Shown here one piece after another: positions 1-64,000 of a stretch of DNA of 64,000 nt (positions are counted from its first letter, which is position 1; each line of letters starts with the position of its first letter). Below the pieces are notes generated by a model. The model had not been told where the DNA came from. It made no database searches and was given only the letters and a program-made list of their open reading frames with translations. The position numbers and the translations under genes are program-made. The stretch lies in assembly GCF_030166655.1 (NCBI RefSeq), contig NZ_CP126446.1:1736001-1800000 (forward strand). The letters run 5' to 3'. The DNA comes from Pontibacillus chungwhensis. GTDB taxonomy: Bacteria; Bacillota; Bacilli; Bacillales; BH030062.

Positions 1-1
1 T

Positions 2-1015
2 CTGCAAATGGCTATTGGGGATATGGTTGAACATGATATGAAAGGCAATCTATTCATTAACCGAAATGCCAAACAGCTTATGCTTGAAAATGGTGAACCC
101 TTATTGTCCACCTTGCACGATTATGAGGACAAAGGTTTTGACATGAGTCGGATAGTTCTTGAAATCACAGAACATGATTTTGATGAAGATTTTGAAATGT
201 TGAACCATTTATTGCTTTACTATAAAACATACGGGATCCAAATTGCTGTTGACCATGTGGGCGCGAAGAGCTCGAATTTAGATCGGTTACGCCAATTAGA
301 ACCCCATATTCTTAAAGTTGATTCAAAGATCCTTTCAGGGGTCGACTCTAGTGGGTACCAGGACATCATTTATTCTCTTTCTATGCTTGCAAGAAGGATT
401 GGGGCAGCGCTACTATTCGAGAATATCGAAGATTCATATCAGTTATATTATGCCTGGAAACATGGGGGACGTTATTATCAAGGGTTCTATTTGGCACGAC
501 CTTCATTTTCGTTTCTAGAACCATTCAGCCAGCAGCCCCTTATTAAAGAGCAAGTGGATGGCTTTATTAAACGAGAGAAGAATCTAATAGAGGAACGCCT
601 TGCTCATGTTCTTCGTTGGGATCAGAGAGTGAGGGGATTGTTGGATCACTGGGATGGACCGAAACGAGTGGACTCTTTCTTAGAGAGGGTGACCGGGTAT
701 TTTGATGAAGAAAGTTTTCGGATGTACGTATGTGACAGCAATGGGCGTCAAATTTCTTCAAACTTTAGAAAAAGGGAAGAAGATTGGGTCAAAGAGATCG
801 ATATCCTCGGAACGAATTGGGCATTTCGACCGTACTTTTTAGAGAATATGGTACAAATGAGGTTGTGGAATAAAGGGAGGCTTTCTGAGCTTTATTCAGA
901 TATTGAAACAAGAGAAATGATTCGTACCTTTAGTTTCCCATTATCGGCCCATCATTACATATTTATAGATATTAAGTATGCTTATATATATGACAATGAG
1001 TCCTTGCTGATCTGA
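2..1015 (+). CDS. ykuI: YkuI-like EAL-domain c-di-GMP-binding protein (5' end missing)
   Basis: The reading frame is open from the first bases of the window, so the true start lies upstream; an in-frame ATG at 8 is internal. The visible part holds most of an EAL fold: an EITE segment, a DHVG segment where active phosphodiesterases have DDFG, a LKVD segment, a FENIE segment in place of AEGVE, and a well kept QGFYLARP. After it comes a PAS-like C-terminal domain of about 150 residues, the layout of B. subtilis YkuI (407 residues). YkuI is known to bind c-di-GMP with little or no hydrolysis, and the altered DDFG loop agrees with a sensor rather than an enzyme. That darB follows downstream, as in B. 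subtilis, supports the name. Confidence 0.85.
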   Translation: MQMAIGDMVEHDMKGNLFINRNAKQLMLENGEPLLSTLHDYEDKGFDMSRIVLEITEHDFDEDFEMLNHLLLYYKTYGIQIAVDHVGAKSSNLDRLRQLEPHILKVDSKILSGVDSSGYQDIIYSLSMLARRIGAALLFENIEDSYQLYYAWKHGGRYYQGFYLARPSFSFLEPFSQQPLIKEQVDGFIKREKNLIEERLAHVLRWDQRVRGLLDHWDGPKRVDSFLERVTGYFDEESFRMYVCDSNGRQISSNFRKREEDWVKEIDILGTNWAFRPYFLENMVQMRLWNKGRLSELYSDIETREMIRTFSFPLSAHHYIFIDIKYAYIYDNESLLI

Positions 1016-1040
1016 TACTCTTAAGTTCGATCTACACATA

Positions 1041-1075
1041 AAAAGGAGCTTGGAATTTTCCAAGCTCCTTTTTTT
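1041..1075. terminator. Bidirectional terminator between ykuI and czcD
   Basis: An 11-bp stem (AAGGAGCTTGG / CCAAGCTCCTT) with a short AT loop is followed by seven T on the plus strand and preceded by A residues, so it can serve both converging genes. Confidence 0.85.
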
Positions 1076-1094
1076 CATTCTTCAGTTGCTGGTT

Positions 1095-2012
1095 TTAATT
1101 ACAGCAATCATCTTTTTCATGGGGGAGCACAGATTGACTTTCTATTTGAATGGTAGAGTGAGTGATTTCGTGCTCGCTCTTTAATAGCCCTACTGCCTTC
1201 TGGAGTAATAGGTCACGTTCACATTCCTTGTCCACGACTAGATGACAGGTTAGGGCTGGGAATTCATTGGTGATAGACCAGATGTGGAGGTCATGAACAT
1301 CCACTACGTTTGCGAGTCCTTTTAAATCTTCATGGACTTTTTCTACGTTTATTCCTTCAGGTTTTCCTTCCATTAAAACGTGGAAAGAATCTTTTGCAAT
1401 GCGGTACCCACTTGTAATGATAAGTAAGGCTACGAGAACACTTGCAATGGGATCGGCAATATTCCAGTTGAAGAAATAAATAAGAATACCTGCGATAATT
1501 GCACCGATAGAGCCAAGCAGATCCCCTAACACGTGTAAGAAAGCACTTCTAAGGTTTAGATTTTCTTCTGTATCCCCTCTCATAAGGATCCAGGCAACGA
1601 GGATGTTTACCACTAACCCTATGAAAGCAACAATCATCATTCCCATACTGACATTAGGTGGATCTAAAAAACGGTTGTAAGCTTCCCAGAATATATATAG
1701 AGAGATAACGATTAATGTTACCCCGTTTAAGAAAGCGGCCAAAATCTCGAATCGTTTGTAGCCGTATGTCTTCGCTTTTGTAGCAGACCGTTCTCCTACT
1801 TTAAATGCTACTAAACTAAGGCCAAGGGCTGCTGCATCACTTAACATGTGACCCGCATCTGAAAGTAAAGCGAGACTATTCGTTATGATACCTCCAACAA
1901 CTTCTACAATCATAAAACCAAATATAAGAATGAAACTCCACATTAAGGCGGTTTTGTTAGCGCCATGTGAGTGGTCGTGCCCGTGGCTATGACCATCGTG
2001 AGAGTGTCCCAT
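1095..2012 (-). CDS. czcD: Cation diffusion facilitator (Zn/Co/Cd efflux), CzcD-like
   Basis: A 305-residue CDF-family antiporter that exports Zn2+, Co2+ or Cd2+ in exchange for protons. The first 17 residues are rich in His (GHSHDGHSHGHDHSHG), a likely metal-collecting tail. About six membrane helices follow, with the zinc-site acidic/His residues in helix II (SDAGHMLSD) and helix V (HVLGD), then a cytoplasmic ferredoxin-like dimerisation domain with DVHDLHIW near residue 235. The length matches B. subtilis CzcD (311). The start ATG has AGGAGG about 8 bases upstream. A small ORF and an ArsR/CzrA-type palindrome lie directly upstream, which points to metal-induced expression. Substrate choice within the family cannot be read from sequence. 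Confidence 0.9.
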   Translation of the reverse strand: MGHSHDGHSHGHDHSHGANKTALMWSFILIFGFMIVEVVGGIITNSLALLSDAGHMLSDAAALGLSLVAFKVGERSATKAKTYGYKRFEILAAFLNGVTLIVISLYIFWEAYNRFLDPPNVSMGMMIVAFIGLVVNILVAWILMRGDTEENLNLRSAFLHVLGDLLGSIGAIIAGILIYFFNWNIADPIASVLVALLIITSGYRIAKDSFHVLMEGKPEGINVEKVHEDLKGLANVVDVHDLHIWSITNEFPALTCHLVVDKECERDLLLQKAVGLLKSEHEITHSTIQIESQSVLPHEKDDCCN

Positions 2013-2027
2013 TAGAAATCCTCCTAT

Positions 2028-2123
2028 TTAAATATGTTGAGCGTGTTCGATTGCCTGGTTTAATAAATGGAAAACGTGATCATCAGGCGGATAATAGTCC
2101 ATTTCGTTTTTATGCTCATTCAA
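2028..2123 (-). CDS. Short leader ORF before czcD (31 residues, unknown)
   Basis: A TTG at 2123, six bases after an AAGGGGTG Shine-Dalgarno site, opens a 31-residue frame (ending EHAQHI) that stops 15 bases before czcD; an in-frame ATG at 2129 overlaps the Shine-Dalgarno site and is less likely. The segment YYPPDDHVFHLL recalls the N-terminal start of ArsR-type metal repressors, but the DNA-binding part is absent. It could be a truncated repressor remnant, a small metal-responsive protein with several His residues, or a leader peptide. I do not recognise it as a known family. Confidence 0.45.
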   Translation of the reverse strand: MNEHKNEMDYYPPDDHVFHLLNQAIEHAQHI

Positions 2124-2143
2124 TGACATCACCCCTTGAAGTT

Positions 2144-2163
2144 ATATGATCATATGTTCATAT
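2144..2163. promoter_or_regulatory. CzrA/ArsR-type operator for czcD
   Basis: ATATGATCATATGTTCATAT is a 20-bp palindrome with one mismatched pair of positions. It resembles the ATATGAACA-TATGTTCATAT operators known for the zinc/cobalt repressor CzrA and its SmtB relatives. It sits 15-20 bases upstream of the leader ORF of czcD, where a bound repressor would block transcription. No ArsR-family gene is in the window, so the regulator would act from elsewhere. Confidence 0.6.
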
Positions 2164-2414
2164 TAACATCCTATCTTCTTAGATGTATTCGGAATGTACG
2201 ATATTGTTTCCCCGTAATCTTGCAAAATATGCTTCATTTTTCAATTCTTTTTACTTTGTAGGACTTCTTCGTCAATCATCACCATTATTTGGGTCTTTTT
2301 ATGAAAAGCGTAGGGAGGCTTGTCTATGGGTGGGGGGATTTTACGAACGAATCTACCTCAATTGCATAGGCTATATTGATAGAATGAAGATAACCAATAA
2401 AGAGAGGGATGTCT

Positions 2415-2540
2415 ATGCATTACCACTGTAATCATTGCTGTTCTTTATCTACTGACCAATACAAATGTCCTACATGTGGTCACGATAAGCTAAAGCCGAT
2501 TCAAATTGAAGTACACAATAATCCAAAAGAGAAAGAATAG
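2415..2540 (+). CDS. 41-residue zinc-ribbon protein
   Basis: An ATG preceded by AAGAGAGGG opens a 41-residue frame with two CxxC knuckles (C5/C8 and C18/C21, in HCNHC and CPTCG), the pattern of a single treble-clef or zinc-ribbon fold. The tail is charged and contains IEVHNN. It stands alone between czcD and the next gene on the same strand. No function can be assigned. The about 250 bases before it (2164-2414) hold one open frame (from 2183) that overlaps this start out of phase and looks spurious. Confidence 0.6.
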   Translation: MHYHCNHCCSLSTDQYKCPTCGHDKLKPIQIEVHNNPKEKE

Positions 2541-2613
2541 TAGGTGAAGCGGGGCGTGCTGTGATGAGATTCAAATCAGGTACGTCTCTGTTTAATTTAA
2601 GGGAGGACGGGGT

Positions 2614-3084
2614 ATGAGGAAGTTTGTATTGTTCGGATTAATGTTTGCAGTGGTGATCGCATTTGTGTCATTTAAAACCGTACAAGCAGGTCAGGAATCA
2701 GACGTCGAATGGAAACGTATTCTCAAAGAAGCCCATCAAGTCCAGGCAGAGTATGCTAGCAAGCAATCTACTTATAGTGAGATCCGAAGTGAATTTATTA
2801 AATGGTTTACTAAAGATAGCATGATGACGGTATTTGTGGAGCATCTTATTATGGACGGAGATGTTTTTCAATTTGGTACGACGGATTTCTCTCCTTATAT
2901 CATTCCGAAGAATATAGAAGGTTTTTCTGTGATTGAGAAACAAAAAGATAGGATTGTAGTGAAGGAAGACAAACAAAAATCATCAGAATTAATGGGAGAA
3001 AGCAAGATCCAAAGAATTATTACGATCTCTAGAACAGATGAGGGATGGCGTATTTCAAAACTTGAATGGGATCAAGAGGTGTAA
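2614..3084 (+). CDS. Secreted or membrane-anchored protein of unknown function
   Basis: A 156-residue protein with an N-terminal hydrophobic segment (residues 5-20) followed by VQAGQ, which could be a signal-peptidase site (VQA) or a membrane anchor. The rest is soluble and charged, about 130 residues, with a middle region (FIKWFTKDSMMTVF) typical of small exported alpha/beta proteins in Bacillaceae. No cysteine, so not a lipoprotein. Shine-Dalgarno GGGAGGACGGGG precedes the ATG. I do not recognise the family. Confidence 0.7.
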   Translation: MRKFVLFGLMFAVVIAFVSFKTVQAGQESDVEWKRILKEAHQVQAEYASKQSTYSEIRSEFIKWFTKDSMMTVFVEHLIMDGDVFQFGTTDFSPYIIPKNIEGFSVIEKQKDRIVVKEDKQKSSELMGESKIQRIITISRTDEGWRISKLEWDQEV

Positions 3085-3090
3085 GTTATG

Positions 3091-3120
3091 TTATCGTTTT
3101 CTTATAGAGTGTGTTATAAT
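3091..3120 (+). promoter_or_regulatory. Extended -10 promoter for darB
   Basis: A perfect TATAAT at 3115-3120 is preceded by TG at the extended -10 position (TGTTATAAT). A weak -35 (TTATCG, 3091-3096) lies 18 bases upstream. It falls 75 bases before the darB ATG. Confidence 0.55.
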
Positions 3121-3194
3121 AATTTTCGGGATTGATAGAGCATTTAACAATTGCTTACTCCTCCGTGTGTGAACAAGAAGGAGTGTACGAACGT

Positions 3195-3644
3195 ATGATT
3201 AGTTTGCAAAGAGAAGAATTAGAAAAATACCATGTCGGAGACTTAATGATTCCATCAGAAATCGTGGCTCATGTTCAAGGAGGTAATCCATTAGAACACG
3301 CCCTGTTGGTCCTGGTGAAATCAGGATATTCTGCCGTTCCTGTACTAGATGCGAAATACCGATTGCAAGGAACTATAAGTAAAACCATTATTATTGAGAA
3401 TATGCTTGGAGTAGAGCAATTTGAGCTCGATAAGCTATCTTCTGTACGCGTAGAAGAAGTGATGAATACAGATATACCGTGTTTAAAGAAAGAGGATAGC
3501 TTTTCAAAAGCTTTAGGAGAAGTGGTTAACCATCCATTTGTTTGCGTGGCGGACGATGAGGGTTATTTTGACGGGATCCTAACAAGAAGAGCCATCTTAA
3601 AACCATTAAATAAACACTTTCACACATATAATAATAAAATGTAA
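3195..3644 (+). CDS. darB: c-di-AMP-binding CBS protein DarB (CbpB)
   Basis: A 149-residue protein made of two CBS motifs, close in length and order to B. subtilis YkuL/DarB (147). In that species the apo form, free of c-di-AMP, binds and activates the (p)ppGpp synthetase Rel and pyruvate carboxylase, so it couples potassium/c-di-AMP status to the stringent response and anaplerosis. The start ATG at 3195 is chosen because AAGGAG lies 11 bases upstream and the product then begins MISLQREE, as in relatives; an in-frame TTG at 3132 would add 21 unlikely residues. Pyruvate carboxylase is also in this window (50066). Confidence 0.88.
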   Translation: MISLQREELEKYHVGDLMIPSEIVAHVQGGNPLEHALLVLVKSGYSAVPVLDAKYRLQGTISKTIIIENMLGVEQFELDKLSSVRVEEVMNTDIPCLKKEDSFSKALGEVVNHPFVCVADDEGYFDGILTRRAILKPLNKHFHTYNNKM

Positions 3645-3649
3645 CATTC

Positions 3650-3684
3650 GGAGGTGTTCTCTTATTGAGGACACCTCCATTTTA
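3650..3684 (+). terminator. Terminator after darB
   Basis: A 12-bp stem with one G-U pair (GGAGGTGTTCTC / GAGGACACCTCC) and a 5-base loop, followed by ATTTTAT. The T run is short, so efficiency may be moderate. Confidence 0.6.
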
Positions 3685-3752
3685 TACTTCATGTAATAAA
3701 AAGCAGATATGGCTGCGAAGTAAGTATGCCTATACCAGAGGAGGAGGGAACG

Positions 3753-5252
3753 ATGAATTCAACTGCATCAATTGAATCAAGTCAAAAGAAATCAAATAGA
3801 CCTCTTGTACTCGCATCTATTATGCTTGCTATGTTTCTTTCAGCGATTGAAGCTACTATCGTTTCAACAGCCATGCCTAGTATCGTGGCAGCACTCGGAG
3901 GTTTCTCTCTCTACAGCTGGGTGTTCTCAGCGTATTTATTGACAAATGCGAGTACAGTTTTAATATTTGGTAAGCTTTCCGATTTGTTTGGGCGAAAGCC
4001 TATTTTCCTTATAGGAATCAGTTTATTTTTAGTAGGATCATTGTTATGTGGATTTGCTACTTCGATGACTACCCTTATTATATATCGATTCCTTCAAGGC
4101 ATTGGGGCAGGGGCCCTTATGCCGATTGCGTCCACTATAGTTGGAGATATTTATACAAAAGAAGAACGAGCCCAAATCCAAGGGTATCTTTCAAGTGTTT
4201 GGGGGATATCTGCCGTGACAGGTCCAGCACTTGGTGGCTTTTTTGTAGACGTATTGAACTGGCGTTATGTGTTTTGGATGAACCTCCCACTCGGCATTTT
4301 GGCTATAATCGGTGTGGTTTTCTTCTTTCATGAAAACGTGGAGAAAAAGCGTCATTCTATAGATTTTCCTGGTTCAGCTCTTCTTATGGTCGGCATTGCT
4401 TCATTAATGTTCCTTCTTGTAGAAGGAGGAGTAGGAATCGAGTGGAATTCTCCGCTTGCGATAGGGCTTCTGTCCATATTTATTCTTTGTTCAATCGGGT
4501 TTTATCTTCAGGAAAAGCGTGCTCCTGACCCTATGATGCCTTTTTCCATTTGGGGGTATCGCTCCATTACTATTGCTAATATTACTTCTCTTACGACAGG
4601 AATGATTCTTATAGGGGTCTCGAGTTACCTTCCGGCTTTTGTGCAAGGGGTTATGGGGAAATCGGCAACAGTTGCCGGGTTTACTTTAACCACCATGTCA
4701 ATTGGATGGCCTATATCGTCTATGATTGCCGGGCGCTTGCTTTTAAAGATTGGCTTTCGTGCTACCTCAATGATAGGAGGAGGGGCTCTTGTAATAGGGG
4801 GCATTTTCTTCTTTCTATTAACGCCAGATAAAGGTCCTTTATGGGCGGCAGCAGGGTCTTTCTTTATTGGCGTAGGAATGGGGATGTCCACCACATCGTT
4901 TATTGTTTCGATTCAAAGTACTGTCGATTGGAAGACACGAGGCATTGCTACGGCTTCTAATATGTTTATGCGCAACATTGGGAGTGCAATCGGAGCAGCT
5001 GTTTTAGGCGGAGTTCTAAATAGCGTGGTTCATACTACCATTCAGAATAAGAATATGGGGGGTAACATATCATTACAAACCGTTAACCAACTTTTAGATG
5101 CTGATGAACGTGCTTCTCTTTCCTCTTCGACTCAATCGGCACTTCAAGAAGCATTAACGATTGGACTGCATCAAGTATATGTAGGACTTTTAGGACTAGC
5201 TATCCTGTCCTTTTTGTTCATATTCTTCCTTCCAAAAGGTAAAAAAACGTAA
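3753..5252 (+). CDS. MFS multidrug exporter, DHA2 (14-helix) family
   Basis: A 499-residue major facilitator, the length of 14-helix drug:proton antiporters (EmrB/QacA/Bmr3 type). Family motifs are visible: AIEATIVSTAMP in helix 1 (motif D1 with Glu for the usual Asp), GKLSDLFGRK in the helix 2-3 loop (motif A), and GPALGG at the end of helix 5 (motif C, antiporter signature). The ATG at 3753 follows a strong GGAGGAGGG site; an in-frame ATG at 3726 lacks one. It is inserted between darB and dapH as a single gene. No regulator lies beside it, and the substrate is unknown. Confidence 0.85.
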   Translation: MNSTASIESSQKKSNRPLVLASIMLAMFLSAIEATIVSTAMPSIVAALGGFSLYSWVFSAYLLTNASTVLIFGKLSDLFGRKPIFLIGISLFLVGSLLCGFATSMTTLIIYRFLQGIGAGALMPIASTIVGDIYTKEERAQIQGYLSSVWGISAVTGPALGGFFVDVLNWRYVFWMNLPLGILAIIGVVFFFHENVEKKRHSIDFPGSALLMVGIASLMFLLVEGGVGIEWNSPLAIGLLSIFILCSIGFYLQEKRAPDPMMPFSIWGYRSITIANITSLTTGMILIGVSSYLPAFVQGVMGKSATVAGFTLTTMSIGWPISSMIAGRLLLKIGFRATSMIGGGALVIGGIFFFLLTPDKGPLWAAAGSFFIGVGMGMSTTSFIVSIQSTVDWKTRGIATASNMFMRNIGSAIGAAVLGGVLNSVVHTTIQNKNMGGNISLQTVNQLLDADERASLSSSTQSALQEALTIGLHQVYVGLLGLAILSFLFIFFLPKGKKT

Positions 5253-5324
5253 TGCCTTGTCACCCCTTCTTGAGTCTGATAAAGTAATAAAATAACGTTG
5301 TACTACATAAAGGAGGCGCAAGCC

Positions 5325-6044
5325 ATGGAAATGATGGATGCAAACGAAATTATTTCGTTTATTTCAAATAGTAAAAAATCTACACCAGTGAAAGTATATA
5401 TTAAAGGGGATAACCTAAAGTCAATTGATTTTGGCGAAACGGTTAAAGCCTTCGTTGATAATGAAACAGGCGTTCTTTTCGGTGAATGGAAAGACGTTGA
5501 ACCTGCCCTTCTAAGCAACAAAGGTTCAATTGAAGATTACGTCGTTGAAAATGATCGTCGTAACTCTGCTATTCCAACGCTTGACCTTAAGAATGTGAAT
5601 GCTCGTATTGAGCCTGGTGCCATTATTCGCGATCAGGTTGAAATTGGAGACGGAGCAGTCATTATGCTTGGAGCTGCGATTAATATCGGTTCTGTAGTAG
5701 GTGAAGGAACAATGATCGACATGAACGTTGTTCTTGGTGGCCGTGCTACAGTTGGTAAGAACTGTCACATCGGAGCGGGAGCTGTGCTAGCTGGAGTTAT
5801 TGAACCACCTTCTGCAAAGCCGGTAGTCGTAGAAGATGAAGTTGTAGTGGGAGCGAACGCTGTCATTCTTGAAGGTGTAACAGTAGGAAAAGGCTCTGTT
5901 GTAGCTGCAGGTTCAATCGTTACACAAGATGTTCCTCCAAACACTGTTGTAGCCGGAACTCCTGCTAAAGTCATCAAGGAAATTGATGAACAAACTAAAG
6001 GGAAAACAGAAATTAAGCAAGAATTGCGTAAACTAGATAACTAA
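5325..6044 (+). CDS. dapH: Tetrahydrodipicolinate N-acetyltransferase
   Basis: A 239-residue left-handed beta-helix acyltransferase that acetylates tetrahydrodipicolinate, the first step of the acetyl branch of diaminopimelate/lysine synthesis, supplying cell-wall precursor. The N-terminal DapH domain ([10 protein letters not shown]) is followed by hexapeptide repeats from about residue 85 to 215 ([20 protein letters not shown] and later [15 protein letters not shown]), ending [11 protein letters not shown] as in B. subtilis DapH/YkuQ (236). The ATG at 5325 has AAGGAGG upstream; the in-frame TTG 27 bases earlier overlaps that site. It is directly followed by dapL. Confidence 0.95.
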
Positions 6045-6054
6045 TATGATGATG

Positions 6055-6087
6055 ATGAGGCTCTCCCCTTTGGAGGGCCTCATTTTT
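6055..6087 (+). terminator. Intergenic hairpin between dapH and dapL
   Basis: A 12-bp stem with one G-U pair (ATGAGGCTCTCC / GGAGGGCCTCAT), loop CCTTT, then TTTT. It has the form of an intrinsic terminator but lies between two genes of one pathway, so it may be partial and set the dapH:dapL ratio. Confidence 0.6.
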
Positions 6088-6103
6088 AAAGAGGTGACAA
6101 CAG

Positions 6104-7219
6104 ATGAATAGTGAAGCTTTAAAAGAGACGCGAAGAGACCTACATAAAATCCCTGAGCTTGGATTCCAGGAAACAAAAACGCAAGAATATTTATTAAACT
6201 TTATCGAGGAGTTGCCACAGGATCATATTGAGGTGAAAAAGTGGCGGACGGGACTTCTGGTTAAAGTACGAGGAACTGATCCCTCAAAAACGATTGCTTA
6301 CCGGGCTGATATAGATGGATTGCCGATTGTAGAAGAAACGGGGTATCCTTTTGCTTCCACTCATGAAGGTCAGATGCATGCATGTGGACACGATTTCCAC
6401 ATGACGATCGCCCTTGGTAGCCTTGCTCGATTAGCAAAATCCCCGGCTCGTGAACATGTATTATTTCTATTTCAACCTGCAGAGGAAAATCCAGGCGGAG
6501 CTCTGCCAATGCTTCAAAGTGAAGAGATGAAGTCGTGGTGGCCAGACGAAATCTTTGCTCTTCATATTGCTCCTGAGCATCCAGTAGGAAGCGTTGCAAC
6601 TAAAGAAGGGTTGTTATTTGCTAATACGAGCGAGTTGTATATTGACTTTAAAGGAAAAGGTGGTCATGCTGCCTATCCTCATTTAACAAGAGATATGGTG
6701 CTTGCAGCGAGCCAATATACGGTTCAGGCGCAATCCATCGTTTCACGAGCTGTTGATCCATTGGATTCAGCCGTTGTGACGATTGGTAAGATTACAGGAG
6801 GAACGGTCCAAAACGGAATAGCGGAAACGGCTCGGCTAGAAGGAACGATGAGAACGTTTAAAGCTGATACAATGGATCTTTTGAAGAAGAAGATTGAAGA
6901 CTTGGCTAAAGGGATTGAATTCAGTCATGATTGTGAAATCTCTATTGACTATGGTTCAAATTATTATCAAGTAAATAATCATGGGGCTTATATAGAGCCT
7001 TTTCAACAGATCGTCGAGGATCTTGGCTATACATTTGTAGAATCAAAAGCGGCTATGACAGGGGAAGACTTCGGTTATATGTTAAAAGAGATCCCTGGCT
7101 TTATGTTTTGGCTTGGTGTTGATTCAGAATATGGCTTGCATAATGGACGGTTAGAGCCTAAGGAAGAGGCTCTTGAAGTAGGAGTAAACGTTGTAGAACG
7201 TACGCTAAGGTCTCTATAA
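6104..7219 (+). CDS. dapL: N-acetyldiaminopimelate deacetylase
   Basis: A 371-residue M20-family metallohydrolase that removes acetate from N-acetyl-LL-diaminopimelate, completing the acetyl branch begun by DapH. Metal-site segments are clear: RADIDGLP (residues 68-74), HACGHD (92-97) and PAEENPGG near residue 126. A lid/dimerisation domain with GGHAAYPH follows, and TGEDFG lies near the C-terminus. Length matches B. subtilis YkuR (374). GAGGTG precedes the ATG. It lies 59 bases after dapH, across a terminator-like hairpin. Confidence 0.94.
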
Positions 7220-7300
7220 AGGTGTGCGTATACCAATCTTCCTTGTGGACACACTACTCCTTGAAGGACTCGTTCCTAACTAAAAAGGAGGTGGGTTACT

Positions 7301-7549
7301 TTGGCACGAATTGGTGTAGAAGGTACCCTTTCTGACGTACGTGAAGCGTTACAATCAAAAGGTCACGATACTGTTGAACTTAAAAGTGAGCAGGATACAC
7401 AAGGCTGTGACTGCTGTGTTATTTCCGGTCAAGATAAAAACGTGATGGGCATGGCGGATGCAGCTATGCAAGGATCTGTTATTAATGCAAACGGAATGAC
7501 AGCGGATGAGGTATGTCAAGCAGTAGACGCTCGCGGCCAGCAACAATAG
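7301..7549 (+). CDS. ykuS: UPF0180 protein YkuS
   Basis: An 82-residue small cytoplasmic protein of the UPF0180 family with the characteristic [11 protein letters not shown] segment (residues 36-46) and MGMAD after it. Function is unknown. The start is a TTG with a strong AAAAAGGAGGTG site. It follows dapL as in B. subtilis and ends at a strong terminator. Confidence 0.88.
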
Positions 7550-7551
7550 AA

Positions 7552-7590
7552 AATAGCTGAGCCACTTTTGTGGCTCAGCTATTTTTTTTA
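7552..7590 (+). terminator. Terminator after ykuS
   Basis: A 14-bp perfect stem (AATAGCTGAGCCAC and its complement), TTTT loop and eight T. Confidence 0.92.
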
Positions 7591-7673
7591 CCTCATGACT
7601 CGCGGAGTTTTCTCTTCTTATTCTTGGGGTAGAGTTTCGTGATAGGAGATGACGCTGTAAAGGGAGAGTTCTA

Positions 7674-8963
7674 ATGATTACATTGAATTTATTGTTAGTT
7701 GCACTACTGATTGTATTAACGGCCTTTTTTGTTATTAGTGAATTTTCTATTGTAAAGGTACGAAGATCTAAGATTGAATCAAGAGTAAAAGAAGATGACA
7801 AAAAGGCAGAGTCTGTTCTGTACTTATTAGATCATTTAGATGACTATCTATCCGCCTGTCAACTTGGTATTACGATCACTTCTTTAGGTCTTGGTTGGTT
7901 GGGTGAGCCGACCGTTGATAAGCTGTTGCACCCAATTATTGAACAGTTTCCTATACCTGAGGCTTTAAGTCATACGGTCTCTTTTGCAATTGCCTTTTTC
8001 ATTATTACATTCTTGCATGTTGTTCTTGGGGAGCTCGCTCCAAAAACGATAGCCATTCAAAAAGCAGAAGCGGTTACGCTTATTGTCGCTAAGCCGCTCA
8101 TTTGGTTTCATAAAATTATGTTCCCCTTTATATGGTTACTAAATGGGAGTGCGAACATTTTAACGAGGATGCTTGGATTTGCTTCTGCTAATGAATCAGA
8201 TGAAGTACATTCAGAAGATGAATTGCGCCACATACTTTCAGAAAGTTATGAGCAGGGGGAAATTACGCAAACTGAATATAAATACGTGGATCGGATCTTT
8301 GAATTTGATAACAGGACTGCGCGAGAGATTATGGTTCCAAGGACGGAAGTCGTCGTCGTTGATATTAATGACTCGATGAAAGATAACATGGAAATTATGC
8401 GAGACGAGCGGTACACGAGATACCCTGTTATTAACGAAGATAAAGATGATATCGTCGGAGTTATTCATATGAAAGAACTATTCTATGACGACTGTGATGA
8501 ATCGAGTGATATATTATCCTACGTACGTCCTGTCCCGAAGATTTTCGAAAATGTGCCGCTAAGAGATTTGCTTCTAAAAATGCAAAAGGATCATATTCAC
8601 TTAGCTGTACTTGTTGATGAGTATGGAGGTACCTCTGGTATTGTGACAGTAGAAGATATCTTAGAAGAAATCGTTGGTGAGATTCGGGACGAATTTGATT
8701 ACGAAGAAGAGTTGCCGATGGATACACTTGAGAACGGTCATAAATTATTAGATGGGAAAATGTCCATTCAAGACGTGAACGATTATTTTGATCTTGATCT
8801 TGAGCACGATGAAGTTAATACGATTTCCGGGTGGATGCTGACTCAAAATATCAATGCAGAAGAAGGAACAGAGATTGATGTAAGTGGTTATAGGTTAAAA
8901 GTAAAGGATATGGAAGACTCTCATATACAAAAAATTGAGCTATGGAAAATAGAAAGGGAATGA
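7674..8963 (+). CDS. CNNM/CorC (UPF0053) membrane protein with CBS pair
   Basis: A 429-residue protein with the full layout of the hemolysin C/CorC family: an N-terminal CNNM (DUF21) membrane domain of three to four helices (residues 1-190), a tandem CBS module with REIMVPRTEV near residue 220 and VDEYGGTSGIVT near residue 320, and a C-terminal CorC_HlyC domain. Relatives such as B. subtilis MpfA and S. aureus MpfA act in magnesium efflux or tolerance; several paralogues usually exist, so I give no symbol. The ATG follows GGGAGAG. It is inserted between ykuS and ykuT relative to B. subtilis. Confidence 0.85.
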   Translation: MITLNLLLVALLIVLTAFFVISEFSIVKVRRSKIESRVKEDDKKAESVLYLLDHLDDYLSACQLGITITSLGLGWLGEPTVDKLLHPIIEQFPIPEALSHTVSFAIAFFIITFLHVVLGELAPKTIAIQKAEAVTLIVAKPLIWFHKIMFPFIWLLNGSANILTRMLGFASANESDEVHSEDELRHILSESYEQGEITQTEYKYVDRIFEFDNRTAREIMVPRTEVVVVDINDSMKDNMEIMRDERYTRYPVINEDKDDIVGVIHMKELFYDDCDESSDILSYVRPVPKIFENVPLRDLLLKMQKDHIHLAVLVDEYGGTSGIVTVEDILEEIVGEIRDEFDYEEELPMDTLENGHKLLDGKMSIQDVNDYFDLDLEHDEVNTISGWMLTQNINAEEGTEIDVSGYRLKVKDMEDSHIQKIELWKIERE

Positions 8964-8985
8964 GCAATTTGCTCATTCCCTTTTT
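8953..8985. terminator. Bidirectional terminator between the CorC gene and ykuT
   Basis: A near-perfect palindrome (AAAGGGAATGAGCA and its complement) that includes the stop codon of the CorC gene, with T on one side and A on the other, serving both converging genes. Confidence 0.85.
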
Positions 8986-8988
8986 GGA

Positions 8989-9816
8989 TTAGCTTTCTTT
9001 TTTCTCAATATAAACTTGATGTGGGAAAGGAATTTCAATTCCTGCTTCATCTAGTGCTTCTTTCATTCGTTTACGTAGGTCACGTTCTACAGCCCATTGT
9101 TGCATATTTTCCGTTTGACCTAAGACGCGAAGAACAACGTCAGAAGAGCCAAGACTCTGAACGCCCAAAACATTCGGACCATCTTTGAAACGTTCATCGT
9201 TTTGAGCAAACTCATCGCATACTTTTTGAAGAACCACCATAGCTTCATCGATATTCTCATCATATGCAATTCCAATATCAACAAGCGCACGCATGTTTCC
9301 ACGTGAATGGTTGCTAACCGTAGAGATATGACGGTTTGGTACAAAGTTTAATGTACCATCAAAGCTTCTGATCTTTGTTGTACGTAGACCAATCTCTTCG
9401 ACTACGCCATTCATACCACCAGCTGTTACATATTCGTCCACTTCAACTTGCTTCTCTAATAATAGGAAGAAACCCGTAACGACATCACTCACAAGCCCTT
9501 GAGCTCCGAAACCAATAGCCAGACCAATGATTCCAGCACCAGCAATTAATGGAGCAAGGTCAATACTTAGAAGGCCAAAGATTGTTGCAATAAGGATAAA
9601 ACCTAATACGTAAGAGTAAATATTAATCATGAGCTTTTCTAATGTCTTCGCTCTAGCTTCCGTTAGCTTTTGGTTATTTCCCGCTTTATAAAGAGAGCGT
9701 TGGATAAGCTTCTTTCCAATCGGAGAAATAATTAAGTACACAAGTAAGACAAGTACAATTTTCATGGCAATAGTTGCTATATTGACAAAGTCAATATCAT
9801 TTAGAAAATCAGACAT
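8989..9816 (-). CDS. ykuT: MscS-family mechanosensitive channel YkuT
   Basis: A 275-residue small-conductance mechanosensitive channel. Three membrane helices are followed by the pore-lining TM3 rich in Gly and Ala (GLAIGFGAQGLVSDVVTGFF), then the beta domain with VEEIGLRTTKIR and FVPN, and the C-terminal vestibule. It relieves pressure upon osmotic downshock; B. subtilis YkuT (267) is a homologue. The ATG at 9816 has AAAGGAG upstream, whereas the longer frame to 9870 starts within the leader. It points away from the ABC exporter genes. Confidence 0.9.
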   Translation of the reverse strand: MSDFLNDIDFVNIATIAMKIVLVLLVYLIISPIGKKLIQRSLYKAGNNQKLTEARAKTLEKLMINIYSYVLGFILIATIFGLLSIDLAPLIAGAGIIGLAIGFGAQGLVSDVVTGFFLLLEKQVEVDEYVTAGGMNGVVEEIGLRTTKIRSFDGTLNFVPNRHISTVSNHSRGNMRALVDIGIAYDENIDEAMVVLQKVCDEFAQNDERFKDGPNVLGVQSLGSSDVVLRVLGQTENMQQWAVERDLRKRMKEALDEAGIEIPFPHQVYIEKKES

Positions 9817-10119
9817 CGTATACTCCTTTCGATATAAACAGTACAATTTTTTTAATACGTTTTCTATCATACCTTAAGGTGGTAGATTCCATCAAATAGA
9901 AAGTGGTTCAATTGAGCCTCTATTCTCACTTGGCCTAAGTCAAGAGTTAATGACTCGATCTTTTTAGTTGAGAAACAAGATCTAAGGGAGGAGGAGGGTA
10001 AGGACGGAGATTGAAATAAAAATTTTCAAAAAAATAAGTCAAATGGGTGGAAATTTATTTCGGATCCCGATATATTTATATGTACGTGAAAAATTTTACA
10101 TCAAAAAGGAGGGGTCAAT
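9817..10119. other. Divergent intergenic region, ykuT / ABC exporter
   Basis: This 303-base stretch carries the upstream regions of two divergent genes. It is AT-rich, with short inverted repeats (for example GAGT-TAATG-ACTC near 9944) and a longer imperfect palindrome at 10051-10079 described separately. I see no protein-coding frame or RNA gene. Confidence 0.6.
10051..10079. promoter_or_regulatory. Imperfect palindrome before the ABC exporter
   Basis: A core TCGG-ATC-CCGA (10060-10070) lies within a longer AT-rich imperfect inverted repeat, about 40 bases before the TTG start of the exporter. The form suits an operator of a dimeric repressor (TetR, MarR or PadR type), but no regulator gene is near. 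Confidence 0.35.
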
Positions 10120-11877
10120 TTGGATACGTTTAAAAAGTTAAAAATGTATTACTTGCCATTCAAGCGATATTTCTTTATTTCCTTATTATTTCTGCTAATT
10201 GTAACAGGGGTTACGGTTGTCTATCCAATCGTACTGAAGTACACCATAGATGATATCGTTAAACCTGAACGATATAATCTTATACCATATTTAGCTGCTA
10301 TTTTCTTTGGACTTATGCTATTAAAAGGAGTAGCGACTTATATTCAACAATACTTAGGAGATTTGTTTGGTATTAAATCGGTTTACACGTTACGTGATGG
10401 TCTATATAAGAAACTTCAACGTTTACCATTTCGATATTATGATAATGCGCGAACAGGGGATTTGATGTCTCGTCTGACAGCGGATGTTGAGGCTTTTCGT
10501 TTCTTTTTATCATTCGGATTTTCGGAATTTATTCGAATTGTATCTTTAATTGTCATTAGCTTAAGCGTCATGTTCTATTACTCCATTCCACTTGCATTAG
10601 TCACGATGGCATCGATGCCGTTTTTAGCGGTGGTGGTTTATCGCTTTGATAAACGCGTCCACCCAGCTTTCAGAGGAATACGGAAGGCATTTGGTCGCTT
10701 GAATACTCGTGTTCAGGAGAATATCAGTGGCATGAATACGGTGAAATCATTGTCACGAGAAGACTTTGAGGTTGGTCGATTCACGGATAAGAATGATGAT
10801 TACCGTCAAAATTACTTGTCCACCTCAAATATATGGGCTAAGTACTTCCCGTTAATGGAATTTATCGGGAATATAAGTGTAGTAGCCTTACTTGGATTTG
10901 GTGGATATCTGTATATTCAGGATGAAGTGACAATTGGTGTCCTTGTCGCCTTCTTCAACTTGATCTGGTACATCTTAGGACCTCTTATGAACTTTGGGTT
11001 CGTAATTAACTTATTCTCTCAATCCAAAGCTTCAGGGGAACGTTTATTAGAGATTCTAGAGGCATCGGAGGATATTCAAGAAATTCCAGAGGCCATCCGT
11101 CAAAAACGTCTGAACGGGCATGTGACCTTTAAGGACGTGACATTATCTTATGAAGAAGATGATGATTCGGCCTTGAAAGATATTAGCTTTGATGCACCTC
11201 CAGGGAAGACCGTTGGATTAATCGGAGCCACAGGTTCAGGGAAAACGAGTATTACCCAACTGATCACTCGCTTTTATGAGCCGGAAAAAGGCCAGGTATT
11301 AGTAGATGGAAGACCTGTTCAAAATTACGGGCTTAAAGAATTAAGAAGTAATATCGGATTTGTTTTACAAGAGTCCTTCTTATTCTCAACTACCATTAAA
11401 GAGAATATTGCTTATGGGAATCCAGAAGCGTCAATGGAGGATATTATTGATGCAGCAAAAAGGGCACAAGCCCATGACTTTATTCTAGAAATGCCAAATG
11501 GATACGATACATTGCTAGGGGAGCGAGGCATGGGGCTCTCAGGTGGTCAGAAGCAACGTGTAGCCATTGCTCGTGCGATTTTAATTGATCCGAGTATTCT
11601 TGTACTCGATGATGCAACGTCTGCTGTTGATATGGAGACAGAACTTCAAATCCAAAAAGCATTAAAAGAGGTTATGGAAGGCCGCACTACCTTTATCATT
11701 GCGCACCGTATTTCCTCTTTAAAACACGCGGATGAGATTCTAGTACTAGAAGACGGTCGAATAGTCGAGCGTGGAGTCCATGACGAACTGTTAGACAACG
11801 GAGGTCCATATCAACGGATCTATGATATTCAATACCAGGATAAAGAAGCGATTCTTCAAGCTTCTAATCAAGGATAA
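10120..11877 (+). CDS. ABC exporter half-transporter, subunit 1 (degenerate ATPase site)
   Basis: A 585-residue fused exporter half: six membrane helices (residues 1-310) followed by a nucleotide-binding domain. Walker A is GATGSGKT (369-376), the signature is a canonical LSGGQ (473-477), and Walker B reads ILVLDDAT (493-500) with Asp498 where the catalytic Glu is expected. The partner gene has the reverse pattern, so the two form one asymmetric heterodimer like BmrCD or TM287/288. Start is TTG after AAAGGAGGGG. Length and pairing resemble B. subtilis YknU/YknV; a drug or lipid substrate is likely, but cannot be read. A cytochrome-bd assembly pair (CydDC) is an alternative suggested only by the cydAB neighbours. 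Confidence 0.85.
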   Translation: MDTFKKLKMYYLPFKRYFFISLLFLLIVTGVTVVYPIVLKYTIDDIVKPERYNLIPYLAAIFFGLMLLKGVATYIQQYLGDLFGIKSVYTLRDGLYKKLQRLPFRYYDNARTGDLMSRLTADVEAFRFFLSFGFSEFIRIVSLIVISLSVMFYYSIPLALVTMASMPFLAVVVYRFDKRVHPAFRGIRKAFGRLNTRVQENISGMNTVKSLSREDFEVGRFTDKNDDYRQNYLSTSNIWAKYFPLMEFIGNISVVALLGFGGYLYIQDEVTIGVLVAFFNLIWYILGPLMNFGFVINLFSQSKASGERLLEILEASEDIQEIPEAIRQKRLNGHVTFKDVTLSYEEDDDSALKDISFDAPPGKTVGLIGATGSGKTSITQLITRFYEPEKGQVLVDGRPVQNYGLKELRSNIGFVLQESFLFSTTIKENIAYGNPEASMEDIIDAAKRAQAHDFILEMPNGYDTLLGERGMGLSGGQKQRVAIARAILIDPSILVLDDATSAVDMETELQIQKALKEVMEGRTTFIIAHRISSLKHADEILVLEDGRIVERGVHDELLDNGGPYQRIYDIQYQDKEAILQASNQG

Positions 11878-11889
11878 GGGGGGAGAGAC

Positions 11890-13719
11890 ATGGCGAAAGC
11901 ACCGAAACAAGAATATAAAAGTCCTCATCTCGAGCGTTTTAAATATACGCAAGATCAGGCCATTGAAAAGCCTTTTAACTGGCAGCAGATGGGGAGAATG
12001 CTAGAGTATCTAAAGCCATACTCAAAAAAACTGCTCCCTGCCGCGATCATTGCTATGTTTATATCAACGATCGTAAGACTGATTGTACCTGTATTAATTG
12101 GTAAAGTTGCGATTGATCTTGCAATTGAAGAGGAAAATACCAATTTACTTATTCAACTCGTAATCGGTATCTCTATTTTATATATATTAAGTTTTATAGG
12201 GAATACGTTACGGATTAAATGGGTGAATATATTAGGACAGAACGTCATTTATGATTTAAGGAAGCACTTATTCTCACACGTCCAACGATTGTCACACAAG
12301 TTCTTTGATAATCGATCAGCAGGTTCCATTCTTGTTCGAATTATGAATGATATCAATTCATTACAAGAGCTTTTTACAAACGGAATCATTAACCTCTTAA
12401 TGGATGTTGTTACATTAGTAGGGATTGTCGTGATCTTGCTTGTATTAAGTCCTAAACTTGCACTAGCAATCATGGTCATCTTGCCAATCATGGTTTTTAT
12501 TTCAACAAAACTACGCCGAAACATCAGGCGCTCATGGCAAGATGTACGAATTCAGCAATCCCGTCTAAACTCTCACTTAAATGAAAGCATTCAGGGGATT
12601 CGCATTACCCAATCATTCTCTCAGGAGAAAGAAAACACGGAATATTTTAATGGGGTAAATAGTGATAACTTTGAATCATGGCGGAATGCCACGAAGAAAA
12701 GTGCTATGTTCCGACCGTTCGTTGAGATGAGTAATGCGGTTGGTACGGTCATCCTGATCTCATATGGTGCATTTTTAATTATTAACGACCAGATAACGGT
12801 TGGTACATTTGTTACGTTCTCTACGTTTTTAGGAATGTTTTGGGAGCCTATTTCAAGACTCGGACAGATGTATAATCAACTACTTATGGCCATGGCTGCC
12901 TCAGAACGAATCTTTGAATTCTTAGATGAAGAACCGAATGTAGAAGATCGGAAAGACGCAGTAGAACTGCCAGATATGAAAGGTCATGTTGAATTTGATC
13001 ATGTTCGTTTCTCATATGATGAGGATCGTGTAGCCTTACATGATATTTCCCTAGAGATTAAGCAAGGTCAAACTGTAGCGCTTGTAGGTCATACAGGAAG
13101 CGGGAAGTCCACAATCGCTAATCTGATTAGCCGCTTTTACGATCCTACTGATGGATCAGTTAAGATCGATGGAAATGACTTAAGAAACGTTAAGTTAAAC
13201 AGTGTGCGTCAGCAAATTAGTGTCGTTCTTCAAGATACGTTTATCTTCTCTGGTACGATTATGGAGAACATTCGCTTTGGACGCCCTGATGCTACAGATG
13301 AAGAAGTCATGGAATCTGCTAAAGTAGTAGGTGCGGATGATTTCATTCAACGTCTCGCTAATGGTTATGAAACAGAGGTAGAAGAGCGTGGGAATATTCT
13401 TTCTGCCGGAGAGCGTCAACTGTTATCCTTTGCGCGTGCTTTACTAGCGGATCCGAAAATCTTGATATTAGACGAAGCAACTTCGTCCATTGATACAGAG
13501 ACAGAAGTGAAAATTCAAAACGCATTGAACCGATTATTAAAAGGGCGAACAGCCATTATAATTGCTCACCGTCTATCTACGATTCGTGATTCTGACAATA
13601 TTATTGTGCTAGAGCATGGACGTATTTTAGAACAAGGCAATCATAGTGAGTTAATGGAGCTCAAAGGGGAATACTTTGAGCTCGTTAAAACACAATTCCA
13701 GATGCTCGATGCTATGTAA
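11890..13719 (+). CDS. ABC exporter half-transporter, subunit 2 (catalytic ATPase site)
   Basis: A 609-residue exporter half starting 12 bases after subunit 1. Six membrane helices are followed by an ATPase domain with Walker A GHTGSGKST (400-408), a degenerate signature LSAGE (504-508, Gly and Gln changed) and Walker B ILILDEAT (524-531) with the catalytic Glu529. In the heterodimer its own Walker motifs pair with the perfect LSGGQ of subunit 1 to make the active site, and its poor signature completes the inactive one. An N-terminal tail of about 30 residues precedes the membrane domain. A strong terminator follows. Confidence 0.87.
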   Translation: MAKAPKQEYKSPHLERFKYTQDQAIEKPFNWQQMGRMLEYLKPYSKKLLPAAIIAMFISTIVRLIVPVLIGKVAIDLAIEEENTNLLIQLVIGISILYILSFIGNTLRIKWVNILGQNVIYDLRKHLFSHVQRLSHKFFDNRSAGSILVRIMNDINSLQELFTNGIINLLMDVVTLVGIVVILLVLSPKLALAIMVILPIMVFISTKLRRNIRRSWQDVRIQQSRLNSHLNESIQGIRITQSFSQEKENTEYFNGVNSDNFESWRNATKKSAMFRPFVEMSNAVGTVILISYGAFLIINDQITVGTFVTFSTFLGMFWEPISRLGQMYNQLLMAMAASERIFEFLDEEPNVEDRKDAVELPDMKGHVEFDHVRFSYDEDRVALHDISLEIKQGQTVALVGHTGSGKSTIANLISRFYDPTDGSVKIDGNDLRNVKLNSVRQQISVVLQDTFIFSGTIMENIRFGRPDATDEEVMESAKVVGADDFIQRLANGYETEVEERGNILSAGERQLLSFARALLADPKILILDEATSSIDTETEVKIQNALNRLLKGRTAIIIAHRLSTIRDSDNIIVLEHGRILEQGNHSELMELKGEYFELVKTQFQMLDAM

Positions 13720-13724
13720 CAAAG

Positions 13725-13757
13725 AAACTCTAACCTCATTAGGTTAGAGTTTTTTTA
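13725..13757 (+). terminator. Terminator after the ABC exporter pair
   Basis: A 12-bp stem (AAACTCTAACCT and its complement), loop CATT, then seven T. It separates the exporter genes from cydAB. Confidence 0.9.
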
Positions 13758-13782
13758 TGGAGATCACTCTTAATAAATGAGT

Positions 13783-13800
13783 TTGTGAAATATGTCACAA
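13783..13800. promoter_or_regulatory. Rex box before cydAB
   Basis: TTGTGAAATATGTCACAA differs by one base from the Rex palindrome TTGTGAAATATTTCACAA. Rex senses the NADH/NAD+ ratio and represses cytochrome bd and fermentation genes when NAD+ is high; it represses cyd genes in B. subtilis. The site is 129 bases upstream of cydA and about 40 bases before a possible -10 (TATACT, 13842-13847). Confidence 0.75.
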
Positions 13801-13928
13801 AACTGTCATTCGTACATTCCCAAAGAAAATGAATGAGGGTTTATACTATAACTACATTGGAAATAGGGTAAAGAGCCCATAACGATAAATGAACCAAATG
13901 GTTTAATACATGAAGGGGGTCAGGCACA

Positions 13929-15281
13929 ATGGAATTAGATAGTGCCATGATGAGCCGGATGTTAACAAGCTTAACTCTGGTTTTCCATATTATTTTTGCC
14001 ACGGTAGGTGTCGGGATTCCTGTTATGATTTCGATTGCGGAATTTGTGGGAATTAAAAAGAAAGACCCTAACTACACGCTGCTTGCAAGACGTTGGACAC
14101 GAGGATTTACGATTACAGTAGCTGTCGGGGTTGTAACGGGGACAGCTATTGGATTACAGCTTTCATTATTGTGGCCTAGCTTTATGCAAGTTGCGGGAAA
14201 TGTCATTGCTCTGCCACTGTTTATGGAAACCTTTGCTTTTTTCTTTGAAGCTATATTCTTAGGGGCTTATTTATATACGTGGGATCGTTTTAAGAATCCG
14301 ATCTATCACTGGTTACTCTCTATACCTGTTATTATCGGATCGACCATGTCGGCCTTCTTTATTACAACGGTCAATGCTTTTATGAATACACCTCAAGGGT
14401 TTGAATTAGAAGGCAGAACGTTAACCTCCGTTGATCCACTTGCAGCGATGTTCAATCCGGCTACACCAACAAAGGTGTTCCACGTGGTGACATCAAGCTA
14501 CTTAACGTCAGCTGCCATATTAGCAGCGATCGCTGCTTTTGCTATTTTAAAGAAGAAGTCGTCAGCTTATCATAAAAAAGCTTTAAAGCTTACGATGGTA
14601 GCGACTTTTATATTCGCGATCATGACAGCAGTGGCGGGGGATTTGTCTGCTAAATTCCTTGCAGATGAACAACCAGAGAAATTAGCTGCTGCTGAATGGC
14701 ACTTTGAAACAGAAGAGAAAGCAGACCTGGTTGTATTTGGTACCTTAAATGAGGATAATGAAGTACAAAATGCTATTCGATTACCAAATGCCTTGAGCTT
14801 TTTAGCACACGGATCTTTTGATAGTGAAGTAACAGGACTAAATGAGTTTCCTGAAGATGAAACACCACCACTTTGGATTCACTATATGTTTGATTTAATG
14901 GTGATGCTTGGCATGTATGCCTTAGGAGTATCGTTCTTGTATCTGCTATTAACTAAGATTAAGAAATGGAATCAACACAACAAATGGATACTTTGGTTGA
15001 TTGTCATTAATGGTCCAGGAGCGATGTTAGCAGTGGAATTTGGTTGGATCTTTGCAGAAGTTGGTCGTCAACCATGGATTCTGAGAGGATTTATGAAGGT
15101 AGCAGAAGGAGCAACTACCTCTCCTAATGTTGGGTGGATGTTCTTATTATTCTTAGCTTTATATATCGTTCTTGGTATAGGGGCTGTATCTGTACTAAGG
15201 AAAATGTTCAAACACAATCCTGCCGAACTTGAGTTAGAAAAACGGTATCCTCAGGTAGAGAAAGGTGGGGATCTTAAATGA
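13929..15281 (+). CDS. cydA: Cytochrome bd quinol oxidase subunit I
   Basis: A 450-residue membrane protein holding hemes b558, b595 and d; oxidises quinol and reduces oxygen to water with high affinity. The axial His near residue 20 (VFHIIFATVG), Lys251 and Glu256 of the quinol loop (EKLAAAEW) and the conserved GRQPW (379-383) are present. The quinol loop is short, the type found in Firmicutes and in cyanide-insensitive oxidases, and the N-terminus resembles B. subtilis YthA as well as CydA. AAGGGGGT precedes the ATG. It overlaps cydB by four bases. No cydC/cydD follow, unlike the cydABCD operon of B. subtilis. Confidence 0.92.
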   Translation: MELDSAMMSRMLTSLTLVFHIIFATVGVGIPVMISIAEFVGIKKKDPNYTLLARRWTRGFTITVAVGVVTGTAIGLQLSLLWPSFMQVAGNVIALPLFMETFAFFFEAIFLGAYLYTWDRFKNPIYHWLLSIPVIIGSTMSAFFITTVNAFMNTPQGFELEGRTLTSVDPLAAMFNPATPTKVFHVVTSSYLTSAAILAAIAAFAILKKKSSAYHKKALKLTMVATFIFAIMTAVAGDLSAKFLADEQPEKLAAAEWHFETEEKADLVVFGTLNEDNEVQNAIRLPNALSFLAHGSFDSEVTGLNEFPEDETPPLWIHYMFDLMVMLGMYALGVSFLYLLLTKIKKWNQHNKWILWLIVINGPGAMLAVEFGWIFAEVGRQPWILRGFMKVAEGATTSPNVGWMFLLFLALYIVLGIGAVSVLRKMFKHNPAELELEKRYPQVEKGGDLK

Positions 15282-16291
15282 GCTATGAAATGATTGGGAT
15301 CACAGTCTTATGGATCTTTTTATATGGTTATCTAATCGTAGCATCTGTGGATTTTGGGGCAGGTTTCTTTGCTTATTATGCGAAAGTCACCAAACAAGAC
15401 CACATCATTAACCAACTTATTAGTCGCTATTTATCACCTGTATGGGAAGTTACGAACGTGTTCTTTGTCTTCTTTTTCGTGGGGCTCGTCGGTTTCTTCC
15501 CTGATTCAGCCTATTATTTTGGTCAGTCCCTTCTTATACCTGGTAGTATTGCCATTGTGTTATTAGCTATTCGAGGATCATTTTACGCTTTTGAAAACTA
15601 TGGGTCTAAAAAGAGTAATGTCTTCATGTTTTTATATGGCGCCACAGGATTACTCATTCCGGCCTCACTCTCAACAGCTATGACCATCTCAGAAGGTGGC
15701 TTTATAGAGGAAACGGATAATGGGGTACGCCTATTAACGGGTGAATTGTTAACAAGTCCATATTCATGGAGCGTTGTCTTTTTAGCGATTGTATCTGTTT
15801 TGTTTATTAGTGCAGCATTTTTAACTTTTTATGCTTCAAAAGCAAATGATCAACCTGCGCTTGAATTGATGAGGAAATACACCCTGTTCTGGGGTTCTCC
15901 TACAATCATTGCAAGTTTAACGACCTTCATTGCAATGAGCCAGCATAACCATCGCCACTTTGAAAATATGCTTGATTTGTGGTGGATGTTTGGTTTAAGT
16001 GTAGCTTTTTTCTTAGGCGCGCTATTATTGATCTATCAACAAAAACGATATGGACTAGCGTTTATATTTGTGATGTTTCAATTCTTCTTTGCCTTTTTCG
16101 GTTATGGAGCAGGGCATCTACCATATCTATTAGAACCTTTTATTACTATTGAAAGTTCGGTTACGAATGAAACAATGGGTCTGGCATTAGTGATTGTCTT
16201 TATTGCTGGACTGTTATTGCTCATACCTTCCTTAATCATGCTCATGCGTATGTTTTTATTTGATGCAGAGTATGTGAAGGGGAAGAAATAA
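15278..16291 (+). CDS. cydB: Cytochrome bd quinol oxidase subunit II
   Basis: A 337-residue integral membrane protein with eight or nine helices, the structural partner of CydA. Family segments ASVDFGAGFF (residues 22-31) and SPVWEVTNVFFV are visible. The ATG overlaps the cydA stop as ATGA, so translation is coupled. A terminator follows at once, which makes cydAB a two-gene operon. Confidence 0.9.
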   Translation: MSYEMIGITVLWIFLYGYLIVASVDFGAGFFAYYAKVTKQDHIINQLISRYLSPVWEVTNVFFVFFFVGLVGFFPDSAYYFGQSLLIPGSIAIVLLAIRGSFYAFENYGSKKSNVFMFLYGATGLLIPASLSTAMTISEGGFIEETDNGVRLLTGELLTSPYSWSVVFLAIVSVLFISAAFLTFYASKANDQPALELMRKYTLFWGSPTIIASLTTFIAMSQHNHRHFENMLDLWWMFGLSVAFFLGALLLIYQQKRYGLAFIFVMFQFFFAFFGYGAGHLPYLLEPFITIESSVTNETMGLALVIVFIAGLLLLIPSLIMLMRMFLFDAEYVKGKK

Positions 16292-16302
16292 TGCTTTACA
16301 TG

Positions 16303-16335
16303 AAGGACGAAATCAAACCGGTTTCGTCCTTTTTT
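16303..16335 (+). terminator. Terminator after cydB
   Basis: A 10-bp stem AAGGACGAAA / TTTCGTCCTT with a 9-base loop, followed by six T. Confidence 0.88.
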
Positions 16336-16453
16336 ATGAGACAGTTTTACCCATTGATCCATTTCTTTCTTTACTCATCTACACAATCTTTCTTTTATTA
16401 AACGTTGTGTGGTAATATGATGAAAGGTAAAGTGAAAGATTGGGGGAACTGGC

Positions 16454-17125
16454 ATGAAGAAAGAGTATGCTGTAATTGGCCTGGGTCGATTTGGCGGTAG
16501 TATTTGTAAAGAACTAAGCCGTGAAGGAATGGAAGTATTGGCGATAGACGTCGATGAAGATAAGGTGAATGAATACAAAGATATCGCCTCTCACGCCGTC
16601 ATAGCTGATTCAACAGATGAGAACGTATTAAAAGAACTTGGAATACGAAATATAGATCACGTCATCGTTGCGATTGGTGACAATATTCAAGCAAGTATTC
16701 TTAGCACACTGATGTTGAAAGAACTTGGAATTAAGAAGATCACTGTAAAGGCTCAAAACGACTACCATGAAAAAGTTTTAAATAAAATCGGGGCAGACCA
16801 GGTTGTTCACCCTGAGCGGGATATGGGGAAACGGATTGCTCATAACATCATATCGAATAACGTCTTGGATTATTTGGAGTTATCTGATGACCATTCTGTT
16901 GTGGAAGTGAAAGCAGGCGAGAAAATGATTGGCAATACGCTTGTTGACTTAGATATCCGTGCTCGTTATGGATGTAACGTTGTAGGTATTAAACGCAACA
17001 AAGAAATTAATGTATCTCCACTTGCTTCAGAAGTTATTTTAGAAGGAGATGTTCTAATCATTATCGGAGAAGATAAGGATATCTCTCGTTTTGAGAAAAA
17101 CCTTGTGGTCGAAGACGATGACTAA
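16454..17125 (+). CDS. ktrC: Potassium uptake gating protein KtrC
   Basis: A 223-residue RCK protein: an N-terminal Rossmann domain with GLGRFGG (residues 9-15) and an acidic strand end (AIDVD) for NAD/ATP binding, then an RCK_C domain. It forms the cytoplasmic ring that gates the KtrD (or KtrB) potassium channel; the RCK_C domain of B. subtilis KtrC (221) binds c-di-AMP, which closes the channel. No membrane channel gene is adjacent, as in B. subtilis, where ktrC and ktrD are apart. GGGGGAAC precedes the ATG. No ydaO-type riboswitch is seen in the 160-base upstream region. Confidence 0.93.
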   Translation: MKKEYAVIGLGRFGGSICKELSREGMEVLAIDVDEDKVNEYKDIASHAVIADSTDENVLKELGIRNIDHVIVAIGDNIQASILSTLMLKELGIKKITVKAQNDYHEKVLNKIGADQVVHPERDMGKRIAHNIISNNVLDYLELSDDHSVVEVKAGEKMIGNTLVDLDIRARYGCNVVGIKRNKEINVSPLASEVILEGDVLIIIGEDKDISRFEKNLVVEDDD

Positions 17126-17146
17126 TGATCATAAAAATTTTGAAGA

Positions 17147-17182
17147 GGATGGCACTCTTATCTGGAGTGCTGTCTTTTTTTT
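17147..17182 (+). terminator. Terminator after ktrC
   Basis: A stem of about 10 bp with G-U pairs (GATGGCACTC / GAGTGCTGTC), loop TTATCTG, and eight T. Confidence 0.85.
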
Positions 17183-17193
17183 ATCATAAAAAA

Positions 17194-17219
17194 GTTTCTT
17201 ATATCCTCATAACGGGCAT
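17194..17219 (+). promoter_or_regulatory. Sigma-B-type promoter before pyruvate oxidase
   Basis: GTTTCT (17194-17199), a 14-base spacer, and GGGCAT (17214-17219) match the general-stress sigma-B consensus GTTTAA - N12-15 - GGGTAT at 10 of 12 positions or near it. It lies 37 bases before the ATG. The B. subtilis homologue ydaP is a known sigma-B target. Confidence 0.6.
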
Positions 17220-17256
17220 AGCATAAAGGTACTGTACTTAGAAAGGATGAATCGCT

Positions 17257-18984
17257 ATGTTCGCAAAGAGAACTGGAGAAATCGTTACAAATTTACTTAT
17301 AGATGATTGGGGGATCGACCATATTTATGGAATGCCTGGTGATTCCATAAACGAACTAATGGATGATCTCAGAAGTCGTCAGGAAGACCTGAAATTCATT
17401 CAAGTACGTCACGAAGAAGTAGGAGCACTTGCAGCATCATCCTATGCCAAGTTAACAGGCAATATTGGAGTTTGCTTATCCATTGGGGGCCCTGGTGCTG
17501 CTCACTTGGTAAATGGCCTTTATGATGCCAAAGCTGACCGGGCTCCTGTCCTTGCTTTAGTTGGACAAGTACCAAGTGATGAAGTAGGTACAGGTGCTTT
17601 CCAAGAAGAGAATCTAGAGCGTATGTTTGACGGAGTGGCTGTATTTAATAAACGTGTTCAGAGTGCGGAACAATTACCTGATTTGGTCAACCAAGCTCTA
17701 AGGGAAGCCTATGTTAACAACGGTGTGTCCGTACTAGTGATTCCAGATGATCTTTCTGCTGTAAAGCAAAAATATGAAGAGAAGCTAACTTCTCCTGTGC
17801 ATGCGAAAACTGAAGTTTTTCCTTCTGAAAAGTCTCTTATGGAAGCGAAAGAGGCGATAGCCCAATCTAAAAAACCTGTTATCCTGGCAGGTAAAGGGGC
17901 GGCACATGCTCAGGATGAATTAGTGAAATTTGCGGAAACGATTCACTCACCGGTTATCCTGTCGTTGCTTGCAAAAGGAGTTCTGCCAGACAATCATCCA
18001 CTATGCATGGGGCAACATGGACAGATTGGGACTCAGCCAGCCTATAATGCTATTATGGAAGCTGATTTACTATTACTCATCGGTACATCGTTCCCTTACC
18101 GAGATTTTCTTCCTAAAAATACGAAAGCCATTCAGATTGATGTTGACCCGAGTAAAATCGGGAAACACTATCCTGTGCAAATTGGTTTGGCAGGACGAAC
18201 GGCTGATACATTGCACTGGTTAAATGATCATATTGAAACAAAAGACAATCAGGATCATTTAGAAAAATATCAAAAGCAAATGGAGAAATGGCGCATTAGC
18301 ATGCAAATGCAAAAGCGTGAACATACAGATCCTATAAACGGCCCTCAAGTAATGTATGAATTAGAGAAAGTGATGCCTGAGGACGCTATTATTTCAAGTG
18401 ATGTAGGAAATGTTACGGTTTGGGTCGCTAGGTATCTATCAATGGTTCGTCAGAAAATGATTATTTCAGGTTGGCTAGCTACGATGGGATGTGGGCTACC
18501 TGGAGCTATTGCTGGTCAAATGGCTTATCCGGATCGTCAATCCATTGCGATCTGTGGAGACGGTGGTTTTGCGATGAACATGCAAGACTTTATTACAGCT
18601 GTGAAGTATAAGCTTCCACTCAAAGTGATCGTCCTGAATAATAGTAAGATCGGGATGATTCAATATGAACAAGAGGCCATGGGTCATCTTCATTATGCGA
18701 CAGAACTTGGTGATATGGACTTCGCTAAGTTTGCAGAGAGCTGTGGTGGTGAAGGCTATCGTGTTGATAAACGAGAAGACCTTGAACCGGCTATGCAAAA
18801 AGCGTTTTTATCTGATAAGCCAGCGATTATCGATGTAACTATTGAAGATCAGGCTCCTTTACCAGGTAATATTGGGTATGAACAAGCCGTTCACTACACG
18901 GAGTATTTAATTAAAGAATTCTTTGAAAGCGGAAAAATTGAACTTCCTCCTTTGAAAACAGGAGCGAAACGCTTATTGAATTAA
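17257..18984 (+). CDS. ydaP: Pyruvate oxidase, thiamine diphosphate-dependent (YdaP/PoxB type)
   Basis: A 575-residue enzyme of the acetohydroxyacid synthase/pyruvate oxidase family. It has the pyrimidine-binding domain with IYGMPGDSIN and the catalytic Glu in RHEEVGALAA (near residue 51), a central FAD-type domain, and the diphosphate domain with GDGGFAMNMQDF and NN (about residues 430-458). The family converts pyruvate to acetate and CO2, passing electrons to quinone (PoxB) or oxygen (SpxB); which one is unclear. AGAAAGGATG precedes the ATG. It stands alone between terminators. Confidence 0.85.
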   Translation: MFAKRTGEIVTNLLIDDWGIDHIYGMPGDSINELMDDLRSRQEDLKFIQVRHEEVGALAASSYAKLTGNIGVCLSIGGPGAAHLVNGLYDAKADRAPVLALVGQVPSDEVGTGAFQEENLERMFDGVAVFNKRVQSAEQLPDLVNQALREAYVNNGVSVLVIPDDLSAVKQKYEEKLTSPVHAKTEVFPSEKSLMEAKEAIAQSKKPVILAGKGAAHAQDELVKFAETIHSPVILSLLAKGVLPDNHPLCMGQHGQIGTQPAYNAIMEADLLLLIGTSFPYRDFLPKNTKAIQIDVDPSKIGKHYPVQIGLAGRTADTLHWLNDHIETKDNQDHLEKYQKQMEKWRISMQMQKREHTDPINGPQVMYELEKVMPEDAIISSDVGNVTVWVARYLSMVRQKMIISGWLATMGCGLPGAIAGQMAYPDRQSIAICGDGGFAMNMQDFITAVKYKLPLKVIVLNNSKIGMIQYEQEAMGHLHYATELGDMDFAKFAESCGGEGYRVDKREDLEPAMQKAFLSDKPAIIDVTIEDQAPLPGNIGYEQAVHYTEYLIKEFFESGKIELPPLKTGAKRLLN

Positions 18985-18992
18985 GGGTTTAA

Positions 18993-19027
18993 AAAAGTAC
19001 AGAGCTTACATAGCTCTGTACTTTTTT
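18993..19027 (+). terminator. Terminator after ydaP
   Basis: A 14-bp stem (AAAAGTACAGAGCT and its complement) with a TACAT loop and six T. Confidence 0.9.
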
Positions 19028-19062
19028 GTTGATATTTGGATATATGTTTTCTCGGATTATAT

Positions 19063-19093
19063 AAAGAAAGCCCCCATCCAAAAGGATGGGGGC
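19063..19093 (-). terminator. Terminator of the rpoY-rnjA operon
   Basis: A GC-rich 10-bp stem GCCCCCATCC / GGATGGGGGC with a four-base loop. Read on the minus strand it is followed by TTTCTTT and lies about 50 bases beyond the rnjA stop. Confidence 0.88.
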
Positions 19094-19140
19094 TGTTGTA
19101 TGACATAATTGGTTTATTATAAACCGTTTAAGAGGGGATC

Positions 19141-20808
19141 TTACACTTCCATAATGATAGGTAAGACCATTGGTTTACGCTTCGTTTTCTCGTAAAGGAA
19201 TGGCGCGATGGTGTCTGTGATTTCGTTCTTAATCTCAGACCACTGAGTTGTGCGTCGTTCCATAACTTTATCAAGATGCTTAGAAACAATTTTTTGAGCT
19301 TCGTTGATAAGGTCTTCTGATTCTCTCATGTAAACGAACCCGCGGGATATGATGTCAGGTCCTGAAGCAATTTTGAATTCTTTCATATTAATGCTTACGA
19401 CAACTATTACAAGTCCTTCTTCAGAAAGGATGCGTCGATCGCGAAGAACGATGTTACCAATATCACCGATTCCGCTGCCATCTACATAGATTGAGCCAGA
19501 TGGAATTTTACCAGCGATCATAGCATTATCTTTACCAAGGGCAAGAACATCACCGTTGTCTGCGATAAAGCAATCACTTGGGTCCATTCCGATTTCTTGA
19601 GCTAATTTAGCGTGCTGTTTCTGCATTCGGAATTCTCCGTGGATTGGCATGAAGAATTTCGGTTGAATTAAACGCAGCATGAGTTTTTGCTCTTGCTGAC
19701 CACCATGACCAGAGGTATGGATGTCATTTAATGGACCATGAATAACTTCTGCACCAGCACGATATAGCATGTTAATAACACGACTTACACTTACGGTGTT
19801 CCCTGGAATAGGGGAAGAGGAGAATACTACAGTGTCTCCTGGCATAATTTGAATCTGGCGGTGTGTGCCGTTTGCGATACGTGATAATGCAGCCATTGGC
19901 TCACCTTGAGAACCCGTACATAGAATCGTAACTTCATGTGCAGGAAGACGATTAATTTGTGATGGCTCTACAAACGTATCTTTTGGAGCGTTAATATAGC
20001 CTAATTCTATTCCAATATTAATAGAGGATTCCATACTACGTCCAAAAACAGCTACTTTACGATTATGTTGAACGGATGCTTCTACAACTTGTTGTAGCCT
20101 GTGGATGTTCGAAGCGAAGGTTGCAAAGATTACACGACCTTTTACTTTCGTAAAGATATCGTTAATGCTTTCGCCTACGCGACTTTCAGATAGTGTGAAA
20201 TCAGGGATTTCACTGTTTGTACTGTCAGATAAAAGGCAAAGCACGCCTTCTTTTCCGATCTCTGCCATCTTTTGCAGATTTGCAGGCTCGCCCACAGGCG
20301 TAAAGTCGAACTTGAAATCTCCAGTGTGAACAACGTTCCCTGGAGGGGTTTTTACAACGATACCATAGGAGTCAGGAATACTGTGAGTCGTACGGAAGAA
20401 TGTCACAGACGTTTTACGGAATTTAACGATTTCATCCTCTTGGATGGTATGAAGTTTCGCATTTCGTAAAAGACCATGCTCTTCTAACTTGTTCTTAATT
20501 AATCCGATCGCTAATTTGCCACCGTAGATCGGGATATTTAATTCGCGAAGCAAATATGGAATCCCGCCTATGTGGTCTTCGTGGCCGTGGGTAATGAATA
20601 ACCCTTTAATTTTATCTTGGTTTTGCACTAAGTAAGTGTAGTCTGGGATAACGTAGTCAATTCCTAGAAGCTCATCCTCAGGAAACTTAATTCCTGCATC
20701 GATCAGGATGATCTCGTCTTGGAATTGCACGCCGTACGTATTTTTACCGATCTCACCTAGACCGCCTAGTGCAAATACAGCGGTTTGGTCGTTTTTAACA
20801 AATTTCAT
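19141..20808 (-). CDS. rnjA: Ribonuclease J1
   Basis: A 555-residue metallo-beta-lactamase/beta-CASP nuclease, the same length as B. subtilis RNase J1. The zinc-binding motif HGHEDH (His74, His76, Asp78, His79) and a later SGHGG (residues about 367-371) are intact. It is a 5'-3' exoribonuclease and endonuclease that matures 16S rRNA and turns over mRNA. It is cotranscribed with rpoY, whose stop lies three bases before this ATG. Confidence 0.97.
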
Positions 20809-20811
20809 GAG

Positions 20812-21021
20812 TTAAAGATTCTCCACTTGGAAATCTTCAGATTGTTGTTCATATTCTAAGTGCTCTTCATTTAACACTTGAACATATTCAATATTGATAT
20901 TGCGATCGGCCAGTTTTGTTCGTACTTCACGTTCTGTTTCTGCTTCTACATAGAGACTCTTGGTTCGTTCTCGAACAGGAGCTTCTTCAGCCCTTTCTTG
21001 AAATAATACTTTAAAGATCAT
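20812..21021 (-). CDS. rpoY: RNA polymerase epsilon subunit (RpoY/YkzG)
   Basis: A 69-residue acidic protein of the DUF1447 family that binds between the jaw and alpha parts of Firmicute RNA polymerase; its fold resembles the phage inhibitor Gp2. It begins [10 protein letters not shown] and ends with several acidic residues, as in B. subtilis YkzG (69). AGGAGAG precedes the ATG. Its stop is three bases from rnjA, the conserved pairing of the transcription and decay machineries in this group. Confidence 0.93.
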
Positions 21022-21075
21022 AATTATAAATCTCTCCTAACTTCCTAGTAATTTCCGTATTCTTGTCCTGTAAAT

Positions 21076-21084
21076 ATAATAGCA
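21076..21084 (-). promoter_or_regulatory. Candidate extended -10 promoter of rpoY-rnjA
   Basis: On the minus strand TGCTATTAT gives a TG-n-TATTAT extended -10 about 55 bases before the rpoY ATG. No good -35 is visible. Confidence 0.35.
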
Positions 21085-21162
21085 CGTTTTGCACCTATAT
21101 GGTAACAATAGAATGTTTTAGCTAAGAGATTGTAGTAATCCACCGCATCATAAAGTGAAAGC

Positions 21163-21234
21163 TTAAGCATATAATTTTCGACTCAAGATATCTTTCCAAC
21201 GATTTCTAAGCTTTTTCTTCAAACGTTTTAACAT
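21163..21234 (-). CDS. Possible 23-residue basic amphipathic peptide
   Basis: An ATG with AAAGGAG 12 bases upstream opens MLKRLKKKLRNRWKDILSRK and three more residues. Nine of 23 residues are Lys or Arg, arranged with Leu, Trp and Ile at helical spacing, so the peptide could form an amphipathic, membrane- or RNA-binding helix. It lies upstream of rpoY-rnjA on the same strand. It may equally be chance; conservation across relatives would decide. Confidence 0.3.
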   Translation of the reverse strand: MLKRLKKKLRNRWKDILSRKLYA

Positions 21235-21495
21235 TATGTCATACAACTCCTTTCCTTATACGAAGAAAAGCTGTAAAAAAACGTTTAGCCGACCATATCC
21301 CTCTTGTCTCTAGTATAGTACCTTTTAAGCGAGAATTGAATAGATAGGTTAAAGAGAATTTTACTTTTTCTTATTCTTTTCCGTAGTATGCTCTATAAAA
21401 TAGTTCTTTACGGGTGTTTTTCAGAGATTATTTTAATCGATTGAAATTGGGTGAATATTCCTTTACATTTAAAGGGTTTAGGGAGGGGGAGAAAG

Positions 21496-22404
21496 ATGAA
21501 AAGATTGTATGTAGGGTTATTTACTCTTTCCCTTATATGGGGAACATCTTTTCTATTTATTAAAGTGCTGGTCTCATCTATGTCTGTATGGGAAGTGGTC
21601 TTCTGGAGATGTACATTTGGTGCTGTCGTGTTGTGGGGGATTTATGCTTTTGAAGGCAAGCAAACATTGTCGAAGCTTCCTTGGGGGTCGCTCCTTTTAG
21701 TTGGTCTTACGAATAATGCTTTACCATGGGGGCTTATTGCTTTAAGTGAAACCTCCATCACGTCGAGTTTGGCATCTGTCTTAAATGCAACAACGCCATT
21801 ATGGGCGGGACTCATAGGATTACTATTCTTTGGAGTTCGGATCAGAGGGAGGCAATGGTTTGGCATTGCTATTGGTTTCATTGGAATCATGGTGCTTGTG
21901 GACCCGGGAGAGGTCGGTTTTGTTCGAAATGGATTAGCCGGTACACTTACCATGATAGTAGCTGCCATCTGCTACGGATTTTCATCTCAGTACATAAAGA
22001 AAAATCTAAATGATGTATCGGCAGTAACTGTAGCCGCTATTACGTTAACCTTCTCTGCTATGTACGCATTCATATTTACTAGTATTAGTGGTACTATGAA
22101 TTGGAGTTTAGTCACCACCCCGTCTATTTTTGGTTCATTAATAGGTCTTGGAGCATTTGGATCTGGCCTGGGTATTTACATTTTCTATTACCTGATCCAA
22201 AAAGGTTCTGCTGAATTTGCTACTATGGTTACCTATCTTGTGCCTGTCACAGCTTTGTTATGGGGATCTATTTTTCTGGAGGAGAGAATCAAGGTAAGTA
22301 TGGTGGTTGGTCTAGCTTTCGTATTAATGGGCGTATATTTGGCTCAAGAAAAGAGGAAAAAGCAAAGGGGGAAACATCATGAGCAACAAACTCGTGTTTC
22401 TTGA
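21496..22404 (+). CDS. DMT-superfamily (EamA) permease
   Basis: A 302-residue inner-membrane protein with ten predicted helices in two EamA repeats (residues 5-135 and 145-285). The family exports or imports metabolites such as amino acids; the substrate is not readable. The ATG at 21496 follows GGGAGGGGGAGA; an in-frame TTG at 21451 lacks a site. The last 26 bases overlap the start of the HAD gene, so the two are translationally coupled. It is absent from this place in B. subtilis. Confidence 0.83.
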   Translation: MKRLYVGLFTLSLIWGTSFLFIKVLVSSMSVWEVVFWRCTFGAVVLWGIYAFEGKQTLSKLPWGSLLLVGLTNNALPWGLIALSETSITSSLASVLNATTPLWAGLIGLLFFGVRIRGRQWFGIAIGFIGIMVLVDPGEVGFVRNGLAGTLTMIVAAICYGFSSQYIKKNLNDVSAVTVAAITLTFSAMYAFIFTSISGTMNWSLVTTPSIFGSLIGLGAFGSGLGIYIFYYLIQKGSAEFATMVTYLVPVTALLWGSIFLEERIKVSMVVGLAFVLMGVYLAQEKRKKQRGKHHEQQTRVS

Positions 22405-23161
22405 CATTGATGGCACCATTGTCGATCATAATAAAAAAATCCCTGAAGAAACGAAGAAGTCTATAGCACTGCTGCAGCAAAAAGGGATAGAGGTAGCTAT
22501 TGCAACAGGGCGAGCTCCATTTATGTTTGCAGATTTAAGAGAAGAGCTCGGAATTCATTCCTATATTAGTTTTAATGGTCAATATGTGGTCCATGAAGGG
22601 AACGTAATCTATGAGAACCCTTTACTAGAGGGGGAGTTAGAGGCGCTGTATGATCAAGCCATTCAATCGGGACACCCAATGGTATTCTTGAACGAAGCGG
22701 GTATGAGAGCATCTGAAAGTGATCACACGCACATTACCGATAGTATTGGAAGCTTGAAGTTACCTTATCCTGAAATCGATCCCGAATTTTATAAAGGCAA
22801 ATCCATTTATCAAGCCCTGCTATTTTGTAAGCATGGTGAAGAAGATAGGTACAAGGAAGAACCTCGTCAGCTAGATTTTATTAGATGGCATGATTATTCT
22901 ATTGATGTGATTCCAGAGGGCGGTTCCAAAGCAGAAGGAATCAAGCATTTCATGAATGCGTTAGGCGTAGACCAACAGCACACGTACGCATTTGGAGATG
23001 GCTTAAACGACCGTGAAATGCTAGGGTTTGTAGCAAATGGAATTGCTATGGGCAACGCTTCAGACGAGATAAAAGCTGTAGCAAATTATGTGACGAAAAA
23101 TGTTGATGAAAATGGGCTATCTCATGGGTTTAGGTTAGTTGGATTATTAGAAGATGAATGA
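22379..23161 (+). CDS. ykrA: HAD hydrolase, Cof type (YkrA)
   Basis: A 260-residue haloacid-dehalogenase phosphatase of the Cof/IIB class. Motif I is DIDGTI (residues 9-14), motif II includes ATGRAP, and motif IV is GDGLNDREML near residue 205, followed by AMGNA. Relatives dephosphorylate sugar phosphates or flavin/pyridoxal phosphates. AAAGGGGG precedes the ATG, within the end of the permease gene. Position before def matches B. subtilis ykrA. Confidence 0.87.
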   Translation: MSNKLVFLDIDGTIVDHNKKIPEETKKSIALLQQKGIEVAIATGRAPFMFADLREELGIHSYISFNGQYVVHEGNVIYENPLLEGELEALYDQAIQSGHPMVFLNEAGMRASESDHTHITDSIGSLKLPYPEIDPEFYKGKSIYQALLFCKHGEEDRYKEEPRQLDFIRWHDYSIDVIPEGGSKAEGIKHFMNALGVDQQHTYAFGDGLNDREMLGFVANGIAMGNASDEIKAVANYVTKNVDENGLSHGFRLVGLLEDE

Positions 23162-23164
23162 GTG

Positions 23165-23194
23165 GAAGCACCTTTAACAAGGTGCTTCTTTTTG
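23165..23194 (+). terminator. Terminator after ykrA
   Basis: A 10-bp stem GAAGCACCTT / AAGGTGCTTC with loop TAAC, followed by a T-rich run. Confidence 0.88.
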
Positions 23195-23290
23195 TTTTAG
23201 TTGATGATTATAGTTCAGATCATCCCTTTGTTATGAAAAGGGTTTAATTTTACATGAGACGGGGATTACATGGAAAGGTAGTTATTCTAG

Positions 23291-23323
23291 TAAAAAAACG
23301 CCCTGAAAAGTTCCAGGACGTTT
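23291..23323 (-). terminator. Terminator after def
   Basis: On the minus strand a 10-bp stem with one G-U pair (AAACGTCCTG / CAGGGCGTTT) is followed by TTTT beyond the def stop. Confidence 0.8.
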
Positions 23324-23375
23324 ATGAGCAGTCACTTATAGGGTTGTTGTAATAGGTTGGTAACGCACCATTCTA

Positions 23376-23930
23376 TTATGAATCAATAACAGATGCGTTT
23401 TCCGGCTCCTGGAATGGGTTATCTTTATTAATATGATCATAAAACATAATGCCATTTAAATGATCGATTTCATGTTGGAATACGATTGATGCCATTCCAC
23501 GAAGACGAAGTTTCACTTCATTGCCTTCAAGGTCCGTACCTTTTACGGTGATTCGTGCATAACGTGGAACGTAACCTGGCACGTCGCGATCAACGGATAG
23601 ACATCCTTCACCTGATGATAAGTATGCTTTTTCAACAGAGTGGCTAACAATCCTTGGATTAAAAAGACCGTAGCTGTACAGTTTATCATCGAAATCCGTG
23701 AAGTGGACGGCTAACATTCTTTTGGCTACATTAATCTGCGGTGCAGCAAGTCCAACGCCAGCGCGTAAGTTATATTGTGCTGCAAGCTCATCATCTTGAC
23801 TGTTTTTTATAAATTGAAGCATTTCTTCTAACGTTTTTTGTTCTTCTTCAGTAGGAGGTAATGTAACCTCATCTGCTACTTCGCGTAGAACCGGGTGTCC
23901 TTCGCGAACAATATCATCCATCGTTATCAT
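23376..23930 (-). CDS. def: Peptide deformylase
   Basis: A 184-residue metalloenzyme that removes the formyl group from nascent proteins. All three motifs are present: GVGLAAPQ (58-65), EGCLS with metal ligand Cys110, and QHEIDH with His153, Glu154 and His157. The insert length matches the type-2 deformylases of Gram-positive bacteria (S. aureus 183, B. subtilis YkrB 184). It is on the opposite strand to ykrA and ykyA. AAAGGAT precedes the ATG region at a normal distance. Confidence 0.96.
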
Positions 23931-24178
23931 AAGATTTTACACAATCCTTTCTAGCTTGTTCATAATGTATAGTGTACCACATTTAAAGGGTACTATGGAA
24001 CTTTAGCATCATCAGAGGCATGATTACTTAATTACTGCATAAAGTACCAAAGAATCATTCTATAAGATTCTATGCATAGTTGTAACAGTTTTGTAACTTT
24101 TTGCTTAATGAATATGATATACTGGTGAAGATTCTTCCAATTCCGGGAGAATGAAACGCCTTAAGGAGGAAATACACA

Positions 24179-24949
24179 TTGCGCTTAGGAAAATTAATCT
24201 CTGTATTGTTATTATCTGCTGTCCTTCTCACTGCGTGTAATAATGGTCCATCTGCTGCTGAAAAAATATATGACCATCTAGAACAAGCTGTGACATTAGA
24301 AGATGCGTTTGAGGACCAGCAAGATCCACTAGTTCAGCTTGAGCAACAAGAAACTGAACTTTACAACAAAATTATTAACCTTGGTATGAAAGACTTTGAC
24401 AAGATCAAAGAATTATCCGAAGAAGCGTTGTCGGTTGTTGAACAACGTCAGGAAAAGCTTGAAGTTGAGAAAGAAAGTATAGAGTCAGCTAAGGAAGAAT
24501 TCGATAATGTAGAATCTCTTATTGAAGACCTGGAGGCTGAAGAAGCTCAACAGAAGGCAAAAGAGATGGTAGATGCGTTCAACAAACGCTACGAAGCTTA
24601 TCAGGAATTCTATAATGCATATGAAGAATCCAACAAGCTTGATCAAGAACTTTATACCATGTTCCAAGACAAAGAACTTACACAAGAGAAACTAGAAGAA
24701 CAAGTTAACAAGATCAACAAGAGTTATGAAACGGTTATCGAGAAAAACGATCAATTTAACAAACTAACAAAAGAGTATAACGAATTGAAAAAAGAGTTTT
24801 ACGAAGTAGCCGATCTAAATATCGATTTTGATCAGTCTTCCTCAGAAGATGAACAACCATCTGACTCGTCTGATGATTCTTCAGAAGAAAAACAAGATAA
24901 AGAATCAAGCGACAATCAATCAGATGAAGATCAGAAAGACGAACAATAA
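24179..24949 (+). CDS. ykyA: Lipoprotein YkyA, coiled-coil
   Basis: A 256-residue lipoprotein with a signal peptide and lipobox LLTAC (Cys20). The body is almost all helical coiled coil rich in Glu and Lys (residues 30-215), and the last 35 residues are a very acidic low-complexity tail of Ser, Asp and Glu. B. subtilis ykyA occupies the same place between def and pdhA. Function is unknown. The start is TTG after TTAAGGAGG. Confidence 0.85.
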   Translation: MRLGKLISVLLLSAVLLTACNNGPSAAEKIYDHLEQAVTLEDAFEDQQDPLVQLEQQETELYNKIINLGMKDFDKIKELSEEALSVVEQRQEKLEVEKESIESAKEEFDNVESLIEDLEAEEAQQKAKEMVDAFNKRYEAYQEFYNAYEESNKLDQELYTMFQDKELTQEKLEEQVNKINKSYETVIEKNDQFNKLTKEYNELKKEFYEVADLNIDFDQSSSEDEQPSDSSDDSSEEKQDKESSDNQSDEDQKDEQ

Positions 24950-24976
24950 GCTGTCCTTATAAGGACAGCTTTTTCT
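24948..24976 (+). terminator. Terminator after ykyA
   Basis: A 12-bp perfect palindrome (AAGCTGTCCTTATAAGGACA and complement end) followed by TTTTTC. Confidence 0.88.
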
Positions 24977-26447
<1,471 letters not shown>

Positions 26448-26450
26448 GCC

Positions 26451-27428
26451 ATGGCACAAATGACAATGATCCAAGCTATTACTGATGCAATGCGCACAGA
26501 GCTTAAAAATGATGAAAACGTGCTAATCTTCGGTGAAGACGTTGGTCAAAACGGCGGAGTATTCCGTGCGACTGAAGGTCTTCAAGCTGACTTTGGCGAA
26601 GATCGCGTATTTGACACACCACTAGCCGAGTCTGGTATTGGCGGTATGTCAATTGGTCTTGCACTTCAAGGTTTCCGCCCGGTACCTGAGATTCAGTTCT
26701 TTGGTTTCGTATTTGAAGTAATGGACGCAATTAGCGGTCAAATGGCACGCTACCGTTACCGTTCTGGTAATTCTTATAACATGCCTGTAACGATCCGTTC
26801 TCCATTCGGTGGTGGTGTACACACACCTGAACTACACGCAGACTCTTTAGAAGGACTTATGGCACAACAGCCTGGACTAAAAGTTGTTATCCCATCAACT
26901 CCATATGATGCGAAAGGACTTCTGATTCAGTCTATTCGTGACAATGATCCAGTTATCTTCCTTGAGCATATGAAACTTTACCGTTCATTCCGTGGGGAAG
27001 TACCTGAAGAAGCGTACACGATTGATCTTGGAAAAGCTGACGTTAAACGTGAAGGTAAAGACGTTACTCTAGTAGCATACGGTGCTATGGTTCACTCTGC
27101 ACTTAAAGCAGCTGAACAGTTAGAAAAAGACGGCGTAGACGCTGAAGTAATTGACTTACGTACAGTAAGCCCAGTAGATTATGAAACAATCATCGAATCC
27201 GTTGAGAAAACAAACCGTGTTGTAGTGATTCAAGAAGCTCAAAAGCAAGCGGGTATCGCTGCACAAGTAGCTTCTGAAATTCAAGAGCGTGCGATTCTAC
27301 ACCTAGAAGCTCCAGTTCTACGTGTTGCAGCACCTGACACAGTTTATCCATTCTCTTCAGCTGAGGAAGTTTGGTTACCAAACCATAATGACATCCTTGA
27401 CAAAGTAAACACAGTAATGAACTTTTAA
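26451..27428 (+). CDS. pdhB: Pyruvate dehydrogenase E1 component, beta subunit
   Basis: A 325-residue transketolase-like subunit completing the E1 alpha2beta2 heterotetramer. [14 protein letters not shown] near residue 28 and [16 protein letters not shown] near residue 120 are typical. The same length as B. subtilis PdhB (325). AAAAGGAG lies within the end of pdhA. Confidence 0.96.
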
Positions 27429-27455
27429 TCCAACCCACGATAGGAGGGAATCATA

Positions 27456-28745
27456 ATGGCTTACGAATTTAAGCTACCGGATATCGGTGAAGGTATCCAC
27501 GAAGGCGAAATCGCAAAATGGTTTGTAAAAAAAGGTGACGAAGTTAAAGAAGACGATGTTCTTTGCGAAGTCCAAAACGATAAAGCAGTTGTAGAAATCC
27601 CTTCTCCAGTTGATGGTACGGTAACAGACGTTCACGTTGACGAAGGTGAAGTTACAACTGTAGGTACGGTTATTATTACATTTGACGCACCTGGTTATGA
27701 AGACAACACGGGTGGTTCTGATGAAGGTTCTAAAGAAGAGGAGAAGCAAGAAGAGGCTCCTAAAGAAGAATCTGCTCAAAACGATCAAGGACAAGAACCA
27801 GCTGCACAAGATGACGAAGCAAGCGACAAGCGCGTTATTGCAATGCCATCTGTTCGTAAATACGCTCGTGAAAACAACGTAAACATCGCGAAAGTATCTG
27901 GGTCTGGTAAAAACAGTCGTGTGCTTAAAGAAGACATTGATGCTTATCTAAACGGCGGTCAAGCGACTGAAGCAGCAGAAGCAGACGAAACTCCAGCTCA
28001 AGAAGAAGCAGGAACTCAAGCTCAGGCTGCACCTCAGGGTCAGTATCCAGAAACTCGTGAGAAAATGAGTGGTATGCGTAAAGCGATCTCTAAAGCAATG
28101 GTTAACTCTAAGCAAACAGCTCCTCACGTTACGCTTATGGACGAAGTTGACGTAACTGAGCTAGTTGCTCACCGTAAGAAGTTCAAACAAGTTGCTGCAG
28201 ATCAAGATATCAAACTTACGTATCTTCCATATGTTGTACGTGCGCTAGTTTCTACACTTAAGAAGTATCCAATTCTAAATACTTCTCTTGATGATGAAAC
28301 TCAAGAAATCGTGCATAAGCATTACTACAACATCGGTATTGCTGCAGACACAGACAAAGGTCTTGTAGTACCAGTTGTTAAAGATGCTGACCGTAAGTCA
28401 ATCTTTGGTATTTCTTCTGAAATCAATGAATTGGCAGGAAAAGCACGTGATGGTAAACTATCAGGTGAGGAGATGAAAGGCGCTTCTTGCACAATCACTA
28501 ACATTGGTTCTGCTGGTGGTCAGTGGTTCACTCCAGTTATCAACCACCCAGAAGTTGCAATCCTTGGTATTGGCCGTATTGCAGAAAAACCAGTTGTTAA
28601 AGATGGCGAAGTAGTCGTAGCTCCGGTTCTTGCTTTATCTCTAAGCTTTGACCACCGTCTAATCGATGGTGCAACTGCACAGAATGCAATGAACCAAATC
28701 AAACGTTTACTGAACGATCCACAACTAATCATGATGGAGGCGTAA
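27456..28745 (+). CDS. pdhC: Dihydrolipoamide acetyltransferase (E2) of PDH
   Basis: A 429-residue core protein. One lipoyl domain (residues 1-80) has the lipoylated Lys43 in QNDKAVVE. A Glu/Ala/Pro/Gln-rich linker follows (about 85-125), then a peripheral-subunit-binding domain ([13 protein letters not shown], near 131-165), a second Ala/Glu linker, and the catalytic domain with SFDHRLIDG near the C-terminus. It forms the 60-meric core and transfers acetyl groups to CoA. GAGGGAATC precedes the ATG. B. subtilis PdhC has 442 residues. Confidence 0.96.
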
Positions 28746-28749
28746 TCGT

Positions 28750-30156
28750 ATGGTAGTAGGAGATTTTCCAATCGAACTTGACACACTTGTTGTCGGTGCT
28801 GGACCTGGTGGCTATGTAGCTGCGATCCGTGCCGCTCAAGAAGGTCAAAACGTAACAATCGTAGACAAAGGTAATCTTGGTGGTGTGTGTTTAAACGTTG
28901 GGTGTATCCCTTCTAAAGCACTTATCCAAGCTGGTCACCGCTATGAGCACGCTCAAGGTGCTGACGAAATGGGAATTAAAACAGAAAATGTTTCTGTTGA
29001 TTTCTCTAAAGTCCAAGAGTGGAAAGGCCAAGTTGTAAACAAACTGACTAGCGGTGTTGAAAGCCTTCTTAAAGGTAACAAAGTAGACATCGTAAAAGGT
29101 GAAGTATTCTTCGTAGACAAAAACACTGTACGTGTAATGGACGAAAAGAATGCTCAAACGTATACGTTCAACAACTGTATTATTGCAACAGGTTCTCGTC
29201 CGATCGAGCTTCCTACATTCAAATACAGCGAACGTGTTATCCATTCCACAGGTGCTCTTAACCTTGATGAGATTCCTGAGAAAATGGTTGTTATCGGTGG
29301 TGGGTATATCGGTACTGAACTTGGTACTGCATATGCAAACTTCGGTACAGAAGTTACAATCCTTGAAGGTCAAGACGACATTCTTCTAGGTTTCGAAAAA
29401 CAAATGCGTCAGCTTGTTAAAAAGAACCTTAAGAACAAGGGTGTTAACATCGTTACAAATGCTATGGCTCAAGGTGTTGAGGAAACAGATAGCGGCGTAA
29501 AAGTAAGTTACGAAGCTAAAGGTGAAACTCAAACAGTTGATGCTGACTACGTTCTTGTAACAGTAGGTCGTAAACCTAACACAGACGAGCTTGGCTTAGA
29601 ACAAGCTGGTGTGGAAATGGACGATAAAGGTTTAATCAAAATTGATAAGCAGTGTCGTTCTAATGTAGACAACATCTACGCTATCGGTGATATCGTTGCT
29701 GGACCTCCACTTGCTCACAAAGCATCTTACGAAGGTAAGATTGCAGCTGAAGCAATCAGTGGTCATGCAGCAGAAATTGATTACCATGGTATCCCAGCTG
29801 TTGTGTTCTCTGAACCAGAACTTGCAAGCGTTGGTTATACAGAGCAAGAAGCAAAAGACGCTGGTTATGACGTGAAAGCTGCCAAGTTCCCATTCGCTGC
29901 GAACGGTCGCGCGCTTTCTCTTAATAACACAGATGGCTTCTTGAAACTTGTAACACGTAAAGATGACGGTCTTGTAATTGGTGCTCAAATCGCTGGTGCT
30001 AACGCTAGTGACATGATTGCTGAGCTAGGCTTAGCGATCGAGACAGGCATGACTGCAGAAGACTTAGCTCTTACAATCCATGCTCACCCAACTCTTGGTG
30101 AGATCTCTATGGAAGCTGCAGAAGTGGCTCTTGGTAAACCAATTCACACAGTTTAA
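28750..30156 (+). CDS. pdhD: Dihydrolipoamide dehydrogenase (E3)
   Basis: A 468-residue flavoprotein that reoxidises the lipoyl groups of the PDH complex with NAD+. The [13 protein letters not shown] motif (residues 17-26), the redox disulfide [13 protein letters not shown] (near 45-57), the NAD motif [10 protein letters not shown] and the C-terminal His-Glu pair in HAHPTLGE are all present. It starts four bases after pdhC, last gene of the operon. Confidence 0.96.
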
Positions 30157-30168
30157 TTTTCATATATT

Positions 30169-30200
30169 AAAACCCTGACCATTTTGGTCAGGGTTTTTTT
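30169..30200 (+). terminator. Terminator of the pdh operon
   Basis: AACCCTGACC / GGTCAGGGTT stem, loop ATTTT, and seven T. Confidence 0.92.
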
Positions 30201-30282
30201 AGGTTTATTTTGTTTTAGGGAAAAGTTCAATGAAGCGTATTTAGGCTTCCTGTTGTTGGATAGAGTTAAAGAAAATAAAAAG

Positions 30283-30311
30283 AAAAACGTTACCGAATTG
30301 GTAACGTTTTT
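30283..30311. terminator. Terminator after the small lipoprotein gene
   Basis: A 12-bp stem (AAAAACGTTACC / GGTAACGTTTTT) with loop GAATT; on the minus strand it overlaps the 3' end of the lipoprotein gene and ends in T. Confidence 0.75.
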
Positions 30312-30717
30312 AGGAAGGGGGGCGTGTATTCATGGAATCATTTAAGACTTTAAGAATGTCGTGTTTAGCTTTTTTTCCAGAAACCGTTGCTAGTGTATTT
30401 CCTTCTTTCTGTATGACTAGTGCAGGATATTGCTGAATCCTTTTTCGCTCTTTAGCCTCAGTGGTTGAAGCTGTTTTGGTTAAAGTTATGGGGGAGGTAT
30501 CTTCCCTTCTTGATAATTTTAATTCTAAAAGTGCGTTAATATATTCTTCTTCTAGCTCTATAGTAGACTGATTTGAGTAAAAGAAAACCTCAAAATCATC
30601 TTTAGGATTCATCTTATATATATCTATGGATGAATCCTTTTGGTCCGTACAAGAGCCAGTAAATAGGACTAATACAAATGCCAATGGGAGCCACTTGATG
30701 CTCAAGACATGCTTCAC
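30310..30717 (-). CDS. Small lipoprotein between pdhD and speA (Slp-like position)
   Basis: A 135-residue exported protein with a signal peptide ending in TGSC (a weak lipobox, Cys23). The mature part has a segment (QQYPALVIQKEGNTLATVSG) recalling the end of a thioredoxin-like fold, but no CxxC motif. In B. subtilis a small lipoprotein gene, slp, lies between pdhD and speA, so this may be its counterpart; that rests on place and size only. It runs opposite to pdhD. Confidence 0.6.
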   Translation of the reverse strand: MKHVLSIKWLPLAFVLVLFTGSCTDQKDSSIDIYKMNPKDDFEVFFYSNQSTIELEEEYINALLELKLSRREDTSPITLTKTASTTEAKERKRIQQYPALVIQKEGNTLATVSGKKAKHDILKVLNDSMNTRPPS

Positions 30718-30866
30718 CTACCTACATGCTATTTTGTTGAGTTTATTGTATCAGACATTCTTTACAATTCCCCTGATGTTATCTAAATGTTACATAAATG
30801 AAAAATACTCGTCTTTCCTGCGACATATATTGTAATAAAGCATGTCCGGGTAGGGGGTGGAGAGGT

Positions 30867-31118
30867 TTGAGTAGGAAGTATTGGTTTTTATATAATATTC
30901 TTTTTATATTCTGGAGTGGGTACTTACTTGTCATTCACATTTCAAAGAAAGATCATTGGATGTTTCAAGTTATTCTCTTTGGCTTATTTTTAGTGGTCAT
31001 CACCCAACTCTTGAAAAGGTATCATATTTCTAAAAAAGAAAGCCTGCCACATGTCATTCTTAGCTTTGCCTTAATTACAGGTGGACATATGCTATATTCC
31101 TGGATCACGGTTTTGTAA
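30867..31118 (+). CDS. Small integral membrane protein, three helices
   Basis: An 83-residue protein with three membrane helices (about residues 7-24, 34-50 and 63-82) and a positive loop (KRYHISKKES). I choose TTG at 30867 because GGTGGAGAGG lies just upstream; the longer frame to 30798 adds a poor, Cys-rich start. Unknown function. A strong terminator follows. Confidence 0.55.
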   Translation: MSRKYWFLYNILFIFWSGYLLVIHISKKDHWMFQVILFGLFLVVITQLLKRYHISKKESLPHVILSFALITGGHMLYSWITVL

Positions 31119-31129
31119 AGAATCTAAAA

Positions 31130-31167
31130 GAAGCCTAAATCGAAACTTCGATTTAGGCTTCTTTTTT
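31130..31167. terminator. Terminator before the BCCT gene
   Basis: A 16-bp stem (GAAGCCTAAATCGAA and its complement) with six T downstream; usable from both sides. Confidence 0.88.
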
Positions 31168-31237
31168 ACATTAGTGTTCTGTTTCACTTTACGTGGGAGT
31201 AGGGTAGACCTTGGATATTATGAGCGTATTTGAGTGG

Positions 31238-32782
31238 TTAGTTATCTTGTTTTGGTTTTCTCTTTTGCCTGGTTAATGGATAACGCTGAGCTTCTTCTTT
31301 AAATGATTTCAAAAGAGAAAAGACCATCAAGATCATAATCATAGCAAAAGGGAACGCCGCGATGATGGATGCAGTCTGCAGAGCGCCTAAACCGCCTTGC
31401 CATAGTAATACAGCAGCTGAAGTCGATTGTACGATTCCCCATATAAACTTCACCTGATTAGAAGGATGGAGATCTCCATTAGTCGTCTGCATTCCTAACA
31501 CAAATGTAGCGGAGTCTGCTGATGTTATAAAGAACGTACTAATCAGTAAGATCGCAATAACAGACATGATGCCACCCAGTGGAACTTGATCGAGTACGCT
31601 AAATAACGCAACTTCGGAGCCGTTTTCGGCTACTAATTCGTTAATCTTAGCATCATGGAAAAATTCTAAGTTAATGGCTGTACCTCCAAATACAGAGAAC
31701 CATAAGGCGCCAAAAATAGTTGGAACGAGTAACACACCTAAAATAAATTCTCGCACAGTACGCCCTTTTGAAACGCGTGCTATAAATGTACCCACAAATG
31801 GTGCCCAAGCAATCCACCATGCCCAGTAGAAGATTGTCCAATCTTGAGTCCACGAATTTTGTTCAAATGGACTAAGTTTGAAACTCATAGAAGGTAGGTT
31901 TTGCAAGTAACTACCGAATGTAGTTGTAAATAGGTCCATAATAAAATTAGTCGGACCCGCAAACAGAAGGAAGAGCATTAAAGCAATTGCCAGAACAATA
32001 TTGGTATTACTTAAATACTTAATTCCTTTGTTTAAACCTGTTTGGGCTGAAATCATATATAGAAAGGTTACAATTAAAATAATAATGAGTTGAACCAAGA
32101 AGGTGTCTTCTAAACCGTCTATCATGTAGGTAACTCCACCTGAAATTTGCTTTGCCCCAAACCCAAGCGAAGTTGCCACACCAAATATGGTGGCGAATAC
32201 GGCAATAAAATCCACAAACGTCCCTAAAGCTCCACTCGTCCTTTTTTCCCCAAGCAGTGGGGTTAGAATGGAGCTAATCAAGCCCGGTGCTTCCTTTCTA
32301 AATTGGAAGTAGGCCAAAGCCAAAGCAATGACAGCATAAATTCCCCATGGGTGAAGACCCCAATGGAAGAAGCTGTACCGTAATGCTTCTCTAGCAGCAG
32401 CTGGTGTTTCAGGGTCCGAGATCGGTGGGTTGTGAAAATGGGATATAGGTTCTGCAGCTCCCCAGAATATAAGTCCAATTCCCATTCCTGCACTAAATAG
32501 CATCGCGAACCAGGTGATATATGGATACTCTGGTTCATCGTGATCTTTGCCGAGTTTAATATTTCCATACTTCGAGAAGATCAGGAAAATCGCAAAGATT
32601 AAAAATCCTGTCGATGATAGCAAATAGAACCAACCAAATTTCTCAACTAAAAACCCTTGGATGTTACTGGTTACTGCATTTAAGTTGTAATTGGGTAGTG
32701 TTTCTTTCGGGATAACTCCCCATATGATGAATAAGATGGCTACACCAATAGAAAGGAAAAATACCTTTGTGACGTTTTTCAT
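31238..32782 (-). CDS. BCCT-family compatible-solute transporter (OpuD/BetP type)
   Basis: A 514-residue transporter with 12 membrane helices. The GMGIGL segment near residue 100 marks the sodium-coupled betaine carriers rather than carnitine exchangers, and the aromatic box region WAWWIAWAPFVGTFIARVSKGRT (near residue 320) is conserved. It should import glycine betaine or a related solute under osmotic stress. B. subtilis OpuD has 512 residues, but several BCCT paralogues are common in halophiles, so I give no symbol. The C-terminal tail is short and positive, like the osmosensing tail of BetP. Confidence 0.86.
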   Translation of the reverse strand: MKNVTKVFFLSIGVAILFIIWGVIPKETLPNYNLNAVTSNIQGFLVEKFGWFYLLSSTGFLIFAIFLIFSKYGNIKLGKDHDEPEYPYITWFAMLFSAGMGIGLIFWGAAEPISHFHNPPISDPETPAAAREALRYSFFHWGLHPWGIYAVIALALAYFQFRKEAPGLISSILTPLLGEKRTSGALGTFVDFIAVFATIFGVATSLGFGAKQISGGVTYMIDGLEDTFLVQLIIILIVTFLYMISAQTGLNKGIKYLSNTNIVLAIALMLFLLFAGPTNFIMDLFTTTFGSYLQNLPSMSFKLSPFEQNSWTQDWTIFYWAWWIAWAPFVGTFIARVSKGRTVREFILGVLLVPTIFGALWFSVFGGTAINLEFFHDAKINELVAENGSEVALFSVLDQVPLGGIMSVIAILLISTFFITSADSATFVLGMQTTNGDLHPSNQVKFIWGIVQSTSAAVLLWQGGLGALQTASIIAAFPFAMIMILMVFSLLKSFKEEAQRYPLTRQKRKPKQDN

Positions 32783-32853
32783 TGAAGTTTCTCATTCCTT
32801 TCAGGATTTCCTCGCTAAGCAGCAAGGAATGACCTGATGAACCAATTAAACAC

Positions 32854-33915
32854 TTATTCCTGAAGCTGGATTAAAGGATACTTATGCCTAGAGACTTCCT
32901 CTAATTCCTCTAACACATCATGAAGACAAAGCAATTCATAAATGACAATGGTTTGAGGAGGAAAGTGGTGACGATATTTTGAGTTTTGCTCAATATGCTC
33001 TTCTTTCCATTGCCAAAATTCTCGGTCTAATGCTTCAATTTGTTTAAAGTGGTCATCTGTCATTTCATGTGATGGTGTTCTTAATATTTCCGCCATCGAA
33101 GAAATGATACTCAAGATTAAGGATTTTTCATCTTTACTAAAGGCATTCACGTTTAAATTAACATACTGTAAGTTTCCTAAATGATATACGATTTGCTGCA
33201 ACATATTCAGTTTCTTTTGGGCATATTGGAAAGCTTGCATATCTTGCTTTGAATGTTTGTGGTATTTCCACTCTTCACGCTGGAATTGAGAAAGCTGATA
33301 AGTTTTCTCTAATTTGAATGTTAATTGTCTGTATGCCCTTTGCATTTTACGACTTTCTTCAGATTGCTTATCCATACATGTCTGCAGGGTATTATCCAAG
33401 ATATCTGCTGCCTGACAGAATAAATTTTCTACGTTTCTGTAGATCATTTTCGAATAATCTGGAGGAAGAAGGAAAAAGTTCACAACACTTGAGACTACAA
33501 TGCCGATTGAGGTTGTGCCAAGTCTCGTGAAAAAGGATACAATATAATGACTATCGAAATCAGGTATCATGGCAACAGCCGTAATAGTGGCGACTAGTAT
33601 ACCATCATATAATTTCAATCGATAACAAACTGCAATTGTAAGAGTTGCAGCTAAAGCAAAAGTTAAAGCGTTCTGACCGACTAATCCAAAAGAAAGGGCC
33701 GCTAAAAGAGCGCCTATGGCAGAAGCGGGAAACCGAACCAGTGCTTTCTTAATGGAGTCAGCAGCTGTGTTCTCGATTGTTACAATCGCAGTAATAACTG
33801 CAAATGTAACCGGAAGATTAAACAATAAACAAATAAATGCTGTTACAAAGACAGAAATTCCTGTCTTTAATGTACGACTACCTAAGATATTGAATTTTTT
33901 CAATAAAGAAACCAT
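32854..33915 (-). CDS. FUSC/aromatic-acid-exporter family membrane protein (DUF939 type)
   Basis: A 353-residue protein with an N-terminal membrane domain of about six helices (residues 15-160) and a long helical cytoplasmic domain. The LKTGISVFVTAFICLLF start and the AVITAIVTIENTAADSIKKALVR loop fit the aromatic acid exporter family of Firmicutes, to which B. subtilis YgaE/YqjA belong. Substrate unknown. ATG at 33915 has AAGGTG six bases upstream; a GTG three codons earlier overlaps that site. Confidence 0.75.
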   Translation of the reverse strand: MVSLLKKFNILGSRTLKTGISVFVTAFICLLFNLPVTFAVITAIVTIENTAADSIKKALVRFPASAIGALLAALSFGLVGQNALTFALAATLTIAVCYRLKLYDGILVATITAVAMIPDFDSHYIVSFFTRLGTTSIGIVVSSVVNFFLLPPDYSKMIYRNVENLFCQAADILDNTLQTCMDKQSEESRKMQRAYRQLTFKLEKTYQLSQFQREEWKYHKHSKQDMQAFQYAQKKLNMLQQIVYHLGNLQYVNLNVNAFSKDEKSLILSIISSMAEILRTPSHEMTDDHFKQIEALDREFWQWKEEHIEQNSKYRHHFPPQTIVIYELLCLHDVLEELEEVSRHKYPLIQLQE

Positions 33916-34016
33916 GAATCTCACCTTATCAACTTTTTTTGAAGGAACAAAGTCCTAATCTTTATTTTAAAAGATGTTTTTGTTAAAAAACAATAGGATA
34001 TGGGTAATGTCTTTAT

Positions 34017-34022
34017 TATAAT
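34017..34022 (+). promoter_or_regulatory. -10 element before the deacetylase gene
   Basis: A perfect TATAAT 44 bases before the ATG; no good -35 at normal spacing. Confidence 0.35.
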
Positions 34023-34065
34023 GGTAATGTGCACCATGTTATTACATATATAGGGGGAAAGAAAC

Positions 34066-34989
34066 ATGAAAAAATGGGTAATGGTTGTTTTTCTTGTTTC
34101 CATCTTTAGTTTAGCCGCTTGTGCTCAGGATGAAACAAACGGTAAAACAGAAGAAGATTCAGCTAATGAACAGGAAACGCAAGAAGAAGACAACACGAAC
34201 AATGAGGACAATATGGACGAAGAAAGTGAGAACGCTGAAGAAAGCAACTCATCTAAAGAAACTGATACTTCCACGGATCAAGAAACGACTACCGATGAAG
34301 AGCAAGAACAGACAGAAGATGAAGTGGCTACAGAGGAGCCAATTGAGCCAAAGTACAAAATTAATGATGTTTGGTCTGTAGTCCCTCTAGAAGGGCAAGA
34401 AAACGTAAACAGTGAAGTTGTACTTCTTACCATTGACGATGCTCCGGACGAACATGCTCTTGAAATGGCTAAGACCCTTAAAGAACATAATGCATCAGCG
34501 ATTTTCTTTGTAAATGGCCATTTTCTTGAGACAGAAGAAAAGCAGGAAATCTTGAAGCAGATTCATGATATGGGCTTCGCCATAGGAAACCATACTTATC
34601 ATCATCAGAAGTTAGACGATGTAGGGCAGGCTAAACAGCGCGAAGAAATTGTTTCGTTAAATAATAAGATTGAAGAGATTATTGGGGAACGACCGAAGTT
34701 CTTCCGAGCTCCCCATGGAGTCAACACAGATTATGCCAAGCAGGTTGTAGAGGAAGAAGGTATGGTGTTGATGAACTGGAGTTTCGGATATGATTTCAAA
34801 GCGGATTATATGACGAAAGATGCCATCACAGATATTATGTTAAACACTCCATTACTCGGAAGTGGATCAAACTTACTTATGCATGATCGTGAGTGGACCT
34901 CTAATGCTCTTGGCGACATAGTAAAAGGGTTGAAGGACAAAGGATACGGGTTTGTGAACCCGGCGGAAATTCAAACACCAGGCGAATAG
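34066..34989 (+). CDS. Polysaccharide deacetylase lipoprotein (NodB domain)
   Basis: A 307-residue lipoprotein: lipobox SLAAC (Cys19), a very acidic low-complexity linker of Glu, Asp, Thr and Asn (about residues 21-95) that would hold the enzyme off the membrane, then a carbohydrate-esterase-4 domain. Catalytic motifs are slightly unusual: TIDDAPD (122-128) for TFDDGP, the metal pair His176 and His180 in NHTYHH, and RAPHG (214-218) for RxPYG. It probably deacetylates cell-wall or matrix N-acetylglucosamine. GGGGGAAAG precedes the ATG. Exact substrate unknown. Confidence 0.85.
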   Translation: MKKWVMVVFLVSIFSLAACAQDETNGKTEEDSANEQETQEEDNTNNEDNMDEESENAEESNSSKETDTSTDQETTTDEEQEQTEDEVATEEPIEPKYKINDVWSVVPLEGQENVNSEVVLLTIDDAPDEHALEMAKTLKEHNASAIFFVNGHFLETEEKQEILKQIHDMGFAIGNHTYHHQKLDDVGQAKQREEIVSLNNKIEEIIGERPKFFRAPHGVNTDYAKQVVEEEGMVLMNWSFGYDFKADYMTKDAITDIMLNTPLLGSGSNLLMHDREWTSNALGDIVKGLKDKGYGFVNPAEIQTPGE

Positions 34990-34998
34990 CGTTTAGTT

Positions 34999-35026
34999 AA
35001 GAAGTCTTCCTTGGAAGGCTTCTTTT
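34999..35026 (+). terminator. Terminator after the deacetylase gene
   Basis: Stem GAAGTCTTCC / GGAAGGCTTC with one G-U pair, followed by TTTTGTTT. Confidence 0.75.
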
Positions 35027-35215
35027 GTTTATTCCCTTAATATGTGTAAGCTTTAGTTAATAGCTGTGTGAAATTATAAGGATTTCCTCTATATTTTTTT
35101 AAAGACAAGCTATATTTATTCCTTGCAAAGCGTATAGTTTTAATAAGAAAGGCGAGGAATCTTCGTTACAATGGAAGGGGGAAATTCTTAATTTAAATAG
35201 TGTTACTAAAATTAT

Positions 35216-35226
35216 AATATGACACA
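35216..35226 (-). promoter_or_regulatory. CcpN operator 1 (upstream) of sr1
   Basis: Minus strand TGTGTCATATT fits the CcpN consensus TRTGHYATAYW at all 11 positions. It faces the second site across about 25 bases. Confidence 0.65.
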
Positions 35227-35237
35227 CTAATTAGGGG

Positions 35238-35266
35238 TTGATTTCTTCTATGTGTCATACTATAAT
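35238..35266 (+). promoter_or_regulatory. Sigma-A promoter of sr1 with CcpN operator 2 in its spacer
   Basis: TTGATT (35238-35243), a 17-base spacer and TATAAT (35261-35266). The spacer holds TGTGTCATACT (35251-35261), a full match to the CcpN consensus, so CcpN would sit between -35 and -10. Transcription should begin near 35273. Confidence 0.75.
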
Positions 35267-35280
35267 ATAGTTAAGTTAAA

Positions 35281-35294
35281 TGAAAACGCTAACA
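35281..35294. promoter_or_regulatory. CcpA site (cre) at the start of sr1
   Basis: TGAAAACGCTAACA matches the cre consensus TGWAARCGYTWWCA at every position. It lies about 8 bases inside the predicted transcript, where bound CcpA would block elongation. Confidence 0.7.
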
Positions 35295-35311
35295 AAGGGG
35301 TTGGATAATCA

Positions 35312-35419
35312 ATGGGTACAATCGTTTGCCAAGACTGTCAGGGAATAATTGATCACTTTGATGATGAGAAGGTGTCGACTCTTTACGGTACATGTACGAC
35401 CTGCCATGAAGAAGAGTAG
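35312..35419 (+). CDS. sr1P: SR1P, GapA-binding peptide encoded in SR1
   Basis: A 35-residue peptide starting MGTIVCQDC with a central DDEKVSTLYGTC, the pattern of SR1P (39 residues in B. subtilis). Four cysteines in two CxxC pairs (C6/C9 and C28/C31) suggest a zinc knuckle; the tail HEEE is acidic. In B. subtilis SR1P binds glyceraldehyde-3-phosphate dehydrogenase GapA and promotes its contact with RNase J1. RNase J1 is encoded here at 19141. AAAGGGG lies 11 bases before the ATG. Confidence 0.85.
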   Translation: MGTIVCQDCQGIIDHFDDEKVSTLYGTCTTCHEEE

Positions 35420-35471
35420 GTTGTAAAAGAGAAAGACCATAGGTTCAACTCTAATTACCATAGAACAATAG

Positions 35472-35517
35472 AAAGCAGAGGCCGAAATCACAACTGATTT
35501 CGGTCTCTGCTTTTTGT
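35472..35517. terminator. Bidirectional terminator of sr1 and speA
   Basis: A 16-bp stem with G-U pairs (GCAGAGGCCGAAATCA / TGATTTCGGTCTCTGC), loop CAAC, five T on the plus strand and A residues before it. It ends just before the speA stop on the other strand. Confidence 0.9.
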
Positions 35518-35523
35518 TTATAT

Positions 35524-36996
35524 TTATCTAAAAGCCTTATGTTCTTTTATGACACGGATGGTTTCTAGTGTTTCATCTTCAGGCCCTTGTACTGGGAGTC
35601 CTGCATCCATATTAGAATGAATATATTGTATGTTTTCTTTTGTAATGATTTCACCAGGGAGCCATATTGGAATCCCAGGGGGATAGACCATTACGAACTC
35701 TGCACTGATTCTCCCGACTGATTCGTCAAGAGAAACAATTTCTGTATCAGCGTAAAAAGCATCCCTTGGAGAGAGGGCAAGGACTGGTATCTCAGGAACC
35801 TCAACTTGAAGGGGGTTCTCGTTTTTGTTCTTTACTCCAAATTCGTCAGAGAGAGACTGAAGAGCGTGAATTAAAATACCTGTTTCTTCTTCTGTGTCTC
35901 CAGGTGTTACAATGCAAAGAATATTATATAAGTCAGAAAGTTCGACTTCGATATTGTAACGCTCTCTTAACCAAACTTCTACGTCATATCCTGTTATTCC
36001 TAATTGCTTTACGGAGATGATGAGCTTAGTAGGATCGTAATCAAACGTGGCATTACTACCGATAATTTCATTTCCTACACAATGAAGATGTGGGATGGTA
36101 TTTATGCGATCTCTGGTCATGTTCGAAAGTCTAATTGTTTCTTCCATAAGGTTGCGTCCGTTAATGGCTAAATGTTTTCTAGCTGCATCTAAAGATGCGA
36201 GCAGAATATAAGATGTAGATGTCGTAGTCAACATAGAAAGAACAGATTGGACCCGTTCAGGCGTCACGAAGCTGGATTTTAAATTGAGCACAGAACTTTG
36301 GGTCAAGGAGCCCCCGAGTTTATGAACGCTCGTGGCTGCCATATCAGCACCAGCCTGCATAGCAGACAAAGGTAGCTCTTCATGGAAATGGATGTGAACT
36401 CCGTGTGCTTCGTCTACTAAAACGGGTACCTCATAAGAATGGGCAATTTCAACAATTCTTTGCAAGTCTGCAGAAATCCCAAAATAAGTTGGATTTATAA
36501 CGAACACACCCTTTGAGTCAGGATGTGCTTTTAGTGCCTTTTGCACAGCTTCAGGTGTAATTCCGTGAGAGATGCCTAAATTGTTATCAAGTTCAGGGTG
36601 TATAAATACTGGAGTAGCACCTGAGAAAATAATTGCTGATGTTACAGATTTATGCACATTCCTTGGAACGATAATTTTATCACCAGGGTGACAAACTGAC
36701 ATAATCATGGCCATAATAGCTCCGCTTGTTCCTTGAACGGAGAAGAAAGTATGGTCCGCACCAAAGGCTTCAGCTGCAAGGGCTTGTGCTTCTTTAATCA
36801 TCCCATGAGGATGATGAAGGTCATCTAAAGGACTAATGTTAATTAAATCAATAGATAGAGCCTGGTCGCCTAAAAATTCGCGGAACTCTTTGTTCATTCC
36901 CTTACCGGTCTTATGACCTGGAATATGGAATTGAACAGGTTTTCGTTTAGCGTGGTTTAATAGCCCTGTAAATAAGGGCGTGCGCTGTTGGGACAA
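35524..36996 (-). CDS. speA: Arginine decarboxylase SpeA
   Basis: A 490-residue PLP enzyme of the Orn/Lys/Arg decarboxylase group III fold, equal in length to B. subtilis SpeA; it makes agmatine for polyamine synthesis. IPGHK near the N-terminus, VDEAHGVH with the PLP-binding Asp195, and SVHKLGGSLTQSS with the Schiff-base Lys226 are visible. The TTG at 36996 is chosen: AAGAGGTG lies seven bases upstream and the product begins MSQQRTPLFTG like its relatives; the frame is open to a GTG at 37005. Lysine decarboxylase activity cannot be excluded. It converges on sr1, as in B. subtilis. Confidence 0.92.
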   Translation of the reverse strand: MSQQRTPLFTGLLNHAKRKPVQFHIPGHKTGKGMNKEFREFLGDQALSIDLINISPLDDLHHPHGMIKEAQALAAEAFGADHTFFSVQGTSGAIMAMIMSVCHPGDKIIVPRNVHKSVTSAIIFSGATPVFIHPELDNNLGISHGITPEAVQKALKAHPDSKGVFVINPTYFGISADLQRIVEIAHSYEVPVLVDEAHGVHIHFHEELPLSAMQAGADMAATSVHKLGGSLTQSSVLNLKSSFVTPERVQSVLSMLTTTSTSYILLASLDAARKHLAINGRNLMEETIRLSNMTRDRINTIPHLHCVGNEIIGSNATFDYDPTKLIISVKQLGITGYDVEVWLRERYNIEVELSDLYNILCIVTPGDTEEETGILIHALQSLSDEFGVKNKNENPLQVEVPEIPVLALSPRDAFYADTEIVSLDESVGRISAEFVMVYPPGIPIWLPGEIITKENIQYIHSNMDAGLPVQGPEDETLETIRVIKEHKAFR

Positions 36997-37134
36997 ATAC
37001 AACACCTCTTAATCGTTTAATAAAGCAAAGAAAGTATAGCAAAAGAGGGGGAGAAAAGCTAGATACTCACACAAAAAAACAATTTCTGATACGATAATAA
37101 AAAAGGTTATAGATATTGACAAGGAGGGGAAACC

Positions 37135-38088
37135 ATGTTTGATACTCGAGTAACACACTTGCTAAACATCAAATATCCCATTGTTCAAGGAGGATTAGCT
37201 TATTTAGCCTATTCCGAACTCGCTGCAGCTGTTTCCAATGCGGGGGGGCTCGGTCAAATAACGGCCATGAGTTTAGGGTCGCCGGAAGAGCTGAGAAAGG
37301 AAATACATAAGGTTAAACAAATGACAGATCAGCCTTTTGGAGTAAACTTCGCAATTGGTCAACACGGGAGACCATTTGAACACATGGTGAACGTTGCTAT
37401 TGAAGAAGAAGTCCCTGTTATTTCCATAACAGGTGGGAATCCTAAACCAGTGATCGATATGGTGAAACCACATCGTATAAAAACGTTGGTTCTAGTGGCT
37501 GCAAAGCGCCAAGCAGTTAAAGCAGAACAACTTGGTGCAGATGCTGTTATGGTAGTTGGTCAAGAAGGTGGGGGGCATCTTGGAAGAGGAGATGTGGGTA
37601 CGATGGTTCTCACTCCTCAGGTGGTTGATGCAGTCTCAATCCCTGTTATAGCATCAGGGGGGATAGGGGACGGAAGAGGGTTAATGGCTGCTCTTGCTCT
37701 AGGAGCAGAGGGAATTGAAATGGGAACTCGCTTTATCGCAACGGAAGAATGCCGGCATGCTCATCCATCTTACAAACAAGCCATTCTCGATGGAGATGAG
37801 CAAGCAACTGTAGTCATTAAACGATCTCTCGGAACTCCTGGAAGAGCCCTCCTTAACCCTTGGACAGAAGAAATTCTGAAACTTGAGCAAGACGATCCTG
37901 GTATAAGCGTGTTAAAATCGTATATCGGCGGGGAAGCAAACAGACGCTATATTTATGAAGGGCATTCTGATAAAGGGTTCGGTTGGGCAGGCCAAGTAGT
38001 AGGGAGGATTAAAGATATTCCTACTGTAGATGAATTAATCAGAAGAATCATAGAAGAAGCAAACCAAATACGAAACGATTGGAAATAG
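37135..38088 (+). CDS. Nitronate monooxygenase (2-nitropropane dioxygenase family)
   Basis: A 317-residue FMN-dependent TIM-barrel enzyme. The flavin phosphate site VVGQEGGGHLGR (near residues 141-152), ASGGIGDGRG and GTRFIATEE are typical. The family oxidises toxic nitronates such as propionate 3-nitronate; FabK-type enoyl-ACP reductases share the fold, so the role is probable, not certain. AGGAGGGGAAACC precedes the ATG. The yktA start lies 14 bases beyond the stop, so the two are cotranscribed. Confidence 0.82.
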   Translation: MFDTRVTHLLNIKYPIVQGGLAYLAYSELAAAVSNAGGLGQITAMSLGSPEELRKEIHKVKQMTDQPFGVNFAIGQHGRPFEHMVNVAIEEEVPVISITGGNPKPVIDMVKPHRIKTLVLVAAKRQAVKAEQLGADAVMVVGQEGGGHLGRGDVGTMVLTPQVVDAVSIPVIASGGIGDGRGLMAALALGAEGIEMGTRFIATEECRHAHPSYKQAILDGDEQATVVIKRSLGTPGRALLNPWTEEILKLEQDDPGISVLKSYIGGEANRRYIYEGHSDKGFGWAGQVVGRIKDIPTVDELIRRIIEEANQIRNDWK

Positions 38089-38102
38089 TAAGGAGAGATA
38101 TC

Positions 38103-38381
38103 ATGAGCACAGATTATAATTATCCGTTAGATACAGAGCATTGGAATACTGAGGAAATTATCGATGTTGTGAATTTTTATCATTTAGTTGAAAAAGCAAA
38201 TGAATCTGGTGTTAAAAGGGAAGATTTAATGCATGCTTATAGTCGATTTAAGCAAATCGTTCCTTCTAAGAGTGAGGAGAAAACGCTTGGGTCTGAGTTT
38301 GAAAAACAGTCAGGATATTCTCTTTATAAAACGATAAAGCAGGCGCGCAATACGTCAGAGGGTGAAGTCGTTAAGCTTTAG
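38103..38381 (+). CDS. yktA: UPF0223 protein YktA
   Basis: A 92-residue helical protein of the UPF0223 family, starting with YNYPLDTEHWNTEEIIDV and holding SRFKQIVPSKSEEK. Function unknown. The ATG at 38103 has AAGGAGAG upstream; the frame is open further but would overlap the previous gene. Position before typA matches B. subtilis. Confidence 0.88.
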   Translation: MSTDYNYPLDTEHWNTEEIIDVVNFYHLVEKANESGVKREDLMHAYSRFKQIVPSKSEEKTLGSEFEKQSGYSLYKTIKQARNTSEGEVVKL

Positions 38382-38437
38382 TAGGGAAATAAGAACGATA
38401 ACGAGGTTTGATCTTTAAACAGATCATTCAATTAAAT

Positions 38438-38471
38438 AAAAAGGCTGTTCCTAGTGGAACAGCCTTTTTAT
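38438..38471. terminator. Bidirectional terminator between yktA and typA
   Basis: A 13-bp stem AAAAGGCTGTTCC / GGAACAGCCTTTT, loop TAGT, T on the plus strand and A on the other side. Confidence 0.9.
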
Positions 38472-38474
38472 CAT

Positions 38475-40298
38475 TTACTTACCTGATTTTTTAGCTTTTT
38501 CGCGCTCGTTTTTGTTCAAGATCTTTTTACGAAGACGAACATTTTCTGGAGTTACTTCACAGAACTCGTCATCATCAAGATATTGGATTGCTTCTTCAAG
38601 CGTCATTTTACGCACACCTTTAATGGTATTCGTTTGGTCTTTATTTGCAGAACGAATGTTTGTCAGGTGTTTCTCTTTTGTGATGTTAACAGTTAGGTCG
38701 TTTTCACGGTTGTGCTCTCCAACGATCATACCTGCGTATACATCAGTTGTAGGCTCAACGAAAATAGTACCACGATCTTCTAGCTGCATAATGCCGTAGG
38801 TAGAAGCTTTACCATTTTCAAGAGCAACAAGTACTCCTCGGCGGCGACCGCCAACAGTACCTTCAACAACAGGCTCATAGCCATCAAATGTATGGTTAAG
38901 AATTCCGTAACCACGAGTTTGAGACATAAACTCAGTTGCATAACCGATTAAACCACGGGAAGGTACTTTGAACTCTAAGCGAACTTGACCGTTACCATCG
39001 TTCATCATGTCTAGCATTTCACCTTTACGATAGCCAAGGGATTCCATTACTGTACCCTGGTAATCCTCTGGTACGTCTACCTGTACGCGTTCCATTGGTT
39101 CACACTTCACGCCGTCAACTTCTTTAATGATAACCTGAGGTTTTGAAATCTGTAGCTCATATCCCTCACGGCGCATGTTCTCGATAAGGATAGATAAGTG
39201 AAGCTCACCGCGTCCACTAACAACCCACTTATCTGGGGATTCTGTTTCTTGAACACGTAGACTAACGTCTGTTTCAAGTTGTGTAAGAAGACGTTCTTCA
39301 ATCTTACGTGCTGTGATGAATTTACCTTCTTTACCAGCAAATGGACTGTTGTTTACTAAGAAAGTCATTTGTAGAGTAGGTTCATCAATACGAGGGATTG
39401 GTAACGCTTCAGGAGCATCCTGGCTTGTTACCGTTTCTCCGACGTTAATTCCTTCAAGACCAGCTACTGCGACAATGTCACCTGCTTTTGCTTCTTGAAT
39501 CTCAACACGTTTCAAGCCAATGAAACCATATAGCTTGGAAATACGGAAGTTCTGAACGGACCCATCTTTCTTCATAAGGGAAACAGGTTGTCCAACTGCA
39601 ATGCTTCCTCGGAACACACGTCCAACACCAATACGACCTACATATTCGTTATAGTCTAGTAATGTGATTTGGAATTGTAAACCTTCATCAGAGTTATCTA
39701 CTGGAGCAGGAATGTTTTCCATAATCGTTGTGAAAACAGGGTCCATTGTTTCTTGTTGGTCTTCTGGTTCTAAACCTGAAGTACCTTGAAGGGCAGAAGC
39801 GTAAACAACAGGGAATTCAAGTTGATCTTCATCTGCACCTAGTTCGATGAATAAGTCTAATACTTCATCGACTACTTCTTCAGGACGGGCATTTGGACGA
39901 TCAATTTTATTTAATACAACCACTGGAGTTAATTTTTGCTCAAGTGCTTTCTTCAATACGAAGCGAGTTTGAGGCATGCACCCTTCATAGGCATCAACAA
40001 CAAGTAGTACACCGTCTACCATTTTCATGATCCGTTCCACTTCGCCACCAAAGTCGGCGTGGCCTGGTGTATCTAGAATGTTGATGTGCGTATCGTTATA
40101 TGAAATGGCTGTGTTTTTCGCTAAAATTGTGATTCCGCGCTCTTTCTCAAGATCATTGGAATCCATTGCACGATCGTCTACGTGTTCGTTATCGCGGAAG
40201 GTACCAGAGTAGTGAAGCATTTGGTCCACTAAAGTAGTTTTTCCGTGGTCAACGTGGGCGATAATAGCAATATTTCTAAGGTCTTGTCTTACATTCAT
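38475..40298 (-). CDS. typA: Translational GTPase TypA/BipA
   Basis: A 607-residue GTPase of the EF-G family that acts in ribosome assembly and growth under stress, notably at low temperature. G1 is AHVDHGKTT (residues 14-22), then RGITI, DTPGHADFGGEV and NKIDRPNA. It has the EF-G-like domains II, III and V and the BipA-specific C-terminal domain with RGTIFVEPTTDVY. B. subtilis TypA has 612 residues. Monocistronic. Confidence 0.96.
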   Translation of the reverse strand: MNVRQDLRNIAIIAHVDHGKTTLVDQMLHYSGTFRDNEHVDDRAMDSNDLEKERGITILAKNTAISYNDTHINILDTPGHADFGGEVERIMKMVDGVLLVVDAYEGCMPQTRFVLKKALEQKLTPVVVLNKIDRPNARPEEVVDEVLDLFIELGADEDQLEFPVVYASALQGTSGLEPEDQQETMDPVFTTIMENIPAPVDNSDEGLQFQITLLDYNEYVGRIGVGRVFRGSIAVGQPVSLMKKDGSVQNFRISKLYGFIGLKRVEIQEAKAGDIVAVAGLEGINVGETVTSQDAPEALPIPRIDEPTLQMTFLVNNSPFAGKEGKFITARKIEERLLTQLETDVSLRVQETESPDKWVVSGRGELHLSILIENMRREGYELQISKPQVIIKEVDGVKCEPMERVQVDVPEDYQGTVMESLGYRKGEMLDMMNDGNGQVRLEFKVPSRGLIGYATEFMSQTRGYGILNHTFDGYEPVVEGTVGGRRRGVLVALENGKASTYGIMQLEDRGTIFVEPTTDVYAGMIVGEHNRENDLTVNITKEKHLTNIRSANKDQTNTIKGVRKMTLEEAIQYLDDDEFCEVTPENVRLRKKILNKNEREKAKKSGK

Positions 40299-40421
40299 TC
40301 CTTAATACTCTCCTCTATAGTTCGAATGGCGTTCTCATTGAACTAAATTATTATAACATATATCACGGTGCTAATCGTGTTCACAGGGATAATTTACATA
40401 AGTTTAATGCATAGATGCATG

Positions 40422-40443
40422 AAAAAACGCCTAAATCAGGCGT
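40422..40443 (-). terminator. Terminator after yktB
   Basis: On the minus strand ACGCCT-GATTT-AGGCGT followed by TTTTTTC, about 50 bases past the yktB stop. Confidence 0.75.
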
Positions 40444-40493
40444 ATGTTTGAAACTAATCAAAAGCTTTGACAACTTTCTGCTTCTTTAAACCT

Positions 40494-41129
40494 CTAACCA
40501 ATTTCTTTTGTTAGCTGGTATAAATAAGAAAGGGTATTGAATGTTTCTTCACATTTATTTAAGAACGCATCCCGATCTTTAAGGATAACATCATTTCGGT
40601 CTATATGGATACCACAAAGAATCTCCGCTTTCTTTACTGAATGAAGACGGTCTAACAATTGCGTGAATTGTTCCTCACTAAAGTCTTTGTTCGGAGTCGC
40701 TGAAGGTTTAGTGTGATCTTTTGACCATACGAAATCCGCAGGGATATGATCTCGAACTTCCTCTTGGTGTTTTTTAAGTACGTGAGCATAATCTTCTTTT
40801 ATAGGGCTTTCGTAAATCATAGCAAACCAAATAAACACATGGCTTTCCCACAATCCGATTTGAAAATGGGGAAGCTTTTTGTAGCCTCTTTTACTACTTG
40901 CAAGAGCTGCCCACGTGTCATTTGGTGGATTTGTTGTTCTTCTAGCGTGTTTCGCTACGTGTACGTGCATTTCATCACCTGTAAGAGCGGTTAAAGTGGG
41001 AGCTAGCTCTTCAGCAATGGCTTCTAATTTTGGCGATACCTCACTTTTTAATGCCTTCATACGATCTTCAAGTCCATCAATAGTGAAAACGTCAAAATCT
41101 TGTTCGGTAAATCCATTAAAATTTGTCAT
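40494..41129 (-). CDS. yktB: DUF1054 protein YktB
   Basis: A 211-residue cytoplasmic protein of the UPF0637/DUF1054 family, starting [21 protein letters not shown] and containing [17 protein letters not shown] and WESHVFIWF. Function unknown; B. subtilis YktB has 212 residues. The ATG at 41129 follows AAAGGAG; an earlier ATG at 41153 would overlap that site. Confidence 0.88.
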
Positions 41130-41318
41130 ATTAGGACTCCTTTCTTTATTCATAGGCGATATACTTTAAAATTCTATCATAGATCTGTTCAAGGGCCTAA
41201 CTGCACGGTTTAGGTTTAAATCGGGCGCTTTTTGGTTAAATAAAAGTAATAAAACATTTGTCATATCTAAAGGTTTTCACATATATATACTAAAAGAGCT
41301 CTCTAGGAGGAGTTAGGA

Positions 41319-41510
41319 ATGAAACGAGTAATGGATAGCTTGCGTAAAAGGGAAGTGATGGAACGATTGCCTGTGGTAAAGATGGAGATCGATTACGAGC
41401 TAATGACATTATTTGAGGCAATGGAAGACCAGGATGAAGTGCAGGTAAAAGAGTCTAAAGAACGTTTAGAGCAATTAAGAAAAGAATGGATTCACCTTCA
41501 AGTTTCATAA
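41319..41510 (+). CDS. ykzI: Small coiled-coil protein YkzI
   Basis: A 63-residue helical protein, rich in Glu, Lys and Met, with heptad-like spacing (LFEAMEDQDEVQVKESKERL). Place between yktB and yktC and size match B. subtilis ykzI (64), whose function is unknown. TAGGAGGAG lies before the ATG. Confidence 0.7.
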   Translation: MKRVMDSLRKREVMERLPVVKMEIDYELMTLFEAMEDQDEVQVKESKERLEQLRKEWIHLQVS

Positions 41511-41519
41511 ACCTTTCAG

Positions 41520-41547
41520 GAACGAGTTTCCCGCTCGTTCTTTTTTA
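41520..41547 (+). terminator. Terminator after ykzI
   Basis: Stem GAACGAG / CTCGTTC with a 7-base loop, then six T. Confidence 0.85.
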
Positions 41548-41718
41548 CGTTTTCTGTTAAAGGGTTTTTAAGATCCAGATTACCCTTATCCAAAAAACTC
41601 TTCCTAACCCATTTCGGTACAAGTCATCAACGTCTTAATATAATGTGAAAAAGATGAAGGAATGCCAGAAATTTGATAGCATGGAAAAGACATAACTAAT
41701 AGAAGGAGTTCGACTCGC

Positions 41719-42525
41719 ATGAATGACCAACAAAAACAACTCATTTTTGATCAGGCTAAACAGTGGATTTTAGAAGCAGGAGAACGAATTCGAACCAAGA
41801 TGCACGAACCATTTGTCATTGAGACCAAATCTACTCCGGATGATCTTGTAACAGAAATTGATCAGCAAACGGAACAGTTTTTCGCTAAAAACATTCGAGA
41901 AACCTATCCGGACCACCGAGTGCTTGGAGAAGAAGGATTCGGCGATGAATTAGAAGACCTAAATGGAGTGGTATGGATTGTAGATCCAATTGATGGAACG
42001 ATGAATTTCGTTCATCAGAAGCAGAATTTCGCTATTTCGGTTGGGATTTATAAAGATGGAGTAGGAGAGATTGGATTTATATACGATGTGATGGGGGATG
42101 TTCTGTTCCAAGCAAAACGAGGAGAAGGGGCCTACAAAAATGATCAAAAGCTCGCTGAACTTTCCTCAGATGTTTTATTGGAACAATCTATTGTTGGACT
42201 GAATGCATTTTGGACAACGGAGAACCCTCGTGTCAACAAAGAGGGCATTCAAGAATTAGTTAGAAAAGTAAGAGGGACACGCTCTTATGGATCTGCTGCT
42301 CTAGAATTTGCCTATGTAGTAGAAGGGAATATGGATGCTTACGTAACGATGCGCTTAGCCCCTTGGGATGTGGCGGCTGGAATCGTCCTTTTAAATGAAG
42401 TAGGGGGTATAACCACCAAAGCTGATGGATCAGAAGTCAATATGCTTAAGACCAACTCCATTATAGCTTCAAATCGCGCGATTCATAGTGAGATCATTGA
42501 TAAGCATATTGAATTAAAGAAATAA
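41719..42525 (+). CDS. yktC: Inositol monophosphatase family protein YktC
   Basis: A 268-residue magnesium-dependent phosphatase (SuhB/IMPase fold). Metal-site motifs are GEE (70-72), DPIDGT (89-94) and WDVAAGIVLLNEVGG near residue 215. B. subtilis YktC hydrolyses inositol phosphates and can act on NADP, so the true substrate here is open. AGAAGGAG precedes the ATG. Confidence 0.9.
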   Translation: MNDQQKQLIFDQAKQWILEAGERIRTKMHEPFVIETKSTPDDLVTEIDQQTEQFFAKNIRETYPDHRVLGEEGFGDELEDLNGVVWIVDPIDGTMNFVHQKQNFAISVGIYKDGVGEIGFIYDVMGDVLFQAKRGEGAYKNDQKLAELSSDVLLEQSIVGLNAFWTTENPRVNKEGIQELVRKVRGTRSYGSAALEFAYVVEGNMDAYVTMRLAPWDVAAGIVLLNEVGGITTKADGSEVNMLKTNSIIASNRAIHSEIIDKHIELKK

Positions 42526-42551
42526 GCATGTTTATGTAGGGGGGATCTCGG

Positions 42552-43160
42552 GTGAAAAGAGTTTTGTTTTATTTTATAGGTTTATGAATCATGACACTTG
42601 GCATCAGTCTTACGATTATAGCTGATTTAGGGACGATGCCTTTTGATTCTTTAAATGTAGGGTTATCTGAGGCTGTTGGACTCTCAACAGGAAGCTGGGA
42701 AATTATTAACGGATTCTTGCTTGTGTGCTTGAATGCATTTTTATTGCGCGAGAAACCGGACTTGTTGGCTCTTGGAACTGCGGTTGTAACAGGAATCGGA
42801 ATTGACTTTTGGCTTAGTGGGGTTTTTAGCAATCTGGAAGTTAGTCATGGATTGACGGCATACGTACTTCTGATAATAGGTATTCTTTTATTAGGCTTAG
42901 GAGTAGCGATGTATGTTCGTAGTCATTTTGCTTATAACCCGGTAGACGGAGCGATGATGGTCGTTCATAAGCTAACGGGCTTTAGTTTAGGGATGTCTAA
43001 AACGATTGTAAGTCTCGTTCTTTTAGTAATCTCTATACTAATCGGAGGGCCTGTAGGGGTCGGTACTGGTATTGCGATCCTATTAATTGGACCAACCGTG
43101 AACGTTTCTGAAAAAGCCCTCAATCGATTTACAAAAGCTCAAGTAACCTCTGATGTTTAA
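42552..43160 (+). pseudogene. YczE/YyaS-type membrane protein interrupted by an in-frame TGA
   Basis: A GTG at 42552 with AGGGGGGA upstream starts MKRVLFYFIGL, which runs into TGA at 42585-42587 and continues in the same frame as IMTLGISLTIIADLGTMPFD to 43160. The whole reads as a normal start of the YczE/YyaS/YitT-like membrane family (five helices, about 200 residues). Without the stop, the product would have 202 residues. Possible explanations are a recent nonsense mutation, a sequencing error, or restart of translation at the ATG at 42591 (189 residues, no Shine-Dalgarno of its own). Function of the family is unknown; a member in B. subtilis affects antibiotic production. Confidence 0.6.
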
Positions 43161-43181
43161 GGAGGGTCTTGAGCTTTTTTT
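43134..43181 (+). terminator. Terminator overlapping the YczE-type gene end
   Basis: AAAGCTCAAG pairs with CTTGAGCTTT across a loop that itself has CCTC/GAGG pairing, followed by seven T. Confidence 0.75.
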
Positions 43182-43199
43182 CGTCGTTCTTTAATTATG

Positions 43200-43382
43200 T
43201 TAGGCCTGCTGATTTCGTTGCTTTCGCTTCACCATGAACCCAAATCCCATCACACAGAAACCTAATAATAGGAAAAAGATAGAAAAGATAATAGAACGGT
43301 AGCCAATTGCTACTCCAACTAACATAAAACAAAAGACAGCTAAAAGGGCTAAAAAGAATAGCGGGATGTTTAGATTTTTCAT
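43200..43382 (-). CDS. ylaF: Small membrane protein YlaF
   Basis: A 60-residue protein with two membrane helices and a basic tail (KRKQRNQ). Size, topology and place before ylaH and ylaI match B. subtilis YlaF (62), function unknown. ATG at 43382 has GAGGTG six bases upstream; a GTG three codons earlier coincides with that site. Confidence 0.72.
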   Translation of the reverse strand: MKNLNIPLFFLALLAVFCFMLVGVAIGYRSIIFSIFFLLLGFCVMGFGFMVKRKQRNQQA

Positions 43383-43530
43383 ATGTTTCACCTCATGTTT
43401 GCATACTAGTTCCTAGTTTACCGCATTTTTAATCTTTTGAAAACGAATCCATTAAGAGGGTGGCAGGTGATGGGAAGATTTAGTATGATAGAAACAGATC
43501 TATGTTTCGAAAAAATAGGGGGAAGCACCA

Positions 43531-43911
43531 ATGAAAGAAGCGAATAGTATTCTCCAAATTCCTAATGACCTTTCGCCAGTGGCGAGTTTTCTTTTTCGAG
43601 GGTTAGGTGGAGAGATTGACTTGAATAATGATAGTGAGGTAGCTCTTGCAATCAGGAGCGTATTGTTCTTATATTTGATTATTCTTGGATTAGCCATCGT
43701 AACGTATAAATTGGGATTTGCTAAAAAGTTACCGATCCTTAAGTCTGCTGTTATTTACGCCGTACTTGCGGCTGGTTGTACCATTTTAACGGTGCCACTA
43801 GGTTTATCTCTTCCTATAGCAGAAGGGTTATTCGTCTCATCACTAGTGTTAGGTGTTTATCGAGTTCGCTTACACAATGAGCGAAAAGGCCGAGAAACAG
43901 GAGCCTCTTAA
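43531..43911 (+). CDS. ylaH: YlaH-like membrane protein
   Basis: A 126-residue protein: a soluble N-terminal 40 residues, then three membrane helices (about 43-60, 68-87, 90-108) and a basic tail (RVRLHNERKGRE). It fits the YlaH-like family (B. subtilis YlaH 105), function unknown. GGGGGAAG precedes the ATG. Confidence 0.78.
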   Translation: MKEANSILQIPNDLSPVASFLFRGLGGEIDLNNDSEVALAIRSVLFLYLIILGLAIVTYKLGFAKKLPILKSAVIYAVLAAGCTILTVPLGLSLPIAEGLFVSSLVLGVYRVRLHNERKGRETGAS

Positions 43912-43914
43912 ATA

Positions 43915-43948
43915 GAAAAAAGCCTGCACAATGTGCAGGCTTTTTTCT
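43915..43948. terminator. Bidirectional terminator between ylaH and ylaI
   Basis: AAAAAAGCCTGCACA / TGTGCAGGCTTTTTT, nearly a perfect palindrome with ends rich in A and T. Confidence 0.92.
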
Positions 43949-44152
43949 TTATATTAAACTTTCGTCATTCTTCGGCTCTCTATACAATTTAAAATTGCCA
44001 GTTGCTTTTCTTTCATTTGTCTTTTTGCCAATACGATCATTGCAGGAGGGGCACATATACGTATGAATTCTTCTGTTACGCATACGCTTCGCTTGCAAAG
44101 AGTTTCCGTCAATCGATTGGACATCATCGCATAATACACATTTTACACGCAT
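43949..44152 (-). CDS. ylaI: Zinc-finger protein YlaI (DUF2197)
   Basis: A 67-residue protein with two CxxC knuckles (C5/C8 and C34/C37) and a basic stretch KRMRNRRIHTY between, fitting a zinc-binding nucleic-acid-associated fold. B. subtilis YlaI is 70 residues, function unknown. ATG at 44152 has GAGGTG upstream, which rules out the longer GTG-started frame. Confidence 0.85.
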   Translation of the reverse strand: MRVKCVLCDDVQSIDGNSLQAKRMRNRRIHTYMCPSCNDRIGKKTNERKATGNFKLYREPKNDESLI

Positions 44153-44354
44153 CGGTTTCACCTCAATTTTTCTCTCTTTGCTTTTGTATTATAACACGTT
44201 CATTCCTATTGTTCTAACAGATGTTCGAAAAATTGTAAGAAGTGGGGCCGTTTGGAACAATAATAAAACAAAAAAAGGTATAAAATATATAGGTTGTTTA
44301 GATATAACTTTTTATGGGAAAAGGTTTACTAGAACACGTTGAAAGGATGATAAG

Positions 44355-44654
44355 ATGAAGAAACGTTGGATTTATTCTGCAGTCACAGCTGCTGGTGCAG
44401 GTGCTGCAATGTACGTACTTAGAGATGAGAAAAAACGTAATGAGTTAAAAGAACGTGCTAAATCATTAACCACTACTGTACAAAATTCTATCCAAAAAGA
44501 AGACGATCGTGATCTGCCTGTAGAAAAGGCTGGAGTGCCTGAATTTGATCATACTGAAAACACAAAGATGGTCGACGAAGGATCTCAATTTGGAGTTCAG
44601 TATTATAACGAATTACAAGAGAAAGAAAAAGAATTAGAAAAGCAAAACACCTAA
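44355..44654 (+). CDS. YtxH-like small anchored protein, unknown
   Basis: A 99-residue protein with an N-terminal helix rich in Ala and Gly (residues 5-22, AVTAAGAGAAMYVL) followed by a charged helical tail. The layout resembles YtxH-type stress proteins. No counterpart at this place in B. subtilis comes to mind. GAAAGGATG precedes the ATG. Confidence 0.65.
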   Translation: MKKRWIYSAVTAAGAGAAMYVLRDEKKRNELKERAKSLTTTVQNSIQKEDDRDLPVEKAGVPEFDHTENTKMVDEGSQFGVQYYNELQEKEKELEKQNT

Positions 44655-44682
44655 ATCTTAATCAGATTTAGGTGTTTTTTTG
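44646..44682. terminator. Bidirectional terminator before ylaJ
   Basis: ACACCTAAATCT / AGATTTAGGTGT stem overlapping both gene ends, then seven T. Confidence 0.88.
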
Positions 44683-45263
44683 TCTTTATAATTGTTCGAT
44701 TGATCGTCTTGAATTTGTTCAAGCTCTCTTTCCTTTTGGGCTGGCAATTTTTCTTTATCTTGGTCAGGTTCTGTCGGCTTCTTATCTGGGACTGGCACTT
44801 CAGGCATATATCTCCCTACAATGGCGGATAATTCATCTGTGATACCTTGAATGGGGTGCCCTTGCCTTATCTTTATACCCATTTGTTTGACGCGTTCATA
44901 ACCATCAGCATCTGCTATAACGACGGCATCTTTACCGTAAGGATCTTTCTTTAATGCCTCTGCTACAGAATATTTAATGGCACCTACTCTTGATCTGTCT
45001 AGTGACTTGTCAACATCGATGGCCACGACTACATAAGGGCCGGCGACCACAGCTGTGGCTTTATGAACATCCGGGACTTCATTGGCAACGTTTGCTAGAT
45101 GTTTGGAACGTTTACGATTACTCATCTTTTCCTTTGGAGCGGGATCAGAGTCTTGGACTTGGATGGTAGGGCTTTGGTTTTCTTGTTGAGGCAAGCTTTC
45201 TTGGTTATTGGATTGACAGGCGGTTAAGGCAATAGCTAAACCCACCACGATGATGAATTTCAT
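44658..45263 (-). CDS. ylaJ: Sporulation lipoprotein YlaJ (YhcN/YlaJ family)
   Basis: A 201-residue lipoprotein with lipobox ALTAC (Cys16), a Gln/Pro-rich linker, the YhcN/YlaJ domain (residues about 55-150, with VAGPYVVVAIDVD and VKQMGIKI), and a charged tail rich in Lys, Asp and Pro. In spore formers this family is found in the spore membrane and helps germination. ATG at 45263 follows AAAGGAGTG. It supports a sporulating host. Confidence 0.86.
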   Translation of the reverse strand: MKFIIVVGLAIALTACQSNNQESLPQQENQSPTIQVQDSDPAPKEKMSNRKRSKHLANVANEVPDVHKATAVVAGPYVVVAIDVDKSLDRSRVGAIKYSVAEALKKDPYGKDAVVIADADGYERVKQMGIKIRQGHPIQGITDELSAIVGRYMPEVPVPDKKPTEPDQDKEKLPAQKERELEQIQDDQSNNYKDKKTPKSD

Positions 45264-45384
45264 AGTTCTCACTCCTTTATTTGTTGTTATATTTTGAAGT
45301 TCGTCTAACTTTATACATACAAGCATATAGTGGTACTAGGAAGCCTTGCCAAACAATGTAGACTAATTCTCAGGAGGCGGCTGA

Positions 45385-46713
45385 ATGGACAAAATTTATG
45401 TGCTAGATACAAATGTTTTACTGCAAGATCCGAGATCAATTTATACCTTTGATCATCATGAAGTTGTCATTCCGGCTATTGTGCTGGAAGAAGTGGATTC
45501 GAAAAAACGTAATATGGATGAAGTTGGGCGGAATGCCAGGGAAGTTTCAAGAATTATGGACCGGTTACGAGTAATGGGGAAACTACATGAAGGAGTAAGG
45601 CTTGAAAGCGGCGGGAAACTTCGGGTTGAATTGAATCACAGGTCTTTTTCGAAGCTTGAAGAAGTGTTTATGGAGCGTACAAATGATAACCGGATTTTAG
45701 CGGTGACCCTCAATCTTCATCTTGAAGAGACAGAGAAGAATGAGGGAAGACAAGTCGTATTAGTTTCAAAAGATATGTTAATGCGCATTAAAGCAGATGC
45801 AATTGGCCTCGTGGCAGAGGATTTTCTTAGTGAAAGAGCTGTTAATGAAGACACAATTCTGAATGGATTTCAGGAGCTTTATGTAAACGAAGATGAGATT
45901 AACTTATTCTTTCAAACTGGAGAATTAACCCTGTCTAAAGAGTTGCTTGCTTCCTTGCATCCAAATGAATTTATGATTTTAAAAAACCGAGCCAATCCTT
46001 CTCATTCTGCTATCGGGATTGTAAAGCACCATGAAAGTGTTCTGCAGAAGTGCAGGTTTCAAAACGAACAAGCTTGGGGCATTAGGCCGAGAAATGCTCA
46101 ACAAGTCATGGCGCTTGAATTGCTGTTGAGAAGAGACATTCCTCTAGTTACCATGATTGGAAAAGCTGGTACAGGTAAAACATTGCTTGCTTTAGCGGCG
46201 GGACTTATGCAAATTGAGGATTATGGTTTTTACAAGAAGCTCCTTGTTGCTCGTCCGATTGTACCTCTTGGTAAAGATTTAGGCTATTTGCCAGGGGAGA
46301 AAGAGGAGAAGTTAAGGCCGTGGATGCAACCTATTTACGACAATCTCGAATATTTGTTTGATGTAAAGAAACCAGGAGAACTAGATCAAATTCTATCAGG
46401 TATTGGTTCTATTCAAGTGGAAGCGTTAACGTATATACGAGGGAGAAGCATTCCGGAGCAATTAATCCTAATTGATGAAGCCCAAAATCTAACCAAACAC
46501 GAAGTGAAGACAATCTTAACTAGAATAGGCGAAGGCAGTAAGGTCGTTCTGTTGGGTGATCCCCATCAAATCGATCATCCTTATTTAGATGAATTTAATA
46601 ATGGTTTGATCCATGTAGTGGAAAAATTCAAGGATCAAAATTTAAGTGGTCATGTAAAATTAGTTAAAGGTGAGCGTTCTCCTTTAGCTCAATTATCAGC
46701 AGATTTCTTATAA
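45385..46713 (+). CDS. ylaK: PIN-PhoH ATPase YlaK
   Basis: A 442-residue two-domain protein: an N-terminal PIN nuclease domain (VLDTNVLLQDP at residues 6-16, further acidic residues EEVDSKK and TNDNRILA) and a C-terminal PhoH ATPase domain with Walker A GKAGTGKT (259-266) and Walker B LILIDEAQ (360-367). PhoH2-type proteins are RNA-unwinding nucleases in mycobacteria; the role in Bacillus is unknown. AGGAGGCGG precedes the ATG. Confidence 0.92.
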   Translation: MDKIYVLDTNVLLQDPRSIYTFDHHEVVIPAIVLEEVDSKKRNMDEVGRNAREVSRIMDRLRVMGKLHEGVRLESGGKLRVELNHRSFSKLEEVFMERTNDNRILAVTLNLHLEETEKNEGRQVVLVSKDMLMRIKADAIGLVAEDFLSERAVNEDTILNGFQELYVNEDEINLFFQTGELTLSKELLASLHPNEFMILKNRANPSHSAIGIVKHHESVLQKCRFQNEQAWGIRPRNAQQVMALELLLRRDIPLVTMIGKAGTGKTLLALAAGLMQIEDYGFYKKLLVARPIVPLGKDLGYLPGEKEEKLRPWMQPIYDNLEYLFDVKKPGELDQILSGIGSIQVEALTYIRGRSIPEQLILIDEAQNLTKHEVKTILTRIGEGSKVVLLGDPHQIDHPYLDEFNNGLIHVVEKFKDQNLSGHVKLVKGERSPLAQLSADFL

Positions 46714-46716
46714 AGA

Positions 46717-46748
46717 AAGACCCGGTCCTATAGAACCGGGTCTTTTTT
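46717..46748. terminator. Terminator after ylaK
   Basis: AAGACCCGGT / ACCGGGTCTT stem around a short loop, six T downstream, A-rich upstream. Confidence 0.88.
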
Positions 46749-46756
46749 GCTTGCTA

Positions 46757-47248
46757 TTAATCGATGACGATTTTTTGAACCCCTTTTACAGGTTCGTCTT
46801 TGTTTGAACCATCTTGGAAATACACATGTACGGGGCCTTTTTGGTTTAAAGGCTTGCCATCTTGTGAAAATAAAAAGAGGGATTGATTTAATTCATCAAG
46901 AGTAATGGCTGTTTCGCCAGTATCAGTCACAAGTAAAGCTTTTTTAGCGTCGTTATTAATTTCAGCGTTTTTTAAAAAGTGATGAATGGGCATAACATAA
47001 GTACCCTCAAGGATCTTTTTCTTATCATAACGTGAAATGCTTTTATTTACAGGAGGATCAAGTTTCTGTTGGTATACTTCCCGGTCCCAGAACTGTGAAG
47101 CTTTCTTAATTTCATCTTCTTCAGATGCTTCTTTAGTGGTTTGAAATGTGAACGCTTCCTCAAAAGCTACTTTGCGGTCATCGAAAATCCAAACCGTAGG
47201 GTCTAGTGTTATGCTGTAGTTTACGTTTCCTGTTAATTGTATGATCAA
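46757..47248 (-). CDS. ylaL: YlaL-like protein, unknown
   Basis: A 163-residue soluble protein starting MIIQLTGNVNYSITLDPTVW, with FDDRKV and a C-terminal beta-rich part. Location between ylaK and the glutaminase gene and approximate length match B. subtilis YlaL (about 155), for which no solid function is known. TTG at 47248 has AAGGGTGG seven bases upstream; another TTG at 47266 is less well placed. Confidence 0.68.
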   Translation of the reverse strand: MIIQLTGNVNYSITLDPTVWIFDDRKVAFEEAFTFQTTKEASEEDEIKKASQFWDREVYQQKLDPPVNKSISRYDKKKILEGTYVMPIHHFLKNAEINNDAKKALLVTDTGETAITLDELNQSLFLFSQDGKPLNQKGPVHVYFQDGSNKDEPVKGVQKIVID

Positions 47249-47330
47249 TGGTAGACCACCCTTCAATGTAAAAAGATTCTGAACCTAGTATAACGAACTT
47301 CATTCAATCATGCACTAAGGAGGTTTTTAA

Positions 47331-48263
47331 ATGCAGAAAAAAGTGAACCAGGAAATGGTGGATGAATGGATAGAACATGTGCGGACATTTACGCAATTAG
47401 GAAAAGTGGCCGATTATATTCCGGCGCTAGAAAAACAAGATCGTGAAAACATTGCGATTGGTATTTATCACTTGGATGGAGAATGCGTAGGAGCAGGGAA
47501 GATTCAAAATACATTTACCATTCAAAGTATCTCAAAAGTATTAGCACTAGCGCTAGCTTTGATGGACCAGGGGGAGGATTATGTATTTGCCAGAGTAGGT
47601 AAAGAACCAAGTGGGGATCCGTTTCATTCCATTGCGAAGCTTGAAACCACTAACCCTTCCAAACCTTTAAACCCCATGATTAATGCCGGGGCTCTGGCTG
47701 TTACGAATATGATAGAAGGGGACACTCCAGACGAGAAAGTAGGTCGTTTACTCTCCTTTGTACACGAAATGACAAATGATCACAGTATAGGCTATGATCA
47801 AGAAATAGCGAATTCAGAATTTGAAACCGCTTATTTGAACCGATCTTTAGCTTTCTTCATGAAACAACATCATGTTATTGAGGGGTCTATTGAAGAGTTG
47901 TTAGACACATACACCAAACAGTGTGCCATTGAAGTGAATATTAAGCAGCTTGCACGAATTGGAGCTGTGTTTGCCAATGAAGGAAAAGATATGGAGTCTG
48001 GGCGTCAAATTATCCCTAAGCAACTAGCTCGCATTTGCAAAACCTTTATGGTGACTTGTGGAATGTATGATGCTTCTGGCTCTTTTGCGATTCGAGTTGG
48101 GATACCTGCTAAGAGTGGTGTGTCAGGAGCTGTGATGGGCTCTGTGAAAGACTTTGGAGGAATTGCGGTATTTGGCCCTGCTCTTGATGAAAAAGGGAAC
48201 AGCGTGGTTGGAATGCAATTATTAGAGATGCTTTCAAGCCGATTAGAGCTATCAATTTTTTAG
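47331..48263 (+). CDS. glsA: Glutaminase
   Basis: A 310-residue serine-type glutaminase that hydrolyses glutamine to glutamate and ammonia. The fold is beta-lactamase-like, with the SxxK dyad SISK (Ser66, Lys69), NPMINAGA near residue 116, and TCGMYDASGSFA plus PAKSGVSG towards the C-terminus. It matches B. subtilis YlaM/GlsA2 (309) by place. CTAAGGAGG precedes the ATG. Confidence 0.94.
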   Translation: MQKKVNQEMVDEWIEHVRTFTQLGKVADYIPALEKQDRENIAIGIYHLDGECVGAGKIQNTFTIQSISKVLALALALMDQGEDYVFARVGKEPSGDPFHSIAKLETTNPSKPLNPMINAGALAVTNMIEGDTPDEKVGRLLSFVHEMTNDHSIGYDQEIANSEFETAYLNRSLAFFMKQHHVIEGSIEELLDTYTKQCAIEVNIKQLARIGAVFANEGKDMESGRQIIPKQLARICKTFMVTCGMYDASGSFAIRVGIPAKSGVSGAVMGSVKDFGGIAVFGPALDEKGNSVVGMQLLEMLSSRLELSIF

Positions 48264-48363
48264 TACAAAAATCGATGTTATCTTTCTGAACTTTCCTTGC
48301 ATTTTTGTCCCTTAACCTATAATATAAATAGAAGAAAGTCTGTTTTAATCGGAGGGGATTAAC

Positions 48364-48645
48364 GTGTCATCAGAAGTCGCGATCGATCATCGCCAACAAG
48401 CCTACGCCCTTCTTAAGGCTGATGCGGATAAAATAGCAAAACTCATCAAAGTTCAGATGGATAACCTAACCATGCCGCAGTGTCCTCTATATGAAGAGGT
48501 TCTAGATACTCAAATGTTCGGACTATCACGAGAGATTGATTTCGCTGTCCGCTTGAATTTAATAAGGGAAGAGGATGGGAAGAAGCTTCTGGAGAATTTA
48601 GAACAAGAAATGAATGCTCTTCATGAAGCGTCTCAAAAGTCCTGA
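48364..48645 (+). CDS. ylaN: YlaN (UPF0358)
   Basis: A 93-residue helical protein with the family segments LLKADADKI and [17 protein letters not shown]. In S. aureus and B. subtilis YlaN binds iron and the Fur repressor and helps relieve Fur repression; it is essential under iron-poor conditions. Start is GTG after GGAGGGG. Location between glsA and ftsW is as in B. subtilis. Confidence 0.92.
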
Positions 48646-48649
48646 ACAA

Positions 48650-48692
48650 TAAACTCAAATTTCACCCCTCTGGTGAACATTTGAGTTTTTTT
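48650..48692 (+). terminator. Terminator after ylaN
   Basis: AAACTCAAAT...CACC pairs with GGTG...ATTTGAGTTT (one internal mismatch), loop CCTCT, seven T. Confidence 0.85.
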
Positions 48693-48854
48693 ACTATCTA
48701 GGCAAAGAGTAGGAGGAAAAAGGAGGTGGGGATTGATATAAATGAGAAAGAGATTAATTATGAAAGATATTTTCCTTGCCAAGAAGGAATTTGGTGCTTT
48801 AATCTAGTAAAAAAATATAAGGGGTCAAAACCAATTACATAAGGATGGACAACA

Positions 48855-50099
48855 ATGAAAAAATTATGGAAAAACTTTGATTTCACTTTAATCTTTACAC
48901 CGCTGATCTTAACTGCTTTTGGAGTCGTTATGATTTATAGTGCATCAATGGTTTATGCCGTTGCGAAGTGGGGCTATTCTCCCGATCACTACTTAAATAA
49001 ACAATTAGTGTGGTGTGCGATCGGAATGGTAGCTTTCGCTTTTACTGTATTTTTCCCCTATCAGAAATATCAAAAATGGATGCCAATTATTTTATTTGGT
49101 GTTGCCATTTTATTAGCTTTAGTATGGTCGCCTCTTGGCGATTATGTAAATGGTGCCTACTCTTGGCTTGTATTAGGACCTATTCGAATACAGCCAGCAG
49201 AACTAGCAAAAGTAGGTCTCATTATGTACCTCGCTTCTGCACTTGCGAAGAAGCAAGATCGATTATCCAGCTTTAAAAGGGGCGTAATACCACCCATGTT
49301 TATTACGTTTCTTATCCTTGGTTTAATCATTTGGCAGCCTGATGTGGGGACAGCTTCTATTATCGGACTTATTGCCGCTACTGTATTTTTGAGTGCAGGT
49401 ATTCATCCAAAAATTATAGGGATGCTAACTGTACTAGGTGGGGCGTTGATTTCGATCTTTATACTAACCTCTGTCGTAACGGATTCCGAACGTGTTGCTC
49501 GCTTTACAGGGGCGTACGAACCGTTTTCGGATCCAGCAGATGATGGGTATCACTTAATTCAATCCTATATAGCCATTGGTACTGGTGGTTTAAGTGGGGA
49601 CGGCTTAGGACAAGGTGTTCAAAAGCTTGGTTATCTTCTTGAGCCTCATACAGATTTTATTATGGCGGTTATTGCTGAAGAATTAGGCCTTTTGGGCGTA
49701 TTGCTCGGCCTTGGTCTTTTAACGATTATTGTTCTTAGAGGTTTGTTTATAGCGAGAAAGTGTACAGACGCATTTGGCAGTCTTTTAGCCATAGGAATTT
49801 CTTCGATGGTAGGAATTCAAACGATTATTAATCTTGGCGCTGTTAGTGGACTTCTCCCTATTACAGGAGTTCCGCTGCCATTTGTAAGTTATGGAGGTTC
49901 TTCTTTAGTGGTCTTATTGGCCTCTATGGGAATTTTAAATAATATAGCTAGACAGGTACGAATGCAGGACCAACCAAAGGTTTATAACAAGACTGTAACA
50001 GAAGAAGATCATTCTGCTAATCAAGTACCTACATTACAACAAAGAAAAGCAAGGGGAGGAAGACAATGGGCGAACGAAAGAAAATCAATAAGGTATTAG
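48855..50099 (+). CDS. ftsW: Septal peptidoglycan polymerase FtsW
   Basis: A 414-residue SEDS-family protein with ten helices, which polymerises lipid II into septal glycan strands with its partner penicillin-binding protein. The catalytic-loop Asp in the extracellular loop region (PYQKY ... GDYVNGAYSW), IRIQPAELAK, HTDFIMAVIAEELG and GVPLPFVSYGGSS are family marks. FtsW rather than RodA or SpoVE is chosen because the pyc neighbour matches B. subtilis ftsW (403). AAGGATGG precedes the ATG. The last 34 bases overlap pyc. Confidence 0.9.
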   Translation: MKKLWKNFDFTLIFTPLILTAFGVVMIYSASMVYAVAKWGYSPDHYLNKQLVWCAIGMVAFAFTVFFPYQKYQKWMPIILFGVAILLALVWSPLGDYVNGAYSWLVLGPIRIQPAELAKVGLIMYLASALAKKQDRLSSFKRGVIPPMFITFLILGLIIWQPDVGTASIIGLIAATVFLSAGIHPKIIGMLTVLGGALISIFILTSVVTDSERVARFTGAYEPFSDPADDGYHLIQSYIAIGTGGLSGDGLGQGVQKLGYLLEPHTDFIMAVIAEELGLLGVLLGLGLLTIIVLRGLFIARKCTDAFGSLLAIGISSMVGIQTIINLGAVSGLLPITGVPLPFVSYGGSSLVVLLASMGILNNIARQVRMQDQPKVYNKTVTEEDHSANQVPTLQQRKARGGRQWANERKSIRY

Positions 50100-53000
50100 T
50101 AGCGAATCGCGGTGAAATTGCGATCCGCGTATTCCGTGCATGTACGGAGTTAGATATCAGAACTGTAGCTGTATATTCGAAAGAGGATAGTGGATCCTAT
50201 CACCGGTATAAGGCAGATGAAGCATATATTGTAGGCGAAGGGAAAAAGCCAATTGATGCCTACCTCGACATCGAAGGTATTATTGAAATTGCCAAAAGTG
50301 TAGGCGTTGATGCCATCCACCCTGGTTATGGTTTCTTGTCTGAAAATATTCATTTTGCTAGACGGTGTGAAGAAGAAGGCATTACGTTTATCGGACCGAC
50401 TAGTGAACATTTAAATATGTTTGGCGATAAGGTGAAAGCAAGATACCAGGCCATACAGGCGGATATCCCTGTAATTCCTGGAACAGATGGTCCTGTTGCT
50501 GATATTGAAGAGGTAAAAGCGTTTGGGCGTCAACACGGCTATCCCATTATGATTAAAGCGGCCCTTGGAGGCGGTGGACGCGGTATGAGAATCGTCCGCA
50601 GTGAGGCGGCTCTTCAGGATGGATATGATCGGGCTCGTTCTGAAGCAAAAGCTGCTTTTGGAAATGATGATGTCTATGTAGAAAAGTTAGTAGAAAATCC
50701 AAAACATATAGAAGTTCAAATTCTTGGAGATGCCGATGGAAATATCGTTCATTTATATGAGCGTGACTGTTCTGTTCAGCGTCGACATCAAAAAGTAGTA
50801 GAAGTTGCTCCGAGCGTTTCCTTACATAATGACATTCGAGAGAGAATGTGTGAGGCTGCTGTTAAATTAATGGACAACGTTTCTTACTTAAATGCTGGAA
50901 CTGTAGAGTTTTTAGTTTCTGGAGACGAATTTTTCTTTATCGAAGTAAATCCTCGTGTCCAAGTGGAGCATACCATCACTGAATTAATAACGGGAATCGA
51001 TATCGTTCAAGCTCAAATTATGATTGCAGAAGGATATAACTTGTTTGAGAAACCGATTAATATTCCAAAGCAGGATGACATTCGTACCCACGGATATGCG
51101 ATTCAGTCACGCGTCACAACAGAAGATCCGCTAAATAATTTCATGCCTGATACAGGAAAAATTATGGCTTATCGATCTGGTGGTGGATTTGGAGTGCGAC
51201 TGGATGCAGGAAACGGATTTCAGGGTGCAGTCATCTCCCCGTATTATGATTCCTTGCTCGTAAAAGTTTCCACATGGGCATTAAGCTTTGACCAAGCGGC
51301 TCATAAGATGGTGCGTAATTTGCGAGAATTTAGAATCAGGGGTATTAAGACGAATATTCCGTTCCTTGAGAACGTAATCTTGCATAATAATTTCCTGTCA
51401 GGTGAATACAACACAACATTTATTGATCAGTCACCTGAACTGTTTGTTTTCCCTAAACGTAAGGACAGGGGAACAAAAATGCTTTCATACATTGGTGCTA
51501 CAACGGTTAATGGTTTTGAAGGCACCTCCCATCGGAAGAAACCAGCCTTACCAAGACCACGAGAGCCTGTTGTAAAACATTCAGAACCTTTCCCGTCTGG
51601 GACTAAGCAATTGCTTGACGAACAAGGTCCTGAGGCTGTTGCGGAATGGCTTAAGAATCGAAAAGAAGTTCTATATACAGATACTACATTCAGAGACGCT
51701 CACCAATCTTTATTGGCAACCCGTGTCAGAGGGAAAGACCTTGAACATATCGCGGAACCAACAGCACGTTTGCTGCCTAACTTATTCTCAGTAGAGATGT
51801 GGGGCGGGGCTACCTTTGATGTATCCTATCGATTCTTAAAAGAAGATCCTTGGAAGCGATTATTGAACATGCGTGAAAAAATGCCAAATATGCTATTCCA
51901 AATGTTACTTCGTGCAAGTAATGCGGTCGGATATAAGAACTATCCTGATAATGTAATTAAAGAATTTGTAGAAAAGAGTGCTCAAGCAGGAATCGATGTA
52001 TTCCGTATCTTCGACAGCTTGAACTGGGTAGAAGGTATGAAGTTAGCTATTGAAGCTGTTAGAGAAACAGGCAAGATTGCAGAAGCAGCCATGTGTTATA
52101 CCGGGGATATATTAGATCCATCACGCCCTAAATATGATCTTGCTTATTACACAAGCCTTGCAAAAGAGTTAGAAGAAGCGGGTGCACATATCCTAGCCAT
52201 TAAAGACATGGCAGGAGTCATGAAACCGGAGGCTGCTTATCAACTTATTTCTGCTTTAAAAGAAACGGTTACGATCCCAATCCATCTACACACTCATGAT
52301 ACAAGTGGAAATGGGATATTCACATACGCTCGTGCGATTGAGGCCGGCGTAGATGTGGTGGACGTGGCTGCAAGTACGATGGCGGGATTAACCTCACAGC
52401 CTAGTGCGAGTAGTTTATACTATGCTTTAGAAGGAAACGAACGCAAGCCTGACATTGATGTTCAAGCTTATGAAGAATTAGGACACTATTGGCAGGATAT
52501 AAGAAAGTATTATCAGGACTTTGAAAGTGGCATGATGGCTCCTCACTCTGAGGTGTATGAGCATGAAATGCCAGGAGGGCAGTACAGTAATCTTCAACAA
52601 CAAGCGAAAGCGGTAGGCCTTGAATCACGATGGGATGAAGTAAAACACATGTATCGTCGTGTAAATGACATGTTCGGAGATATTGTAAAAGTAACCCCTT
52701 CGTCTAAGGTAGTAGGGGATATGGCTCTCTTTATGGTTCAAAATGATTTAACAGAAGATGACATATATGAAAAAGGTGAATCAATCGATTTCCCTGATTC
52801 TGTTCTGGAATTCTTCCAAGGCTACCTGGGTCAGCCATACCAGGGCTTCCCACAGGAGCTTCAACGTATCATCTTAAAAGGGAAAGAACCTCTATCAGTT
52901 CGACCGGGAGAACTCCTAGAACCTGTTGATTTTAAAGATCTAAAAGAAAATCTATTCCAAAAACTAGATCGACAAGTAACAAGCTTCGATATGATCAGCT

Positions 53001-53509
53001 ATGCTCTTTACCCTAAAGTTTTCATGGACTATCACCAGTTTTACGAGCAATACGGAGATATGTCGGTATTAGATACTCTGACTTTCTTCTATGGTATGAG
53101 ACTAGGCGAAGAGATTGAGGTTGAGATTGAACAAGGTAAAACGCTGATTGTGAAACTTGTTTCCATTGGTGAAGCCCAACCTGATGCTACTAGGGTTGTA
53201 TATTTTGAACTAAATGGACAACCTCGTGAAGTAGTGATAAAGGACCAAAACATTAAAGCATCTGTTGAGGCGCGTCCTCAAGTAGATAAACAAAATCCAA
53301 AACATATTGGTGCCACGATGCCTGGTACGGTAGTGAATGTTATTTCTAATAAAGGAGAAACCGTGAAGAAAGGGGACCATCTCATGATTACAGAAGCCAT
53401 GAAGATGGAAACGACGGTTCAAGCTCCGTTTGATGGTAAGATTAAAGATATTTATGTTAAAAACGGAGAAGCCATCCATGTTGGAGATCTCCTAATTGAA
53501 TTTGAATAA
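50066..53509 (+). CDS. pyc: Pyruvate carboxylase
   Basis: A 1147-residue biotin enzyme that forms oxaloacetate from pyruvate, bicarbonate and ATP. Domains in order: biotin carboxylase (residues about 6-455, LVANRGEIAIR; ATP loop GGGGRGMR; EVNPRVQVEH), carboxyltransferase TIM barrel (about 530-800, YTDTTFRDAHQSLLATR with zinc-site residues and HTHDTSG), PYC-specific tetramerisation region, and a C-terminal biotin domain with the biotinylated Lys in EAMKMET. Length equals B. subtilis PycA (1148). It starts inside ftsW with AGGGGAGGAA upstream. DarB, encoded at 3195, is a known activator in B. subtilis. Confidence 0.97.
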   Translation: MGERKKINKVLVANRGEIAIRVFRACTELDIRTVAVYSKEDSGSYHRYKADEAYIVGEGKKPIDAYLDIEGIIEIAKSVGVDAIHPGYGFLSENIHFARRCEEEGITFIGPTSEHLNMFGDKVKARYQAIQADIPVIPGTDGPVADIEEVKAFGRQHGYPIMIKAALGGGGRGMRIVRSEAALQDGYDRARSEAKAAFGNDDVYVEKLVENPKHIEVQILGDADGNIVHLYERDCSVQRRHQKVVEVAPSVSLHNDIRERMCEAAVKLMDNVSYLNAGTVEFLVSGDEFFFIEVNPRVQVEHTITELITGIDIVQAQIMIAEGYNLFEKPINIPKQDDIRTHGYAIQSRVTTEDPLNNFMPDTGKIMAYRSGGGFGVRLDAGNGFQGAVISPYYDSLLVKVSTWALSFDQAAHKMVRNLREFRIRGIKTNIPFLENVILHNNFLSGEYNTTFIDQSPELFVFPKRKDRGTKMLSYIGATTVNGFEGTSHRKKPALPRPREPVVKHSEPFPSGTKQLLDEQGPEAVAEWLKNRKEVLYTDTTFRDAHQSLLATRVRGKDLEHIAEPTARLLPNLFSVEMWGGATFDVSYRFLKEDPWKRLLNMREKMPNMLFQMLLRASNAVGYKNYPDNVIKEFVEKSAQAGIDVFRIFDSLNWVEGMKLAIEAVRETGKIAEAAMCYTGDILDPSRPKYDLAYYTSLAKELEEAGAHILAIKDMAGVMKPEAAYQLISALKETVTIPIHLHTHDTSGNGIFTYARAIEAGVDVVDVAASTMAGLTSQPSASSLYYALEGNERKPDIDVQAYEELGHYWQDIRKYYQDFESGMMAPHSEVYEHEMPGGQYSNLQQQAKAVGLESRWDEVKHMYRRVNDMFGDIVKVTPSSKVVGDMALFMVQNDLTEDDIYEKGESIDFPDSVLEFFQGYLGQPYQGFPQELQRIILKGKEPLSVRPGELLEPVDFKDLKENLFQKLDRQVTSFDMISYALYPKVFMDYHQFYEQYGDMSVLDTLTFFYGMRLGEEIEVEIEQGKTLIVKLVSIGEAQPDATRVVYFELNGQPREVVIKDQNIKASVEARPQVDKQNPKHIGATMPGTVVNVISNKGETVKKGDHLMITEAMKMETTVQAPFDGKIKDIYVKNGEAIHVGDLLIEFE

Positions 53510-53518
53510 ATCATAATA

Positions 53519-53553
53519 AAAAGTCCGTAGGGATCCTCCCTACGGACTTTTTT
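53519..53553. terminator. Bidirectional terminator between pyc and ctaA
   Basis: AAAGTCCGTAGGG / CCCTACGGACTTT stem, short loop, six T. Confidence 0.92.
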
Positions 53554-53567
53554 GTTCCAACTAATTA

Positions 53568-54488
53568 TTATTTTGTTTTATCGTATTTCGCACTACGTGA
53601 AGAAAGCAAGATAAAGTAAGTCAATAGACTAAAGAAGCAAGCAATCACTAGAGCGTGTAAAAGAGCGATAAAGAGATTGAGCTGTGTCACTATAATCATT
53701 GCTCCTAAGAACACCTGCAGAATCATTAGGATGAGGGCAAGGTTCCAGCCAGATCTCATGACACCTTTTGACTTATATTGCTTTCTTATTCTGACAAATA
53801 GATAAGCGACCCATACAAATATTAAGCCTGCTGCAAAGCGGTGTCCCATTTGAACCCACTCATACATATTGAATGAACCGAATGCAAGAGGGCTGCTATT
53901 ATCACAGAATGGCCAGCCAGAACATACAACGCTTGCTCCGACGTGACGTACCAATGCTCCTGTATAAACCACTACTAATGTGTAAATAGCTAAACTGTAA
54001 AATTGAACACGTAACCCTCGGTCAATGTATAAGGAGTCAGCATCAAATTTCCTATCAATCTCAAAAATCAATAAGGTTAATAAGAAAATGGATGCAAACG
54101 AAATCAATGAGATCCCAAAATGCATCGCTAATACAAAATCGGATTGTCCAAATTTAACTGCAGCTGCTCCGATTAATCCTTGGGCAACTAAGAAAAAGAT
54201 GGATAAGAATGCAAGTAATTTAGTTTCTCGGATGTGTCCTATATATCTCCATGCTAATATGGATAACACTAATACAAAAAGTCCGACTCCGCCGGATACG
54301 AGTCTGTGAGCCATTTCAATAATTAATTCTGGGGTTATGTTTGATGGGATAATTTGACCATGACATAGCGGCCAGCTTCTTCCGCACCCCATGCCTGACT
54401 CCGTTTTCGTAACTAGTGCGCCACCTATTAAGACGAATAGCATTCCAAGAGACGACAGAACGGAAAGCCATTTTAGTAATTTAATCAT
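53568..54488 (-). CDS. ctaA: Heme A synthase
   Basis: A 306-residue eight-helix protein that oxidises the C8 methyl of heme O to a formyl group, giving heme A for the caa3 oxidase. The first loop carries the Cys pair (GMGCGRSWPLCHG) and a second pair occurs in VVCSGWPFCD; His ligands include EMAHRLVSG and MGHRFAAG. The same length as B. subtilis CtaA (306). It is divergent from ctaB, the usual arrangement. Confidence 0.96.
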   Translation of the reverse strand: MIKLLKWLSVLSSLGMLFVLIGGALVTKTESGMGCGRSWPLCHGQIIPSNITPELIIEMAHRLVSGGVGLFVLVLSILAWRYIGHIRETKLLAFLSIFFLVAQGLIGAAAVKFGQSDFVLAMHFGISLISFASIFLLTLLIFEIDRKFDADSLYIDRGLRVQFYSLAIYTLVVVYTGALVRHVGASVVCSGWPFCDNSSPLAFGSFNMYEWVQMGHRFAAGLIFVWVAYLFVRIRKQYKSKGVMRSGWNLALILMILQVFLGAMIIVTQLNLFIALLHALVIACFFSLLTYFILLSSRSAKYDKTK

Positions 54489-54744
54489 TTCTCCACCTCT
54501 CTGTATATTTAGTGGAACATATCTATATTAATATAAACGAAAAAATAAGTGCAATTATCGTTCGTAATGTTCACCAAATCGACACAAACTCTATACTACC
54601 ATGATTCTTCTTGTTATTAAATGTCTGGCGTTTTAGACTCCTTAGAAAGCAGAGTTTAGATAGATTATCTTTGGTCAAAGTATGTGATCGGTGTAAGCTA
54701 GTCATACCTATAAGGAAACTGTCTTTCCTTTAGAGTTCAGTAGC

Positions 54745-54773
54745 CAATTGTTTTGATATTTTATCAACAATTG
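54745..54773. repeat. Inverted repeat in the ctaA/ctaB region
   Basis: CAATTG-TT-TTGATA, three T, TATCAA-CAATTG: twelve paired bases with a two-base bulge on the left arm. As RNA it would be weak; as DNA it could be an operator. Confidence 0.5.
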
Positions 54774-54916
54774 TCAAAAAGTGCTTGCAATGTAAACGGT
54801 TGTTTGCTAGAAATAAATAGGGGATTTGTTCCCGGAGATTTCTCATTCTTCACCACTAATCAAGTTGTCTTATTCTAAAACAGAAATCTTGTTTTATAAG
54901 TCTGATCAGAGGGGTG

Positions 54917-54934
54917 TTCACAGATATTTCACAA
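54917..54934. promoter_or_regulatory. Possible ResD-type site
   Basis: On the minus strand TTGTGAAATATCTGTGAA has two TGTGAA units 11 bases apart, one helical turn. ResD sites are tandem TTGTGAA-like elements on one face of the helix. The site also shares a half with the Rex box at 13783. Confidence 0.35.
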
Positions 54935-55122
54935 CTTAAAATATCTCTGATTAAATAGATAGAAAATCTATTCCATGATACAATAGGATGGAATGTTTAG
55001 AATCATTGCGTTCATAAAAGAAGTTTTATAACACGCCCTCCTTTAAAATGAATGGAGTTTGTTTATACTAAGTAAATATGAACGATTGGTGAGGGAAGGT
55101 TGAAGGAGGAATACGAAGAACG

Positions 55123-56064
55123 ATGAACAATCCAAGAACTGTTGAATCAACAACACAAGTGATGAATCGTCCAGCTAGAGATGAATCAACTTCATCCTTA
55201 TGGGCAGATATCCTCTCATTGATAAAGATTGGAATTATAAATTCAAACCTAATGACTGCATTTGCAGGATTTTGGCTGGCAGTCCATTTTACAGGGTCAC
55301 AATTCATTGACCACTGGCAAGCATTCCTGATGTCTATGATTGGGGTCGCGTTTGTCATAGCAGGTGGCTGCATTATTAATAACTATTACGATCGGGATAT
55401 TGACAAAGTAATGTCTCGAACCCAAAGTCGACCTACTGTAACGGGGACGATTTCATTGAAGCATATTCTGATTATGGGGATTTCCGTTACTTCACTAGGG
55501 CTTCTCTTTTTATTGTTTACCACTTGGGTAGCTGCTTTAATCGGAGCTTTCGGTTGGTTTACTTATGTGGTGCTTTACACAATGTGGTCGAAGAGAAGAT
55601 ACACATTGAATACGGTTATTGGTAGTTTCTCTGGGGCTGTTCCGCCTTTAATTGGCTGGGCTGCTGTTGACCCTGGATTACATCCAGTAGCATGGGGATT
55701 ATTTTTTGTTATGTTTATTTGGCAGACACCTCACTTCTTAGCACTTGCTATGAAGAAAACAGAAGAGTACCGTCAGGCCGGCATTCCAATGCTTCCAGTT
55801 GTCCACGGTTTCTCCATTACAAAACGCCAAATTGTTATATACACAGCATGTTTATTACCATTCCCGTTCTATTTACATTCTCTAGGGACAGTCTTCATGG
55901 TGATCGCAGCCTTACTTAGTATTGGATGGTTTGCCATAGGGGTAGCAGGCTTCTTTATGAAGAATGATATGAAATGGGCTACATGGATGTTTGTTTACTC
56001 TTTAAATTATTTGACCATTCTATTTGTAGCGATGATTGTTGTTACATTGCCTAACCCTTTTTAA
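55123..56064 (+). CDS. ctaB: Protoheme IX farnesyltransferase (heme O synthase)
   Basis: A 313-residue UbiA-family prenyltransferase with nine helices that adds the farnesyl tail to heme B. The first Asp-rich motif is [20 protein letters not shown] (near residue 86), and the second region includes [13 protein letters not shown] and [16 protein letters not shown] 25-residue N-terminal extension precedes helix 1. AGGAGG is 13 bases before the ATG, a long spacing. A hairpin lies between it and ctaC. Confidence 0.95.
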
Positions 56065-56068
56065 GTTG

Positions 56069-56099
56069 ATCAGGAAAACTCTTAACGAGTTTTCCTGAT
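56069..56099 (+). other. Hairpin between ctaB and ctaC
   Basis: ATCAGGAAAACTC / GAGTTTTCCTGAT with loop TTAAC, a 13-bp perfect stem. It has no T run beyond TTCTT, so it may be a partial terminator or an mRNA processing or stabilising hairpin. Confidence 0.7.
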
Positions 56100-56150
56100 T
56101 CTTAATAATAAAAATTTGCAATATTAAAAAGAGAAAGAGAGGTATCTTTA

Positions 56151-57242
56151 ATGAAAGGATGGATGGGAAAGTCTCGCGTTCTGTTCCTTTTTGGCATCAT
56201 GTTGCTGACCCTATCGGGTTGTGGGTTACCTAACCTAACAGCTCTCGAACCTAAGGGTGAAGGCGCTGATGTCATTTATGACCTGATGATGTTAAGCGTT
56301 ATCATAATGGTCGTCGTTGGGGTCATTGTTATGGCGATCTATTTCTTTGTATTGATTCGCTATCGTCAGAAAGATGACAATCAAGACTATATTCCTAAGC
56401 AAACTGAAGGAAACAAGTTTCTTGAATTGTTATGGACAGTTGTTCCGATTTTACTTTTAGTAGTATTAGCAGTACCAACTGTTCAAAAAACATTTATGCT
56501 CGCTGACACAACACCGTCAGAAGAGGACAAAGAAGATGCTGTAACGATTGAAGTTACAGGTAAGCAGTATTGGTGGCATTATAATTATAACGGTCTTGAG
56601 ATTCAAACAAGTCAAGATCTCTATATCCCTACAGGGGAGCGCGTATACTTAAAATTAGCAGCAAGTGACGTTATTCACTCGTTCTGGGTTCCATCGATCT
56701 CTGGGAAGATGGATACAAACCCTGGAGATGGTAACGTAAATGAAATGTGGATTAATGCATACGAAGAAGGCGTTTACTACGGTAAGTGTGCTGAGCTATG
56801 TGGTCCATCCCACTCGCTTATGAGCTTTAAAGTCATAGCCGTAAGTCCTGAGGAATTTGATCAGTGGGCAGAAGACATGAAAAATGTAGATACTGACGCT
56901 ACGCCTGAATCTGAATCGGCACAAGCCGGTAAAGAGTTGTTTAATAACAGCTGTATTGGCTGTCATGCCATCGGGTCTGCACCAGCTGGAGTAGGGCCAA
57001 ATCTTACAAACTTCGCTTCGCGCGTTAAGATTGCTGGTATCTTAGACAACAACAAACAAAATCTTATTAAGTGGCTTCAACATCCGGAAGAAATAAAACC
57101 GGGTAATAAGATGACAGGTAAATACGGGAATACAGAGGCTAAAAATCCGTTAACTTCTGAAGAAGCAGATCAACTGGCGGATTACTTATTACAGCTGAAT
57201 CCTTCAGATATTACACCTGAGGATGCTGAAGCACAAGAATAG
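56151..57242 (+). CDS. ctaC: Cytochrome caa3 oxidase subunit II with fused cytochrome c
   Basis: A 363-residue lipoprotein: lipobox LSGC (Cys24), two membrane helices (about residues 45-72 and 93-112), the CuA cupredoxin domain with HSFWVP and YGKCAELCGPSHSLM, and a C-terminal cytochrome c domain with CIGCH and a distal GNKMTG methionine. It accepts electrons from cytochrome c and passes them to subunit I. AGAGAGGT precedes the ATG. Confidence 0.96.
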   Translation: MKGWMGKSRVLFLFGIMLLTLSGCGLPNLTALEPKGEGADVIYDLMMLSVIIMVVVGVIVMAIYFFVLIRYRQKDDNQDYIPKQTEGNKFLELLWTVVPILLLVVLAVPTVQKTFMLADTTPSEEDKEDAVTIEVTGKQYWWHYNYNGLEIQTSQDLYIPTGERVYLKLAASDVIHSFWVPSISGKMDTNPGDGNVNEMWINAYEEGVYYGKCAELCGPSHSLMSFKVIAVSPEEFDQWAEDMKNVDTDATPESESAQAGKELFNNSCIGCHAIGSAPAGVGPNLTNFASRVKIAGILDNNKQNLIKWLQHPEEIKPGNKMTGKYGNTEAKNPLTSEEADQLADYLLQLNPSDITPEDAEAQE

Positions 57243-57263
57243 AGAGAAAAGGGAGGTCGTAGC

Positions 57264-59120
57264 GTGAGTACAGCTACTGCGCAAAAGAAAGGCTTTGGCG
57301 CTACCCTATGGGATTACTTGACCACAGTGGATCACAAGAAAATTGCGATCCTTTACCTAATTGCTGGTGGTATTTTCTTCCTTGCGGGTGGATTAGAAGC
57401 AATGCTGATTCGAATTCAGCTTGCTGTGCCTGACAATGATTTTGTCTCTGCTGGAATGTATAACCAGCTGATTACCATGCACGGAACAACGATGATTTTC
57501 TTAGCAGCGATGCCATTGATCTTTGCATTGATGAATATTGCTGTTCCATTACAAATCGGAGCACGTGACGTAGCATTTCCATTTTTAAACTCATTAGGTT
57601 TTTGGCTCTTCTTTTTTGGAGGCGTTTTACTGAACATTTCCTGGTTCACAGGTGCACCTGATGCAGGGTGGACAGCTTATGCACCATTGTCCACAACTTC
57701 TCCGGGACACGGGGTTGATTACTATGTAATGGGTCTTCAAATTGCTGGTGCGGGTACGCTAATCGGGGGGATTAACTTCCTTGTAACGATTGTAAATATG
57801 CGTGCACCAGGTATGACATATATGCGTATGCCACTATTTACGTGGACAGCATTTGTTACGAGTGTACTTATTCTTTTCGCATTCCCAGCTTTAACAGTGG
57901 GATTATTCTTAATGATGTTCGACCGTATGTTCGGGGCCAACTTCTTTGACCCACAAATGGGAGGAAACCACGTCATCTGGGAGCATCTGTTCTGGATCTT
58001 TGGTCACCCAGAAGTTTATATTCTGGTCTTACCGATCTTTGGATTGTTTAGTGATATTATTTCAACTTTCTCTAAGAAACGATTATTCGGTTATTCCGCA
58101 ATGGTATTTGCGACGGTTTTAATTGGTTTCTTAGGATTTATGGTATGGGCGCACCACATGTTTACAACTGGTTTAGGTCCAGTTGCCAACTCGATCTTTG
58201 CTATTGCAACCATGGCCATTGCCGTTCCAACTGGTATTAAGATCTTTAACTGGTTATTTACAATGTGGGGCGGAAGCATACGGATGACTACGCCTATGCT
58301 TTGGACCGTAGCCTTTATCCCTTCCTTCACACTTGGTGGATTTGGCGGGGTTATGCTTGCAGCAGCTGCTGCTGACTATCAGTATCATGATACGTATTTT
58401 GTTGTAGCTCACTTCCACTACGTTATCGTAGGTGGGGTAGTATTTGGAGTATTTGCGGGGCTTCATTACTGGTGGCCTAAATTCTTCGGTACGATGTTAA
58501 GTGAGAAATTAGGTAAGCTTGCCTTTTGGCCATTCTTTATTGGTTTCCATTTAACATTCTTTATCCAGCACTTCTTAGGATTAATGGGAATGCCACGTCG
58601 TTACTGGAAGTTCTTACCTGATCAGAATCTTGATTTAGGAAACTTGGTGAGTACGATTGGTGCTGTTTTAATGGCCATTGGTGCTGTCATTTTCCTTTAC
58701 AATGTTATTGTGACGTCTGTGAAAGGTGAGAAAGTAAGCGGAGACCCGTGGGATGGTCGAACACTAGAGTGGTCAATTCCATCACCACCGCCGTTCTATA
58801 ACTTTACTCAAACTCCTCTTGTTCGCGGACTTGACCCTCTATGGATTGAAAAGCGACAAGGTAACGGAAAAATGACACCTGCCGAGCCACTTGGAGACAT
58901 TCATATGCCGAATAATTCCTTTATTCCATTTGTTATGTCCTTAGGTTTATTTATTGCAGGATTTGGTTTCATTTACCAGGTAGACGACAGCAAATGGTTA
59001 GGATTAGTGTTTGTAGGTATGTTGATTACACTAGGATCTATGTTTGTTCGATCTGTTAAAGATGACCTCGGCTACCATATTCATAAAGAAGATCTAGAAA
59101 AGGGGGCTGGTTCTGAATGA
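57264..59120 (+). CDS. ctaD: Cytochrome caa3 oxidase subunit I
   Basis: A 618-residue heme-copper oxidase subunit of type A1. Conserved parts include the heme a ligand region TMHGTTMIF, the CuB/Tyr cross-link region WIFGHPEVYI, the CuB His pair segment VWAHHMFTTG, and HDTYFVVAHFHYV with the heme a and a3 ligands. GTG start after GGGAGGTCG. It overlaps ctaE by four bases. Confidence 0.96.
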   Translation: MSTATAQKKGFGATLWDYLTTVDHKKIAILYLIAGGIFFLAGGLEAMLIRIQLAVPDNDFVSAGMYNQLITMHGTTMIFLAAMPLIFALMNIAVPLQIGARDVAFPFLNSLGFWLFFFGGVLLNISWFTGAPDAGWTAYAPLSTTSPGHGVDYYVMGLQIAGAGTLIGGINFLVTIVNMRAPGMTYMRMPLFTWTAFVTSVLILFAFPALTVGLFLMMFDRMFGANFFDPQMGGNHVIWEHLFWIFGHPEVYILVLPIFGLFSDIISTFSKKRLFGYSAMVFATVLIGFLGFMVWAHHMFTTGLGPVANSIFAIATMAIAVPTGIKIFNWLFTMWGGSIRMTTPMLWTVAFIPSFTLGGFGGVMLAAAAADYQYHDTYFVVAHFHYVIVGGVVFGVFAGLHYWWPKFFGTMLSEKLGKLAFWPFFIGFHLTFFIQHFLGLMGMPRRYWKFLPDQNLDLGNLVSTIGAVLMAIGAVIFLYNVIVTSVKGEKVSGDPWDGRTLEWSIPSPPPFYNFTQTPLVRGLDPLWIEKRQGNGKMTPAEPLGDIHMPNNSFIPFVMSLGLFIAGFGFIYQVDDSKWLGLVFVGMLITLGSMFVRSVKDDLGYHIHKEDLEKGAGSE

Positions 59121-59755
59121 GTAGCGACCAACTACAAAGACTAAAGCCAGGGCAAAGCCCACACGAACCTGAAAAAGCCACCCTAGAAGGAAAAAATAAA
59201 TTTTTAGGATTTTGGTTTTTCCTAGGTGGAGAAACTGTATTATTTGCAAGTTTATTCGGGACCTATTTAGCTCTAAACGGGGAAGCATCGAATACAAATG
59301 GGCCAGGTCCTGCTGAATTATTTGGTCTTGAACTCGTCTTTATTATGACGATCATCCTTTTGACCAGTTCTTTAACAAGTGTATATGCGATTTACCATAT
59401 GAAAAACTTAGACTTCAAAAAGATGCAGCTCTGGTTAGGAATTACAGTTTTACTAGGGTTTTCATTCCTTGGCTGCGAGATCTATGAGTTCTATGAGTAC
59501 ATCGTGCATGAAAACCATACGTTCCGATCAGATGCATTTGGTTCAGCTTTCTATGCACTCGTTGGATTCCATGGTGGTCACGTGTTGTTCGGATTGTTGT
59601 GGATCCTTACGATTATGATTCGTAACGCTAAACGTGGTCTTAACTTGTATAATGCACCTAAGTTTTATATTGCGAGCCTTTACTGGCACTTTATTGACGT
59701 AGTTTGGGTATTCATCTTTACAGTTGTGTACCTAATGGGAAAATTGGGGGGCTAA
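59117..59755 (+). CDS. ctaE: Cytochrome caa3 oxidase subunit III
   Basis: A 212-residue, five-helix subunit. FLGFWFFLGGETVLFASLFGTY (residues 33-54) and GFHGGHVLFGLLW with SLYWHFIDVVWVFIF are typical. It overlaps the end of ctaD (ATGA), so translation is coupled. AAGGGGGC lies in the ctaD end. B. subtilis CtaE has 207 residues. Confidence 0.95.
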   Translation: MSSDQLQRLKPGQSPHEPEKATLEGKNKFLGFWFFLGGETVLFASLFGTYLALNGEASNTNGPGPAELFGLELVFIMTIILLTSSLTSVYAIYHMKNLDFKKMQLWLGITVLLGFSFLGCEIYEFYEYIVHENHTFRSDAFGSAFYALVGFHGGHVLFGLLWILTIMIRNAKRGLNLYNAPKFYIASLYWHFIDVVWVFIFTVVYLMGKLGG

Positions 59756-59758
59756 TCT

Positions 59759-60076
59759 ATGGCGAATAACACCAATTCCACAAGTTATGAGTTTTACAAA
59801 CAAAAGAACAAAGAAGAAATGAAGTACCAGCTCATTACTTTCGCCTTAATGATCATCTTTACGCTTGTAGCGTTTGGTATGGTTATCGCAGAATATGACC
59901 CGCTGTTTACCATACCGGTCATTATTCTTCTGGCATGCGTACAGGTTGGGTTTCAACTTTACTACTTTATGCATATGTACCATAAAGGACACGGTTTACC
60001 AGCGCTTTTCTTATACTCTGGAGTATTTGTAGCCCTGTTAACGGTCATTACCATGGTTACGATTGTTTGGTGGTAA
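59759..60076 (+). CDS. ctaF: Cytochrome caa3 oxidase subunit IV
   Basis: A 105-residue protein with three membrane helices; the C-terminal YYFMHMYHKGHG is characteristic. It starts three bases after ctaE and ends the structural operon. Confidence 0.93.
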   Translation: MANNTNSTSYEFYKQKNKEEMKYQLITFALMIIFTLVAFGMVIAEYDPLFTIPVIILLACVQVGFQLYYFMHMYHKGHGLPALFLYSGVFVALLTVITMVTIVWW

Positions 60077-60083
60077 AAGGAAG

Positions 60084-60119
60084 GAGGTTGGAGAGGAAAT
60101 TCCTCTCCAACCTTTTTTT
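60084..60119 (+). terminator. Terminator of ctaBCDEF
   Basis: A 13-bp perfect stem (GGTTGGAGAGGAA and its complement) followed by seven T. Confidence 0.93.
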
Positions 60120-60224
60120 GGTGAAAAGAATGGAGGGAATAAACTCCTCTATAATTTAGGGGATCTCCCTTTTCTCCACTCAATTCCTTAACCAAAAAGG
60201 GCTAGAAGAGGTGGTTTCACGAAT

Positions 60225-60242
60225 TTGTCAAACTCTTGTCAA
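60225..60242. repeat. Direct repeat TTGTCAA x2 before ctaG
   Basis: Two copies of TTGTCAA begin 11 bases apart (60225 and 60236), on one face of the helix, about 50 bases before a TATAAT (near 60283-60288). This may be a tandem activator site such as ResD uses. Confidence 0.4.
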
Positions 60243-60334
60243 TCTTCAGGTGAGAACGGCGTGGGTTTTCAGTCCAAAATACGATATAATGGTGGTAAGT
60301 TATCCATCAAAGACAGAGACATGGAGTGAGATGA

Positions 60335-61225
60335 ATGTGGTTAGAAATACAAATTTTTGGGTTTAGGGCTTTGTGGAGTCCGTATTACCTTATGTTTGTC
60401 CTAGCTTTAGGTGTTTTATATTTTCTCCTTACAGGTCCCTTAAGAAAGCGTTTCGGGGATTATGAAAAACCTACTGCTTCCGAGCAAAGTATGTTTTATA
60501 TTGGACTAGCTCTCCTTTATGCTATAAAAGGATCACCTGTTGATCTCTTAGGGCATATCATATTCACCGCCCATATGATCCAAATGGCTTTATATTATTT
60601 AGTGTTTCCGATTTTAATCATTAAAGGATTGCCTTCTTGGATGTGGGAGAAAGTATTTTCGGTGCCGGTTTTAAAGAATGTGTTGTATCTTTTATCAAAG
60701 CCGCTTATTGCGTTGTTGCTTTTTAACGGGCTGTTTTCGCTATACCATATACCTGTTGTATTTGATTTCACTAAATCCAATGCGACTGCACACGCAGTTG
60801 TGACCACTGTTATACTTATTACAGCATTTTTAGTATGGCTTCCAATCTTCGCTCCTTTAAAAGAACTAGATAAACTTTCACCATTACTGAAGATCGGATA
60901 CATTTTTGCCAATGGTGTACTTATCACACCTGCTTGTGGGCTGATCATATTCGCAGAGACTGCCCTTTATAGCACTTATAGCGACCCATCTTCCTGGGCT
61001 CAGGCGATGTCCCTTTGTGTTCCACCAGGAGTACTCGATGGTCTATCTTTAGGTGGTCCTGAAATCTTTTCGCCGATGTCTATAAGAGAGGATCAGGCTA
61101 CAGGTGGAATTATTATGAAGATTACGCAAGAAATTGTGTATGGCACGATTCTAGCGATTATTTTCTTCTCTTGGTTCAACAAAGAGAGTACAAGTATTGA
61201 TCCATTACCAAGTGAGTCAAACTAA
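60335..61225 (+). CDS. ctaG: Cytochrome c oxidase assembly factor CtaG
   Basis: A 296-residue caa3-type CtaG with seven membrane helices (CtaG_caa3 family, B. subtilis 297), distinct from the Cox11-type. It is needed for formation of active caa3 oxidase, probably in copper delivery. Conserved His/Met segments include HIIFTAHMIQM near residue 77. A separate promoter with TATAAT lies 45-50 bases upstream, after the ctaF terminator. Confidence 0.93.
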   Translation: MWLEIQIFGFRALWSPYYLMFVLALGVLYFLLTGPLRKRFGDYEKPTASEQSMFYIGLALLYAIKGSPVDLLGHIIFTAHMIQMALYYLVFPILIIKGLPSWMWEKVFSVPVLKNVLYLLSKPLIALLLFNGLFSLYHIPVVFDFTKSNATAHAVVTTVILITAFLVWLPIFAPLKELDKLSPLLKIGYIFANGVLITPACGLIIFAETALYSTYSDPSSWAQAMSLCVPPGVLDGLSLGGPEIFSPMSIREDQATGGIIMKITQEIVYGTILAIIFFSWFNKESTSIDPLPSESN

Positions 61226-61229
61226 TGAT

Positions 61230-61256
61230 AACTCCTCTTCTAGAGAGAGGAGTTTA
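61230..61256 (+). terminator. Weak hairpin after ctaG
   Basis: AACTCCTCT / AGAGGAGTT stem followed by TATTTAT; the T run is interrupted, so it may only attenuate transcription into the DUF420 gene. Confidence 0.5.
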
Positions 61257-61308
61257 TTTATACATAATAATAGATAGAGTGTTCAATTGAGGAGTATGGG
61301 GGGAATTG

Positions 61309-61770
61309 ATGATGTTGCCAATATTACCGACGATTAGTACGTCTTTTATCGTCATTAGTGCCATTTTTATTGCAATCGGATGGGTTCTGATTGCTAAGGG
61401 AAAGGTTGTCGCGCATAAGCAGGTTATGATTGCGGGTGCTGTAAGCGCGCTCATTTTCTTTATTATCTACCTTTCTAGAACAATCTTTGTAGGAAACACA
61501 AGCTTTGGTGGCCCGGATGATATTAAGATTTATTATACGTTGTTTTTAATCTTTCATATTATCTTAGCAACAACAGGGGGAGTATTTGGAATTGTTACAC
61601 TCGTATTGGCCTTTAAGCGCAATATAAGCAAACACCGTAAAATTGGACCTATCACAAGCGTGATCTGGTTCTTTACTGCAGTTACTGGAGTGGCTGTTTA
61701 TTTACTCCTGTATGTGTTTTATAAGGGCGGAGAAACGACCAGCATGTTTAAAGCAATATTAGGATTTTAA
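61309..61770 (+). CDS. ctaM: DUF420 membrane protein (YozB/CtaM type)
   Basis: A 153-residue protein with four membrane helices of the DUF420 family. Histidines that could bind heme or copper lie at AHKQVMIAG (helix 2 start) and FHIILATTGG (helix 3). S. aureus CtaM, a member, is needed for maturation of heme A oxidase; placement after ctaG agrees. The start may be the ATG at 61309 or 61312, both after GGGGGGAA; TTG at 61306 is also in frame. Confidence 0.82.
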   Translation: MMLPILPTISTSFIVISAIFIAIGWVLIAKGKVVAHKQVMIAGAVSALIFFIIYLSRTIFVGNTSFGGPDDIKIYYTLFLIFHIILATTGGVFGIVTLVLAFKRNISKHRKIGPITSVIWFFTAVTGVAVYLLLYVFYKGGETTSMFKAILGF

Positions 61771-61771
61771 C

Positions 61772-61813
61772 AAAAGCCTTCTATCTAAGGACTATAGATA
61801 GAAGGCTTTTGTT
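61772..61813 (+). terminator. Terminator after the DUF420 gene
   Basis: AAAAGCCTTCTATCTA / TAGATAGAAGGCTTTT, a 16-bp stem with a short loop, followed by TGTT. Confidence 0.85.
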
Positions 61814-61964
61814 ATGTTTTAGGTCACTCCATTAAAATACATTAGTAAAAACACGGGATTTGGTTTAAGATACTGAAAGAAAAGGTAAGAGTAGTAAAGG
61901 AAGAAGCAGTTACATACATAATGGACCTGAATGATTTCCGACTAATTTGAAAGGTGGAAACACA

Positions 61965-62480
61965 ATGAATATAGAGAATCAGCGATTGATTATGACACCA
62001 ATCACCATATCCCAAGCTCAGCAGCTCATGGTCAGTCCAGAGAGTTACCCCGACTGGCTAAAGGTGAAGTATGATTCGTTATGGCCAGATGATGGTTTAA
62101 AAGCCATGTTGCCTATATATGTAGAGGCTTTAGAAAATGATGGGGAAGAGTTTGGTTTTGGCCCTTGGATTATCTTACATAAACATAAGGATATGGTAAT
62201 CGGGGATATTGGTTTTAAAGGGAAACCCGTTGACGGGGTGGTAGAGATCGGATATTTTATCTCCAATATTCATAGAAACCAAGGATATGCCAAAGAGGCT
62301 ATTGACTCTATGGTTCATTGGGCATTCTCCCAAGATGGTGTTGAAACAATTGCTGCAAGGTGTACATCACAAAATGTGCCATCATGTAAGGTTTTAGAAG
62401 CGAATGGGTTCAAACGTACTGGTGAACAAGACGGGTTAATTGTATTTGAAGCGCATAAGAAAACGTCTTGGCAAAGATAA
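61965..62480 (+). CDS. GNAT acetyltransferase, RimJ/RimL type
   Basis: A 171-residue N-acetyltransferase. The acetyl-CoA loop is HRNQGYAKEA (motif A, near residue 104), and SCKVLEANGFKRTGE near residue 143 is motif B. The substrate (protein N-terminus, amino acid or drug) is not readable. ATG at 61965 has AAAGGTGG upstream; the frame is open to TTG at 61947, which overlaps that site. Single gene between terminators. Confidence 0.82.
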   Translation: MNIENQRLIMTPITISQAQQLMVSPESYPDWLKVKYDSLWPDDGLKAMLPIYVEALENDGEEFGFGPWIILHKHKDMVIGDIGFKGKPVDGVVEIGYFISNIHRNQGYAKEAIDSMVHWAFSQDGVETIAARCTSQNVPSCKVLEANGFKRTGEQDGLIVFEAHKKTSWQR

Positions 62481-62495
62481 ACCGTTTAGTAACCA

Positions 62496-62537
62496 AAAAA
62501 AGGTGTTGTGGCTATAGAAGCCATAACACCTTTTTTA
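62496..62537. terminator. Terminator between the GNAT and AI-2E genes
   Basis: AAAAAGGTGTTGTGGC / GCCATAACACCTTTTT stem with one G-U pair, loop TATAGAA; usable in both directions. Confidence 0.88.
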
Positions 62538-62565
62538 TGGATAAAGTCCTTTTCTATTCTTCTTA

Positions 62566-63648
62566 TTAAATCTTGTAGTTAAATTTAATGATACCGGCTT
62601 CTTTCGCTGAGTTGAACGCAATCACAATAAATGGCCCAATGAAGAAACCTAATACCCCGATTAGTTTTAAGCCTAAATACATGGCGATCAGTGTGGCTAA
62701 AGGTGATAATCCAATATGGCGTCCCATTACTTTCGGTTCAACAGTACGGCGTATGGCCAGAAGAACAACGGCTAATATAGATAATTCTGTTCCCATTGCG
62801 AGATCGCCCACAATAAAAGCATACAAAGCCCATGGACCAAGTACTGCGATTGATCCTATAATGGGTATGAAATCAATTGCCCAAATGATAAGCGACATTA
62901 ATACAGCCACTTTAGGCGAAATGTACAGTAACCCTAGTAAGGATACTACAAAGATAATAATACTAACTAGAAATTGAGCTTTCAGAAATCCGAAAACAAC
63001 ATAGGAAAGACGGCTATTCATAAAGCGGACCTTTTCAGCTGTTTCAGAAGTCATGTGTTCGTACGCCTTGGCCTTGAGCTTTGGAATTTCTAACATAAAT
63101 AAGAACAGCGCGATTAAATACACTAAGAAACTTACTAAATAGTTAGGAATTTCAGCGAGGAAATTTCCTATCTTCTTCAGTTGGTCGTCCACTTTGTATT
63201 CTTCTGTGTATGTATCGAACTTCTCTTTCAAGGTCCCATTTACTTCATCTACTACTGTAACAGGGAAACGTTCTACGAATTGATTAGTGTCTTTTGCCCA
63301 TTCATCAAAGAATTCCTCGATCTGTTCGAAATAGGCAGGTGCATTATTTGCCACATTAATAACTTGCGTAACGGCTTTGGTTACTAATAATGAGCCGGCC
63401 AGCCCGATGACAATTAGAAATGTGATGTAAACAATAATCACAGAAAGCTTCCGCTTAAAGCGAAATTTGTACTGTAACCACCTTACCAATGGGTTTAAAA
63501 ATAGCGCTGTAAAGAAAGCCAATAGGAGTGGCAATGATACAGGTAATATAAAGTAAGCACCAATTAATAAGATAACGGTTAGAAAAATTAGAACCCAATG
63601 TCTTTTACTCATATAACGGAACAATTTACTTTCAGAAGCTCCTTTCAA
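62566..63648 (-). CDS. AI-2E family permease (YtvI-like)
   Basis: A protein of up to 360 residues with about eight membrane helices and a central soluble part (about residues 90-170). The PIIGSIAVLGPWALYAF and GRHIGLSPLATLIAMY segments are typical of the AI-2E exporter/YtvI family (PF01594). Members include sodium/proton antiporters in halophiles and the sporulation protein YtvI; which role applies is open. The start is uncertain: TTG at 63648 (listed), TTG at 63624 with AAGGAG 14 bases upstream, or ATG at 63612. Confidence 0.78.
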   Translation of the reverse strand: MKGASESKLFRYMSKRHWVLIFLTVILLIGAYFILPVSLPLLLAFFTALFLNPLVRWLQYKFRFKRKLSVIIVYITFLIVIGLAGSLLVTKAVTQVINVANNAPAYFEQIEEFFDEWAKDTNQFVERFPVTVVDEVNGTLKEKFDTYTEEYKVDDQLKKIGNFLAEIPNYLVSFLVYLIALFLFMLEIPKLKAKAYEHMTSETAEKVRFMNSRLSYVVFGFLKAQFLVSIIIFVVSLLGLLYISPKVAVLMSLIIWAIDFIPIIGSIAVLGPWALYAFIVGDLAMGTELSILAVVLLAIRRTVEPKVMGRHIGLSPLATLIAMYLGLKLIGVLGFFIGPFIVIAFNSAKEAGIIKFNYKI

Positions 63649-63768
63649 TCAACACTCTCATAATGAAAATATAGCATGAACCTCTCCTTTTGAACAGTTA
63701 AAAACCTTAAATAAGAATCATGTATTATTGCTTTGGAACATACGATGAAACGAGAAGGGGGATTGTCC

Positions 63769-64000
63769 ATGTGGAAAGAGTTTAAGGCTTTTGCTACGAA
63801 AGGGAATGTACTGGATCTATCCATAGCTGTTGTAATTGGAGGCGCCTTCGGAAAAATCATTGAATCCCTTGTAGATGATGTTGTTATGCCTGTAGTGGGT
63901 TTATTGATGGGAGGCGTTAACCTCCAAGCATTGCATATCCAATTTGCGCTAGGTAAAGGGACGGTTTACATTCAGTATGGTGCATTTTTACAATCGGCAG
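63769..64000 (+). CDS. mscL: Large-conductance mechanosensitive channel (3' end missing)
   Basis: The first 77 codons of MscL: an amphipathic N-terminus [20 protein letters not shown], the pore helix [23 protein letters not shown], and the start of the periplasmic loop. It opens a wide pore under extreme turgor to save the cell from osmotic downshock. AGAAGGGGG precedes the ATG. The window ends inside the gene. Confidence 0.95.

Follow-up and report, generated by a model that had tools for sequence, protein, structure and literature searches.

Between a polysaccharide deacetylase-like gene and a speA-like decarboxylase gene of Pontibacillus chungwhensis, the ordinary gene list leaves positions 34990-35523 of the window empty (the window being the whole stretch of DNA analysed, 64 kb long). 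Does this gap hold a complete sr1 locus, as the initial annotation had claimed, and how far does its layout follow that of SR1 in B. subtilis? The gap itself is confirmed, with the stop of the upstream gene at 34989 and the stop of the convergent decarboxylase gene at 35524. Apart from the elements given below, the only ORFs in it are three short ones on the opposite strand (34-60 aa), taken as chance. The promoter, the two CcpN sites, the cre box, the small ORF and the terminator listed by the initial annotation are each found where it had placed them:

34066..34989, + strand: polysaccharide deacetylase-like gene, upstream; a conserved neighbour with tblastn matches in relatives.
35216..35226, - strand: candidate upstream CcpN operator TGTGTCATATT, a consensus match; 10-11/11 upstream of the -35 box in 60/74 loci.
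35238..35266, + strand: sigma-A-type promoter, comprising -35 TTGATT (35238-35243), a 17-nt spacer and -10 TATAAT (35261-35266); identified by 10/12 matches and by alignment.
35251..35261, + strand: candidate spacer CcpN operator TGTGTCATACT; 10-11/11 in 62/74 loci.
35270..35513, + strand: SR1 RNA (RF02376), 65.7 bits; transcript start predicted near 35273.
35280..35294, + strand: cre box ATGAAAACGCTAACA, matching at 10/10 specified positions, about +8 to +22 of the predicted transcript.
35294..35300, + strand: ribosome-binding-like AAAGGGG, 11 nt before the ATG.
35312..35419, + strand: sr1p ORF of 35 codons, encoding SR1P (PF13790), 63.2 bits against a cut-off of 26.
35470..35515, + strand: intrinsic terminator with a 20-pair stem and a T-rich tail.
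35524..37005, - strand: convergent speA-like decarboxylase gene, a conserved neighbour.

The proposed identity as SR1/SR1P beside speA is supported by both family models, by synteny and by the regulator and partner genes present. In a covariance search, a check the initial annotation had called for, the Rfam model antisense_SR1 (RF02376) is matched over positions 1-210 of 210, well above its gathering threshold of 45 bits (E 7.6e-11 in 10 kb), and it is the sole Rfam match in the window to reach gathering. The Pfam SR1P family gives a single match in the 4.17-Mb genome (E 1.5e-16), and the genome encodes CcpN, AhrC, GapA, GapB and PckA. RF02376 is also recovered in 19 of the 20 related loci supplied, with 192-229 bits in three B. 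subtilis-group loci versus 45-69 bits in the other 16 matches; given this drop, the signal outside the B. subtilis group may derive largely from the peptide-coding stretch. The locus is an ordinary member of the known SR1/SR1P family, sharing with B. subtilis the RNA and peptide families, the speA neighbour, a sigma-A-type promoter, the terminator and the partner genes, while its repressor sites appear to be arranged slightly differently. As a whole, it can be read with high confidence as an orthologue of sr1 of B. subtilis, an RNA predicted to be repressed by CcpN and CcpA and encoding the peptide SR1P, which is predicted to bind GapA.

The place of the locus is conserved as well, in line with the earlier claim. 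A convergent speA-like gene adjoins SR1P in 46 of the 58 named loci (out of 71) that extend at least 1.5 kb downstream. Two of the other 12 (L053, L062) have it at a distance of 1.2 and 2.0 kb, and in ten no speA-like match is found within the 8-kb locus; the loci without one include those of Salimicrobium, Lentibacillus, Ornithinibacillus, two Virgibacillus and one Oceanobacillus. All but one of these 12 loci retain one or more of the other flanking genes. The Pontibacillus speA-like gene is related to lysine, arginine and ornithine decarboxylases and scores below each NCBIfam cut-off shown. On the upstream side, the relative of the deacetylase-like gene at the same place in a B. velezensis record is annotated as polysaccharide deacetylase-like. 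As a separate observation, sr1 and other flanks remain where the speA-like gene is missing in L014, L015, L018, L038, L061, L075 and L078 (Salimicrobium, Lentibacillus, Ornithinibacillus, one Oceanobacillus).

The predicted transcript measures 244 nt (about 240). A length of about 245 bases had been regarded as a difference from B. subtilis, but it falls inside the range of 176-369 nt computed alike in relatives, where three loci lack a terminator call and a wrongly called terminator probably accounts for some of the longest values (e.g. L008). Compared with shuffles, the whole RNA folds better (z -5.0), but the body left after removal of the terminator shows no such advantage (z -0.77; 43 of 200 as good).

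Repressor sites were scored against consensus strings that we take to be those of CcpN and cre. A match to the CcpN consensus is in itself weak evidence, since eight occur in the 64 kb and about two per strand are expected. What makes the pair convincing is its position: in 50 of 74 SR1P loci, the window included, both operators stand at 10-11/11 in the same two places, compared with 5.5% and 6.1% of shuffles per place. One or both fall below 10/11 in the other 24 loci. The count is based on 76 loci (the window, 71 named and four further loci), 74 of which have a callable promoter and sufficient room, with L031 and L047 dropped. The CcpN sites of B. subtilis are described as lying upstream of the -35 box and in the spacer (PMC8464778), and the two candidate sites of the window take up the identical layout. 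The initial annotation had described two full matches facing each other; both sites stand, but the facing orientation is not a separate design because the operator is near-palindromic. In the named P. chungwhensis locus of the comparison set, the CcpN consensus is matched on both strands at both places. In the window, a + strand word overlapping the upstream operator, two bases further on, matches 10/11 and lies 33 bases before the spacer site, compared with 32 in the B. subtilis relatives.

The cre box departs from the B. subtilis arrangement. A full match just inside the transcript had been claimed and is indeed present, 32 bases before the SR1P ATG; when the same 60 bases were shuffled 300 times, its score was never reached. 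According to two reviews, the cre of B. subtilis lies about 260 bp upstream (PMC8464778, PMC7430163), and a 9/10 match near that position in six B. subtilis-group loci (B. subtilis itself being outside the set) is taken as the described site. Upstream, from -400 to -120 relative to the ATG, the window has no match better than 7/10. Thus the likeness to the known B. subtilis design holds for the family, the place, the promoter and the CcpN operators, but not for the cre, and a cre about 260 bp upstream is regarded as a B. subtilis trait rather than as family-defining for SR1. A full cre between -50 and -20 occurs in 29 of 76 loci, many of them close relatives and not independent events: 29 of 34 in five halophilic genera (Halobacillus 14/15, Thalassobacillus 5/6, Pontibacillus 5/8, Salimicrobium 4/4, Sediminibacillus 1/1) and 0 of 42 in the others. 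From these positions, the cre appears to have been relocated relative to B. subtilis, as a feature common to the halophilic group. No passage of the literature covered here mentions a cre within the SR1 transcript of halophiles, although this does not establish that none has been described.

Instead of a CcpA site, the in-transcript box might be a coincidental match or belong to the RNA structure at the 5' end. Two facts speak for this reading: the box and the 5' stem of the Rfam consensus overlap, and 19 of 21 loci named Bacillus carry a 9/10 version in the leader though the described B. subtilis cre lies elsewhere. It is nevertheless distinctly unlikely: in the window seven positions of the Rfam 5' stem are deleted and the cre is still perfect, the 10/10 form recurs across the five genera even if many of the loci are closely related, and several loci match cre on both strands, as a palindromic operator predicts. 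A CcpA site is the preferred reading; covering the first transcribed bases, it should stand in the way of RNA polymerase more directly than the remote cre in B. subtilis. The Bacillus leader boxes are cre-like elements about 40 nt before the SR1P ATG in loci that are not independent of one another (L037, L048, L020 and other B. subtilis-group loci), in addition to the described upstream cre.

Combining these elements, a mechanism can be proposed from the sequence. When no glycolytic sugar is available, the sigma-A promoter would produce an RNA of about 240 nt. When sugar is present, CcpN would bind its two operators, just upstream of the -35 box and in the spacer, and CcpA would bind the cre within the first ~20 transcribed bases, blocking RNA polymerase. 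The derepressed RNA would be translated into SR1P, a small four-cysteine protein that probably binds zinc. By analogy with B. subtilis, SR1P would then bind GapA and promote the contact of GapA with RNase J1.

The CcpN side of this mechanism is consistent with the rest of the genome. The CcpN of P. chungwhensis is an NCBIfam equivalog match (348 bits against a cut-off of 260), and operators TGTGTTATACT precede gapB and pckA, with none in the gapA locus; an 11/11 operator is found at all seven gapB genes parsed. All three members of the B. subtilis CcpN regulon (gapB, pckA, sr1) have operators in P. chungwhensis as well. The two differ at ccpN itself, where the five B. subtilis-group genomes lack an operator after the -10 box and P. 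chungwhensis has one:

L091:2953-2963: candidate ccpN operator of the P. chungwhensis genome, a consensus match just upstream of ccpN (2303-2932, - strand).

In 25 of 31 genomes, a -10-like box of ccpN is followed at no more than 30 nt by an operator of 10-11/11 (20 at 11, five at 10; the Metabacillus case among the 25 is weak). Neither the sister genus (G008) nor any of the five B. subtilis-group genomes has it. Read in the ccpN direction, the words are AGTATGACACA or AGTATGTCACA, with variants (L091, L125-L154). In single genomes, shuffles reach 11/11 in 0-2.5% and 10/11 in 16-28% of cases, so the weight of this operator lies on the shared position. Autorepression of ccpN is likely from this pattern. 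In the literature passages covered, ccpN appears as its own target in one prediction, made for Lactobacillales (PMC3616900). The ccpN operator may prove a more useful lead than the sr1 locus itself. Across the genome, an extended CcpN pattern gives 14 matches (L083-L085, L088-L090 and others), 12 of them not at sr1, compared with five for a reversed control.

The 35-codon ORF begins with MGTIVCQDC and contains two CxxC pairs, as described initially; they lie at residues 6-9 and 28-31. Its shortness relative to the 39 residues of B. subtilis SR1P, and its acidic tail, had been taken as differences; yet complete copies range from 33 to 43 residues (L029, cut by the locus end, being left out), and acidic tails occur in B. 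spizizenii (ending in DEE) and B. velezensis (EEE) too. Across 22 aligned copies M1-C9, E19, K20, Y25 and C28 are invariant and C31 nearly so, the invariance of residues 1-9 being an effect of selection, since MGTIVCQDC served as the search motif for every sequence other than that of the window. The best of five AlphaFold models (mean pLDDT 83.3, range 57.8-83.3) is a small beta structure. Foldseek finds no match to it at E <= 0.001; the best seven rows are Fur-family chains at E 0.43-0.64, one of these insignificant chains being titled Zn(Cys)4 PerR, so that model and search together give a hint of a zinc site and nothing firmer. A PDB sequence search returns a single match (E 0.25), which is disregarded, and NCBIfam returns none for SR1P.

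On the partner side, Lys332 of GapA is reported as decisive for SR1P binding, and eight of nine SR1P homologues tested compensated the B. subtilis sr1 deletion (passages of PMC8152036). The P. chungwhensis GapA has Lys332 and Lys333, as does that of B. spizizenii. Among the 15 of 20 GAPDH loci that could be parsed (five were missed by the pattern), two of the three further Pontibacillus GapA keep only Lys333, Lys332 being replaced, and it is replaced in the one Halobacillus GapA as well. GapA binding is best described as a predicted property of the Pontibacillus peptide.

In B. subtilis SR1 also pairs with ahrC, and the initial annotation had proposed this pairing for 35420-35471, the segment after the ORF. 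In P. chungwhensis this segment pairs with ahrC no better than shuffles or other mRNA starts: 208 of 300 shuffles are at least as good, and ahrC ranks 27th of 49 mRNA starts, while the RNA body gives 242 of 300 and rank 34. Plain duplex energies show no signal in ten genomes. An accessibility-weighted scan of two genomes gives 35 of 40 shuffles at least as good in P. chungwhensis and 31 of 40 in the B. spizizenii control, and register-locked 7-mer complementarity over 31 genomes shows none beyond a codon-shuffled null (eight draws). The B. subtilis-group controls, where pairing is proven, failed throughout, and the three ahrC pairing tests, having no power, therefore decide nothing.

Over 25 genomes, the similarity of synonymous codons at 18 conserved positions of SR1P is 0.545 versus 0.463 expected (sd 0.019; 0 of 2000 draws), the expectation being taken from amino-acid-matched columns of speA and ahrC with draws that ignore relatedness among columns, and six of the 31 genomes, with a spurious 'speA' fragment, being left out. 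Given such an excess, the ORF may be under some constraint additional to that on its peptide. It is distributed unevenly: at codons 11-20 it is large in Bacillus (five genomes, 0.780 vs 0.628) and near nil in Pontibacillus (0.621 vs 0.597) and in the group of Halobacillus, Thalassobacillus, Salimicrobium and Sediminibacillus (0.584 vs 0.558). Overall it covers codons 11-34 in Bacillus, mainly 2-10 in the Halobacillus group, and 2-10 together with 21-34 in Pontibacillus.

Two readings of the RNA are compatible with these results. SR1 may keep the dual function it has in B. subtilis, with its contacts to ahrC spread over several short regions that are not colinear and that simple scans overlook; this has close to an even chance of being correct. 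The RF02376 match over the whole length, the presence of ahrC and the synonymous conservation above expectation agree with it, but none of the pairing tests gives a direct signal, and the synonymous excess could reflect selection at the translation start. Alternatively, in the halophilic clade the locus may be only a small-protein mRNA, with the SR1P/GapA role kept and the antisense role on ahrC (and kinA) lost or never present, which is a reasonable possibility at rather less than even chance. This agrees with pairing no better than shuffles in P. chungwhensis or the null over 31 genomes, with the lack of structure in the RNA body and the poor conservation of the post-ORF segment in an alignment of the nearest relatives, with the near absence of the codon 11-20 excess in Pontibacillus and the Halobacillus group, and with the report of a complementary kinA in only nine Bacillus species (passages of PMC8501984). 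Against it, the pairing tests fail in the B. subtilis group too, the Pontibacillus excess persists at codons 2-10 and 21-34, and PMC7430163, citing Gimpel 2012, calls both functions conserved. Under either reading, the locus is an sr1 orthologue whose transcription and repression in Pontibacillus are predicted from its sequence elements.

The peptide is widespread, being found in nine of nine genomes of the family (P. chungwhensis included) and, in a sample of the order, in 247 of 299 genomes (102 of 116 genera). The pattern scan, which required the exact MGTIVCQDC start and so leaves divergent copies outside the set, gives 71 SR1P loci, many under genus names beyond Bacillus and Geobacillus; two Pontibacillus loci begin with MGTIICQDC. 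A 2021 paper reports SR1 homologues from 139 species, all of them Bacillus or Geobacillus (passages of PMC8501984), and the present locus adds a well-supported SR1/SR1P case outside these genera. Peptide, promoter, CcpN operators and place are suggested to be the constant parts, and the cre position, the 3' part of the RNA and the operator of ccpN itself the drifting ones, a division that makes it testable which of the two functions of SR1 is older. For the halophilic Bacillaceae (Pontibacillus, Halobacillus, Thalassobacillus, Salimicrobium, Sediminibacillus), it is conceivable, though doubtful, that the circuit has been rewired as a whole, with CcpA blocking sr1 at the transcript start, CcpN repressing its own gene, SR1 serving mainly or only as SR1P mRNA, and the ahrC antisense role confined to Bacillus and its near kin. 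A match to a different RNA lies near sr1 in a Halobacillus halophilus locus, where Rfam gives the Bacillaceae-1 RNA (RF01690, 58.4 bits) at L026:7085-7151.
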